A DNA stretch of 64,000 nucleotides from Trichodelitschia bisporula (taxonomy: Eukaryota > Ascomycota > Dothideomycetes > Phaeotrichales > Phaeotrichaceae). Made by a program: the position numbers and the translations under genes. Under the pieces are notes generated by a model, which saw only the letters and a program-made list of their open reading frames with translations, was not told where the DNA came from and did no database searches. Below, in pieces: positions 1-64,000 of this stretch (within the stretch, counting starts at the first letter, position 1; the number at the start of each line of letters is the position of its first letter). The DNA is taken from assembly GCA_010356995.1 (NCBI GenBank), contig ML996694.1, positions 1,071,634 through 1,135,633 on the forward strand, read 5' to 3'.

Positions 1-900
1 AAAAAAGACGAAGAAGAGGAGACAGTCGGAGACTCTTGAGACTTTTGATAGCCGAGTATCTTCCTATGCTCCTTCCCTCCACTATGTGCAAATTACATCA
101 TGTTCCTTCTCTCATACAAGTGCATGATGGGCTTCGAGAGTCACGGGAGGGTGCGAGGGCGATGTGAAGGGACGTCGATGGAGTAAGGCATGCAATTTCT
201 TACTGTCGCGGCTTGATCCCTTGATTCCTCTATCAATCATCATCAATCAGCATTCTACTACGGCGGAGGAGAATGACGCCCACCGCCTCACGTCATCCAT
301 TGCGCAGGTAGGTAAACACTGATCTGCATTCCCGTTCAACCACCTCAAGTCGAACAAATCCCCTAAGCCGACGAAGCTACGTAAAAGCCCGTAGAAGACA
401 AAGACACAAAACGCCCATTGCCCGCCAGAACTACCCCCGTGCCCACCCAACAAGCAATAAAGCGGCCAAAAACACAACAGTCACCCCAACATCCCTATAC
501 AAGAAAGGAAATGGCAAGAAGAAATCTCACACTCCATAAACTCCATGTGCTCAAAGTATTTCCCCCGCCCACTGCAAAATATGGTGAGCTATGCCCGAAT
601 GAACAACTGTATCCACCGAACATGACCCAAATAACCGAACAATCGTCTCCAAACCCCAGCCCGCGTGCTGACTTGAGATGGAACACATGAACAAGCAGAA
701 AAAACAGGCCTATGATTCGACCTACAACGCCCATATCTCGTGACCCGATCCCATCCCTAAGCAGAAGCAGTACCCAGATGACGCGGGGCGTACGCATGCC
801 GAACGCCGTCCGTTGCAGAATATAGCTCTTTCACCCATGCAGAATCGATACCCGAACTCCAGCCCATGATGACTTGTCGAACCCAGTCCGTTGGAAACTA
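1..900. other. flank downstream of cdc24, no gene seen
   Basis: This stretch lies beyond the stop codon of cdc24 and probably holds its 3' untranslated region. Both strands contain only short open frames without recognisable domains, plausible splice partners or coding character. I see no tRNA-like cloverleaf and no long repeat. Confidence 0.5.
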
Positions 901-3900
901 CTACTGAACAAACAACTCAATCTCGCCGATCTGCCCCCCCACCCCTGAGTGCTGCTCTTTCCAGTTCTCAAACGCCATCTGCACATCCTCATCCGACTGG
1001 ATATTGACGTAGTCTTCCTCATCCAGGTACTTGAGCTTGACGTGCCCCGAGCTCAGCGACATGTTCGTGGAGCGCTGCAGCTTGGCATCAATCCGGTCCT
1101 TCAGCAACTGGTACGAGATGTTCGTGGGAATAACCAGTGTCATGGAACTACCAGCGGCCGGACAGTGTACCTTGACCTTCAGCTGAGTCGGTATACCCAG
1201 GTCCGGGTCAGAGACCATAGGCGTCATGTTGGGCGGCGCCAGACCACGCGGATCATACGGATTCGGTGTCATCAACCGGGCATCCAGAGAGCTGGCAGGC
1301 GTCACGGCGCGCATTTCAGGACGGTCGGTAACAGCCCGTGGCATTGGCGGCATATGAGCAGCAGGTCCTCCAGCAGAGTACTCTTGGTGAAGCTGAGAAG
1401 ACATGCCGCGTGATCCCAGACGCTCGCGTTGAAGCTGGACGCCCGGCGACTGTGTAGCGGACCGCACGGGGGCATTCGGGGGTGGTCCCATGAGCTGAGA
1501 CGGCGAGTTGTTGGCCGCACGGTTCAGTATAGCAGGGCTATATGCGTAGTGCGTAGGGAACGGCGGGAGATCTGGGACACCGGGCTGTGAAGGATCCGCA
1601 ATGCGACGGGCCGCTCCAGGGTTCTGAATATCGGGGCTACTGGCCGAGCGGAGCCGGTTCTGAGCCAGGCTGCTTTGTGATGGATTGGGTGGCAACGACG
1701 GGCGCTGCATGGCATTGCGGCCGGCTGCCGGGTACCCATTCAAAGGGCCATCGCGGGAACCTTGCCGAGGCATAGCAGGTGCGGTGTAACGGTTTTGGTC
1801 GTCAGTGTTCCATCCGTTGGGCATAGGAGGAACAGGCTGGCGGGGAAATGGAAACATGCCGTTACTTAACTGCCCACTACTCCGGGTGGAGAGCGGCGAT
1901 TCGGCGGTTGGCGAAAAGTATGAGTCCATGATCTGCTCGTTTGGCCCAATCGCGGCAACTTGCTGGTAAGATCCCGGCGTCTGCGTCCGGACCGCCAGAA
2001 CGGGCGCCTGGGCACCCATAGGGAACTGCCGGGGCGGAACTCGGTTTGCACCCATGGGGCCGAGACTCTCGTTCGTCGCAGAGCGTGACCGCATCTGTAG
2101 GCTGTTTGTCGAGCTATTCCAACCGCTGCCGTACTCGCCGGATTGTGTGGCAGAGTAGTCGTGCGAGAGAAGAGCGTTGGTATCGGCGTCATCTTCGTCA
2201 TCATCCTGTTCAGCGTACGGGTTCGGCATGTGCGGTTGGTCTTTCATCCATGGGAAGTCAATCGCCGAACCCTGTTTAGCGTTGCTGATGCGAGCCTGCT
2301 CCCGGAAATCGCGGCGCTGCGCGTCAACCTGTCGCGCCCATTTCTTCATGGTCTCCTCAGATGTGAACCTGATAGTGAAGGATTCGATGCTGGGATCACC
2401 CTTCCAGTAGATCTGGCAGGTATATGATGTTCCTAGGACCCAGTTAAGACCCGAACCATTGGGACTGGGAGATGTCCTACCTGGCTTCGACTGCATGACC
2501 ACATCCGTGACGTTTTGCATAAAAATGCGCCCCTTCAGCTGCAGCCTCGTAGGCCCCCTCTTGTCCTTGCCAGCTGCCTTGGCCTTCTGTTTGGCGGGAT
2601 TCAGCTCCTTGCAGCAGAGCAAGATCATCTGGAAAAGATATATCCTGTACTCGCGCTCGGGGTCCTTTGAGCTTCCAGTCTCGCCTTTGATCACAGAGAA
2701 GGTACCGTAGAGGAGGAGGTTGCCAAAACTGTCGAGCTTATGGCCCTTCCAGTCCTCGACGCGATCGCGGAGCTCTGCGACAGCAAGGACACGCTCTTCT
2801 TCATCAACAGCTTCATTTGTCCGCTGGAGCACGGCAGAAGCAGCCTCAATGCCTGCATCAATTCGCATTTTGAGTTCCTCGCTCAAATTACCTTTATCGC
2901 GAAGTTCCTTAGATCCTATTAGTCACAGAGCTTTGCCCTTGGTAGGAAACATACCTTGAGTAGGAGGGGGTATTTAGAGAGGCGTTGAAATGGTTTGAGG
3001 AGAAATGAGGAGAAAACCGAAGGCGACTCCACCATCTGCCGTAGCTCTTCCTCACCCTCCATTTTCTTCAGGACCTCGAAGTGAGCAAGTGCGATCTCCT
3101 CGCACTTCTTCGTGTTTGCAATGTATGACTCGTATACGAAGAAGGCGTCTTTATACAGAACAAACAGACCACCCCAGTCCTGCTGATCTTCTGGCATGGC
3201 ATTTATCTGCTCCACCCGGATCAGGAAACGGCGCTGAAAATCTAGGAGTGTGTTAAGGTTCAGGAATATGCTGTGAATAACATCGCCGCCGACAAGTCCC
3301 TTCTCTTCCGCCTTGTTCCTGAACCGCTGGAGCATCTCAAGATGCTGGACATATGTCCGCTCGGTCTTGACAATCTCGTCGACAATGTGCTGGCGTTGAG
3401 TGCGCTTCCCTTGGACAACAGGTTCGGCAACTTCTGCATCGCCGAGCGTGGGGTCCAGACGGCCCTCTTGAACCAAAATGTCAAGAATTCGGTTGATGAC
3501 AGTGATAACCTGTGTACAAAGTCAGTAGGTGGCGAGCTCCGCTAGCGCAATGTCGAGGGTTTACCTTGACGATGCCTGTGGTGTCATTGCCGTAGAGATC
3601 AGTAACAAAGAAGCATTCGTCCGACGACAGCTGGAGTTCGCGCAGGCAGGTGTTCATAAACTGCATAACCGCCTGCTGCTCACGTTTGCCTTCTTTCCGC
3701 TTCATGTCGAGCTCCAGCCGAGGCGGCCGTTCAAGCGCGTTCCAAATGAGGAGAAGAGGGTATCCTTGTCGAAAGGTTCGCCACAGAAGCGTGACGGGAT
3801 CGGTGTCGCCTTCCGCGGCCACTTCAACCGTCTGGAGCGCCTGCTCGAAGCCAGGGACTCCGCGCAGGCGCCGCCGCAGATGCACACATTTCTGGTAGAG

Positions 3901-4212
3901 GGATGACTCTTTGTCGGCGCGCTTGTTCAAGACATTATTACTCTGTACCGGCGCACCGTTAGCGGGTGTTTGCGAAGGCGAGGGCACACTCGGTGTCGGG
4001 AGTGGCGGTGGAGGGGAGAAGAGGGTCGATGACGATGTGAGCTGCGTCGTGTTGGAGGAGCGAATCGAGGATGATTGAGAGTATGACGAAAAGTGCGCAG
4101 TAGAGGAGCCCTGAGGGTTCCCCATCAGTGATACTGAGCCGTTGGCCGGATGAACTCGACCAGGCATGTCGTTCGCGGTACGAACAAGATGGCTGGATGA
4201 AATTACCTCCAT
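901..4212 (-). CDS. cdc24: Cdc24-type Rho guanine nucleotide exchange factor
   Basis: This is the exchange factor for Cdc42, which sets up polarity and hyphal tip growth. Three exons on the minus strand fit: 4212-3565, 3509-2955 and 2907-901, giving about 1069 residues with phase kept at both joins. Residues about 105-220 match the Cdc24 calponin-like region. A DH (RhoGEF) domain follows at about 255-430 (it contains LLKPFQRLSKYPLLLK, the usual last DH helix) and a PH domain at about 455-600. A long Ser/Pro/Asn-rich disordered stretch comes next. A PB1 domain occupies the last 95 residues, with the acidic DEEDYVNIQSDEDV patch that binds Bem1-type scaffolds. The full fungal order CH-DH-PH-PB1 is present. 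The second intron has a decoy acceptor 8 nt upstream of the in-frame one; only the downstream AG restores LLLK-ELRDKG. A GTAATT just after the ATG could be a donor, so the extreme N-terminus is less certain. Confidence 0.93.
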
Positions 4213-5358
4213 CGTCGTCGCTGCGAGGGGTGCGCAGAGGAGCGTTCCCGCTCAGGAGTCGTAGTGGTTGTGGGGATATTCGAGGAGGGGGGTGTGGGGG
4301 GTAGATGACCAGTGTGTGGTGGTGAGTTGGTGTTGTTGAGCTTTCGAGGTTGTCGAGGGGTATGCGCACACAAAGCCGTTTGCGTGGGCTGCAGAGTAGT
4401 AGGCGCCGTTGCCTGTGAATGCGTGGTGGGGTTCGTCGCAACTCGCAATCGGGGGCGCGAGCAATAGGCAATAGGGGGGTGCGGTGGATGGGATGGGTTG
4501 TCGTTTCAGTGGTGGTTGGCGTTACTCGTTAGGTTGCGTGTGGAGGGTTGGTCCGTGGACTCGCAGGCGGAAGAGGAGTGCTGGGACGGGTGCCAAGCCA
4601 TTACTAACCATTTTTGGCGCCTAGTTGAAACACAAAGCCCGCCAGGCGCCGAGGCGCTCTATCATTAATGCCTTATTTTGGCCTGATCTGTAACCATTAT
4701 TGGGGAATATCAGCCTTGAAGCCTGAGTGGATAACATTTGCCTCATCGCCTTGCGGGTTTGTGAACGGTAGAATAGCACGGACCACTCTCATTTGTCCCG
4801 ATCGCCGACAGTTTTTGCCTAAAGTGCCTTACATGCCTTATTTTCCCTTTGATTATGTTTTGGCTTTGATGCCTTTTGGCTGATCGTTGATCGATCAGGA
4901 CCCGCAAGTGCAAGAGGATTTGCTGCAAGCGCCGAGATATGATGCGTTGAGACATAGAAATAAATATAAACAGTCGTCCAGACAATCCAGTATGATGATG
5001 CGTTCGTATAGGTGAATAGGATATACTGTGGTAGATGTGCGCTGTTGTTGACGTTGAACCTGCGAAAGCCTGACTTCACCATTGGTGACAAGGATGCCGC
5101 ACAGGTGCCGCGAGCGTTCCCCCTCTTCCCTGTGAGTGAACACTGTCTGAGGGCGGTCAGGCCTGCTCCCTTGCTAGGCATCATCCTCCCTCCTCCCGTG
5201 CAAGACGCTCGACACCATCCGCACTACTGTACCGTGCGCCCCATCTCTTAGGTCACGCCTGACAATATTCAACCTCTGACCTCAAAGACGGGAAACAACA
5301 TAGCCTCCGTCTGTTCAACGGCTATTCATTCGCAATCTCTCACTACAACTCCGTCACC
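4213..5358. promoter_or_regulatory. divergent upstream region of cdc24 and the F-box/WD40 gene
   Basis: This 1.1 kb gap separates two divergently transcribed genes and must contain both promoters and 5' leaders. Only short open frames occur. A 12-nt direct repeat, ATGCCTTATTTT, lies at 4668 and 4833. I could not assign individual binding sites. Confidence 0.4.
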
Positions 5359-8068
5359 ATGACTCTGCGCGATAGTAGCGTCCCGTCGCCATTTCCTCCA
5401 GGCTTCCTTGCCGCTTACAAGTCCGCCGCGTCCATGAACAACACCTTTCGCTTGGATGAGGGATACTCGGACGACACCAGGAGCCAGGCTGGCAGCGAAA
5501 TGCGTGTAGAGTCGCGCTTGGCCGAGCTGGATGTGGATACTAACCTCTCGTTGCTCCCTCAATGGGTTCTCGGTCTAAACGAGGCTGATCGTAGCGGTGC
5601 GCATCTCTCTTATTCTTGACTCTACTCGCTATGCAGGGACTAAGTGTACCGTAGAATTCGCTTACGCCATCCTCCGCTCGTTGCGTACCTCTTCCATCGC
5701 TGCAATTGTCGAGCGGCTCAACCCCCTGCTCCACATCGATCCCGTATCATACCTCCCTCCAGAACTCACATTTGAGATATTCTCGTACCTCGACACTCCG
5801 ACACTGCTCCGGGCTTCCACTCTCTCAAAGTCTTGGAGGGGTCGCGCACTTGATGGTCGCCTGTGGCGTCAACTCCTGGAACGCGAAGGCTGGGACGCCA
5901 GCATACGCCGCGTGAGAGAGTTTGAAGATAAAAGTCGCGCCGCAATCACCTCCCGGAAGGAGAGCAAATCACGAGTACGGTCATCCGAAGATACGGGCGA
6001 TGCCGAGCGGTCGCCCAAGAAACGCGCCCGAGAACAACTCTTTGGCGATCGCTCGACAGAGTTCCCGCGTCTATGGGGAGAACAGCATGGAGCAATCGAG
6101 GCAGACGACGATGTGACAATGGAAGACCCTAGCCCCAAGATTGAGGATCCTTGGACGAGTAACGACGAGAATACCCCTCCCCAGACGCCTCCGGAGGCTT
6201 CCGCCGACTCGCTTGACCCACCAATTCGACCTTCGCTTATCCTATACGATAACAAACTAGACCCCCGCGTCAACTGGCAGTACCTTTACAAGCAAAAACG
6301 CAGGTTAGAAGAGAACTGGCAAGCTGGCCGCTTCACAAACTTCCAGCTCCCTCATGTGGACCACCCCGAGGAAGCGCATGCCGAATGTGTTTATACCCTC
6401 CAATACTCCGGCAAGTTTCTCGTCAGTGGAAGCAGGGATAAAACCCTTCGTATCTGGAATCTCGAAACTCAGCGTCTCGCCGTTCCGCCGCTCAAGGGGC
6501 ACGAGGCTTCTGTTCTTTGTCTTCAGTTCGACAGTCGGCCCGAGCAAGATATAGTCATATCGGGCGGAAGCGACTGTCACGTCATATTATGGCGCTTCTC
6601 CACGGGCAAGATTATAAACAAGTTGAGAAACGTTCACTCCGAACCGGTTCTCAACCTTCGGTTTGATGACCGCTACCTAATCACATGCTCCAAGGATAAG
6701 ACGATCAAGGTGTGGAATCGGACCAAGCTCCTTCCCACCGATGATGCCTACCCGGTTCCGATGAACTCTTCGTCATCAAAATTTCCCGCTTACATCATCA
6801 ACGCCGCAAATCTTCTTGACGGCGAGCTTCAAAGGGTCAACCCCTTGAAAGAGTATTCTCTTCTAATGACTCTGTCCGGTCATTCAGCCGCCGTCAATGC
6901 TATCCAGATCCTCGACAACCAGATCGTTTCAGCTTCAGGAGATCGCCTAGTAAAAATCTGGGACGTGAAAACCGGCATCTGCCTAAAGACCATCTCAGGC
7001 CACGCAAAGGGTATAGCCTGCGTACAATTCGACGGCCGACGCATAGTCAGCGGTAGCAGCGACGAAACAGTCCGCATCTTCGACCGCGTAACCGGCGTCG
7101 AAGTAGCCTGTCTCCGCGGCCACACCAACCTCGTCCGCACCGTCCAAGCCCGCTTCGGTGACGTCCCCGGCGGCCAAGCCGACGACGAAGCCGAAGCCCG
7201 TGCCGTAGACCGCAAGTTCCTCGCCGCTAACATCAACGGCGCGCTATCCCGGAAGCGCATGACCCGCGAGGAGCGCCACAACCGCAATGCCGGCTCCCGC
7301 GACCCGAAGGACATTTTCGCGCTCGGCGCTAAGTTACCCCCTGGTGGCGGCGGCTCCCGCTGGGCCCGCATCGTCTCGGGGAGTTATGACGAAACGGTCA
7401 TTATCTGGAAGCGCAACCCGGATGGCAAGTGGACGCCCGCACACCAGCTCTACCAATGCGACGCGGTGCAGGGCGCCGGCGGCCAGCCACGGCATATCCC
7501 CGCGCACCACCCGCTCAACGCCGCGCAGGCCGCCATTCAACTCAACCAGCAACTCCAATCCCAACTCCAGCAGCAATTCCAGCAGCTACAGAACGCAGCC
7601 GCGGGCCCCCAGGCCGGAACCCAGGCCCAAGCTGCGAACCCGCCCACGATCGCGGGACCCAGTACCGCGCCCCAGAACCCACCTCCTGCTCCGGCACCCC
7701 AGGCCCAAGCCGCGGGCCCCGCTGGCCCACCGCTGATCTTCGGCAACCCGCTGCCGCATCACCCTGTGCACGCGCACGCGTACCCGCAACTCCCGCCGCC
7801 GCCGGCTTTCACGGCGGCGCAACTTGCGGCGCATAATGGAGCGGCGGTGGGACATCACCACGCTCCTGCCATGGGGGCCCATCACGTGCAGCACGCGCCA
7901 CATGCCCCTGGCACTGGGGCAAATAGCCGAGTCTTCAAGCTGCAGTTTGATAGCCGAAGGATTATCTGCTGCTCACAGGACCCGACGATTGTGGGGTGGG
8001 ATTTTGCGAATGCGGATCGGGAGATTGTTGAGGCGAGTCAGTTCTTTGGGGATGAGTATGGTGCCTAG
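5359..8068 (+). CDS. F-box/WD40 substrate adaptor of an SCF ubiquitin ligase (FWD-1/beta-TrCP type)
   Basis: This is a likely SCF substrate receptor: the F-box binds Skp1 and the WD40 propeller binds phosphorylated targets. Two exons, 5359-5596 and 5637-8068, join in phase and give 889 residues. The F-box lies at about residues 113-165 (LPPELTFEIFSYLDTPTLL). WD blades follow at about 300-410, 500-600 and 660-690, with motifs such as SGSRDKTLRIWN, SGSSDETVRIFD and SGSYDETVIIWK. A Gln/Ala/Pro-rich stretch of about 150 residues then separates these from a final blade-like segment ending near the C-terminus. The blade wording and the order F-box then WD40 resemble Neurospora FWD-1, which degrades the clock protein FRQ. 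The sulfur regulators sconB/Met30 are a less good match. Orthology to FWD-1 is my inference from recall; membership of the F-box/WD40 family is directly visible. Confidence 0.85.
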
Positions 8069-8466
8069 GTGAGGGGCGTGGGTGCATGTTGTGAGGATCT
8101 GGCGTGGGCATGGTGTTTGAGTGTTTAATGGTGTTTTGGCATAGCATGGCGATTGTCGTTGGACGCGTGTTGATGTTAGTTTATCTCTTTCGCGCACATT
8201 CGAGTATGGGTGGTATGGTGATGAATCTCTAGTCGTTGAGCTAATAATTTTCGAAGTCTATCACTGAAGAAACCTTATGACACAATCTTACTTGCTGGTG
8301 AGATCTTACCACACCGTACATTTGTTGGACTCTTTCATTTACAATTCAGGCACGCTTCAACTCTCGGTAAAGCTTTAACGCACCGTCCCAACCTGATCAA
8401 TAGTTAACCATGATCCATATCCGATGAACCACGCCCCTTGTCGTGGGATATCAAAAAGCAACGGCC
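8069..8466. other. convergent 3' intergenic region
   Basis: About 400 nt between the stop codons of the F-box/WD40 gene and the CorA-like gene. It is AT-richer than its flanks and presumably carries both 3' untranslated regions. No gene or clear hairpin was seen. Confidence 0.4.
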
Positions 8467-11400
8467 TCACCCCATCTGCCCAATCTGCCTCCTCTGTCTC
8501 CTCTGCCTCCACCGATACGCCCCCCTCATCCACCCCTTAAAACTCCCCAAATACACCAACCAAATCATAATCCCAATCACACTCATCGGCCCCGCCGTAA
8601 CCCAAAACACCCACTGCCCCTCATTCAAATTGCGTATATCCTTCGTATTCATCCCAAAGAGGCTCGCCAACATAGTCAGCGGCAGGAAGAGCACGCTGAC
8701 GGTCGTGAATGCCAGCGCGGCCTTTTCCTGCCGGTCTTTGTTCGACTCGACCATGCGGAAGTGCTGAGTCGTCAGCCTGAACACGGAAAGGGAAGGCTCA
8801 ACTTACCCAAGCTTCTAGCTCCCCCACCCGCCGCGCCATCTCGACAAAGTTCGCGAGCGTGACATCCGCGCTCTGCAGACTCAGCTCTATAACCGCCGTC
8901 TCGCGCGCCGGCGTCTTCGTCCCCGCCGCTCCCTCCCCAATAACACTCTTCGCCTCGCTCGCCCTTACACTATCATCCAACGCAACCAGCACCCTCTGCT
9001 CGTCCTCCAGGATCCCGGCAATAGTATCCAGCTCCCCCTTCAAGCTCAGGAAGGTCTCCTGATGCCTACGGCTCAGCGGCGTGGCATGCACTTCCGCAGT
9101 CTACCCCATTAGCTCTACCCGAGCGAAAACCGGTCACACGTTACTCACCACCGCCTGAATATCCCGCCAATACAACGTCGCAAGCCGATGTCTATCCGCA
9201 AACATCGGCGCCCCCCTCGCATCCTGCACCAACTGCGCAACCAGCACCGCCGCCGCCCCCGTCGTTGTCGCCGCCTCCCGCTCCCTCAAACTCACCGTCT
9301 GTAACCGCCGCACAATCTTCATTTTCCCAGCCGCAAGCAGCGCCTTTGCCCGTCGGGCGTAGTCCGCCGTGCGCCCCGCCTCCCCCGTGACCGCGAGGAC
9401 GGCGAACATAAGCACCAGGAGCCAGGCCTGGATGAATTCGTGCGGTACGTTGGTTTGGTTGTAGAGTGCCGGCGGGGACGCACCATGCCGCCCGAAGATC
9501 TCATGCTTGACATCGCTCGCCGCGTGTGCTAAGCTGCGCACCCTCCGCGCGGTCGCCGCAAGGGTAGTGGCGCTGGGCGGGGAGCGCAGGAGCCGATCGA
9601 GCGCGCCCCAGTACTTGCCAGCTACGGGGTGGGCGTAGGCAAGCGGGTAAAAGAGCGTGAAGATAGCGCGAGCGGCGCGGAAGAGGGCCTGGCGCTGCGA
9701 GTTTAGGCCCGTCCCGTCGTCCGGTGGGAGCGAGGCTATGTAATTTTTGACTTCCGTGTAGGTTTTTTGCGGGCAGGTGTGCCAGGCTGCGGCTTCGCCG
9801 CGGCGCCGGTTGGTGGTTGTGAGGTAGGCGTCTATTTCGTCGGAGTCGGCGCGGAGGCGGCCTTGGTCCACTACGAGTTTGGGGGGGGCGGCGGGGGTGG
9901 TATCTGAGATTGGCGGGGAGGGGGCGTCGGCGCGTGTGGCCATTAGGGTGAAGACGTACCAATTGTCTTTGGTGGAGCTTTTTTCTTCGTCGGTTGGGAT
10001 GGGGGTTAGGGGGCGCATGGCGGGATCGTCCGCGTTACCGGTCTCGTCTGAAGTTTGGATTTCGGGGAGGTCGGCGTCGGAATCGGAGTCGTCGTAGGAA
10101 CTGTCGTCGTCGTCACTGTAAAGTTTTAGTTCGTATCAATTGGTCATAGATATGCTTCTCCCACTCACTTTTTCTGTAAGGTTAGCCTGATTGAGACCTT
10201 TGCCGCAAGCGCCATAATTTTGGGCCAGTCCTGTCGGGTAATCCGGGCTCCCTGATAAACAACATCCCACCCCTCGAAGAGATCGACTCCAAGTTCGGCG
10301 AAGTTCGAAGCAAATTCCTGGCAATTAGCCGAAGCCGGATGATGGAGCATATGTGCCTTACCGGCCATGTCACACAAGTATCAGCTGGAATGAGCCACGT
10401 CCGGATGCCGCCGTCTGATACGATTATAACCGGGGCACGGTCTCCAGAGTTACGGCGGTGAGGGTCGGCTGGCGGGAGGGTCTTGATGTTTATAAACTGG
10501 CCTGGCATATCCTCGATCGCTCTTCGGGCGCAAGTGATCATGAGGCCTGTTTCTGTCAGCGCTGACACAAGGCGTCCATCCGGAGACTTACTGTCGCCCA
10601 CCATAAGACACCACAGCTGTGCAACTTGAAAATAGTTTCCCTCCAGCACATATCCGGAATTGAGAAACGGATACTCCACCGGTTCCGAGGCTGTAAACCG
10701 CCTTTTCACCTTACCCACCGGCTGATCGCTCGTCACAAAGTACGGGATACACATCCACTTGACTGTCTCCACCTTCTGGCGCCTGGACCTGAACCCCTGG
10801 AAAACCGTTTGCTGAACCGTTTCCTCATAGAACTCCGGCTCAACATAGCTGCCCTGCTTCCCCGGCGGCATACGCAGCGATTTCTCGGAATTCTGTCGCG
10901 CAACCCGCAGAATGCTGCCCACGTTCTCGCGCTGCCCCGCGTCGAGCCACGGACATTCCAGCACCACCTGTACAAAGGTTCCAAACACCATCCCCGGATT
11001 CTCAACATGCATCCAGCGATATAGCGGACGCGACAACTCGCGCTGCTGCACACGCCGATTCGTCCCCGTCAACAACTCAGCGCTGAGATCGCCCCCACGG
11101 AACAAATCACCCACATATCGCGAGCGATACACGCGATACACAGTGGTGAGCCGATCCTTCTCATCGCCCTTAAAACTCGTCGAACTCGTCAAGCGGCGGT
11201 CATCCCCCTCCTCAGGTAGCCCCAAGCCCTCATCATCATCCTCCAAAAGCATCTTCTTCTGCAACCCCAAATTGAAGCTATTGTAGCTAGAATCCGAGTC
11301 TCCGTCTTCGAGAACCATGTCGTCGGTTCCCACGCGCGAGAAGTCCTTGGATGCGATCATGTCCCCCTCGTCCGACGAACTCGCGCTGCTGGTGCTCCCG

Positions 11401-11609
11401 CTGCGCATGCGCCGCCTTCGCACGGTCCGGCCATCAGGTACAATCGCCGCGTCCATGCCGCGCTTGTGGGTGTGTTTGCGCACTGCATGACGCTGGCGCG
11501 AGTCCTGCGCGTTGCCGGCGAGGGGCATGGCGTAGGAGTTCGAAAGACGCGCTGGAGCGCTGCGACGCGCTTCGCGGGTGAAGTTGCGGGGAGTGGAGGA
11601 TGGGGCCAT
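8467..11609 (-). CDS. large CorA-like membrane protein
   Basis: A fungal protein of about 969 residues with a CorA-type Mg2+ channel end. Six exons fit on the minus strand: 11609-10592, 10546-10362, 10317-10169, 10115-9149, 9100-8807 and 8763-8467, all with phase preserved. The first 860 residues are soluble and basic or acidic, without a domain I can name. The C-terminus has two membrane segments (about 887-908 and 924-944). The first ends in the CorA hallmark GMN (FGMNTKDI), followed by the short loop typical of this family. A charged helix, where CorA proteins have their long stalk, precedes them. The family often has GMN but unknown substrate in moulds, so Mg2+ transport is inferred. The first intron is 45 nt, a multiple of three and stop-free, so its retention would leave the frame open. 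The last intron uses an acceptor inside what could otherwise look like coding sequence; only that choice keeps the frame. Confidence 0.85.
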
Positions 11610-12190
11610 TGCGGGTTAGCGATGGAGATGTGTCTGGAGGCATATATGAGGGTGCTTGGTTTTGAATTGGAGAGAATGACGGAGGGCAAGACGTCCGGTT
11701 TGATGTGCGGGGAATGAGGCTGGGCTGGCTGAGGAGATGCAAGCCTCGCGCGCGAGGGTGCCGGGGGCTCTTTCCATGACTAACGGGGCTGGAAGGGGAA
11801 GGTGCATGGGGGACGAATTGGGATTAAGCAGTGACACTACTGTCAGGGTAGAACGGCTTTGTAGATGAACTTCAGCGGGTATCACCGATTACTTGCATCC
11901 ATCATCTAACGTCGGGTAGTAGATGGTCCAGCCGAATCGGGTTCGGCCCGCTCAAACTTGGCACGTCGTCCAGTCTCGGCAGCGGGGGTTTCCTCTGGAT
12001 CAGGTCGAGGCCTTGCTTGGCGTTTGTTTGAGCATCTTTGTTTGTTGCAACACTGTGACGAAACATCTCCAGTTCACCAGACAACACCTTCCCATCGTCC
12101 ACCTCCATCACCCTCTCCACAGCCACCCGTCTGCCATCGCGACATCGCCTTCTCCCACACACTTAGCACCTCTATCCCACATCTAGCAAA
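11610..12190. promoter_or_regulatory. divergent promoter region between CorA-like gene and ISY1
   Basis: The 580-nt gap separates two start codons in opposite directions. It includes a CT-rich leader directly before the ISY1 ATG. No distinct operator could be assigned by eye. Confidence 0.4.
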
Positions 12191-12981
12191 ATGGTACGCT
12201 CCTCCCTCGCAGCTCTCCTCCCATCTAACATCCCCAGGCGCGCAACTCCGAAAAAGCGCAATCCATGCTCTTCCGCTTCCGCGCCGCCCAAGCCGCCGAC
12301 CTCGGCATCCTCGACATAAGCCGCACAAAGCGTCCCAAAGCCATAACAAGCATCGACTCCATCCCCGTGTGCGAAAAGTGGCGCGGCCAAGTCCTCAAGG
12401 AGGTCTCGCGCAAAGTGACCAAGATCCAAGACCCCGCGCTATCGGATTACCAGATCCGCGACCTCAACGATGAGATCAATAAGCTCATGCGCGAGAAATT
12501 TGTCTGGGAACTGAGGATTCGAGAACTCGGGGGCCCGAATTATAGTCGAGGGGGCAGGGTGGTGGATGAGGATGGGCGAGAGGTGCCCGGGGGTGGGAAG
12601 GGGTATCGGTATTATGGGCGAGCGCGCGAGTTGCCGGGCGTCAAGGAGCTGTTTGAGGCGGCAAGGCAGCAGGGCAGGCCGCCTGAGGAGCAGGCGGGCC
12701 CCACACGCGCGGAGCTTTCGCGCAATGTCGATGCCTCGTACTACGGGTACAATCTGGATGAAGAGGACGGAACACTGCTGGAGTACGAGACAAAGCGGGA
12801 GGCGGAAGCGAGACAGGCGCTGTTGGAGCAAGATGACGGGGCGCAGGACAAGGGGTGGGAGCCCATACCTGGAGATGAGGGTGATGGGGTAGGGTGGAGG
12901 GTGCCTACGGTTGACGAGGTTCAGGAGGAGCTGATGGAGCGCCGACGCAAGAGGCTTCTGGACAAGATTGGTCCTGTTTGA
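12191..12981 (+). CDS. isy1: pre-mRNA splicing factor ISY1
   Basis: This is the ISY1 subunit of the Prp19-associated (NTC) complex, which works in the spliceosome during the catalytic steps. The coding sequence is two exons: 12191-12193, which is only the ATG, and 12238-12981. The 44-nt intron begins GTACGC and ends CCCCAG. Joining gives MARNSEKAQSMLFRFR, the characteristic ISY1 start, and 248 residues in all, close to the usual fungal length. The helical N-terminal half (RGQVLKEVSRKVTKIQD, RDLNDEINKLMREK, WELRIRELGGPNY) is strongly typical. The C-terminal part is acidic and ends in a basic RRRKRLLDKIG. Without the three-base exon no suitable ATG precedes the conserved RNSEKA motif in frame. 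It is convergent with CCT8. Confidence 0.95.
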
Positions 12982-13242
12982 ACGAAGCCTATCTTCCGCC
13001 CCTGTTGTGGGGACAGGTCTTCCGTCCATTCATCCCATCACACACTCTGTACCAAAAGTATCTCCTTGGAGTCCGGCGTTGCATGCAAGAGAAAGGCTCG
13101 GGCATGGTCATCCCGCTGAAATTTCAGCAAAAAAATTGCGCCAACCACCATCCAATCTAGTGTATGTAGGATACATCGGGGCAGTCCCAAACGTATCCCT
13201 TTTGATTTCTTCATTACACATCATGTCCCCACGTTCATGCCA
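12982..13242. other. convergent 3' gap between ISY1 and CCT8
   Basis: About 260 nt between two stop codons facing each other. It presumably contains both polyadenylation regions. No further gene seen. Confidence 0.4.
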
Positions 13243-15005
13243 CTAGTCCTCATCCCAATTCGGGTTCGGGCCCGGCGGCTTCGGCCCGCCAGCCTGCCTC
13301 GCAACGATGATCTGGTCGACACTCAGGATCGTGCGCGCCGAGTCCGTCGCCAGCTTGATAGCCCATTGCTTGCTGACGAGCAGATCCAGAATGCCCTCCT
13401 CCTCGGCATCCAGCACACCAGACCCATCGTTGTTGTCAATGTCCACACCCGTGCACCACCAGTACTTAGCCTTGTCCTTGCGGTCTTTCTGCGACGCATG
13501 CGCGCTGTATAGCCGCGAGAGCACCTCCGTCGCGTTCAGGCCCGCCGACTCGGCGAGTGTACGGGGGATAACCTCGAACGCCTCGCCGAACTTGCGGATC
13601 ACGTACTGTCCGAGACCGGGCGTCTTGTCTGCGTACTCAGTGATACGCTCAATGAGCTGCATCTCAGTTGCACCAGCGCCGGGCACTAGACGAGCATCCT
13701 TGGTAATGGCCTTGATAACGTTTACGCCGTCATCGACAGCGCGCTCCACGTCATCGAGGTGATTCTGGGTGGCACCGCGCAAGACGAGAGTCGCCGTGCG
13801 GGTGGCATCATTTTCCTGACGGAAGACGGTGACGCGGTCTCCTCCGATCTCGAGCGTCTCGACGACGTCCACCTGGCCCATCTCGTCGGGCATGGGAGCG
13901 CCGAGGCGAGCAAGGGGAGAGGCATCGACCACCCGGCAGAGGCGGCGCAGCTCGAACTTGGAGAGGATCTTGATGACCAGGATGTTATGGCGGTTGAGGT
14001 AGTGCATAGCCAGTTCGCCAACCGTGGAGCCAGCAACCACAACGCGCACACCCGAGTCATGCAGCTCCTTTATGACGGCCTCGATTTGGTTCTCCTCGCC
14101 CTTTGTGAAGTCGAGCATCTCCTTTGCGTTCTTCAAAAGGACTGTACCCTTGGTTTCAGTCTGGCTGATATCCACTGCGCAGGTGAAGACGGCAACCTTG
14201 GCCTTGGTGGCCTTCTTAACAGAGCCCTCAGGTTCGCGACCGAATACCATGCCCTTGACGACTTTGCTCTGCTCCAGGGCACCACCCAGGATCTTTACCA
14301 CACGGACGTTGTCGACGTTAAAGTTAACCGGATTCTTAGGGAGCACGGCGAGCGTGGCTTCGGCGACGAGCTCCGCGAGGAAGTCTTCGTTCTCGTTCTG
14401 CTTAGCCGAGATGACGGTGCGAAGGGCCTTGCTGAGCTCCTCAGTCGAGCGGGTGTTCTCGACCCTGTCGATTTCCAAATCTACGCCCGTTAGCTAGCTC
14501 AAGCAGAGCGAGTAGGCAAATATACCATCAAGCGCCTTCAACGCAAAGTCCAACGCCTTTTCGTAGCCTTGCACGATGTCGCTTGTCTTCAGTCCCATCC
14601 GCAGCAACTCCTCCGCCTTTTTCAGCAACTCGCCCGCAAAGACAATCACCATGTTCGTTGCATCACCGATCTCCGCCTCTTGCTGCTGGCTAGCCATGAC
14701 GAGCAGCTTTGCTGCCGGGTGCACGACCTCGAGCTCGCGCAATATGGTGGCGGCATCAGACGTCAGGATCATCTTCTGCAGATGGTTGACGACGATCTTA
14801 TTGCGGCCATACGGGCCGAGCGACGTTTGCACCGTCGAAGCGATGGTGCGGCAGGCATCGATGTTGCGCAACACAGCGGCATCTTCGGCGTCGTAGCTGC
14901 GGCGGTGGTTAGCGGAGGGGGCCGGTGTGGGGTTGAACGACCGTACGATTGATAGCCCGCCTTGAACAGCCCGGCGTTGGGAGCCTGGGGTATTGAGAGC
15001 GACAT
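13243..15005 (-). CDS. cct8: T-complex protein 1 subunit theta (CCT8)
   Basis: This is the theta subunit of the cytosolic TRiC/CCT chaperonin that folds actin, tubulin and WD40 proteins with ATP. Three exons fit on the minus strand: 15005-14947, 14896-14526 and 14480-13243, giving 555 residues, the normal size. The first donor is GTACGG, which restores YQSYDAEDAAVLRNIDA. Chaperonin hallmarks are visible: SLGPYGRNK near residue 50 for ATP binding, GDATNMV near residue 100, and the apical domain with VVAGSTVGELAMHYLNRH. ARLVPGAGATEMQL, the usual C-terminal equatorial motif, is also present. The tail PPGPNPNWDED is the style of acidic end found on theta subunits. The gene is in tandem with the Cid1-like gene and convergent with ISY1. 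Confidence 0.97.
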
Positions 15006-15832
15006 GGTACTGTCAGTATGGGGCACCGAGATTTTGGGACTTGGTTTCGAGGTGTATTATTCGCGTCTTGGAGGAGCTCGGGAATTTGGTATGGCTTTCG
15101 TCAAAAAATCCGCGACTGGTCGCGTCAAGCGTCAAGCATCAGGCGGGGGTGCATGTTGACCCGGCCCGTGCACAAGTAGAACTAGCTTGCAGCCTGACGT
15201 CTCAGGCACTAGATATCAAGTCGGTTCAAGTCCAAACAGTAACAGTCAGGCCTGAGTATTTCAACTCTTATATTTTAAAACCATCTACACGGGGCCGTAC
15301 TCCGGACGTCTATATGTACACGCTGGTGACCACTGGTTTTCGCTGCTGCCAATGAACGACCCGATGCCCATCGACCTCAGATAAAGCGGGATCAAGCAAC
15401 TCCTTGTGTTTGCCTGAGTTCATCTCCAAAGCCAAACCCATTGGTCCCATCGCTAATGCAGAAAAAAACGAAAATTCAGACCTCGTATAGAGGCTCTACT
15501 CCATACATACACATCATCGCCGTCCATGCAGAACATGTTCATCATAGAGTCGCAAGCCCACCATGCCATCCAACTCCAGGGAAAGGATCTACAGAGACGC
15601 CGAAAATCCGAGCAAGACACTCCTTATCGGGCCAAGGCAGTGTTGTTCGTGTTATCGCGACAGAACATCCGCAAAAGCCAACATCACAAGATCTGATGTT
15701 GACTCACCCCTCTTGCACAGGACATCGAAGGGCACCTCGAGCAAATCTCGAGCCCCATTTTTTTGCGTTTTACATCCCTCATTCGTCGATGCAGTCCACA
15801 TTCGAAGCCACATGGTTCTGCATGTGCTTCCT
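15006..15832. promoter_or_regulatory. upstream region of CCT8 / downstream region of the Cid1-like gene
   Basis: About 830 nt between two minus-strand genes in tandem. The part nearest 15006 is the CCT8 promoter and leader; the part nearest 15832 is the 3' region of the upstream gene. A GGTTCAAGTCC near 15223 looks like a tRNA B box, but flanking bases do not pair as a T stem. Confidence 0.35.
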
Positions 15833-18800
15833 TCATCCGCCCTTTCGCTCGCTTTCGTTGAACGGGAGAGGCTCTCCATGGCCGCGAGAGTCATAGTTCG
15901 TCTTGGACGAGGTCATGGACTTTGACCGCTTCCGACCCTTCTTTTTTGTGTTGGTTGACGTCCATGCATTTCCAGAGGACGTAAACCCCGGCTTCTGGTG
16001 CGTTTTCTCGCCGCCAGGACCTGGAGGACCTTGGTGATTCGGCAAAGGCTTCGTTACTTTGGGAACAACCGGTTCGACACGTCCCGGCAACTTGCCGTTA
16101 ATGCCATGCTGATCCCGGATATTGTTGCCATTTCCGCGTACGACATTGTCAATCGATATGTTACGCAGAGTCTCCGATAATCGTTGCACCGTGGGGGACG
16201 GGGTCCGTGTCTCCATTACCGGTGACAACCCAGGCCCGATCGCTACTTCACCTTGCTTGGGCTCAGCAGGCACCGACTTGGGAGTCTCAGGAGTCGGCGA
16301 CGTGCGGATCGGATGCACAGGGCGCCACATCTGAACGTGGTTCGACTTGGGCGACAACACCGGCTCGGAGTCCTCAGACGTTATTGACGGTGCATGCGGA
16401 TGGCCCTGATGGAAGTACATTCCTGATGGCGAAAAGATCGGAAGGTGTGCTGGATCGTACTGGAGACCTGTCCTACCCACAAGGCCTGCATATTGATCAT
16501 AGCCATGGAATGACTGTAGACCCGCCATGTTACTCTCGTAGGATTGCTGTCGCCTCAGCCCCGTGTTTTCGTCCGATGAATAGCCTCCATTCGACAAGCC
16601 GAGCCCATTGAGTGGGCCATCAAAGGGGACTGGTCGGTAGCCCTCTCGCGCGATTACAGGGTGGCTATCAGGGTTCGACCCGTTGACAACGAGCGGGGCG
16701 CTCGATCGCGCCACGTACTCGCCGGCAGATGGCGGGTGTGCAGCCTGCGTCTGTTCGATCGGCACGCTATTGACCGCATGGCTCATGGCGCCATTGTTCG
16801 GGGTATGCAACGGCGTGGAATAGGTCCTCTGATGGCCCAAGGGAGATGGTGACCGTGAGAGCTGCGAGAAGTGAGGGGGCAAGTTCAAGTCAGCTGACCC
16901 TTTACGGCTCGTATAGTCGCCGTACGCCGGAGTAGTCAAGCCGCTTGAAATTGGTGCCGGAGACACCTCATAGCCCAGATACTCTTTAGGAGATCCTTCA
17001 CCGGATGTGATCACCCCCGAGTTAAGGTGAGACTCGTGGGCCACCGGCAGATCGGTATTACCGGGTGTGCTGACATCGCGAAATCCCCTAGCTGCCATCA
17101 GCCAGGGGGCTACTGGAGTTTCGATGGGCGGAGGCTGCGGATATCCGGGGAACAAAACTTGCTGAGGTACGCTCCGCGCAGGCTGTGACTGAGAGCGCAA
17201 GGACCCACTTTGCGTTCCGTTTGAAACGGATGACCGCTGCAAGCCGCGTCGGGCAGTCATCGCAGGCGTGAGCGAGGGGGAAGATGGATTGGTTCGCGAC
17301 CCTTCTTGGGAAGCAGAATGACCCATCATCGACGCATCGTGGGGGAATTGCGGTAGGTAGCTCGCGTAGGGGACACTGTGGTTGCCGTTCATGAAGTGCG
17401 GGTCGCTAGGTCCCTCTCTCGATGCGTCGCGACCGGAATTGATATCGCGCGAGCTCCCTTGCACCACCGAATGCGCGTGAGCAGTTGCAGCCGCAACGTT
17501 GCGAACCTGCTCAGCGGCTTGTACTTGCGACTGATACGCCGCCATGCCGACCATGCGCGCCCGAATCTGCTCAATCTGGAAGTTGTACATCTGAGACTGC
17601 AAATAGATTTGGTCCTGCAACGCAGCATAGTCGGCAGACGAGTAGGGAAAGCCATTGTTTGGCACGAAGGACGCATTGCGCCATCCAGCGCTGGACGCCC
17701 GGCGGTAATTCCCGTTGCCCCGCTGACCTCCATTCATGCGCGTGTTCCGAGACGTGGGGGCACTGACGCCGTTACCACCATTACGCCGACCGTGCGAAGG
17801 TGCAGCGGGAATAGACGACAGAACCGGCTTGGGGCCCGGGTTCGGCTTCTTGAAAAACGGCTTCTCCTCCGGCGGGAATGTGTACAGTTCGCAGCATTTC
17901 CCAAGCTTTGCCTCGGAAATGAGCTGGAAAGCGTTGCGAATTTCAAGATGAATGCCACGAAAAGCCGTGGAGTCCGCGGAGTTTCCTAGGTTCCGAGTGG
18001 TGTTGAATGGCTCTTCGACACAAAGCCGCCATTGTCCTTCCTTCGACGTGATTTCCCAACTCTTCTCTTTCCTCGAAAGCAGGCGACCGTGGCGAACCGA
18101 TACCACATACTCTGCGTAGTCAATCTCGTACCCGTAGCGGCGGAAAAAGGCGAAGAGGAGCTCGCCAATAGTCTCCGTGTTCTTCGAGCCAAACCCACTC
18201 AACACTTCCAGATCGTCTGCGAATCCTGACTCTGAGCCATCCTGGGCGATGTAATTTTTGTGTGGCATCTGATGCAACGCGGGTAAAATAGGTGGATCGC
18301 GCGTTTGTAAGAAATTGAGGATCATACATATCCAAGTGTACGAACTCAGGGTACCTCCAATTCCTGAACGGTGTAAGGGGCTGATGCAGCCGTCCGAAAA
18401 CAAGAAGACTAACCTGCGTCATTCAAGATGCGTTGCTTTGTCCAGTGCTTGATGATCATCGCCAAAGGTCTTACGCGCTCGTCGATCTGGACATAAGTCT
18501 TTATCATGCGCGTATTCTCTAGGGCAAGCGTGTTGTTCACGTTCATGTCTACGGCAAGAGAGAGCTCGGGGTCCCACATCTTCACGATAGGGACCTTCGC
18601 ACCGGGCACGCAATGGACGTCCTCCATGCCATCTATTCCATGTCAGATTCGCTCGCTTGGTGGTGATCTGAACGTCTTACGTTTGTGCAGGGCCTCCGCG
18701 AGCGGGTGCATGGTCTCTAGAGATTTCATAGGCGTTTGTATGCAGATGTCCACTGTCGAGTGTAAGCACTTGCCTAAGGGGGTCACAAATATATAGCCTA

Positions 18801-19744
18801 CCGTCCGAGTCATTCGTGCAAAGAAGATTACCCGATGACCCAAATATGAGCACCGTGAAATCATTGCCGGGCCACTCGGTGTGCAGAATCTTATCCAGCT
18901 TCTTGACAAACTGGAGTCGCCGTGCCTCACTTTCGGGAGATGGCAATAACCGATCATAGAGTTCCCTCATGTCGCCCGTCAACTTTTTCTCCTCATCAGG
19001 GTCCAGTGCGGATTTAGGTTCTTCAGCGGGTGGGTCGAGCAGCGCATCGCCAATGCTGTACTGCATGCGCCGACGAGTGGACGGCGTAACCTTTTCGAAT
19101 CCACATGTTAGCTTAACTCTTGGAAGTGCAGCCATGGATCCATTGGCTTCCGAAACCACTGATCTTGGAGAGTGACTTCCAAGACCGCCGTGTGGGGATG
19201 GGGAGCGTGATCGCGAGCCGCCAAAGTCGTGCGCATGCTGGTGTGGCGTTGTCGGCACTGAGTTCGATTGCATGGAGATGAAATGTGGTCTGGGCGGTAG
19301 CCCGTGTGCTCCATTCGTACTTGCCATGTTGTTGAGGTAGCCCGACGCTACCTGCATTTTGGAGCCTGAGGGTTTGACGGGCGAGCGTCCGCTCCCATCA
19401 CTCTGTTTTCTTGGAGAGGTATCACGGCCGCCGGTGGCACAAGTGGTGAGTGGCGGCGGCGCAGGCTTGCTCGCCGGTCGAGTGGCCGTGCCCGGTTGCG
19501 AAGACACGGTGACGGAGTAATGATCGCAGCCGGCGCCGACGCGCGAAGTGTGGATAAAAGAAGGTGAGACCGAGCGACGGATCGAGTGTTTATTCCTGGA
19601 TGTTAGAAGACGCTGTTGGACGATTGAGGCTGTAGTGTGCTGAAGCGGTAGCACAGCTAGTGACTTCGCATAAACTGCCCGGGAGATATCACCGCGGGTG
19701 TAAGAATGTATAAGCGCGTCGTTCACGGCTTGTATGTCGCTCAT
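15833..19744 (-). CDS. Cid1-type non-canonical poly(A)/poly(U) polymerase
   Basis: This is a nucleotidyltransferase that probably adds A or U tails to RNA. Exons on the minus strand are 19744-18802, 18752-18681, 18632-18414 and 18363-15833, joining in phase to about 1254 residues. The catalytic core starts near residue 300: GSSGNLLCTNDSDVDICI gives the G-S motif and the first two aspartates. AVDMNVNN on a later exon gives the third. KTYVQIDERVRPLAMIIKHWTKQR and SYTWICMILNFLQ are the central and PAP-associated parts. The last 650 residues are low-complexity Ser/Pro/Asn/Gln sequence ending in a basic GRKRSKS. Start choice is uncertain: the ATG at 19744 (MSDIQAV) is used here, but an in-frame ATG exists at 19819 and an unseen 5' intron is possible. 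Whether it adds A or U cannot be told from sequence alone. Confidence 0.85.
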
Positions 19745-22700
19745 CAACAAATAAACGAGGGATGAAATAATATGTCGCTTCGGGGTTTGCGGTTTGGGCG
19801 TGCGGCGTTGGTTTCTCAAGGATGCGGAGATTGTCGGTGAGGGGGAACAGTGAGAAGGTTGTTGAAGGAGAGAGCGATGCGAAGGCGGAGGGCACGAGGA
19901 AGGGTCTGTGAGGAGGGTTCAGCCTCCAAACACCAATTGCGTTGTCTCCTTGGACGCGGTTGCCGCGGGGAAAGTTGTGCGCGTTTGTGGGAGGGGGCGT
20001 GTTGTCGTAATTCGGAGATGGCACTTTCCTGACCGACGTGACGGACGAGGGGCGGGCTGCGAATGTGAGCGAAAGCAACACCGGCGCTCCGGACTTTCGG
20101 GCGTAGAGGGAAGAAGAGGTGTGCGGAGGCGTGAAGTAATGCGGGAGGCAACGAAGCGACAATGTGAAAGGGTTCGAGGAGCGGGATGGGGTGGTCCAAC
20201 GAAAGGGGGTTACGAACCAAGTGTACGATCCGTATTCTGGGCGAGAAGGTTGGGGAATGTTGGTAGGTATGGCGGGCCGAAGATGAGAAGATGGTTATGG
20301 GGGGCGGAGGCAGAGGTAGAGAGAGACGTGAAGGCACTGAACAAAGGCAAAGCAAGCCGACCTGCGTCTGCGAGCTTGCTGCGCTTACTTCCGCTCGAAC
20401 TGTGACGCCGGCCTTGGCGGAATAATTTAGGGGACCAAAGGAGAGATATCGAGAAATCCTGGGACAGAAACGTGTGTGTGGCTCTGTGATTTTGGCTTTG
20501 GCTTCCAGAAACTCCAAGATGATCCGCCCCCCTCTCACAGTTCACTCCCTTTCAGCCTACAGCTCTCTTCACTACTGTACCTCTCTCGCCTGTTACCGCC
20601 ACGCCAAAGCTCAAAGTGAAAGCCTATGGCGCTGTTACTGCGCGGGGGGGGGCGCTCGACTTGGGGGCTTTTTAAATTATTTGCATATAAGACAGTCGGC
20701 CGCACTTCCGCATACCCTTCCCTCTATCCAACCCTATTTAGGCTCCGGCGTATTGCTCCGAGGCTTTAAGAATGGCTGTGGATGTCGCCTGCTCAGATGA
20801 GAGCACCTGATGACTGCTAGCGGGTCGGAGAGGTTATCCTTACGGCTTGTATCCTTGATGAGCACCTGACTTAGAAGGGGGTGGTGATATCTGATCTGGA
20901 GCGGCGTCCCCAGGACGACACCGCCTACCGTACGCGAGAAAGCGAAGCCGATACGGAGTGAGATGGACGAATAGCGCGGCCACCCCGCGAACTCTCGAAT
21001 ATCTCCATGCTACGCTACTGATGCGACGGAACGTTGCACTGCCATAAACTGAGCAGGCTTTACTCAGCTCGAACCGCTGTTCCCAGTCCGCAAGGCCAGA
21101 ATCAGATTCAGATTCCACACCGCGCAGCATGCGCAGTAGTCACCCATTGTCGGCCGTCGCCATCGCTGAACCGTTCCTGACTAGAGGTCCTTGAAATAGC
21201 CAGGAGTGCACAACGGCCGCAGTATTGACCCATCAGACGAGGGCTCCTCGTAGCTTGTTGGACTCCCTAAGCGCGGGAAGGTCGCCCGCCAACCCCCATT
21301 CCTGAGCCAGCACCGCTTTGGGTCTTCAGCGCTGCAATAATCTCCGCCCCAGTGCCTGCAGCTCCCTATTTGATGGTACGGTTGTTATGGTTCCCGGTCG
21401 CCGGCCACCGCCTTCATTCGCGCCAACAACAGAGGTCGCTTGGAGTGTGGCATCAGGAAATGCTCTGCCCCTTTTGCACCGCAGAACCCTAGCGCGTTGG
21501 ACAGCATACCTTTACAACAAGAATTGTCGAATCACTGCATGTCTCGGCGGCAGAGTGGTCCACATTCGAGACGAGAAAGTTATTGCATGTTCATCGGCAC
21601 GAAAATCACATCGATATTGCTGTACTTCCTCTTGAGCTCACACTCTAACTGCTCGTGTTAAAGACGCGACAAGGCATCTCGCATGCCACCACCCCTGCGC
21701 CAGCGATCAAGGTTGTCATGGCGGCATCTCGCATCGCAGACGCAAGACAAAGGCGCTACATGTACTGAAGGCGAAGGACAATGCGACTTATTCTGATTGG
21801 TCGTCACAGGTGTCGTCATCGATTCAACTTGTACGAGTAAAAGCATAAAACGAACAGAACCAGAGGGCCATTAGAGGCAAGCAGAAGGTGTGATGTCCGA
21901 TGATGAATGTGAGGATTCCATGTGGGCAGGAGTGTTGTCCCTCATCAGATTGTTTCTCGTCATTGGAGATGCGAGAGACGGGAACAGGGCTGAAGCATGT
22001 CTTGGCGCACGCCCTGAGTGACTTGGCACTCGACTTGACAGGACACGGACCAATTTGGGTCTTATGCCTGAGATGTGGAGATGGCAGCCTGACTGGTGGA
22101 AGGAACGAAACGAAACGTCCACAACGTCTTACGTAGTGGTATTACATTGTGCATCCTCTACATCATAACCGCAGTGATGAAGATGCTGTGTACTGCCATA
22201 TTTCAGACTTGCACAGATCACAGGTTCGCACTTCTACCGTCGTTCGGATTCTCGTCAACGAGATCCCTCCAATTGCCGCTCTCAAGACCTTCACGTCTCA
22301 GGTCGGCATATTAATGTAAAATCAGGCAATTGCACTGGTCACTGATGGACCAGTTCTTTGGAGGCTTAAGATCCGACACAAACATCGATCGTCGCCATAG
22401 AGGATGCGAATATCGTCATATACAAATGGCCATGTCTTCGTAGTCCGATCTGGCAATTTCCGGGTTGTCAGTTGAGGGCCACCATGCAAACAGCATCCCG
22501 AAATAACCATCAATTGACCCCCTTCCAGACACCGAGCCTTGCAATTCCGAGCCCAGGATGGAGCTCAGTAAGTGCGGAATTACATTTTGGCGAGATGAGC
22601 GTCCATATGGCCGCATCTTACCCGGTTACCCGGCTATCAAATACATTCCGAGCTCCAGCAATCGTTTGGGCCGGAACTTACTACACCGTTAGCTTCGCAG

Positions 22701-23121
22701 CAGTGGCAGCTTATCTACGTACCGCAAATAGTCGTCTCGATCTCTACTAGCTTCGGCTTTCTTCTCTATGTCTTATTTGGCCTTTGAATCCGGACTTAGA
22801 ACTGGTAACCTTAGCCTCAGGTGCGGATGACGGACCAGCCGCACTTCATCTCGCAACTCGCTAAACTCCGTCTCATCTCATCCACAGTTGACTCTCACCG
22901 CTAGCCACGTTCCCCGAATGCCCCGATCCCGAAATATGCTCTCAAAATGGTGCCCCACGTGATACCGAGACCCCTCGGGCCACCCGGTCGCCCCTTCCGA
23001 AGCGGATGCGGGCCCCACCCTTTCCCGCAGCCGAAACCGCATCCCAAGGGACATCCCCGACCCTCACCAACCTGCGACAACATTCACCCGCGCACTACCC
23101 ACAACCGCAATTACAGAAGCC
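19745..23121. other. 3.4 kb gene-poor stretch
   Basis: The first 0.7 kb is the probable leader and promoter of the Cid1-like gene. It has long open frames on both strands of purine- or pyrimidine-biased sequence with no recognisable product. From about 20600 to 22900 only short frames occur, base composition is near 50% GC, a run of nine G lies near 20642, and no domain, tRNA or clear terminal repeat is visible. The last 200 nt are C-rich and form the leader of the isochorismatase-type gene. Confidence 0.45.
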
Positions 23122-23915
23122 ATGGCCGCCCCATTACGTAGATTGAGTACGTCCTACCCCATGTCCACGTTGTCGGACCCGAACTAATCTCCCAGCTACC
23201 CCCGTCCTCTTGTACGTACCCCCACCACGCACGCCTTCCTTCCCGAGGAACAACGGCTCGGTCCGCTAATACGAGCCCGGTAGCATCTGCGACTTGCAGG
23301 AGAAGTTCCGTCCCGCGATACATGAGTACCCGCGCGTGCTGGCGACGGCGCGGAAGATGCTGCGCACGAGTAAGTCGTCCTGGGTGGTGCTCGCTACATA
23401 TCTTGGATCCTAACTCCTTAGGTCAAATACTCTCAATCCCGGTCGTTGCGACTACACAGTCTCGGGCTAAACTCGGCGAAACATGTGCGGAACTAGGACT
23501 CGATGCCCCGGGCGGCGTGAGTACCGCTGCACATGCGGATAAGACACTGTTCTCCATGTGGATCCCGGAGGTTCAGGAGGCGGTGGGTAAGATCGCGCCC
23601 GATGGCTCGAAGATCCAAGCCGTGCTGGTTGGAATTGAATCGCATATCTGCGTGACACAGACGACCTTGGACTTGCTCCGTGAAGGACATAAAGTGTATG
23701 TGCTCGCGGACGGCGTGTCGAGCTGTAATCGAGAGGAGGTTCCGATTGCGCTGGCGAGGCTGAGGGCTGAGGGCGCGGTTGTTACGACCAGTGAGAGCTT
23801 CTTGTACGAATGTATGGGAAATGCGGGGATTGCGGAGTTTAGGGATATCTCGAAGTTGGTGAGGGACACGAAGGATGAGACTTCGGCAACCTTGAGCGCA
23901 CTGTGTAAGATCTAG
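23122..23915 (+). CDS. isochorismatase-fold cysteine hydrolase (ISOC1/YcaC-like)
   Basis: A small cysteine hydrolase of unknown substrate. Four exons fit: 23122-23146, 23196-23211, 23284-23369 and 23422-23915, giving 206 residues. Exon 2 is only 16 nt. Together the first three exons restore TTPVLFICDLQEKFRP, the family's first strand and catalytic Asp (D17). The other two members of the D-K-C triad are K83 in HADKTLFSMW and C119 in GIESHICVTQTTLDL. A cis-peptide-type VLVGIESH stretch precedes the Cys, as expected. The length and the absence of extra domains match the stand-alone eukaryotic ISOC1/ISOC2 group, whose members are often mitochondrial or peroxisomal; the N-terminus MAAPLRRL could be a weak targeting start. 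The reaction is not predictable. It is convergent with the PPR gene that ends at 24035. Confidence 0.88.
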
Positions 23916-24034
23916 GTCTTGATAAGAGCGGCTTATCAATAATACAGTCATCTCAACAAGAGTTTTGATTGCAACCCAACGCCGTACAATCGCCCACCCG
24001 TCTAGTCCCGATATATTACAAATGTTATCGTACC

Positions 24035-26383
24035 TCACCAGCTGCCTTGCTTCTGCGCAATATCAACCTGCGCGTTACGAAGCAATTCCTCCAATCGCCC
24101 CGTCTGAAACTGTTGTTCATAAACCATCGTCAAATACCGGCATAAGAGATCCAGCAAGTCCTTTCCATGCTTCTTCGCAAAGCGCTTATTCCACACCTCA
24201 GTTGGGTCCATCAAAGGCGGCTTCGCCATTTCCTGCCTTTCGGCCGCCCACTCGAGGTACAATTTCTCTAGCACATTCTGCGCAAGCTCAGTACAGCTCT
24301 CCAGTGATCTCCCACCAATTACATGGCCATCCGGATCTCTCTCGAGGCCACGGAACCGCACCTCGAGCGCCACATAGTGCACCAGAATCCGGACCGTCTT
24401 CGCCGAAGGCAAGAGACTCAACGTATCCCGCAGCGCGAGCATCGCCGCAACAGCACCCAGCGGATCGTTACAGGCTTCAAAAGTACCGATGATGCGGTCG
24501 TACAGGTACTTCTGGACGGGAACACGCTCAGCCGGCTCCGCGGCCAGGTAGTTGGTTTCGATGAAGGCGAGCGTGTCGGCGAACAGCTCGCGCGCTGAGG
24601 GATAGCGGCCCTTTTGTGACCATGAGCGCTTATCGCGGAAATGGTGGATCAAGCCGCGCCAGAGGAGTCCGTAGGTATATAGGTTAGGCGGAAGGTTGTT
24701 GGCTGCTGCGTACTCTTCGAAGGCCTCCCAGGCCAGTGAGGGCTCGCCCAGATCGATGTACACGTGTAGGAGAGGTCCAAGCGACATGGGCGGGATTTTG
24801 ACGCTGCTATTGCATAGGAGACGGAGAACGTGGTGTGCATCAGCTGGGCGCCGGGACTGCGCATAGAATTTGGCGAGGCGGATGAAAGTCATAGGTCTGG
24901 CACGAGGGACCTCGCGGCGCATGAACTTAGGGATGCGGTCCATGTCTTTTTTCGAGGGGTGCTTATCGCCCTCTTCGGCCTTCAAAGCCTCCGATATCAT
25001 GTTCCAGGCTAGTGATTCAGCCTTTTTGATGCGTTCCTCCTTTCCAGAGTTCAACCACGCCGTCAGGAGTCGACTCATTTCGAAGGCGCTGGGCAAGAGG
25101 CCCCGCTCGAACATCAGTTCTACGATCTGCGCAGCGCGATCGACGAGCGAGTGGTCGCGTTCGGCGGAGTCGAGCGTAAGTCCAAGCCAACAATTGAAGA
25201 TGACTTCGAACTTGAAGTTTGGCGGTAGAAACTCCATGACAATAAGGGAGACACGGGCGAGCTCCTTTGCATCGGGGCATGCCCGCTGGAGGCCCCTAAT
25301 AGGGCCTGCGAGGCTTCTGTACAGAACAAGTTCTTCGGCGCAGCGAGAAGCTGCCATATCCTCAAGGATTTTCAATGCCATGTCCCGATGGGAGGAAGAG
25401 CTTTTGGATGTGAGGATGAGTGAAGACAGGATGGCCTGATAGTCATACACATTCATCGTAAAACCGGCGTGCTCGCGTAACTGTCGATAGAGAGCCCAAG
25501 CGTTGCGTGTCTCGATTTTGTCGCCCCCACCGGCGAGGATATGGTTCCGGATTAAAAAGATGATGCAACGGGGGTCAATGCCGTCGAATTCCCGCGAAAA
25601 CCCCATCAAGAGGCCGCAGGCGCGTTTGAAATGGCCTGCTGATCCATACAGCCGCATTCCTAGCTCGAGCCACTCCCTTCGGGCCAGCTTCCCGGACTCT
25701 TTTGAGACTTTGGTGTCTTCCCATAAGTCCAGCGCCTCAATCTGGCGCCCACTGGCAAAGAGCTCTTCGAGAGCGAGCACGGCGGACTCCATATGAGTGT
25801 CCATCCCAGCAGAGTCCATGGCGTCCACAAGGATATGCATAACCTCTAAGCGATCGATGTCACTGGGTCTGAGTGACGACTGCGTCCTCCATAGCCGCCG
25901 CCAGGCGACAGTCGGCATCCGCTGCAAAAGATCGGGGGCCAAGGCGCCGATCTTGGAGTACTCTTTCCATAGTTCTTCTCGAGCCTCATCGCTATAGAGG
26001 TTCTTACACGCATTTAGGAGAGCTGCGTTGAACTGTCCGATCAAAATTTGATGTTCTGGGCCCAGTGGTAAGAACAACCCGGGAATAGGTGGCCGAACAT
26101 TTTCAGTCTTAGGTTGAAGAAAGGCGGGGAGTTTGATGCTTTCCCGAACATCGTCTATGGTTTCGTTCACTTCCAGCTGCGGCAGCTCGTACTCCACCGG
26201 TTCGGGTTCAACGACTTTGCTGGTCCCCCAAAAGAAGGGCCGAATTTGAAGGTGCCTGCCCAGTGAAGGGATGCCATCCGGAACATATCGACAAGGGCCT
26301 GAACTCCTCGATGATAAGGTACCTCGTCCAGATGGGTACCGAGCAATTCCAGTGCCCAGAATCCGAGGAAGGCGGCGAAGCAT
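24035..26383 (-). CDS. mitochondrial-type pentatricopeptide repeat (PPR) protein
   Basis: A long helical-repeat protein, probably an organellar RNA-binding factor. From the ATG at 26383 the frame codes for 782 residues without introns. The start MLRRLPRILGTGIARYPSGR is basic, amphipathic and rich in Arg/Ser, as in mitochondrial presequences. Repeats of about 35 residues are visible. Examples are NVYDYQAILSSLIL followed by ALKILEDMAASR, PMTFIRLAKFYAQSRRPADA, and PNLYTYGLLWRGLIHHF near residue 590. The frame is open upstream to 26503, behind a possible splice acceptor (TTCTAATAG) just before GGAAACAG, so an upstream coding exon may exist. A short open frame with a strong presequence look lies at 26529-26720 and could be that exon. 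Which mitochondrial transcript it serves cannot be told. Confidence 0.75.
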   Translation of the reverse strand: MLRRLPRILGTGIARYPSGRGTLSSRSSGPCRYVPDGIPSLGRHLQIRPFFWGTSKVVEPEPVEYELPQLEVNETIDDVRESIKLPAFLQPKTENVRPPIPGLFLPLGPEHQILIGQFNAALLNACKNLYSDEAREELWKEYSKIGALAPDLLQRMPTVAWRRLWRTQSSLRPSDIDRLEVMHILVDAMDSAGMDTHMESAVLALEELFASGRQIEALDLWEDTKVSKESGKLARREWLELGMRLYGSAGHFKRACGLLMGFSREFDGIDPRCIIFLIRNHILAGGGDKIETRNAWALYRQLREHAGFTMNVYDYQAILSSLILTSKSSSSHRDMALKILEDMAASRCAEELVLYRSLAGPIRGLQRACPDAKELARVSLIVMEFLPPNFKFEVIFNCWLGLTLDSAERDHSLVDRAAQIVELMFERGLLPSAFEMSRLLTAWLNSGKEERIKKAESLAWNMISEALKAEEGDKHPSKKDMDRIPKFMRREVPRARPMTFIRLAKFYAQSRRPADAHHVLRLLCNSSVKIPPMSLGPLLHVYIDLGEPSLAWEAFEEYAAANNLPPNLYTYGLLWRGLIHHFRDKRSWSQKGRYPSARELFADTLAFIETNYLAAEPAERVPVQKYLYDRIIGTFEACNDPLGAVAAMLALRDTLSLLPSAKTVRILVHYVALEVRFRGLERDPDGHVIGGRSLESCTELAQNVLEKLYLEWAAERQEMAKPPLMDPTEVWNKRFAKKHGKDLLDLLCRYLTMVYEQQFQTGRLEELLRNAQVDIAQKQGSW

Positions 26384-26871
26384 GCGATTAAACTGTTTCC
26401 CTATTAGAATATAAAAACGCGAGATCAAATGGGGCGATTCACATGAGAAGGAACGAGGGGAAGCAAGCCGTCCAAAGCACCGAAAGATACACCAAGCCGG
26501 CAAACTAGTAGACTAACTCGAATCTCGTCTATGCCCCACAGACGGTTTTCGAATGAGACGCTTTCGAGAATGACGACGTTGCGCGCGATGGAGAAGCAGA
26601 AAATGTCCTTACTAAGCAGCCATGTGGTGCTCTGCAGCAGCTTGGCGCGACCAGGGTCGGCGCCGGGAGCGCAGGCCGAAAGCGCCGAGCCGCAAAGAGA
26701 CAAGCCAAAGTTCTTGACATGGCGTGAAGCTCGCTCGCGTCAAAAACTTCGGAAGTCGGCAATTGAACCGCCTGTCCCGCGGTTAGCTTGCTACGGAACA
26801 CGAAGCCGTCAGCTTCTCTGACTGGAAGCTCGCAAGGCTGGAGGCCTGCCGAAAATGAATGTGCGACGGGA
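26384..26871. promoter_or_regulatory. divergent region between two PPR genes
   Basis: About 490 nt between two divergent PPR start codons. The minus strand holds a 63-codon frame (26720-26529) with a mitochondrial-presequence-like composition, and a second open frame (26703-26425). A splice acceptor-like TTCTAATAG lies just upstream of 26383 on the minus strand. The region may therefore contain a first exon and intron of the minus-strand gene as well as the promoters. Confidence 0.4.
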
Positions 26872-29800
26872 ATGCTCCTAACCGCCATACCCCGCCTCTC
26901 CAGCGGACGTCTCGCGATCCTCCGACGCTACGCCCTCTACTGCTCTGTCGGAACCGCTGCCACTGTTACTGCATTCATTCTTGAGGGACAGAGACGCCAA
27001 ATATGTCAACTGCGCAAGATTGTGGAGAATGGCGAGCGATTGAAGGCGCTCGTACGCAATTCGCACTCGGACGCCTCGGTCGCATCACCGACCCGGGATT
27101 TCGCCAGTTATGTTGCCTCCTTGGAAGCTCGCGGCCTAGTGGTGCGGGAGCCGGTGGGGGAGAATGAGGACGCATACCACTACCGTCTGGCCGATGGTGC
27201 AAAGAAGACAACCCGCACTTCGGATGCCCGTACAGCGCAAGGCATCAAGTCTAATGACCCCTTCTGGCGGCATGACTACGCTCGGCCCACATCACGCGTA
27301 CCTATGCGTCGGATCCCTGCCAAAGGCCAGGAGTTACTCAAAGGTGTCTTTGGTTCGGATAGAGATTCGATCCCTCGACCTATCGCTGGAAATGGCTCAG
27401 CCACGGCTTCAGCCGAAAACGGCGGCTCGAAGCGCGAGGAATCCTCCCTACGGAAACAGCAGGACCTCATCGAGCTGAATGCGATCAAGAAATCCCAGCA
27501 AAACCTCCAAATTCAGCAACGGAGTGGGTCAGAGGCGGGAGACGCTAAAGTATGGAGTCCCTTCGAACCATCACAGCCGGAAGCTTCCACATCAACCCCG
27601 ACTCCGCACGACCTCACCCCCACCGCAGAATGGACCAGCAGCGTGACATTTAAGGACCGAGGATCCGTACTGAGCATGCTGGGGCATCTACAGAGCCAAA
27701 ATGCGTCTCCCGAGGAGCTGAACGAAGCACTCCAGGAGGCCAAGCTCTTCCGCCCGCAAGAGCTCTGCGATTCATTGCTGAAAATAGACCTACAGTCCTT
27801 CTCTTCGGCTTGGCTAGGCCCATTGCTATCTGCCCTTTTGCAAAATGAAGAAGCCTTTGCGATGGTGTTGGATCGAGTCGTCGCCCATGCCTTGGAAAAT
27901 GGGCTTTACGATCAGTTAATTGACGCTCACCGAAGCCTTGCGTCTACGGTCGCTTCTGAGCAGCTAGCATCTCGGCTCGCAGAGGCATATGTCTTCACTG
28001 CCAGCGAGCTGGCGGACCGTGAGCATTTTCGAACTGTGCTTTTGGGAGTCAATGAACTACAGCATCCTGAACTTCTGGTTAGCGTCTTCCGTCGCTACGC
28101 CAGCCAGATTTCTTTGATGGCAGACCTACGTGGCCATTGCTGGAGCGCAGTGATCAATATATGGAATACGGCAACAGCTCTGCGAACAATTCAGGAGATG
28201 CAATCCCTTCTCAACTGCCCGGATGTTGAGCTCACCAATGTCTACGCAGAGCTGATCAAGGCAGTTTGGGTCCGGACCCTAAACTTTCGCCTCGTACGCC
28301 AACTCTACTTTGAGGTTTCTCACATCAAGCAGCGCACCAACAAGGAGGTTCCAGCACCTATCGTGAACGCCATGCTTTGGGTCTGTTTTAAGAAGGGGGC
28401 CCCTGAAGAGGCAGAAGACATTGTGGCAAAGCTGCGGAATGATGGTGTGGCCCCCAACGCGTCTTGGTTTCCCTTCCTTCTGGCGGCATACGCGAAATGT
28501 GGAGATGACGAGGGCTTCGAGAGAACTTTCAAGGCCCTGGATGCTTGTCTTAGCAGGGGAAAGTCAAAGGCCCCGCTAAAAATGGGCAATGTCGTCCAAG
28601 CATACGCCTGGAACCACTCTCCAGAAGAGGTTGTGCAGCTTATCGACAGGTGTATGGGCCACTACGGTATGGTTCCCCAAGCCGGAGAATTTGACCACGC
28701 CCTCCTAGCCTGCATCCATGACGGCAATGCAACACGGCGGCTGGTCGATAATTTCGAATCTCGTGGATTCAAAGCCTGCGTCTCACGGCAAACCATGACA
28801 ACGGTCGTAGGTAACTACATCGAGCGTTGGAAACCCAAACCCGCTCATATCTTGCACCTCCTTAGTTATATCCACAACAACCAGCCAGAGCTTCTTACTC
28901 AGGAGCTTGTTACCAAAGCAATACGGTATTGCAAGCAGTGCTCACGCTCCATCCATCAGATGTCTTACAAAAGCGAAATCAGCGTGGCAGCGCAGCAAAC
29001 CATCAGCACCGTCATCAACGGTTTGGAATGGCTACTTTCCCAGGCCATTCCCCTCAAAAACCCGCAATTCCTGGAACACCCTCTTCCCCGCCGAACTTAC
29101 CTCCTCCAACTCATGAAAACGCGACGCAACGGCCTAGCGGGCACACTCTCTTACGTCACAGAAATGGGCTACTCACGGCGGGACCCCGAAACCGTCCTCC
29201 TCATCTACGCTGAACTAACCTCGAAGCCTCTCCCCCTCTCCGTCACAGCCCTTAACCTCGCCCTCCAAGCCTGCTTCGAGCTCGGAGACTCAGAGCGCGC
29301 CTCCGCAATCCTTGATGCCGCAATCAAAGACGGCCACGACCCTACTGCCGCCCAGCGCATCTTCCTAACCGAGACCATTTCCCACCGCCAGGTCCCGCAG
29401 TACCAGCTCTGTGACGTCGTCCTCGACCACTACGCCGCCATGGAAGCTGCGCATATCCCCGTGCACCATGGTCTCGCCACCGCTGCTGCTGCGAGCCTGC
29501 TACAGGGCTACGGGCCCGTCATGCGGGCCAATCCAGGCGCTGCAGCGGATATCCTTCTCGCCGTTCTTCAGTCGCCGTACGCATTGACTGCACCGCCGAA
29601 TATCGATTTCTTCACCGTGCTGCTCCGAGCATACGTTAAGGCGCGTGCTGTTTCGGGCGTGCGGTGGGTGATCCGCGAGGTTGTCCGGCGGGGCGTGCAG
29701 ATTGACAACCGGTTTAAGTACGCGTTGGACGAGGGGATGATGGGAATCAGGCAGGAGTTGAAGAAGCAAGGAAACCGAGCGGAGGCTCGAGAGGTCTGGC

Positions 29801-30006
29801 ATGAGTTCAAGGAGTTGAATACGGTGCTCACGAGGACTTTCATGAAGCAAAAGAACGAGGTGCATTATATGGGGTTAAAAATTGTGGCTCGAGCTTGCTG
29901 GCTCGCAAATGGGGAGAACATGAAGACGTCGTGGAGGAGGTTGAAGCTGCGCAGAAAGGAGGGAACTCGGAGTGGAAGAATGATGCCGGAGAGGCTTAAC
30001 AGTTGA
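26872..30006 (+). CDS. large mitochondrial-type PPR protein
   Basis: A single exon codes for 1044 residues from the ATG at 26872; an in-frame ATG at 26788 is also possible. The N-terminus MLLTAIPRLSSGRLAILRR is a good mitochondrial presequence. It is followed by a hydrophobic segment, YCSVGTAATVTAFIL, which may anchor the protein in the inner membrane. After a disordered Ser/Thr-rich part (to about residue 270), helical repeats run to the C-terminus. PPR-like units include APIVNAMLWVCFKKGAPEEAEDIVAKLRNDGVAPN, here too long to be chance, and FFTVLLRAYVKARAVSGVRWVIREVVRRG. The C-terminal end is strongly basic (RRLKLRRKEG). The role is probably expression of a mitochondrial mRNA. It is divergent from another PPR gene and convergent with calmodulin. 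Confidence 0.82.
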   Translation: MLLTAIPRLSSGRLAILRRYALYCSVGTAATVTAFILEGQRRQICQLRKIVENGERLKALVRNSHSDASVASPTRDFASYVASLEARGLVVREPVGENEDAYHYRLADGAKKTTRTSDARTAQGIKSNDPFWRHDYARPTSRVPMRRIPAKGQELLKGVFGSDRDSIPRPIAGNGSATASAENGGSKREESSLRKQQDLIELNAIKKSQQNLQIQQRSGSEAGDAKVWSPFEPSQPEASTSTPTPHDLTPTAEWTSSVTFKDRGSVLSMLGHLQSQNASPEELNEALQEAKLFRPQELCDSLLKIDLQSFSSAWLGPLLSALLQNEEAFAMVLDRVVAHALENGLYDQLIDAHRSLASTVASEQLASRLAEAYVFTASELADREHFRTVLLGVNELQHPELLVSVFRRYASQISLMADLRGHCWSAVINIWNTATALRTIQEMQSLLNCPDVELTNVYAELIKAVWVRTLNFRLVRQLYFEVSHIKQRTNKEVPAPIVNAMLWVCFKKGAPEEAEDIVAKLRNDGVAPNASWFPFLLAAYAKCGDDEGFERTFKALDACLSRGKSKAPLKMGNVVQAYAWNHSPEEVVQLIDRCMGHYGMVPQAGEFDHALLACIHDGNATRRLVDNFESRGFKACVSRQTMTTVVGNYIERWKPKPAHILHLLSYIHNNQPELLTQELVTKAIRYCKQCSRSIHQMSYKSEISVAAQQTISTVINGLEWLLSQAIPLKNPQFLEHPLPRRTYLLQLMKTRRNGLAGTLSYVTEMGYSRRDPETVLLIYAELTSKPLPLSVTALNLALQACFELGDSERASAILDAAIKDGHDPTAAQRIFLTETISHRQVPQYQLCDVVLDHYAAMEAAHIPVHHGLATAAAASLLQGYGPVMRANPGAAADILLAVLQSPYALTAPPNIDFFTVLLRAYVKARAVSGVRWVIREVVRRGVQIDNRFKYALDEGMMGIRQELKKQGNRAEAREVWHEFKELNTVLTRTFMKQKNEVHYMGLKIVARACWLANGENMKTSWRRLKLRRKEGTRSGRMMPERLNS

Positions 30007-30344
30007 GGCGAGAGGTCGAGTTGTCGGTCTGACATCTCCAAATGATTGGATTGTATGTGGATCACAGGAGAACGTGCATTGACCACTGTATTTTTCGCAT
30101 AAGACCAGATCAACAAGACCGGTCGAGTATCAGATTCCTGCTGATGTAGGTAGGGACACTCAGTAGTAGCACGATGTAGGAGCAAAGGATATCTTAAGAA
30201 CCTAAGCCAGTGGTGGCGAGGCGCGAAACCAGCAGAAAAGGAGAACAGGGCAGTATACTAGAAAGAAAAGCCTTTTCCACCGTCCGAAAGTGCACTCCAC
30301 GAGCCGCCCTGATCACCCAGCCTGACAGCATCTTCTTGACCCGC
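30007..30344. other. convergent 3' gap between PPR gene and calmodulin
   Basis: About 340 nt between two facing stop codons. It should hold both 3' untranslated regions. No further gene seen. Confidence 0.4.
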
Positions 30345-31155
30345 CTACTTCTGCATCATAAGCTGAACAAACTCGTTGTCTGTGGAGTTAGTAAGTATTC
30401 TGTTACGGGATGAACTTTCTCACAATCGATCCGGCCATCGCCATCCTGGTCAGCCTCCCGAATCATCTCATCGACCTCATCATCGGTGAGCTTCTCACCG
30501 ATGGAAGTCATGACATGACGAAGCTCAGCAGCAGAGATAAAGCCATTGTTATCACGGTCGAAAACCTTGAAGGCCTCGCGGATCTCCTCCTCGGAGTCCG
30601 TATCCTTCATCTTGCGGGCCATCATGGTGAGGAACTCAGGGAAGTCGATGGTGCCATTGTTGTCAGCGTCCACTTCGTTGATCATGTCCTGCAGCTCCGA
30701 CTCGCTCGGGTTCTGGCCCAGCGAGCGCATCACGGTGCCCAGCTCCTTGGTTGTAATCTGGCCTATCAGGCATATGCGTCAGCGCGGATTCGTGGGTTGC
30801 GATATGATGCGTCGCATCGTGCGCCTGCTTGCAGCCTGCAGGTACAGGTATCGAGCGGATTGGTAGCGCTTCTATCGAGACTCACCATCGCCATCCTTGT
30901 CCTATAGGAGGATATCGCGATTAGCCCAGGCTCAGGTTGAGGGGTAATGGTGTTGATCTGCCCCACCATACGGAAATGCGCAGGTGGGAATCGATGAGAA
31001 TGACTTACAAACAGAGAAAAGGCTTCCTTAAACTCGGAGACTTGCTCCTCGGTAAGAGAATCGGCCTGAGATGATAATTAGCGAAGGGTTCAAGAGGATG
31101 AAGGAATGGTTATGGATGGAGAAGTGGGGAAACGGGTAACGCAGCAACACACCAT
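30345..31155 (-). CDS. cmdA: calmodulin
   Basis: The Ca2+ sensor calmodulin. Five exons on the minus strand: 31155-31153 (only ATG), 31065-31009, 30901-30886 (16 nt), 30762-30424 and 30379-30345. The sum is 450 nt, or 149 residues, exactly the canonical fungal length. The joined protein starts [20 protein letters not shown], and the 16-nt exon supplies DKDGDG of EF-hand 1. The other Ca2+ loops are [24 protein letters not shown] and [12 protein letters not shown], the last completed by the final exon, which ends FVQLMMQK. All four EF-hands carry their acidic ligands. Every exon join is fixed by the near-invariant protein, so the model is secure. The gene shares an upstream region with TLG2 in the opposite direction. 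I give cmdA as the common mould symbol; other names are in use. Confidence 0.98.
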
Positions 31156-31625
31156 ATTTAGGGTGAGGGGATTGCGGCAAAAAAAGCGGCAGAGATGAAG
31201 ATCTGTACAAGAGTGATAGGCTCGGGAATCGACGAGACAAACTCGTACGCTGTACTTCCTTTCGTGAGGTGGTGATGCAGATGAGGGGAAGACCGTTGAA
31301 CAGGTTTGCCTCAGCTGAGGGTCAATGGCGGGGCAGAGGGAGCCCCTCCCGCGGCCGTGCGTCACGGAACCTTGGCACCACTTTTCCGGTCAATGTGCTT
31401 AGTCACACAATTTTACTCCCTGTTGCCTTGCAGCCCCAGGCAGAAAGAACGCTAATGCCGGGGCCCGAGCTTCTCGTCCGATGAGCCTCAGTAGGGAGGA
31501 CGTCACTCAGGCCAGCTCTCCCTATCCTCGCATTCACTCCTACTATGGTGCTGCCGACAATTCTAGCTCTCAACCCTCCCCGCACATCTCTAACCTGATT
31601 TCTCTCCTCTTTCTCGCGCTCCGCC
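31156..31625. promoter_or_regulatory. shared divergent promoter region of calmodulin and TLG2
   Basis: About 470 nt between two start codons in opposite directions. It contains a CG-rich block (about 31330-31370) and pyrimidine-rich leaders on both sides. No specific factor sites could be called. Confidence 0.45.
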
Positions 31626-32869
31626 ATGTGGCGAGATCGCACAAACCTGTTCGTCAGCCTCCGGACACCGTTCCCTAGCTATGCTAACATTTTCCTAGCT
31701 ACATTTCCTATCGCCAGTCGTACTCGCATCATCCCGCTAAACGGCCACAGCATGGCATCCTCGGACCGTATGGTGACTCAGGCGCCTCGGGCATCGTGCC
31801 CGAGGAGCGCCGCGGCCTCATGTCGGCGGGCGCATACGAGGACGATGGCGACGCGGTGATTGAGATGGACCTGCTTCCGCCGCGGTGGATGGACGTGCAA
31901 GACGAGGTGACGGAGATGCTTCAGGACATCGCGTCACAGACGCGCAAGCTCGAACAGCTACACCAGAAGCACGTTTTACCCGGCTTTGACGATGAGGACG
32001 TGAAGAAGCGCGAGGAGCGCGAGATCGAGCGTGTTACACAGGCTATCACGCGCCAGTTTCACGGGTGCCAAAAGGCCATCCAGCGCATCGATAAGATGGT
32101 CAAGGAGAGCCGAGAAACTGGAGGCGTGAGCAAGGGCGAGGAGGCGATGGCGCGGAACTTGAAGGTTTCTCTTGCTGGGCGGGTCGGTGATGCGAGTGCG
32201 CTCTTCCGCAAGAAGCAGTCTGCTTACTTAAAGAGTACGTCTATGCTCTAATCCTAGGGCCTTGCTAATCCCTTAGAACTGCGCTCCATGGGCGGTTTCG
32301 CATCCCCTATCCCTTCCTCTACCCCCATCCCGAACGCCTACGCCACCGACCCCTCCCTTATGGAGTCTGAAACGGATCGCTCATTCTCGCAGTCGACACT
32401 CATGCAAGCGCATCAAAGCCGGATGCATAACCCGAATGAGACTGCCATCGCGCAGCGGGAGCGGGAGATCGAAGACATCGCGCAGGGCATCATCGAGCTG
32501 GCCAACATCTTTCAAGAGCTGCAGACCATGGTCATCGACCAAGGCAGCATGCTAGACCGCATCGACTACAACGTGGAGCGCATGGCCGTGGACGTCAAGG
32601 CTGCGGATAAGGAACTGACCGTGGCAACGGGGTACCAAAAGCGCAGCGTGAAGCGCAAGGTCCTCCTGCTGCTCATCATCCTGGTGGCTGGCATGTTCAT
32701 CCTGCTTGGACTTAAGCTGAGCAGCAAATCTTCACCACCGGCGCCTGCTCCAGTTGCTCCTCCAGCCGTCGAGCAGCCGCCGCAGTTCGTGAGGAAAAGT
32801 GATACGGAGGCTGTAGCGCTAGGACTGCGGAGAAACTGGAGGCGGAGGAAGCGGCGGCTGTGGGATTAA
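31626..32869 (+). CDS. tlg2: t-SNARE syntaxin Tlg2 / syntaxin-16 type
   Basis: A Qa-SNARE of the trans-Golgi/early endosome. Exons 31626-31648, 31699-32234 and 32277-32869 join in phase to 383 residues. The first donor must be the GTTCGT after AACCT; this gives MWRDRTNLYISYRQSYSHH, the conserved Tlg2 N-terminus that binds the Sec1-type partner Vps45. The SNARE motif runs from about residue 243 to 308 (EREIEDIAQGIIELANIFQE), with the central glutamine near 266. It is followed by a basic KRSVKRK and one membrane anchor, about 315-333 (VLLLLIILVAGMFILLGL). A short Pro/Ala-rich lumenal tail follows. Length and order fit the family. The gene is divergent from calmodulin and convergent with the mucin-like gene. 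Confidence 0.95.
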
Positions 32870-33197
32870 GCAGCGACGAGGTTGCTGTGAGATGATACTG
32901 TACTATTATAGACTTAATGCAGCGGGTTTGCCTTTTGGTTTTGAGATCTATCAAATGCGTGCGAGGGCAAGGGGAGGGCAGCCTAATGTTGCTCAGTGAT
33001 GAATGGCCGCTTCCTTAGTCAGAGGATCTAGATAGGCCTAAATAAGCTGATACGAGTGATCGACAAGTGCGTATTTTCCAGAAGTCAAGCCGGCTAACGG
33101 ACATACTTAACCCATACAGATCAAAAGTTTAGACAACGTGTCAGAATTGCAGCAAGCGACCCCAACCCCTATGTGCCTCGCCCATGGCACCAACCCT
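32870..33197. other. convergent 3' gap between TLG2 and the mucin-like gene
   Basis: About 330 nt between facing stop codons. It is AT-richer than the flanking exons. No gene seen. Confidence 0.4.
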
Positions 33198-36100
33198 CTA
33201 CTCAACCACTTGAACCACTGCCTTAATCCTATGCAACTTCATCTTACGCTCCTTCTTCCTCCCAAGCTTAGACCACGCCCTCCGCTTCTCCAACGCACTC
33301 CCCACCGGCTGCCCCTGTGCGAACACCGTGGCTCCATTGCCCGGAACCCCGAAGAACAGCTCCGCGCCGTCGATGATGCCGGCGCGCAGGGTGCCGTCGC
33401 AGTCGATGGACCACACACTGACCTGTTAGTATGCTAAAAGGTTGAGAGTGGAGTGGCTTACGTGGTAATGTAATCATCCGAATTCTGCCCGTCAGAACTG
33501 GTGGGTACGAAGCCGAGGTGCTCATCTGGGAAGATGGCGAGGACGGCGGAGCCGGAGGGTGAGTTGTACACGAGGTCGTAGACGCTGAGGCGCGGTTAGC
33601 TTCTTTCCTCTTGGGGGGTTTGGACTAGGACATACCCGCAAGGCGCATTCGGCGGCCGGCTGAAGGTGTAGAACGTGTTTGGATCCGTACCGTTGGGCGA
33701 TACTACGGCAGTGTTGTTCTGGTTTACAATTTCTAGCCCGCTGGCGGCGTCTTGGAGGACCTATGTCGTTAGGAGGGTCCGTTAGGGAGAGGAGGGGCTT
33801 ACAATGCGGTCAGTTCCTGCGTCGGGGTTGGCTTTGCAACCGGTGTAGTCGGCGGGATACATTGCTTGATAGCCTGGCAAGGTTAGAGGTGGATTTACCG
33901 GGGCATGGAAGGAGAAGCATATACCTCTATTGCTCGTACTATTCGCAACACTGCGAACGCAGCTACTGCTCGCAGAAGCGGGTGTGCCACCAGACGTCGG
34001 GCTTGGACCGGAGCTGGGGATTGATGTCACAGCCGATGGGGGCGTCGTGCCTGGAGCACCGGAGGACGAGTTGGCGGCCGCGGATGTAACGTTCGGGGAG
34101 GTGGATGAGGGTGATACAGATGGGCCTGGGGTTGCTTCTGATGGGGCCCCAGCGGGAGTTGGTTCGACTAATGGCGAGTTCTCTGCTGTGCTATTGGGAG
34201 TCCCGCTCCCGGTAGCTAGCGAAGGGGCGGCGGATGTAACGTTCGGGAGGAGGGATGGTGCTCCTGATATCGACGATTCTGGAGTTGCTTCAGGGGACAC
34301 CCCAGTGGGCTCGATGGACGGGGAGCTCAGGGCCGTGGTGTTGGGCGCCGTACCACTTCCGCTAGGTGCAGCAACTCCAACAGACGTGGCATTTGGCAGC
34401 AATGATGGTTCTCCAGATATCGATTCTGGTGTCGGCTCTGGCGATGTGCCCGTCAGTAGAGGCGGACTTCCGGTAGGCGAAGCAATTCCGGCAGATGTCT
34501 CATTTAGCGGCGATGATGGTACTCCAGATATCGATCCCGGTGTCGGCTCTGGCGATGCACCTGTCAGCAGAGGCTCACTTCCAGTAGGCGAAGCAATTCC
34601 AGATGTGGCGTTCAGCAGCGATGAAGGCGCCCCAGATATCGATTCCGGAGTCGGCTCCGGCGATACACCCGTAGATAGAGGAGCACTACCGATTGGCGCG
34701 GCACCCCCAGTAAACGTGGTATTGAGGACCGAAGATAGGAATGCAGATAGCGATCCCGGTGTCGGCTCTGACGACACACCTGTCAGTAGCGGCGCACTTC
34801 CGGTAGGCGAAGCAATCCCGGCAGATGTGGCATTAGGGAACGAAGACGGCACTCCCGATATTGGCCCGGGTGTCGAGTCCGACACCCCTCCTATCAGTGG
34901 CGGCCCAGCTGTGGGTGTGCCCACGGCGGTGCTGTTTTCGATGCCGCTTCCTGTAGGCAAAGGGCCACTGGCTGAAGATGGCGCCTCCGCTGTGGTGAGA
35001 TTGGCAGCAGCAGAGGAAGCGTTAAGGGAGGGGATCGGAGAAACTCCTGCGGGAATCGACGCATCGGGTGTTGCTAACGGTTCGACTCCCGTTGGAGATC
35101 CAATGCCGCTAGATGGAGCGGCATCACTGGCGCCCGAAGTGGCATTGGGGAAGAGAGGCGACGAGGGCGCGCCGGATACTGGCAGACCTGTGCTACCAAC
35201 GGACGGCTCGGGAGTCGGCTCGACGGCTGTGTTCAGCGGGACGGCGCTTCCGGCGGATGGAGCAACGGGCGACGTGGCATTCGGGAAGACGGGCAGCGAC
35301 GAGCCACCCGATACTGACCCTAGGGTTTCAAGCGGGGCGCCCACAGACGATGGCTCAGCGAAAGGAGTCTCTGCTGTCGTGTTTGAAGGGATACTGCTTG
35401 TAGATGAAGGGCCGGAGACGGGCGATGTGGCGTTGAGGGATGGAAGAGGTGCCCCCGATATCGAAGCCGCGGGTGTTTCTGGCGGTAGCTCAGATGAAGA
35501 AACTTCGGTGGCATTCGTGGGCACCGCCGCACTCGTTCCAGACGGAACTTCAGCTGCTGAGGTAGCATTCGGGAAGGGAGGGGATGAGGGCAAGCCAGAT
35601 GGCAATACCGAGCTGGACGGTTCGACGGACGCAGGTTCAGCAGTGGCATTCGGACCAATCCCGGTTCCAAGTGCGGTAGGGGCAGATGCAGATGTCACAT
35701 TTGGCGAGAACGGAGAAGACGGTGAACCCGATACTGGCGGCAATTCTGGAGCTCCACTCTCCTCGGTGGCATTGGAAGGGGCCACACCGCTTGCCGGAGA
35801 TGGAAGAGACGTGGCATTCAGCGAAGTTGAAGGCGTTAGTGATGCCGGTTCAGTTGCGTTAGGGCCTGAGGGTCCGGTGGCATTTGTTGGAAGGGTAGCT
35901 TCGGGAATGCCGCTAGATGGTCCAGAAGTGAGCAGCGAAGTCGGTGTGGAACTTTCAGTTCCGTTGACGGACGGGACGCTCGTCAAGTTTGCCGGAGATG
36001 CTGTTCCAAGGGGCCCGCTGGGTGACGGTTCGGTAACATTAGAAGTTGGCGTGGCGGCACTCGTCACATTCGATGGGTTAGGAATTATGCTTGCCGAAGG

Positions 36101-37017
36101 CTCTGATGGCGCAGTACCCACGGCACTCGAGTTAGCTGAAAGCGAAGTAACTGGGGTTGAAGAAATATTGGCAACGGGGCTCGGAGACAGTCCGCTGCTG
36201 GCACCGGCAGTGGGAACGCCGCCAAACGCAGTGTTGCGCGGGAGCGTGAGGGTGACGCTGCCTGTGCCCTGCGTTGCTGGACGAGCACTTTCAGTACCGT
36301 TTGGCAAAGGAGGGACTGGGGGAATGGAAGATCCTGCCGGAGGACTGATCGTTGTGACAGAGGCTCCACACGAGCTGACTGTTATCACGTAAATGGTGTC
36401 TTCGGTCAAAGTGGTCGTTCCAAACTGAGAAGTGTAAGCAGATGGGAAGTCATAGGTAAGATACGGATGGGAAAGAGGGTTGGAAAGCTTGGGAGTTATG
36501 ATGGAAGGGGGAGAGCATACTGGAACGATGGAAGTGCTCGTCCCAGGAGTGAATCCAAGGCACGAGCACACACTGGAGTAGCTCATCGGGTTGCTGCTGC
36601 ATTCTGAAGTGGCATAATCCGGTACAGTTTTCGTAAGGGACGGGGAGGGACTGCTGCTCTCAGAAGTTTGCGAGACTTGTCGGCGCATATGCTGGTTCGC
36701 ATATGCCATATGCCGCCGATGTGTTGGTTGACATCCCATTGTCAAAGTGACTGTTGAAAGGGTAGAAGTTACAGTGTCTGTGGCAGAGCTAACCAGGTCA
36801 GTGAATGCAAGAGGAATGAGAGCAGGACATACGGTGTTGAACGAGTGATAGTCTCTGCAAGGAACGAGCTGCAATCAGTCTCGATCTTAGTAGCACTTTG
36901 CGGCCCGAAGCCCGCCTTTTCGACGGCAGAGGCACAGCTGTTCCATACACAGACATCCCGCTTAACGAGCGCAGCGGAGATGCTGTTCACAAAGACGAAG
37001 AGAAAACAAGCCCTCAT
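33198..37017 (-). CDS. secreted mucin-like protein with 36-37 residue tandem repeats
   Basis: A predicted extracellular or cell-wall glycoprotein of 1195 residues. Six exons on the minus strand: 37017-36833, 36788-33925, 33873-33803, 33760-33636, 33585-33463 and 33417-33198, all phase-consistent. The start MRACFLFVFVNSISAALVKR is a signal peptide followed by a KR Kex2-type site; the ATG at 37065 would bury it, so 37017 is preferred. A short Cys-containing N-domain (CVWNSCASAV) follows. Then comes about 850 residues of Ser/Thr/Pro/Ala sequence full of N-X-S/T sequons, mostly NATS. From about residue 650 it settles into 36-37 residue units around EPTPGSISG. The last 150 residues form a separate folded-looking domain (YPADYTGCK, NGTDPNTFYTFSRPP, VWSIDCDGT) on five small exons. 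No GPI signal is present; the tail is basic. Function unknown. The last intron has two acceptors 6 nt apart, both in frame. Confidence 0.8.
34340..34900 (-). repeat. in-frame tandem repeat array of 108-111 nt
   Basis: At least five copies of a unit occur inside the mucin-like gene. The plus-strand landmark GGTGTCGGCTCTGGCGA or a close variant starts near 34428, 34539, 34647, 34758 and 34869. Spacings are 111, 108, 111 and 111 nt, that is 36 or 37 codons, so copy-number change would keep the frame. Units differ by substitutions and are not recent perfect copies. Confidence 0.8.
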
Positions 37018-38509
37018 GATGAAAAAGGAGCGAAAGACCCTGGAACCTACTGACGAAAACATCAAGGCATGATCTCAGCATTTATACAGGAAGCTGCCGA
37101 GACCTGCTGGTTGCCGGCCAGCCGGCAAGGCCAAATCGGGAATACGTGATACAAGTAATGGCGAGCTATGTACTCAGACCTTGCAGCCTCGCGATAGCGA
37201 CCTAACTGCAGGCTTTCCATTAACACGCCGAACGTTGGGTGCTTTGACAAGCCGCTGGGAGCCATGCGCGTTGTGGCTAAAGTGAGACTTGACGGTGAGC
37301 TCCTTGTTGATGTCAACTATAAAAGCGGATTGTAAATTGTGGGGCACTTCTCTGCTGAGTGGCATCTCGGATGGCTGCTTGGATGACATCGGGAAGATGC
37401 TGATACCACAAGTTTTCAAGATCCCTCGCCTTGGGGTTGCCTAACAAGAACCCATGCCCAGCCGCGTGTTGCAGCTCGAAGTAGCACTGAGGTGAAATTG
37501 TTGCCCCTCCGAGCTAACTGTGCCATCGACTTCGGCTGAGACCACAGAACAGGTTCGTATTGTGTATCGCGGAAGGAATACGGCAATGTGCCGTCGATCA
37601 TAGTCTTAGGGGACCGAGGCGGCTTGTATCTCCCCTTTTGAGGGGCATTGTTCTGGCTGTGGATGCGTTTGCGTTTGCGAATGTTCAATCTGGAAATCCC
37701 TCACGCCATTGAAGCACAAGGTCAGCCTGGACGGGCATGCGGGCCTCCTTACACAAAATAGTAGTTGAGAACCTGAGATCTGAACGGGTGGCCTAAAACA
37801 GCATCACGGGGAGCGGTAGGGGAGACCTTGATCGAGTATTCTTCTAGATTTGTCCCAGCTAGTAACCTCCAGGCTGTGTAGGTGCGTCTTTTGCGAGGGT
37901 CTGTACCAAATCGAATGTAGTGGCGGAATCGTACCTGACTTGTGTAATGCTGCACCAACGCACGTCTCAGCCGTGTAAATGCAAGACGCCGCAGTTGCAT
38001 TGGTTACACAATCAAGGAACTGGATGCCGCCCAGCCCGTTGGCCGTCATCGCTTTCGCACTTCACTCAGCTTCGTGTAGCCCTCATTTGCGGAGGTCCTC
38101 AGGGCGGGCATCAGTGCCATCAAAAGGAAGTTTGCTTCGAGTCGGGGAATTGGGAAGGAGGCATCACGCGATGTACCAGGAAAAACGAGGAGCATATTGG
38201 AGATCAAGGAGCATACCGCCGGGAGCATACCGGTGAGCCTTCCCGGTTGACGACACTCAAGAGTTGTAGTGCCAGTTGGGAAAAGCGGTTAGTGGCCGTG
38301 TCGAACTCGTGGGCAGACATTCAATTCGGCAATTTGACAGGAGCTGAATGAAACACAGTTCCTCGATTAATTCTACAAAGCCAGCGGCCCGGTTAGTGGC
38401 CGTACTTCGGCTTCAGACGGCCCACAATGCCGGTTCACCTGGACTGATAGTCAGTACGATGCGGGGAAGCATGACACAAAGGTCCGTTTATAGTAGTTAT
38501 TCAAGTACC
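37018..38509. other. gap with weak coding signals on the minus strand
   Basis: About 1.5 kb upstream of the mucin-like gene. The part next to 37017 should hold its promoter. On the minus strand between about 38330 and 37420 several short frames can be joined by plausible GT-AG introns (for example donor near 38012 and acceptor near 37882). They read as protein-like sequence without a domain I recognise, but frames break often. A 14-nt direct repeat, CGGTTAGTGGCCGT, lies near 38285 and 38390. I do not call a gene here. Confidence 0.3.
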
Positions 38510-38971
38510 TCAGAGCTTTGCCCGTAGACCCTGCTCGTGGATGAGCCTCTGTACCGCGTCCACACCCGCCTGCGCAACTTCCTGGTCCTGAGCAGGAGTA
38601 CCGGTGGAGCAGCCTACAGCCCCGAGCACTTGGCCGCTTTTGTTCAAGATCGGAAGGCCACCACCAACAGTCATGAATTTTCCCCCATTGGAATGGTTGA
38701 TGCCGAAAGCTGGGCCCCCAGGCCATACAGCTTCCTTGTAAATGTGCGTGCCAGCGCGGTGGCCAGCGGCCGTAAATGCCTTGTTGATAGCAATGTCGAT
38801 TGAGGTAAGCTTCGCGCCGTCCATACGACTAAAGTGGAGAAGATGGAGGGTGGTGTCGACGACGGCAATGTTCATCACCAAGCCTATCGCGCGAGCTTTG
38901 GCTTCACAAGCCTCTCCCACTGCTTTGGCAGCCTCAAGGGTGAGGGTTTCGATGGTGGCTGTTGGCGGCAT
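38510..38971 (-). CDS. GlcG/HbpS family small protein
   Basis: A single-exon gene for 153 residues of the GlcG/HbpS (old DUF336) family. Family signs are the helical start LTLEAAKAVGEACEAKARAIG and the strand MNIAVVDTTLHLLHFSRMDGA. They also include SIDIAINKAFTAAG and the glycine-rich GGGLPILNKSGQVLGAVGCSTG. The family includes bacterial haem-binding HbpS and subunits linked to glycolate or diol use; fungal copies are uncharacterised and often sit beside small oxidoreductase or catabolic genes. No signal peptide is present, so it is probably cytosolic. It is divergent from a SnoaL-like gene 660 nt away. Haem binding is not demonstrable from the sequence. Confidence 0.9.
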   Translation of the reverse strand: MPPTATIETLTLEAAKAVGEACEAKARAIGLVMNIAVVDTTLHLLHFSRMDGAKLTSIDIAINKAFTAAGHRAGTHIYKEAVWPGGPAFGINHSNGGKFMTVGGGLPILNKSGQVLGAVGCSTGTPAQDQEVAQAGVDAVQRLIHEQGLRAKL

Positions 38972-39628
38972 CGGTCAAACGGGCAGCTCAGCTGTAACGC
39001 AGCACAGAGCAAGATGTTTGCACAAGAATTGAGAGGAACACGGAACGAGCTTTAATGCGTCTGGTGTGTGTACTTTGAGAGCGTGAGATTACTGTTCAGC
39101 TGCACACGGCTGAAGGTCGAGAATCTGTAAGCAGTGAGCACGCTACCGATATGTGGGTCTGTATTTCCGGATATCTGATCGCGGGAATTTAAGGCGGGCA
39201 TGAAGGGTGGTCATTGTGAAAAACCATGAACTCCAATTGGTGCAAGGCTATTCCGAGTCTCGAAAACCTACCGTATGTATGAGGTAACTGGGCATTGAGG
39301 TCATGGATGATCGGCAGATCGATGAGCTTTGGGCGAAATACCTGCATGTGAAAGCTGCAGGGAGGTCCAATGCTTGTTCTTCAACTGACGAACCCCTCCC
39401 CGCGCGGTAAGTGGTTGAGGGTGGAAGGCCGGACATTAAGCCGGACATTCGGAGTTGCTGTTGTCAGTGTTCTGGACGTAAGTTGAGAACTGGATGTCAT
39501 GTACGGGTATTCGTGCCCCTGCCGGTACCGCTCCGCGTCAGTCGACTGCGTCCAGCCTTGACGCTCATCTCTACCTACAACTAGTCCACTTGCGCCCCTC
39601 CTTTGGAGAGCTCAAGGCTACGCTCACA
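38972..39628. promoter_or_regulatory. divergent promoter region of the HbpS-like and SnoaL-like genes
   Basis: About 660 nt between two divergent start codons. The layout would allow joint control of the two small genes. The plus-strand frame of the SnoaL-like gene is open upstream to 39494, but the conserved domain begins only after 39629. No specific sites were identified. Confidence 0.4.
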
Positions 39629-40081
39629 ATGGCTTCCGGTGGACAGCGGGTTCTCGCAATCAACAACCTTCTTGCCAACTACTGCATTGGCCTTGACACC
39701 AAGGACCTTGATCTTCTTCGGTCCGTATTCACGTCGGATGCTGAATTAGACTACTCGGGCGTCACGGCCTTCAAGGCGGTCCTCACGGGTGCCGACGACA
39801 TCATCAACAAAGTAGCGCCGACCATAAAAGACAGGCATACTCAGCATGCGTTGAGCACGCAAAGACTCACATTCGAGGACGACGGGGATGTTTGCCTCGC
39901 CTTAACCTACTTCACAATGAACGGCTTCATTCCCGACGACGGGGGCGGATGGACGCACACGACCGTGTATGGGTATTATGACGACAAGCTGGACCAACTT
40001 TCCCCGGGAGAGTGGAGAATCTCCAAACGCACGATTCACACCTTTGTAGGCCTGCCATGTCCTAACTTTGCTCCCGTCTGA
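39629..40081 (+). CDS. SnoaL-like (NTF2-fold) protein
   Basis: A 150-residue single-exon protein of the SnoaL-like/NTF2 fold. It opens with MASGGQRVLAINNLLANYCIG, followed by DTKDLDLLRSVFTSDAELDY, the family's usual first helix pair and strand. RHTQHALSTQRLTFEDDG and the C-terminal GEWRISKRTIHTF follow. Such folds serve as hydratases, cyclases or hydroxysteroid-type isomerases, often in secondary metabolism or aromatic catabolism; the actual reaction here is unknown. The ATG at 39629 was chosen because the region from the upstream in-frame ATG (39494) is not domain-like. It is divergent from the GlcG/HbpS-like gene and convergent with the ETP1-like gene. Confidence 0.85.
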   Translation: MASGGQRVLAINNLLANYCIGLDTKDLDLLRSVFTSDAELDYSGVTAFKAVLTGADDIINKVAPTIKDRHTQHALSTQRLTFEDDGDVCLALTYFTMNGFIPDDGGGWTHTTVYGYYDDKLDQLSPGEWRISKRTIHTFVGLPCPNFAPV

Positions 40082-40251
40082 CTCGCACCATAGCACCCGA
40101 GGGTTACTAATGCGTCGGCAACGACGACGCCATGACAGTGCTCACCGCGTATCTGGACATTGCTGTGTATAGGACCCGTTGATGTATGGATGAACTCCGT
40201 GGCTATGCTTTCCAACAATTATACACGTGATGAGGACATTGGCCGCTGTGA

Positions 40252-42403
40252 TCACCGTTTGCCTTTACCCTTTCTCTTCTTCCCAGTATCCTGTGCTTCC
40301 GCCACTGGAACTTCAATAGTTCCCTCAACGATATCGTCTCCGGCTTCTTTGAGCTTCTCGCTGCCGCTGATGAAGAAGGTCAAATCTCTGTTCTGTTCTT
40401 CCAAATCCCGTTTCTCGGCCTCCAGCTCGTCCCTCCTTCTACCCCCCTCGCTTAGCTTCTCATTTAAGAATCTTATCTTCTCCATCAGCGCCTCGTTCAT
40501 CGTTTTCTCTTCTTTCCAGTCTTTGGTCAACTTTCGAGCCAGAGCGTCGGATTTCTCCGCCTTGCGGTTAGCACGCTCGAACTCCTTTTGCAAGATGGCT
40601 ATGGTGCCTTGGGCTTCGGCGTGCTGAGTCTGCAGCTGATTGAGCTGCTGTGTGATTTTCTCCAGAGACGCTGCTGCAGACTCGGCGGCAGCAGATGCCT
40701 TGCTTGCTTTGCTTACCGCTCGCTCCATCTGCTCCTCGAAGTAAAGCCTTTGGCTCTCAAGTTGACTAGTGAGGAGGTAAGTGTACTCCGTGCTCATAGC
40801 ATCCATCTTTTCACGTGGTACCATATCCGAGCCGGCCGATTCACCGCCAGCCCCTCTCGCCCCATTGTTGGCCCAGGCAGCCGACAAGTGGACCAATTTA
40901 CCGTCAGTCTTATTTGTAATTATGCGATGCACGTATCCGTCGCCGGCGTAGTCCCACACATGTTGCGTCGTTATATCCATGGCAAAGCTATGCCCCGTTT
41001 CCTCCCAGTGCGCGAAGGCATGGGCGCTGTCGTAACGGCCGCAGCCAACATTGCCGCAGATAAGACAGACCCATAGGTTGCCATTGCCGCCGCAGACGCT
41101 GCAAGCACATTCCGACTCATCCAGGGCGCACGTCAAGCCGGGAAAGCCTCCGGTTTGTGTGTAGCGGCAGACTGGACAGCCGCTCCCCCTCCATTTCTCC
41201 AGACAGGCGCAGTGAAAGACATGCTGGCAAAGGATAGTAAGGAGGCCGGAGCTCTCGTCATCCATGAGCTCCAGACATACGGGGCAGGTTGGCAGCTCTA
41301 CTAAAGATGGCGTTGGGGGAGCTAATGGCTTCGCATTGAGAGCGGCCGCAAGGGCTGAGGGTTCCGAAACACTCGCGGTCGACTTACTTGTCGGGATGAA
41401 GGGGTCATTTGGCATGTTCGGAAAGCTGGACGGGTGTTGATGTTGGCCCTCTGTTTGAAATGTAATCGACTGCACGAAGACGACCTGGCAGGTTTCAGGC
41501 TGCGAGACTCAAGTGTTAGCTCAGTCACATAATTGATCTCATAAAGAAACAGTGTGAGCATACCTCCATAATATTGAAGAGCTTTCCGTTCCACTCCTTC
41601 TTCCATACCCTTGCCTTTTTTGCTTGCTTGAACTTCATAAGTACCATGTACTTGTTCGCCCGACCCGTGCGCAGCAGTCTGAAATGGCTGACGTCTTCTC
41701 GAGTTTGTTCACCGAGGAAGCCAAGGATATCTGATGTCGTCATGTACGAGGGCACGGCAAGGATGCAAAGCGTCGTGCAATCCTCCTCCTTGAAAGCTCT
41801 TGGTTTGTCACTAGACTTGGAGAACTGATTATCGAGATCTGGAGTATCTTGAGCATCCCTGTACAGATGGATGACTCCCCAGCCGACTTCGGTATCCTTT
41901 GGATCTGAAGGCACAAACTTTGCTCTTGTAGATCCTTCTCTTGATGACGTTGTTGCCGGTGTGCGGTTGTGAGGCTTGTCCTCCTTCCCATTACCGATCT
42001 GCGTCGGATCCGGCACCATATCTATGCTTTGTATGGTTACGCTGTCGTATCGCCAATCTCTAACAGCCCAGTGAAAAGGTGACGAGGAAGGCGGTGCGGC
42101 TGGAGCGCGTGTGTCGACACCGGAGGTTGCGGAGGATGAGGGTCGAAGGGGTAAGTTGGAAACTCCGGCGTGCTGCGAATGCTTCGTAAGTGCACTCGCA
42201 GGGTCTGACACAGCTTTTTCAGTAGAAGAGAGTTCCGAAGGCGGTGCTCTCCAAGGGGTGATTTTGTGAGCAGGAAGTCGGGCTGAGAAGATGTTCACTC
42301 CAGGCGGTGGGATGTAGATTTGAGCGGGACCTGAAGGCTCAGTTGCAACAGACTTTGGAACCGGGTAGAGCTCAAGTGCGAGATGATAGAAGTAGGACGG
42401 CAT
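40252..42403 (-). CDS. etp1: ETP1/BRAP2-type RING and UBP zinc-finger protein
   Basis: A likely ubiquitin ligase of the yeast Etp1 / human BRAP2 family. Two minus-strand exons, 42403-41564 and 41499-40252, give 695 residues. The domain order is diagnostic. The BRAP2-type RNA-recognition-like domain lies at about residues 195-295 (CTTLCILAVPSYMTTSDILGF, SHFRLLRTGRANKYMVLMKF). The RING lies at about 352-395 (CPVCLELM, CQHVFHCAC, CPVCRY). The UBP zinc finger lies at about 405-475 (CSVCGGNGNLWVCLICGNVGCGRY and GHSFAMDI), and a coiled coil follows to about 660. All visible zinc ligands are in place. The C-terminus is a basic GKKRKGKGKR. In yeast Etp1 is needed for growth on ethanol; in animals BRAP2 restrains Ras signalling through MAPK scaffolds. 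The exon join at ME-PETCQVVF is exact. Confidence 0.95.
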
Positions 42404-43140
42404 TAGGACAAGAGTGCCGTCAAGTGAAACCGCAGAGCATTGCTATTGAAAAACATTGAAGTTCGACGGAGGCGCGTGTAGATGTCGACGTCAAGTTCCG
42501 CGATGCAGCTTGCGCACGTGCCAGAAGCTTAGTAGGTGGCGCGGCCGCGCGGGGTCGCGCGGGGGTTAGCGGCTGCGGGCCCCGCCATGGCAGCGTCCGG
42601 TAACGAGTTGGCGAGTACGGTCTAGAACTATACACCCGTGGATACGTAGTAGATGGTAACTCTGCCTTGTGCGGGTTCGCAGTGTAACACCAGGCGACCA
42701 GGTCCTTTCAGCAAAAGCAGGCCTCACCTCAGGAATGTCTCCTACTGCCTTCCCCTTGATTTTCCAGTGAATTCCCGCAAGTATGCCGCTTAAGGCATAG
42801 CGGCCTGACAACGGCCAGACAAGCACAGCATCCAGCCTGGTGTCTGAGAAGACATGATTTGGTGTGATTGCGACACAGGGATTACGTGGGACTGTACAGT
42901 TGAAGAAAGGGATAAGCCAGATCACAAGTGCCAGGACAAAGAAAGCCATTTGCGAGGAGAGTATATCATCCCACGGGAAGCGTAGAGAAAGGGTATGCAT
43001 AAGATTCGTCAAAGTTCACGCATAAATATCGCCCATAGGCATCAGCCTTGTCATTGCTCGTTCAGAGTAGTATCAGAGCCCCGAACACGCAGCCGACATC
43101 CCAATGCCTTCCCTGACGCCATGTCACCCGAACGAACCTC
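42404..43140. other. gap between ETP1-like and eL8 genes
   Basis: About 740 nt containing the ETP1 promoter and the eL8 3' region. A 148-codon minus-strand frame (43012-42566) has one hydrophobic stretch (MAFFVLALVIWLIPFF). It has no recognisable domain, and its C-terminal half reads as random Arg/Gly/Ser sequence. I do not call it a gene. Confidence 0.35.
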
Positions 43141-44422
43141 TTAGATCTTGATGGCAGACTCGAGGGCCTTGCGCTTCTTCTCGGTCCTTGCGTTAGCCTT
43201 GGCGCCCATGATGCCACCACCCCACCGCTTGCGAGCCTCCTCCTGAGGACCCAGATAGCCCTCCTTGATGGCCGACACGACCTTGGAGAATTCGGACTTG
43301 TCCTCCGAGCGAACCTCGGTCAGGGCAAGAACAGCAGCGGTCTTCTTGTGCACGACAGTCCCCAGGCGCGCCTTGCCCTTGATGATGGCGTATGGAACGC
43401 CCATCTTGCGGCAGAGCGCGGGAAGGAACACGACGAGCTCGATGGGGTCAACATCGTTCGGGATCAGGACCAGCGAAGCCTTCTTGTTCTGCTTAGGGTC
43501 AGCATTCTGTCCTGAACAACTATCGGGGTTCGCTTTACCTCAATCAGGGCAACGACGTGGTTCAGACCGTACTTGACGGTGTGCGGCTTCTTAGACACAT
43601 CCTCCTTCTTCTTGCCCTCGGCAATGGCGGTGGCCTCCTTGGTGAGACGCTCCTTCTTCTCAGCCTTGGTCTCAGGGCGGTACTTGTTCAGCAACTTGAA
43701 GACCTGAGCGGCCTGGTTGCGGTCGAGCACGTTCTGAAACTGAGCAATCGCAGGAGGGACCTTGAGGCGCCTGGCTCTATTAGTACTTGTGCAGAACAAT
43801 TTCTTGGGAAGTCCTTACAGGTTCAAGATCTTGCGCTGGCGCTGAAGACGAACATACTCCGGCCACTTCACCATGCGAGACACTATTGAACCGTAAGCCT
43901 ATGCACTTTTGATAAGACGCTTCACTGACGGTTGCGGTGGGGCTGGATGTCCTGGCCGATGCCATAGTTGCGCGGGCGCTTCTCGATGAGCGGGTTCTTC
44001 GCATCGGTTAGCATTGACGCGCTTGGAAGCACAGATAACTTACCTTGGCCGGCTTCTTGGACGAAGTCTTCCCCTGGGGGAAAGGAGCGGGAGCCGCCTT
44101 CTTGCTCTTCGGTGCCTATGCAAGCCCAAGTTACTCCATGTTTCCTCGGCTGTCATTGAGAGAAGGGGACCAAGAGCATTCGTGCGTATTGAGTCCTCTT
44201 CATCTCTAAAGAGACAGAGCGGCGCATTGCTGCGTCGCCCCACTCAAGCCATTCTCGTCATCCACGCCGAGTGACGGCTCCGAGCGCTTGTGAGGCACCA
44301 CGGAGGAGCACCTGAAAGTGTGGTGCGATTGTGGGAACAAGGCGCGAAGCAGGAGTTGGCCAGAGAGTAAAGAAGACTCAACCGTTTCGATTCTCTGGAG
44401 CATAAATCGAGCTGCTTACCAT
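43141..44422 (-). CDS. rpl8: 60S ribosomal protein eL8 (RPL8/L7a)
   Basis: Large-subunit ribosomal protein eL8. Six minus-strand exons fit: 44422-44420 (only ATG), 44115-44044, 43996-43930, 43882-43819, 43770-43539 and 43488-43141. They give 261 residues, the normal size. The joined start [22 protein letters not shown] is the fungal eL8 start, and the core ([39 protein letters not shown]) is the L7Ae/L30e RNA-binding fold. The first intron is 304 nt, unusually long for this window. I searched it for box C/D snoRNA signals (RTGATGA, CTGA) and found no convincing pair. The intron before exon 5 ends in two acceptors 6 nt apart; the downstream one gives the expected NLRLKVPP. The gene is divergent from a SET-domain gene 300 nt away. 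Confidence 0.97.
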
Positions 44423-44721
44423 TTTGTCGAGGTTGGTGATGGACGGTGTCGGTGGTCGAGGAGTGGAAAAGTTTCGTTGTGTGCGTGAGAACTTGAAGAG
44501 TGCTCGCCAAAAGCGGCCGCTAATACAGATAGGGACTAGCGTTGGACTTCGGATGGACCGTGCACTAGGCGACTTCCTTGGCATCCATGAGCCTTGCGTG
44601 CCTTAACAACAACATCTCATTTTCCTCGCATGCCTTTCAACCCGTTGCTGCTGTTCCACACAAGAACCACTGTGCATTCCTGGGGCGCCTATACACGCCA
44701 GTAAGTCAGTTTGGACTAGTC
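44423..44721. promoter_or_regulatory. short divergent promoter of eL8 and the SET-domain gene
   Basis: Only 300 nt separate the two opposite start codons. The SET frame is open back to 44578, so the usable promoter may be as short as 155 nt. No well-known ribosomal-protein box was recognised with confidence. Confidence 0.4.
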
Positions 44722-46153
44722 ATGGAGCAGGCAACCTCGTCCAAACGGCTTCTTGAATGGTTTACCCAACACGGTGGTTTTGTGCATCCGTCGATCAGTC
44801 TGCATCATGATACCGTCAAGGGCCGCCACTTTTGCGCCGACACAGATTTGGACATCTCACCAGATGGCATGGCTGAAGTTTGCCGATGCCCGGCAAAACT
44901 CTCTCTTTCTCATCTCAACCTTCTCCCGTCGCCTGACCTTGACGTGCGGAACTGTTCAAGTGAGAGCGACTGTGCCGCTTTGATCGGCGCAGTTGCCCAC
45001 AATACTGCTAGCTACTTCTTTCTAATTGAGCAGAGGCTGAAGGGAATGGATAGCTTTTGGGAGTCATACATCAGTACATTGCCAGTGGAGCAGGACATGT
45101 CTACACCCTTGTGGTTTGAGCATGAAGACCTGAAATGGCTTATTGGGACAAATATGTACCCTCACCCCGATATACACAACTCGCCAGTGGTGTTGAGGAG
45201 GAAAATGTGGGAGAAACAATGGGAGGAAGGATGTTCTATCCTCAAAGCGAAGGGCGTTAATGAAAATGCATATACTTGGTATGTTTTATTGACCGAACAT
45301 CCAGCAAGGCTGAGTTTTGGCCTCAAATCAATTTGCTCCCACCCAGAAACTTCATTAATTTGTACAGGGAACTATTCCTATGGGCAGCCACGATATTCAC
45401 ATCCAGGAGTTTCACGTCCAACGTCTTGGGCTTGCGAAGCGAAGCATTCGCTCTCCTCTATCCAGTGATTGATACCTTCAATCATCGATTTGGGGCTAAG
45501 GTTATGTGGAATCTGAACGGAGGATCTTTCAGTCTCAGCCTCACGGAATCCGCCCAACGTGGCGAAGAAATTTGCAATAATTATGCGCCGAAAGGCAACG
45601 AAGAATGTGCGTATGATAAAGCCATGCAGATCTGTACTAAAGCAAAACAGTGCTCATGGGATATGGCTTTTGTATCATGGACAACCCTTGTGATCAGGTG
45701 GCCATAAGTCTCTCGGAGCCCCCGAGTCAGGTCTATGAGGTGTTGAAGCAGTCCTTCCCCGCCAGCTTCACAACGCCCGAATGGAACCGGAACGAGGGTA
45801 CTTTTTTCCTGCGAGGTCGCGGTCATTACACTGGCGGCTACACCCATGACCTCCCGTGCCTACGCGGGCTGCCCCCTGAGTTTTTTGTCGCAATACTTGA
45901 GCTCGTGCGATTATCCTTTTCGAAGCGGACTGGGGAAGAACCGCCGTCGGACCAAGAACTGGTGTGTTCCTCTATAGATTCTGTGCGTTTTCGGCTGCAT
46001 CAAAACCGTAACGACATTGCTGCGTGGATCCCAACCCTGCCTGATGGACCTCAGAACATTCGCCAAGTGTATTCTAAAATTTACCGAGATGGCCAACTGC
46101 GGATCTTGGAGGAGATCATCGAAGAACTTAGCGAATACTTGGATGCCTTCTAG
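44722..46153 (+). CDS. SET-domain methyltransferase of the SETD3/Rkm family
   Basis: A protein methyltransferase-type enzyme of 432 residues. Exons 44722-45278, 45368-45607 and 45652-46153 join in phase. The N-terminal SET piece begins RLLEWFTQHGGFVHPSISL; the insert (iSET) follows. The catalytic C-terminal SET part carries YPVIDTFNHRFGAKVMW (the NH motif for S-adenosylmethionine) and GEEICNNYAPKGNEELLMGYGF (the conserved NNY...NEELL...YGF block). A helical Rubis-substrate-binding-like tail ends ILEEIIEELSEYLDAF. This layout is that of Rkm1-4 and SETD3/SETD6, which methylate ribosomal proteins, elongation factors or actin. It is head-to-head with a ribosomal protein gene, but that does not prove a substrate. 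The start at 44722 (MEQATSSKRLL) fits the family better than the open frame from 44578. Confidence 0.88.
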
Positions 46154-46426
46154 CATGTGTCAGATTGGTGTTCTGCTTGGCCTGGCTTGAAGATCGATAG
46201 TTTTGGCTTAAGACGATAGGGTCAAGGGGCCGGCGATCTGACTTCACAAGAAGGGTTTAGACAATGATATAGTGACAACAGTTCTATTCACACTGCAGAT
46301 GCTACATGCAGCGTGATCATTGCCATAAACCCGGTACCGTACTCCGAGCTCCAAACTAGCTATTGGGTATATCGGGTAACCCTTGACAACAAAAACCAGC
46401 AGCCACAAACTGAAGGGCCCGTGAGA
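46154..46426. other. convergent 3' gap between SET gene and cis-prenyltransferase
   Basis: About 270 nt between facing stop codons; probably two 3' untranslated regions. Nothing else seen. Confidence 0.4.
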
Positions 46427-47886
46427 TCAATCGAGCTTGCTCCTGCCACGTTTGCGCTGCTCCTGGCTCTCCTTTCTTCTCCGCCATTGCCATTCCAACA
46501 AGACAGGCATAAAGTGCCAGAGATCAAATTCCGGCCACATGCACTCAAGGAACACTATCTCCGTAGTTTCATGGCATTGCCACAGCATGAAGTCGCTGAG
46601 CCTTTCGACACCGCTTGTACGGATTAGCAAGTCCAAGGGCGGGGTATGCGCTCCTGTGAATGTGTGCGCCGTCAGAACGTCCGCAGTAATGGTTTCGGGG
46701 TCCGGATAGTTGACAGGTGGCGCAGCGGGCGCGCTTGGTGGATCGCTGGAGCTGAGGTAGAGGGTAGTCGAAGCTGAAGAGCCGAGGTCGGGCTGCGGAG
46801 ACCAGTCCTGGATTCGCTCTGCCAGAGAAAGGAGCTCGGCAAAGGCGGTTGAAGAAATATAGCCGAGAGTAGCGGTCACCGCCTCCTTCTTCTCGTCCTC
46901 GTCCAGTGATGGGTTCTTCAGTCGCTCAAGAATCAAGCAACCGGCCTTACGGCCGAAAGAATTCGCAAAAGACACGTCGTCTTCCTGTGAGCTTCGAATA
47001 TTCTCAGTGGCTATGCTGACAATACGATCAAAGGCAGCTTTCGATTCTGGGTTCGAGGGGGTATAATTCCATTCCTCGTCGTCCAGCCGCGCGAAATCAT
47101 TGTGCGCATCCTCATCGCCTTCGGTCACAGTTCCTAGCTGCCGAGCTCGGATGTTGCGTGCAATATGCGATTCCGAGAAGGGGCGCTTGGTCGAGTTTTG
47201 AATTGGTTTTGTGTAGTCGACAACAGTGTTCCGGATGGCAGTGGTAATTTCATCTCGCGAGGTGTATGGGGCGCAAATGTTCAGGACCGCTCTGTAGCGC
47301 GGTAAGTGCTGTGGCTTCTCCGACACGCTCAAAGACTAACCGAGAGTTCCCGCTTGTCATCTTTATGGCATTTTCAATGGCGTCCAGCACATCAGGCCGG
47401 ACCATTTCTTTCTGACCCAGGAACTCCATCCTTGCGCCATAACGCTCCAGAAGCTCGCCATGCTGCGCAAGCTGTGACAGCTTCACCTTGGCCATATCCA
47501 TGAGCGCGTCAACTTCGTATTTTGTACGCTTGAAGTTCTCAATGCTGAAGGCGTATATCGTCACAACTTTAACGCCAATTTTGTAGCACACCTCGAGAAT
47601 CTGACAACACCCTGCTATTAGCGCCTTGAACCAGCTAGAACACTTTGAGACCTATCCCGACCTTTGCCAATGCTTCAAAACCGAGGTTGTGTCCTTCAAT
47701 CGGCTCAATTTGGTGACTTCGGGCAAACCGTCGGTTGCCGTCCATGACGAAAGCGACATGCTGAGGCACGGCTCCTTGACGCATTGCGCCTAGGAGAAGC
47801 TCCCTAACGTGCTGAACAGCCCACTCCGCTGGTGGCGATTGCAGAAACCATTTGCGTATTTGCGACAGGTGTAGCGAAGAGGACAT
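46427..47886 (-). CDS. rer2: cis-prenyltransferase (dehydrodolichyl diphosphate synthase, Rer2 type) with a large insertion
   Basis: This enzyme elongates farnesyl diphosphate to the dolichol precursor used in ER protein glycosylation. Three minus-strand exons, 47886-47662, 47600-47341 and 47291-46427, give 449 residues; yeast Rer2 has under 300. Family blocks are present in order. HVAFVMDGNRRFA gives the catalytic Asp, GHNLGFEAL and TIYAFSIENFKR follow, and NICAPYTSRDEI comes next. Then LDLLIRTSGVERLSDFMLWQ and WPEFDLWHF close the active site. Between NICAPYTSRDEI and LDLLIRTSG lies an extra stretch of about 167 residues (about 47197-46697). It is acidic and partly helical and has no partner domain I recognise. 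All exon joins are fixed by conserved blocks, so the insertion is not a mis-spliced intron: it is open in frame throughout. The C-terminus is basic. Confidence 0.93.
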
Positions 47887-48389
47887 GTTGGTACTTTTGC
47901 AGGAGAAGTGAAAGTCGCAAACGGGGAAACAAGAGGAGCGACAGGCTGTAGCTCCAGGTATGAGCCCAGTGTTAATTATAAATGAATGGCAGACGAAAAC
48001 ATGTGGAAAGTACAGTAGCTCAGACGGAAGCTTGTTGACTAAAGTCTTGAAGGCTGACGTTGCGGCTTTAGAAGTACCGCCGGTGTTCTCCTGATGCCAA
48101 GGGTCAGCTCTGATTTTATTCCTTGCAGGCTGGCCTCGGGAAAACTTCCGTCAGCGCGCATCCGCCACAGCTTCCCGGCGTCGCCTGACAGGACGCGCGG
48201 ACGCAAGGTTCTATCTTATCTTCCTCTGTACTCCCATCATCTTCAGTTCTTAAACATCGCATTACTTTGTACTACAGGATACCCACATCCGACTTCTGCC
48301 TACCCTTTCAGCTCGATCCCGACTATGCAGTAGAACCTCCCACGCGCCGCTTCTCACTGTCGACTCGCAGCTGCTCCGTTATCTCCGTC
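47887..48389. promoter_or_regulatory. divergent promoter region of the cis-prenyltransferase and the Cys-motif protein
   Basis: About 500 nt between two opposite start codons. The side next to 48390 has a CT-rich leader. No specific elements identified. Confidence 0.4.
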
Positions 48390-49964
48390 ATGGATACCCG
48401 CAGTCCAGAAGCCCCCGACCAACTCGTCGACCAACTTGTCAAAGGCTATGATGCTTTGAGCGCAGAATTGAAGCTACTCCAAGAGCAGCGCCGTGAACTG
48501 GAAAACAAACTCTCCTGGTCTAAGCAACAGGTAAGCTTACGATCCTGAACCGCACCCCCAGGTCCGGCAGTGGCATGCAGCATCCACCTTGCACGAGATC
48601 TTGTGCCAATACTCTTCTCCAAAGAACTTCATTAAATTGTGCCGCAGTATCTCGATGCTCTAAAGCGATTCACCCCCGAGAAGGCATCAAAGGACTTCCA
48701 TACCTTCCTCACTGAACTCGATGAAGCCGGCGCTCTTCGACAGGAAGATCAGGTGGAATGGTTAGAAGTGATGTCCAAGAGTCCAGACCCTGACCGACAA
48801 TCGCGAGTCTACATCATTCAAAGGGCCGAAGGCGCTAAGGAGAAGATCAAACACCGCAGGACGACGGAGCAAGGCGTCAGAATATGGAATGGAAAGTCCG
48901 CGGACCCTGTTGAGCACGACTTCACAACACCAGGGACTCCAGGGCCTCTAAAGTGTCCATTTGCTTCATCTACTAGCCGCGCGAATTCGACTGCTCCCGT
49001 CTCTCCCCACCGCCGGAACGGAGTCGCGACCCCTCGGAGCTCCATGTCCAGGGTGTCCCTCCCCGGACGACGGTCAAAGCGATCGTCGTTCCACGATCCT
49101 ATCCGCGCAGAGATATGCGGCCATGAGCCAGCTGCATCAGCCCCCTCCGCCGAAGGATCGGTCCCGCTTTGTCCCATCCGATTCCTCAACCAGCACTCTC
49201 CTGAAGAGGTTGCGGTTTACTTTGAAAAGCACAAACACGAGCTTCCCCGAAGCCACGAGCTGTGCGTAAAGCGGTATCAAACAAATGAGGAAAGCATCCG
49301 CCGGCTCGACGCTAAATATGGCAATCTGGTCACCATGATCCAAGGCCTCGGTCAGAAACATCAACCTATGCTCCCGGAAAAGCCGGATGACGAAGACATC
49401 GCTGTGGAGGACGCCCCCAATGACATGGAAAAAGTCAAGGATTGGGCAAATTCTGTGAGTCCGGGCCTCGTGGATGAGGAGCAAGCCGTCAACGACGATA
49501 ATCGCGTCGATCAAGAGCGACAGTCTCGTTTTGATCGAACCTTGAAAGATGTTAGAGTGGGTGAATCACCCAGCAGGCCTTGGGGTATCCCAGTTCCAGC
49601 CCGTTACCAGGGAGCAAGAAGCGTGGGGTCGGCGAAGTCTGCTGGTACAGCTTCTCCATTTGAGACCCGTGAGGCAGCGGACGGTGGCCTCAAGGAGCAG
49701 AAAGCGCCAGGGAAGTGCCCATTCAACTTTCAAAAGACGACCATTGCCGCAGCTCCGCCAGCTTCTTCAATGGCTCCCTCCGAACCTCTGTTGACACAGC
49801 CGATACCACATGCAGACCCCAGAGACCCACCACCGCCGGACCACAAAATCAGAGCAGCCGAACCACACCCGCAAGTTATCTTTAATGGGCCTGTTTTCAT
49901 CGGGTATCCTGCGGAACAGGCGTTGGCGTTTCTGCGGCAGAGCGGACTCGGTGGCAACATTTGA
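48390..49964 (+). CDS. uncharacterised fungal protein with coiled coil and CPF motifs
   Basis: Two exons, 48390-48530 and 48648-49964, give 485 residues. I do not recognise a named family. The first 50 residues form a coiled coil (LSAELKLLQEQRRELENKL). The region at about 50-110 is helical and conserved-looking (FTPEKASKDFHTFLTELDEAG). Short Cys motifs then occur four times: LKCPFA, EICGHEP, LCPIRFL and GKCPFNF. These are in the style of zinc-binding knuckles but spaced far apart. In the middle, HSPEEVAVYFEKHKHELPRS is a helix-rich block ending with ELCVKRYQ. The end reads VFIGYPAEQALAFLRQSGLGG, which looks like a short folded motif. The join KQQ-YLDALKRF is in phase. A nuclear or cytosolic scaffold role is possible, but I make no functional claim. 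Confidence 0.75.
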
Positions 49965-50825
49965 GTTTTGTGATGCGTGAGTTCATAAAGCTTCGTACTC
50001 GATCTCTGCGCAGCGAGTCGGTCATCCTCCAGTAGCCATATCTTGGTTCGAATTGCATCAGTAGTTACCTGGGGGAAGAATGTATTGTAGAGCAGCATGA
50101 GTTATTCAGAATATGGATTGGGGAGGAAGCTGCATGTAAACGCCTAAACATTGTCCAGCACATTCAGAAGCAAAGGCGTTGGGCGTCTAGGCGTCTTGGC
50201 GTTTATGGCATAGCGCAGCGTAGTCATGACCTGGAGCTTCGTATGGAGTACAGTTTACTCACAAATATGTTTCATTTCCAGCGTCACGCGTGCTGTTGTC
50301 TCACTCCTTTCTCTGCGCCCAGCGATGGGGGTTCACAGCCGACAATCACGTGACAGCGATGCCGGCATGTATCGGAAGTCTGGCTGACTTATCGATAGCA
50401 CCTGGCGCCAGGCGACCTTAACAACCGCAACAGTCGCTTTCGCCTGCCACGCCTCACCCCAGCTGGACTGATTGAGGCTACCGTACAGAGGCAGCAGCCC
50501 AGTTTATGTTTTTACGCACCTGCTCTATCGGAGAGAAATCAAACACATATGTTCCTTCTTTGACAGTGACCTTTACTCCTCCAACCGCACGCATCGCATA
50601 CATAAGAGAGTGGCGAAACCATCGCCAACTGAAGCTTAGGCAGCTTCCATCATCGTCACCCAGCTTCCACTTGAGCTTCATAGGAATGGTTTGCCCACAT
50701 ACCTCGCCGACCACAGGATCATTTGTCGTATCACAGCACTCAGACCCCGCCGCCGAGCTTCTCCGCACAACTGGCCCCTTCGTAGCTCCACCATCAGCGG
50801 CTACCACCTTTTACATCTCTTCAGC
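49965..50825. promoter_or_regulatory. upstream region of the HECT ligase gene
   Basis: About 860 nt between two plus-strand genes. It contains the 3' region of the Cys-motif gene, a GGCGT-rich inverted repeat at 50137-50205, and the HECT gene promoter. The HECT frame is open back to 50691, but the conserved protein starts at 50826. Confidence 0.4.
50137..50205. repeat. GGCGT cluster with inverted repeat TAAACGCC / GGCGTTTA
   Basis: The 8-nt arms TAAACGCC (50137-50144) and GGCGTTTA (50198-50205) are perfect inverted copies. Between about 50175 and 50202 the pentamer GGCGT occurs four times at 7-8 nt spacing. It could be a transcription factor cluster or a hairpin in the 3' region of the upstream gene. 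Confidence 0.5.
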
Positions 50826-53800
50826 ATGTTCACTACATTTACCGGCTCCTCGAGAAAGCCGCGCCAGGTCAATCTATCCGGCCGTCAGGTGAACCCTTTC
50901 GCGAAACCTGGGACTCCCTCCGGCGCCCAGTCGGCGGTGCTGAATGCGCAACAAGCGCGCGAACGCAGACAGCGCGAACACGACCGGCTACACTCTGCCA
51001 AAACTCTACAGCGCGTATGGCGAGGATACAGCTGCAGGCGAGGGCTACGGCAACAGCGGAGGCAAGAGTGGGATACTGAGGAAGCGTGGAACCCGGATTC
51101 GCTGAATGTGCCGGACATCGCCGATGTGCCACTTTATGCGTCTGAGAGTCAGGTGTTAACGCAACTGCAACGCCTTGTGGATTTTTTCGATGTCAAGGAT
51201 CCTCAAGATCTGAGAAGGTTGCACCGATTTGGTTCACGATACGTTCAGACGGTACTTGCTGAGGGCGTAACCTTTACGGGGGGTGCATGGCCTTCAGTCC
51301 ATCTGCGTCTACAGGGCGTGCTCTTATCTGTCATCGAGAAATGGGTACCGACTGGTGAAGATTATGCAGCAGTGGAGTTCATGGTGGAATTTCTGGCCTT
51401 CCTATCCGGCCGGTTACCCGAGTTGACAGCTCGAAATGCAGAGCAACTGTACCGCACCTCCGCACTCCTTACGCACATTCTCATATCCCGAGATAATTTG
51501 CAGTCATCACCCGCAAGTCGAATCCTGGAGATTCTCATCGCTCCCCTTCGCGCACTGAACTCTAACACCCTCGAAGCTTATGAGGAATTTGCGTTTCGGT
51601 TCCTCACGCTCAAGGATGTTACCATGTCACCATTCCAGCCCGCGCAGCTAGACGTACTTGCTGATCGGATAAACTACAAGCTGTTGGCAAGCGCTGTCTC
51701 GGCTGCCCTCTCGTCGGGACGCTCGAAGCGCTACGAAGAAATGAGAGATAACGAAAGCCGCCTTAGCCTTCTAGGCTGCTTCATCTACTTCCACCGTCAC
51801 GCGCACCGCTTCCATAATTCGCAAGCATACTCTTCGAACCAAGACTTCGTCACTGTAATCTCAAGATTGTTAGCATCCGTCGCCGAAGACGTCGACTTTG
51901 ATGATTTTACCAGCCCATCCGAGAAGCGGGACCAGAGGGTAGAGTCAAAGATCGTCAACTCATTCGTTCAAGCGCAGATTCTTTCACTGGTTAATAAGGA
52001 GAGCATCGGAAGCTTGCTCTGGGGAGTTAGCAATCAAGAGGCTGTGCCGGAGGCATTGCCAAAGATGAATAGTGAGGCGAAGCAGCTGGCTAATTACGCT
52101 CTCACCCTCCTCAGGTTCTTCCCTAGAAAAGGAGACGACATCCGGATGTGGCTCTATCTCGGCTCAACTTCATCAACCGCACATCGTTCGGAGGAGAACT
52201 TGCCCGCAATAAAGTTCTTCTGGCAAGCAGCGCGCTCCACGACAGTTTTCGGTTCGGTTAGCCATGACACACAAACAGCCATCCAGCTGCTAAAATCGCG
52301 GCCGTCATGGAATGGGCACACGGACGAGGCGTATGCAGAGCGACTCCGGGATGACTGGCGAGTGATTTTGATCTTTCTCGAACTCTACACTTTTGTCCTC
52401 AAATTGATGGACGACGAAGAATTTTTCTCTGCCTCGACACTCAGGCCTTCTGCCCGGGACTCGGGCTCAACTTGGAATAGTCATAACGCCTTACCTCTCA
52501 GCGAAGTTAAGGAACTCTCGGTCTTCCTGAAGAACCTGGGTTTTGTCATGTACTTTCACGCCGCCCAGATTGCGGAGAAGAGTGGTACCGAGAGGAATGC
52601 TGCCGGCCTTAGCAGCTTCTTCAAAGTTGCATCTTCAGATGCACTCCACCTGGAAGACCTTTCACCTCCACTGAAGCCGACCGAGACGACTATCGCCGGT
52701 TTAGCTGGCATCAGTATCGATTACGTCAAGGGTCTTATCACCGGCTTGCTGCGAATGATTCATGAGCGAGACTCTCGTCGCAAATTTCTTCCAAAGGATC
52801 ACTGGCTCATGACTTCTCGTCTGGATATGGAAAGCTTCATTCCGGATGTCGTGGCCGAGGAGGAGAACAGGTACAAGGTTCAAGAGATGGACGACGAAGA
52901 TGTGGTGGATGAGCCTCTTTTGGAACCTGGAAGCAGCGATATGCACCTTGTTGGCACAGGACGGGACCAGCGCCTGCGGTATCTGCAGCGCCTGGAAAGA
53001 CAACAGCGGGCTGTTTCGAGAACGAGATACCTCCAGGCCGTTGCCCCGCGGTCGCAAGTTCTCCAGAACATGCCTTTCTTCATTCCGTTTCCTACTCGAG
53101 TGCAGATATTCCGCGAGTTCGTAAAGCGCGATCAAGTGAGTTGAACCTTGTGCTGGCGCAGAAGAACACTAACCTCGTGTAGATCCGACGGCGAAATGGC
53201 GTGATTGATCCGGACACCTGGCGCCTGACACTGGGGGGGTTCAGATCCGGTGAAAGCTTGTCAAAACATTCGGCAACTATCCGACGGCAGCATGAGTTTG
53301 AGGATGCGTACCAGGCATTCTACTCATTGAAGGAAAAGCTCAAGGAGCCCATCCAGATTACGTTCGTCGATCAATTCGGCACCCCTGAAGCTGGTATCGA
53401 TGGTGGTGGTGTCACTAAGGAGTTCCTGACCAGCGTCACCAGCCAAGCTTTCTCATTCATTGACGGATTAAACATGTTTGTTGAGAATGAGCATCACCTT
53501 CTCTACCCCAATCCAGACGCCCTCGAGGAAAAGAAGGTAATGCTCCTGCGACAGGGATATCCAGAGAATTCTCTCGAGTTCCGGCAGCAAATGACCGAAT
53601 TCCTGCACCGATACGAGTTCTTAGGCCGGGTCATTGGAAAGTGTCTGTATGAGGGTATTCTCGTTGACATCAACTTTGCCGGCTTCTTCTTGCTCAAATG
53701 GGCGCTGACGGGAGGACTTGGATCTGCTCCGCGGGAGTCTGGCTACCGTGCGAATCTCAATGATCTTCGCGATTTGGATGAAGCGTTGTACCAAGGTCTT

Positions 53801-54524
53801 GTAAGCTGCGCCACTTGCTTTCCGGAATATGGCTCACATCTCATAGATCCAACTCAAAAATTACCCTGGCGACGTGGAGGACTTCTCGCTAAACTTTTCC
53901 GTCACCGACACCATTACCACCGACTATGAAACCGGTGCGACTAAGAACATCACACGAGAACTCAAGCCTGGGGGCGCGGATATCCCAGTCACCAATGAAA
54001 ACCGACTGGTGTACATATCCTACATGGCACGCTATCGACTTCAAATCCAGCCGGCCGCCCAAACCTCGGCCTTCCTCAAAGGTCTTTCCACGATGATCCA
54101 CCCGTCATGGCTCAACATGTTCAACCAGTCGGAGCTGCAGACGCTGATCGGCGGAAGCAGCTCTTCGATCGACGTTGCCGACCTCCGGCGCAATACCGTG
54201 TATGGGGGTCCATACGAGATTGGTGACGACGGTCTAGAGCATCCGACGGTCCAGCTCTTCTGGCAGGTCATGGAAAGCTTCACAGACGAGGAACGTCGTG
54301 CGGTGCTCAAGTTCGTGACGAGCACGCCCCGCGCGCCGCTCCTTGGCTTCTCGAGCTTGAACCCGCGCTTCAGTATCCGCGATTCCGGTGACGACGAGAC
54401 CCGGCTGCCGAGCGCCAGCACGTGCATCAATCTGCTCAAGCTGCCGCGATACTCGAATGCGGCGACGCTGAGGGAGAAGCTACTGTATGCTGCGTTCTCT
54501 GGGGCGGGATTTGATCTTTCGTGA
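50826..54524 (+). CDS. hul5: HECT-type E3 ubiquitin ligase, HUL5/UBE3C family
   Basis: A ubiquitin ligase that extends chains on proteasome-bound and misfolded proteins. Exons 50826-53135, 53183-53800 and 53847-54524 join in phase to 1201 residues. An IQ motif lies at about residues 58-80 (TLQRVWRGYSCRRGLRQQR), as in UBE3C and Hul5. A helical middle region follows, and the HECT domain covers about the last 380 residues. It is recognised by FVDQFGTPEAGIDGGGVTKEF, FLGRVIGKCLYEGILVDINFA and the C-lobe. The active-site Cys is C1169 in STCINLLKLPRY. The final residues GAGFDLS match the usual HECT end. The start at 50826 (MFTTFTGSSRKPRQVNLSGR) fits the family; 50691 is in frame but unlikely. No missing key residues were seen. 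Confidence 0.96.
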
Positions 54525-57067
54525 GGGGCATGGACGTTTTATACGAAGGACCGAAGGCTACCCCAAAAAGCTATTGCACCCCCCTCTGCGGCTTTTGGTA
54601 AGTGTTCTGCCAAAGGCTATCGGTGGAGGGGTGACAAGACTTTTTTGGGGGGTAGAGCCCTTGGACCTCCGCGTTTGACCTGTTTTTCTGGGCCGAGAGG
54701 ATTCGTTGCATTTTGAAGGCGTTCGATTGAGGACCGCTGGCCATTAGCGATTAGATTCTACGAATGATGACCGAGATTCCCTGTTCTTAGTTGCCTTGTA
54801 TTGCGCAACCGTGACTGCCGCCGCCGACGGAGATTGCCGTGATGTAGTCGCAGTAAGCTTTTGCACAACATCGGGAAGTGCCGTCTTCTTCACGTGGGGG
54901 TGTGATTTGGGGCATGCACGGCATGTTGCGGGGTTTATGAAATTCACATGCGACATGTACCGGCCATGTGCGGTTTGTGCAGTTTCGTACGTTGTCAGAT
55001 GATTCTGGAAACGCGTACGTGGAAGTTCCTTCGCTCCACGACCTCGGTCTCAGAACTGTTGCAAGAAGAAAGTTGCCTTCCCGTGGCATGCGACCTCGCT
55101 GTCATCATTCACGTTGGCAGTCTTGGATTCTTGGGAGTGAGATGTGACGACATTGCGGTGTGCCGGATTCAGACGGACACATAACCCGAGAAGAGCAGGC
55201 TAATCGAGCTCGATCCGCCGTAACATCGCAGGCCAGGATGCGAGGTCGATGATGTGCAAGCTCAAACCACGCAAAATGCCAAAACGCGCAACCGGCTCCA
55301 GCCTAACGTACGATGGATCACATATAGTTTTACGTGCATATCTGCAGGCTTCAAAGCGTTAAAAAGACCCAGAAGCCCTTGGAAGCGGAGGCTCGCTCCG
55401 GTCTGCGTTTGTGATGGTGAGGTTCGGCGACTTTCTTTACGGGCTGACACGACCGGTGCGGGTTGGGATTCCCGTTTCAACAGCTTGGATGCAGGCTCGG
55501 CATCATACGCTTAACCGTGCTAGTCATTAAAAGTAAAATCTTGAGTTGCTCGCATCTAGGCTTCCGCATAAAATTTCTCACAGTCGGGACTCCTGCCGCG
55601 CTGCCGAGTATTTATCTCGGACGTATCCAGCAACACGACCGCTGGGCAAAGAGATACTGCGACGCGCAACCGCGCTCCCTTTTACGGGTACGGACTGCGA
55701 CTGCGCCGCAGCATAAGTGGATCCACCGCCGTGGTCGCGACCAGCGGGCCTTAGGGACGGACGGACGGCGGAAAGTTCCCAAGGGACATCTCGGTTGGAT
55801 GGCGCGCGCGAGGCAAGAGAAATTTACCGTGCGAGAATGTCCGTCCGGAGTCGTCCGCGGATCGCGGGTCTCCCGCGTCTATCAACTGGCGCGGTCCCTT
55901 GGACATTATTCTCAGTCAACTAGGACTAGCTACCTAATGGTTCCAGATGCTGGAGTGGGTTCACTAGGTCTTGCAAATTGCAATGTTGGGGCTGCGAGGG
56001 ATGGCGCGCTACAACGGTGCGGGAGTGCGGGGGGCTTCGAGGTCTCGGACGGGAGTTGCTCCTCGCGTGAAGTGCGAGCTCGACGCGAGACTTGGGAAGG
56101 CTTGGAAACGTAGGCAAGGAGTTAAGGGGCAGATGGGTGGGCGATAGTGTAGGGATGCAGAAGTGCATTATTCGGTCAGCTGTATAGCCGGGGATGGCTG
56201 ATGGACGACCGGTGCGAAGCGATATGGGATACATTAATGACGTGGGAATCGGAGGAGCGCGATGGAAGCCGTGCCGATTGATTAGGCCTTGGGACGCAGT
56301 GGTCCATTTATGGACGAAACAGAGCGAGTAGAGCGCAAGCGCAAGAAGCACAAAATGATGCAGATTGGCACAATATGGATAAATGACATAGCTCCCGATT
56401 ATCCCGGGCTCGGATAAGCTGTATCCGGGTTCACGATCTCTGTTCCCGGGTCTGTGCGCAAGCGATGCTGCATACCCAGGCACGCCACCGGCTCCCGGAA
56501 GCAAAGAGAGAAGCCCTTTCCAAAGGCCAAGACTCGTAACAAGAAGTCGATGATTCCATAATGCTGGTGCAGAGCCAGTACGCTCGTAGCGAACCAGTAG
56601 AGAGCCTTACACCGGTGTTCAATGCCCTTTCTGGGGCCTTCCCGTATCTCACTGGCTCTTCCCCCCCCGCCCCCAGCACCATAGGCGCCCCGCTAAGGGC
56701 CCACCATCGCACCCTTCCCCACCAGACCCCGTAACCCCTCCAACAACACCCCGGCTAACTAGGCCCCGTCTCAAGGAACTAACAACCCTTCTCCTCCCGG
56801 TACGAGACAGGCAGCTAAACCTTCGAGTGCAAAGTTCCCCCCTTCCCTTCAATAAATAGTCTGTTAATCCCATCCTATCTTCCCTTTTGAAGGGTTGTTT
56901 TACTCTTCTATTTGTGTGTCTCTCTTATTCCTAATTCACATCACTCTTTCATACCGATTGTTGGGTACGGGCATCAAATTCGTACTTGTTGTTTCCCCTT
57001 ACCTTTTTCGCCGCCTCCACGGCGCGCCTAATACCCAACCCAATTGACCTCCTTTCTACCTTTCATA
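54525..57067. other. 2.5 kb intergenic stretch before the ABC transporter
   Basis: The first 140 nt after the HECT stop contain a long imperfect hairpin (54557-54659). The rest has short frames on both strands without recognisable products. From about 56640 to 57067 the plus strand turns C- and T-rich, as in the leader and promoter of a strongly expressed fungal gene. No tRNA was found. Confidence 0.45.
54557..54659 (+). repeat. imperfect inverted repeat, hairpin of about 100 nt
   Basis: The left arm reads GGCTACCCC-AAAAAG-CTATTG-CACCCC. The right arm is its near complement: GGGGTG, ACAAGAC, TTTTTTGGGG, GGTAGAGCC. A second, inner pair, GGCTTTTGG (54590-54598) with CCAAAGGC (54610-54617), closes the loop. 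It begins about 33 nt after the HECT ligase stop, so it is probably in that gene's 3' untranslated region. A small inverted-repeat element (MITE-like) is another possibility; I see no clear target-site duplication. Confidence 0.65.
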
Positions 57068-60000
57068 ATGAACTTCGGCTTCAGTAACTACGATGATTCG
57101 GCTGCTCGCACAGGTGTGCCACTTCCGGGTCAAGGTCGGAGAAACAGTCACCAGTACGAAGACATAGCCACGCCAGATGAGCAGCGGGGCTTGCACCGGA
57201 CGACGACATCCCAATCTCACGCGCATCGCCCCACCACAGCCACAGCCCCTGAAAGTTCCGCTGAGAAGTCCGACTTGAAGGAGGACATCAGTACGAAAAA
57301 GGACGATGACGATGCCAGCACGGACGAGGAGGACGAGAAGCGCGATCACCGAATCCAGGAACTAGCGCGTCAATTGACGCGCCAGTCGTCATTCTCCGTG
57401 GCCGGAGATGTCAACCCCTTCAATGCCAAAGAAGACTCACGCGTCAACCCTCAGTCACCCAATTTCTCGGGAAAGACGTGGGCCAAAGCTGTCCTGCGCA
57501 CGATTGAGCAGGATCCGAACTCGGGCCCTCTGCGTACTGCTGGTGTCGCATTCCGGAATCTGAATGCGTACGGCTTCGGCACGGCCACCGACTACCAGAA
57601 GACGGTTGGCAACATTGTGCTCCAGGGTGTCGGGATTGTGCGCCAGCTCTTCGGCTTCGGCAAGCGCCGTATCGATATCCTGCGGGATTTCGAGGGTGTT
57701 GTGTACGCGGGCGAGATGCTGGTGGTGCTCGGCCCCCCTGGTTCAGGGTGCTCTACCTTCTTGAAGGTGCTTGCCGGAGAGACTGACGGCCTGAACGTGG
57801 ACGAGAACTCGTACCTGAACTATCAAGGTACGTTGATATCACATGATGCGCGCGAGCGCCATTGCCGTGCGCCATTGCTGACATGAGGTGAAACAGGCAT
57901 CAGCGCAAACCAAATGCATAAGTATTTCCGTGGTGAGGCTATCTATACGGCCGAAGTCGACGTTCACTTTCCCATGATGACCGTCGGCGACACCTTGAGC
58001 TTTGCTGCGCGCGCCCGCGCTCCGCGCATCCCCCCTGGCGGCGTGACTAAGGAGGTCTTTGCCGACCACATGCGTGACGTCGTCATGGCCATGTACGGCA
58101 TTTCGCACACGAACAACACCATGGTTGGCAACGACTTCATCCGCGGTGTCTCCGGTGGTGAGCGCAAGCGCGTGACAATCGCCGAGGCCACCCTTTCCCA
58201 GGCCCCGCTGCAGTGCTGGGACAACTCGACGCGTGGTCTCGACAGTGCCAACGCTCTTGAGTTCTGCCGGACGCTGCGGATCTCCGCCGACGTGATGGGC
58301 TCTACCGCTTGCTTGGCCATCTACCAAGCATCGCAGGCCGCGTACGACGTGTTCGACAAGGTCATCGTTCTGTACGAGGGCTATCAGATCTACTTCGGCC
58401 CCTCGCGTGCGGCCAAGCAGTACTTCCTGGACCTGGGCTTTGACTGCCCCGATCGCCAGACCGTGGCTGATTTCTTGACGTCGATGACCAGCGCCGCCGA
58501 GCGTGTTGTGCGTCCGGGATGGGAGAACAGGGTGCCCCGCACAGCGGCAGAATTTGCCCAGAAGTGGAAGGAGTCGGAAACGCGCAAGGCGCTCCTCGTT
58601 GAGATCGACGAGTACGACAAGAAGTACCAGATTGGCGGCGAGTACCTGGAGAAGTTCAAGGTGTCGCGCAAGGCTCAGCAGGCTCGGTCGCAGCGCATCA
58701 AATCGCCTTACACGCTGTCGTATCGCGAGCAGGTCGGACTGTGCTTGTGGCGCGGCTTCGTGCGGCTCAAGGGTGATCCCAGCCTTACGTTCTCGCAACT
58801 GTTCGCCAACTGCATCATGGCTCTTATCGTCGGCAGTGTCTTTTACAACATGAAGCAGGATACGGCCAGCTTCTACTCGCGCGGTGCTCTGCTTTTCTTC
58901 GCCATTTTGCTCAATGCCTTTGGCAGTGCTCTCGAGGTATGTGCGTGCCTTCCCACCTCGAGCCTATTCTAACGTGCCAGATTCTTACGCTTTATGCGCA
59001 ACGACCCATCGTCGAGAAGCATTCCCGCTACGCCTTTTACCATCCGTCCGCCGAAGCCTTCGCCAGCATGTTAACTGATATGCCGTACAAGATTGCGAAT
59101 GCCATATTTTTCAATCTTGTGCTGTACTTCATGACCAATCTGCGACGTGAACCGGGAGCCTTCTTCTTCTTCCTGCTGGTTTCGTTCACCCTGACGTTGA
59201 CCATGTCCATGTTCTTCCGAACACTCGCATCCGTCTCTCGAACTCTGTCCCAAGCCATGGTTCCCGCCGCTATCCTCATCCTCGCCATCGTCATCTTCAC
59301 CGGTTTCGCCATTCCAACGCGGTACATGTTAGGCTGGTCACGCTGGATCAATTACTTGGATCCCGTTGCGTATGGCTTCGAATCGCTCCTGATCAACGAG
59401 TTTCATGGTCGCAACTTCACCTGCTCCACCTTTGTGCCAACCGGTCCTGGTTACGGCAGTGCGGCTGGGTTGAACCATGTCTGCACTGCCGTCGGCTCCA
59501 AGGCTGGGCTGTCAGTTGTGACTGGCACTGACTACATCGTTTCATCCTTCAACTACTCCCCGTCGAACAAATGGAGAAATTATGGCATCCTCATCGCATT
59601 CATGCTCTTCCTCATGGCTACCTACTTAGGCGCTGTCGAGTTGATCTCTGGGAAGAAGTCGAAGGGCGAAGTCTTGGTGTTCCGGCGTGGCCACACCCCC
59701 GCCGCTCTGAAGCACGCCGACCGGCCTCGGTCGAAGGAGGACCTGGAAGCTGGCACCCCGCCTAGTACAGCTCTGTTGCAACCCGGCGGGCTGCAACCGC
59801 CTGCCAGTGGTGCTAACAGCCCGAAGGCTCAATCGATCCTGAAGCAGTCATCCGTCTTCTCGTGGCGCAACGTCTGCTACGACATCAAGATCAAGAAGGA
59901 ACCGCGCCGCATCCTTGACAATGTTGACGGTTGGGTCAAGCCTGGCACGCTGACTGCGCTCATGGGCGTCTCTGGTGCCGGGAAGACTACTCTCCTCGAT

Positions 60001-61806
60001 GTCCTGGCTTCGCGTGTCACGATGGGTGTTATCACCGGCGACATGTTGGTTGACGGCCGCCCACGCGATGCGTCTTTCCAGCGCAAGACCGGCTACGTGC
60101 AGCAGCAGGATCTCCACCTTTCCACGTCTACCGTCCGCGAGGCGCTCAACTTCAGCGCCCTGCTCCGCCAGCCTGCGAACATTTCGCGCAAGGAAAAGCT
60201 CGAGTATGTCGATGAGGTGATTAAGCTGCTGGAAATGGAGGAGTATGCCGACGCCGTTGTCGGTGTGCCTGGCGAGGGCCTGAACGTTGAGCAGCGCAAG
60301 CGCCTCACCATCGGCGTCGAACTTGCCGCGAAGCCCCAACTGCTACTCTTCCTCGACGAGCCGACTTCCGGCCTGGATTCGCAGACGTCCTGGGCCATTT
60401 GCAATCTCATGGAGAAGCTTACCAACAGCGGCCAGGCCATTCTGTGCACCATCCACCAGCCGTCCGCCATGTTGTTCCAGCGCTTCGACCGCCTGCTGTT
60501 CCTCAAGAGCGGCGGCCAGACCGTGTACTTTGGCGAGATCGGCAAGAACTCCTCGATCCTGACGGCGTACTTTGAGCGGAACGGCGCGGCGCCCTGCCCG
60601 CCTGATGCTAACCCCGCTGAGTGGATGCTCGAGGTCATTGGTGCAGCGCCCGGATCCAAAACTGATATCGACTGGACGGCGACGTGGCGTGGTAGCCCTG
60701 AGTATGCTGAGATCCAAAGGGAACTGGACCAGATCAATGCGGAGCGTCTCGCGGCGACGGCTGACCAGACTGATGAGGCTAACAAGAGCGCGTACCGCGA
60801 GTTTGCGGCGACTTTCCCGACTCAACTGTGGGAAGTGCAGAAGCGTGTCTTTGAGCAGTACTGGCGTACGCCGAGCTACATCTATTCCAAGATGGCGCTC
60901 TGCTTGTTCTCGTCCCTCTTCATTGGCTTTGCCTTCTTCAATACGCCTCTCAGCCAACAAGGTCTCCAGAATCAGATGTTCGCCATCTTCACGCTCCTCA
61001 CCATCTTCGGCCAGCTCGTCCAGCAAATCATGCCTCACTTCGTCACCCAGCGCGCCCTTTACGAGGTGCGCGAGCGCCCGTCCAAGACGTACTCGTGGAA
61101 GGCCTTCATGCTGTGCAACATCATGGTCGAGCTGCCCTGGCAGACACTGATGGCCGCCATCATGTACTTCTGCTGGTACTATCCGATCGGGATGTACAAG
61201 AACGCGATGCCTACGGACGCGGTCACATCGCGTGGCGCGCTGATGTTCCTGCTCATCTGGGTGTTCATGATCTTCACGTCGACCTTTACGCACATGTGCA
61301 TCGCAGCGATTGAGACGGCGGAGACGGGTGGCAACATTGCGCAGCTGCTTTTCTCCCTGTCGCTCATCTTCTGCGGTGTGCTTGCTGGCCCGTCGTCCCT
61401 GCCTGGCTTCTGGATCTTCATGTACCGCGTCTCGCCGTTCACGTACCTCGTCTCGGCCGTCCTGTCGACTGGGCTGGCGAACACCAATGTGCACTGCGCC
61501 TCCAACGAGTACCTCCACTTCAAGCCCCCGAACGGCTCAACCTGCGGCGAGTACATGGATCCGTACATCAAGTTCGCGAGCGGTTATCTGCTGGACCGGG
61601 AGGCGACGGACGACTGCAGCTTCTGCGCCATCAGCAGTACCAACACCTTCCTTGCCGCGGTCAGCTCGGACTTCAATGACCGGTGGCGGAACTTTGGAAT
61701 TATGTGGGTGTATGTGGCATTCAATACGGCGGCGGCGCTGTTCTTCTACTGGTACTTCCGGATGCCCAAGGGGGAGCGCAAGGAGAAGAAGAAGAAGGCG
61801 GAGTAA
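57068..61806 (+). CDS. PDR-type (ABCG) full-size ABC transporter
   Basis: A plasma-membrane drug or lipid efflux pump of the pleiotropic drug resistance group. Exons 57068-57827, 57897-58936 and 58981-61806 join in phase to 1541 residues. The order is (NBD-TMD) twice, as in yeast Pdr5. NBD1 has the PDR-specific Walker A with Cys in place of Lys (GPPGSGCST, about residue 222). It also has signature [11 protein letters not shown] and the degenerate Walker [14 protein letters not shown]2 has the canonical Walker A (GVSGAGKTT, about residue 929) and Walker B ([12 protein letters not shown]), and a degenerate signature [11 protein letters not shown]. This pattern means one catalytic site is degenerate and one intact, which is usual for the family. 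Each TMD has about six hydrophobic segments and a Cys-bearing extracellular loop. The N-terminus is acidic and soluble. An in-frame ATG at 57044 also exists. The substrate cannot be predicted. Confidence 0.96.
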
Positions 61807-62270
61807 ACATAATGTGTTGGTAGATCACTAGACGACCTTTCTGTGTGTTTTCTTTAGGTATTGGCTCATCTCTCCAAGCTTGCACCTTGTCGGCTGTTTG
61901 AGCGGGGGCTTGTCATAGAATTTAGACTTGTAGGAATATATAATCATCTAGACACACTTTCGCTTCAACGCTCTGCTTGTGCTGCTCCCTCTAGGTATTC
62001 TGATATCTGGATATATGACCGCGTGGGGAAAGACTCGAGAATCTCGACCAAGACGGCTAGCGGCGGGCACGCGGGGCTTGAATTTGCATGTGAGTGGGGC
62101 AAGCCAGGACCCTAAACACACTACGGTACCGACCCACTGGGCATCACACACGCCTAGTCGCGGGGCGCGTCAAAACTTCCAATCCTTTTTTTCTCTCTTC
62201 CCCTCCCCCTAGCATTTTCATTGCTAGGGCGGCACTTCAACACCACAAATACTCGCATCAATCCGCAATC
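61807..62270. promoter_or_regulatory. 3' region of the ABC transporter and promoter of CTP synthase
   Basis: About 460 nt between two plus-strand genes. A TATATAAT lies at 61937-61944, but it is over 300 nt before the CTP synthase ATG and may belong to the 3' region instead. A CT-rich run at about 62185-62210 precedes the ATG. Confidence 0.4.
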
Positions 62271-64000
62271 ATGAAATACGTATTAGTGTCTGGAGGTATC
62301 TACCGGTACAATTTTTACACAGGCGCCAGCTAACCCCGCTACTTAGGTGTGATCAGCGGTGTGGGCAAGGGCATAATCGGTACGCCTGTTGTCTAGAATT
62401 TCTGAGCCGTCTAACTCGCGTCAACAGCTTCGTCCACGGGCCTGCTGCTCAAGACCATCGGGCTTAAGATACGTACTCCGGCTCTTCGCGTGCTTCCCCG
62501 CTAACAGTCACACGTCTCATCGATCAAGGTCGACCCATACCTCAATGTCGATGCGGGGACTATGAACCCAAAAGAGTGCGTCTGATGGGCCCACCTTATA
62601 GCGACGCTGACCCAATAGGCATGGCGAAGTCTTTGTCCTCGACGACGGCGGCGAAGTCGACCTCGATCTCGGCAACTACGAGCGGTATCTCAACGTCACG
62701 CTGACACGCGACAACAACATAACGACGGGCAAGATATATAAGCACGTTATTGAGCGGGAGCGCAAGGGCGATTACCTGGGCCGCACGGTGCAGGTGGTGC
62801 CGCATGTCACGGACGCGATTCAGGAGTGGATCGAGCGCGTGGCGAAGATTCCGGTGGATGATACGGGCGAGGAGCCGGATGTCTGCATCATCGAGCTTGG
62901 TGGCACGGTTGGCGATATCGAGAGCATGCCCTTTGTTGAGGCTATGACGCAGCTGCGGCGCCGTGCGGGCAAGGGCAACTTTCTCCAGATCCATGTTTCG
63001 TACATTCCGGTCATTCATGGGGAGCAGAAGACGAAGCCCACGCAGCAGGCCATTCGTGGTGTGCGCAGTGCGGGTCTCATTCCGGATCTGGTGGGTCGCC
63101 TTGCATGATTCCCGAAGACACCGCTGACCGATAGATTGCGTGCCGCTGCGAAATGGAGCTCGAGAAGAGCACGGTTGAGAAAATCGCACACTTTTGTCAG
63201 GTCGACGTAGAGCAAGTCATCGTCGTCCGGGACATGCCCTCTATCTACCAGGTGCCGGTCCTCCTGGAGGAACAGGGCCTCATCCCTTTGCTCAAGCAGG
63301 GGCTGCAGCTCGACGCCACCATCGAGCCTGACATGCTCACCCGCGGCAAGCACATCTGGCAGCAATGGAGGACCCTAACCACGCCGAACCAAAACTTCTA
63401 CGAGCCACTCTCCATCGCGCTGGTCGGGAAGTACACCACCTTCCACGACTCCTACCTCAGCGTGATCAAGGCGCTCGAGCACAGCGCTATGCGCTGCCGC
63501 CGCCGCCTCACCATTATGTGGGTGGACAGCGAGCACCTCGAGCCTGCGGCCCAGGAGACGGATCCCGCGAAGTACCACAAGGCGTGGCATAACGTGTGCA
63601 CTGCGGACGGGATTCTCGTCCCCGGCGGCTTCGGCGACCGCGGCACCGAGGGCATGATTGCCGCCGCCCGCTGGGCCCGTGAGAATAAGCGCCCCTACTT
63701 GGGTATCTGCCTCGGGATGCAGATTGCAGTGATTGAGTTCGCGCGCAATGTTGTTGGGATGGCGGGGGCTACGTCGGAGGAGTTTGTGGCCAAGGATGCC
63801 GAAGGGAAACCTGCCGCGAAGACCGATCAACTGGCCATCGTCTTCATGCCTGAAATCGACAAGACGACTATGGGCGGCACGATGCGCCTCGGCCGCCGGC
63901 CGACGCACTTCCAGCCCGGCAGCGAGTGGAGCAAGCTGCGCGCGCTGTACGGCGGGAAGGAAACGATTGACGAGCGGCACCGGCACAGATACGAAGTCAA
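62271..64000 (+). CDS. ura7: CTP synthase, 3' end outside the window
   Basis: This enzyme makes CTP from UTP, ATP and glutamine. Exons visible here are 62271-62295, 62347-62379, 62428-62468, 62514-62575, 62619-63090 and 63135 onward, running off the window end. The synthetase domain starts [18 protein letters not shown] (nucleotide-binding loop) and includes [22 protein letters not shown] and [14 protein letters not shown]. The glutamine amidotransferase domain shows the oxyanion region [11 protein letters not shown] and the nucleophile Cys in YLGICLGMQ. Joins 1, 2, 4 and 5 are normal GT-AG introns. The third (62469-62513) has no workable GT-AG reading. Only removal of a 45-nt AT...AC segment gives the invariant [14 protein letters not shown]. 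The C-terminal His/Glu of the amidotransferase triad lie beyond the edge. The gene is partial here, not broken. Confidence 0.96.
62469..62513 (+). other. candidate AT-AC intron in CTP synthase
   Basis: The upstream exon ends GGGCTTAAG (GLK) and the downstream exon starts GTCTCATCGATCAAG (VSSIK). Between them 45 nt begin ATACGT and end CACAC. The branch-site-like GCTAAC lies about 10 nt before the end. The start resembles the ordinary GTACGT donor with G1 changed to A, and not the U12 consensus ATATCC. The phase is 0 and no stop-free GT-AG alternative of normal length restores the conserved protein. Confidence 0.75.

Follow-up and report, generated by a model that had tools for sequence, protein, structure and literature searches.

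A probable U2-type AT-AC intron in the CTP synthase gene of a probable ascomycete

In the 64-kb stretch of DNA analysed here (the window), the gene for CTP synthase, an essential enzyme, is interrupted by an AT-AC intron of 45 nt, the third of the gene, which is probably excised by the ordinary U2-type (major) spliceosome; we give this reading a probability of about 88%. The splicing at 62469-62513, the spliceosome used and a contact between the first A and the last C of the intron were all inferred from sequence. The same reading had been proposed in a preliminary description of this DNA, and it was supported by protein homology, reading frame, splice-signal scores and intron length, while the 5' site failed as a U12-type site.

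The CTP synthase gene is truncated by the end of the window, so 499 residues are in view (Table 1). The joined protein matched 27 distinct PDB sequences, with a best E value of 1.7e-205 over residues 1-499, and the similarity ran along the protein, including the synthase-domain motif. The junction left by the AT-AC intron was spanned by 25 of these 27 sequences, and the five alignments printed were all gapless there. Retention of the intron, whose 45 nt read ATACGTACTCCGGCTCTTCGCGTGCTTCCCCGCTAACAGTCACAC, places an in-frame TAA in the gene, and its removal joins the exons in phase 0, leaving the near-invariant CTP synthase motif intact in a frame of 499 residues.

Table 1. Positions, in the window, of the CTP synthase gene, its introns and the putative splice signals of the AT-AC intron
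Feature	Position	Strand	Remarks
CTP synthase gene	62271..64000	+	five introns; stop-free spliced ORF of 499 codons up to the window end
Intron 1	62296..62346	+	GT-AG, 51 nt; in the gene-finder model once AT-AC was allowed
Intron 2	62380..62427	+	GT-AG, 48 nt; in the gene-finder model once AT-AC was allowed
Intron 3 (predicted)	62469..62513	+	AT-AC, 45 nt, phase 0; restores the conserved motif exactly, strong donor, ordinary branch distance
Intron 4	62576..62618	+	GT-AG, 43 nt
Intron 5	63091..63134	+	GT-AG, 44 nt
5' splice site AAG/ATACGT	62466..62474	+	donor score 7.2, ends read as GT
Branch motif GCTAAC	62500..62505	+	branch A at 62504; score 6.5, joint top with other GCTAAC introns
3' splice site AC (CAC/G)	62512..62513	+	from frame, signals and comparison of removals
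Decoy AG	62506..62507	+	ends 3 nt past the branch A; probably skipped, as four modelled introns likewise bypass an AG at this distance

The boundaries of the intron were compared with a protein profile built from outside relatives, namely prokaryote CTP synthase loci, the best 80 of at least 582 relatives (at least 593 contig stretches). By their titles one of these 80 loci was from Chloroflexi and the others from marine archaeal groups, none being fungal, and only those whose aligned part contained no stop were taken into the profile. The CTP synthase motif was ungapped in all 80; a scan of viral sequences gave no relatives. Against this profile 715 removals of 21 nt or more in this region were scored, all of them in frame and free of stops; that of the AT-AC intron ranked first (237.3). 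The next-best scores belonged to other 45-nt registers with non-splice ends, only 0.6 bits or more lower; it is the splice signals that decide among them. The sixteen in-frame removals with GT-AG, GC-AG, AT-AG or AT-AC ends (at least 10 nt, with a start at 62430-62529 and an end no later than 62569) were also compared, and the runner-up was the AT-AG removal 62469-62507, with 230.9, 6.4 bits below AT-AC. The GT-AC removal 62473-62511 reached 231.3 with a poor donor (-0.8). The preliminary description had stated that the exact enzyme motif appears upon removal of the 45 nt, and this was borne out by the frame, the stop upon retention and the first place among the 715 removals. It had also held that an 18-nt GT-AG removal, adding ten foreign residues, was the only in-frame GT-AG pairing; both points needed correction. 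The 18-nt removal (62490-62507), which is in frame and scored 221.6, adds nine residues (IRTPALRSH), and a 39-nt GT-AG removal (62490-62528, 227.4) keeps the frame as well. The donor common to both scored -0.9; the AT donor, when its end bases are treated as GT, reached 7.2.

Gene models came from a simple gene finder that had learned from GT-AG genes in the window itself, with intron costs set by hand; for the signal matrices the training set was 31 modelled GT-AG introns, the candidate AT-AC intron being excluded. Two sets of GT-AG introns served for comparison. The first, of 39 introns, was made of 37 modelled ones, mis-placed ones included, to which CTP synthase introns 1 and 2 were added manually. 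The second, of 20 introns, was chosen from genes for which a family or PDB match existed; in this set the alignments across the junctions were inspected only for CTP synthase, ribosomal protein eL8 and the last calmodulin intron. The first introns of a Cdc24-like gene, a SNARE gene and the eL8 gene were left out of it, and so were the introns of the poly(A) polymerase-like, prenyltransferase and F-box/WD40 genes. The gene models contained errors, calmodulin introns 2 and 3 and eL8 intron 3 having been mis-placed and then corrected by hand, and a modelled intron of 111 nt at 36269 is doubtful.

The inner signals of the AT-AC intron were stronger than those of either set. Its donor score equalled that of the best modelled GT-AG donor (AAG/GTACGT at 57828), positions +3 to +6 are ACGT, with the G at +5 that is typical of a U2-like 5' site, and the branch motif, resembling those of the GT-AG introns of this genome, has its A 9 nt before the intron end. 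With the terminal dinucleotides excluded, the inner-signal score was 13.0, compared with a maximum of 10.8 among the 39 GT-AG introns of the gene models and of 11.1 among the 20 selected ones. This score was reached by only one of 14,326 AT..AC pairs spaced 36-75 nt on both strands of the window, the intron itself. When the mononucleotides of its interior were shuffled 20,000 times, none of the shuffles scored above 11.2. The length of 45 nt lies inside the range of the 20 selected introns (42-123), as does the branch distance of 9 nt (7-19, in a search started at 5 nt). The earlier remark that inner signals and length resemble those of the other short introns of this genome agrees with the scores, which exceed those of both sets.

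The gene finder itself, run with AT-AC penalties of 0, -2, -4 and -6, placed 4, 3, 2 and 1 AT-AC introns in the window, respectively. The intron at 62469-62513 was called at all four penalties and was the sole one at -6. With AT-AC ends allowed, the gene began at the ATG at 62271 instead of at 62562 and gained the GT-AG introns 1 and 2. Of nine control dinucleotide pairs, seven likewise took out some piece between 62448 and 62541, because some removal there is obligatory; at equal penalty all control pairs scored below AT-AC, the highest being AT-AG, with 98 against 100.

Two possible acceptors lie behind the branch A at 62504, an AG that ends 3 nt from it and the AC, which ends at 9 nt. An AT-AG intron of 39 nt (62469-62507) would use the same donor and the AG just behind the branch site, adding Ser-His to the protein (GLK-SH-VSSIK). 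This removal is in frame, stop-free and canonical at its AG end, it has the profile score given above, and the gene finder separates it little from the AT-AC intron. Nevertheless, we consider it unlikely. It puts two foreign residues where the 80 prokaryote loci, the best of at least 582, are all ungapped, at a cost of 6.4 bits, and its acceptor would lie 3 nt past the branch A, whereas in the 20 selected introns this distance is 7-19 nt (searched from 5 nt). An AG in that position was bypassed for a later one in the modelled introns 2908-2954, 33418-33461, 43771-43818 and 47601-47661, which counts against the AT-AG acceptor; the third of these sits in the conserved eL8 gene, whose three printed PDB alignments were gapless throughout. 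A fifth example, 43507-43538, was discarded as mis-modelled. One modelled intron of 39 nt, 10553-10591 on the minus strand, ends in GCTGACAG, 3 nt past its branch A, so an AG so near is perhaps not strictly barred from use. The gene of this intron gave no Pfam match in the two frames scanned, and its acceptor may be mis-placed. In addition, by the pairing rule of yeast introns a first A goes with a terminal C, which favours AT-AC over AT-AG.

It could also be argued that the intron is in truth GT-AG and that errors of sequencing or assembly altered its two end bases, since its inner signals are GT-AG-like and the corresponding GT donor is present elsewhere in the window, at 57828. This we regard as very unlikely, as two independent substitutions would be needed, exactly at both termini and yielding just the A/C combination that is known to work, and the neighbouring gene sequence is without stops or frameshifts.

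Excision by the minor spliceosome, as a U12-type AT-AC intron, is a still fainter prospect. The intron has in common with that class the terminal dinucleotides and a short distance from branch to acceptor, and its best match to the U12 branch consensus TCCTTAAC is 5/8. The stretch ending in GCTAAC also gives 5/8, through the TAAC common to both branch consensuses, and the branch site does not discriminate between U2- and U12-type introns. The 5' site does differ, matching the U12 site RTATCCTT at only three of eight positions (ATACGTAC against ATATCCTT). Furthermore, minor introns have been reported to be absent from Ascomycota. The 64-kb window contained no Rfam matches at gathering scores, a result that bears on the window alone. 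Minor snRNA genes were detected in one fungus, Cutaneotrichosporon oleaginosum, according to the accessible text of PMC7072748, which means that Dikarya are not wholly without minor spliceosome RNAs. Taken together, the misfit of the 5' site and the report on Ascomycota make the major spliceosome the most likely agent. Finally, a decaying or nonfunctional gene copy, or a different exon structure such as the 39-nt GT-AG removal 62490-62528, which is in frame, is hardly credible, given zero stops in 499 codons that all match solved CTP synthases, and, for that removal, its poor donor and a product with IRTPALR instead of VSSIK.

If the preferred reading of a U2-type AT-AC intron is right, AAG/AUACGU would be recognised first by U1 and later by U6, through positions +2, +3, +5 and +6 and the exon AG, and the branch motif GCUAAC would base-pair with U2. 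An AG only 3 nt past the branch A would be too near for use. In the second step the first A of the intron would pair with the terminal C, instead of the usual G-G contact, and AAG would be joined to GUC; the near-optimal inner signals plausibly offset the altered intron ends.

Several precedents bear on this mechanism. According to the available part of PMC6726248, AT-AC ends occur in some U2 introns, a mutated yeast intron was spliced more efficiently with AT-AC than with any other dinucleotide combination except GT-AG (for which Parker and Siliciano 1993 is cited), and splicing of an AT-AC protointron, in SUT635, takes place in yeast; none of the standard yeast introns normally uses AT-AC, according to the same text. 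These cases of AT-AC splicing by the major spliceosome resemble the CTP synthase intron in that AT-AC ends are handled in an ascomycete without a minor spliceosome, as would probably be so here, but the natural yeast case is a noncoding RNA that also uses GT-AG (PMC6726248), whereas the CTP synthase intron lies in a coding gene and its removal is needed for the protein. Human SCN4A intron 21, of the U2-type AT-AC class, shares with it the AT-AC ends and a U2-type branch motif, and the sodium-channel examples of this class all have G at +5, as the CTP synthase intron does (PMC2831892, in the text available). The latter differs in being only 45 nt long, in a probable ascomycete and in a metabolic gene, with a branch motif of the fungal consensus. 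In Caenorhabditis elegans, a species without U12-type snRNAs, the U2 machinery is thought to be responsible for AT-AC introns; there, in an animal, 59 were found and at least 42 are suspected to be real, as against one in this window (PMC3033335, as far as its accessible text goes).

Other genes of the window point to the source of the DNA. The eL8 gene (43141-44422, minus strand) has as its apparent start a lone ATG (44420-44422), followed by a GT-AG intron of 304 nt (44116-44419), and three more GT-AG introns were scored in it. The protein was closest to PDB chains 7r81 and 7olc (339 and 329 bits; next, 303), which we take to be from Neurospora and Chaetomium. The calmodulin gene (30345-31155, minus strand) has four GT-AG introns (87, 107, 123 and 44 nt), the first right behind the ATG. 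The last 122 residues of calmodulin were identical (122/122) to PDB 6ui4 chain B, an entry that contains Fusarium graminearum calmodulin (PMC7100991, partial text). Two fusion constructs excepted, the other chains gave at most 227 bits against 257 for 6ui4, among the 60 of 159 chains listed; the fusion constructs were 4il1, with 272.5 for the whole chain and 217 for its best stretch, and 6xu4, with 248. These matches indicate that the DNA comes very probably from a filamentous ascomycete. Directly upstream of the CTP synthase gene lies a gene for an ABC transporter of the PDR/CDR type (57068-61806, plus strand; 1541 aa, two modelled introns). A possible GC-AG intron of 38 nt (31713-31750, plus strand), near the 5' end of the SNARE gene, was the choice of the gene finder when GC-AG was allowed.

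As to rarity, 2.3 million annotated splice-site pairs of fungi included 0.019% with AT-AC ends (PMC7072748) and 0.03% of the introns predicted in another fungal study (PMC4084796), and RNA-seq of fungal pathogens gave 0.09-5.19% depending on the species (PMC6176087), all according to the text available from these papers. The description of AT-AC introns as a rare class is therefore right by genome annotation, with one RNA-seq study giving higher values. The literature on AT-AC introns in fungi, basidiomycetes and ascomycete genera and on CTP synthase, in the portions accessible, contained no report that we recognised as the intron at 62469-62513. The U2-type AT-AC class is already known, and the CTP synthase intron is a clean new member of it. 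Non-canonical intron ends are, in our judgement, often missed or discarded by annotation pipelines; here the boundaries are pinned by a near-invariant motif of the enzyme, which makes this an unusually clean case of AT-AC.

On its origin we offer a tentative view, possible rather than probable: the intron would be a fixed, obligate U2-type AT-AC intron of an essential ascomycete gene, either a trapped U12 relic or a GT-AG intron with the double change of G1 to A and of the last G to C, and its inner signals, the best in the window, would be a selected compensation for weak ends. The first route, in which a U12-type AT-AC intron is 'trapped' upon loss of the minor spliceosome, is proposed in the available text of PMC2831892. 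A comparison of orthologues could separate U12 relics from a paired change of GT-AG, and, as the probable host group is reported to be without minor introns, the CTP synthase intron offers a natural case in which to test how the first base of an intron pairs with the last.
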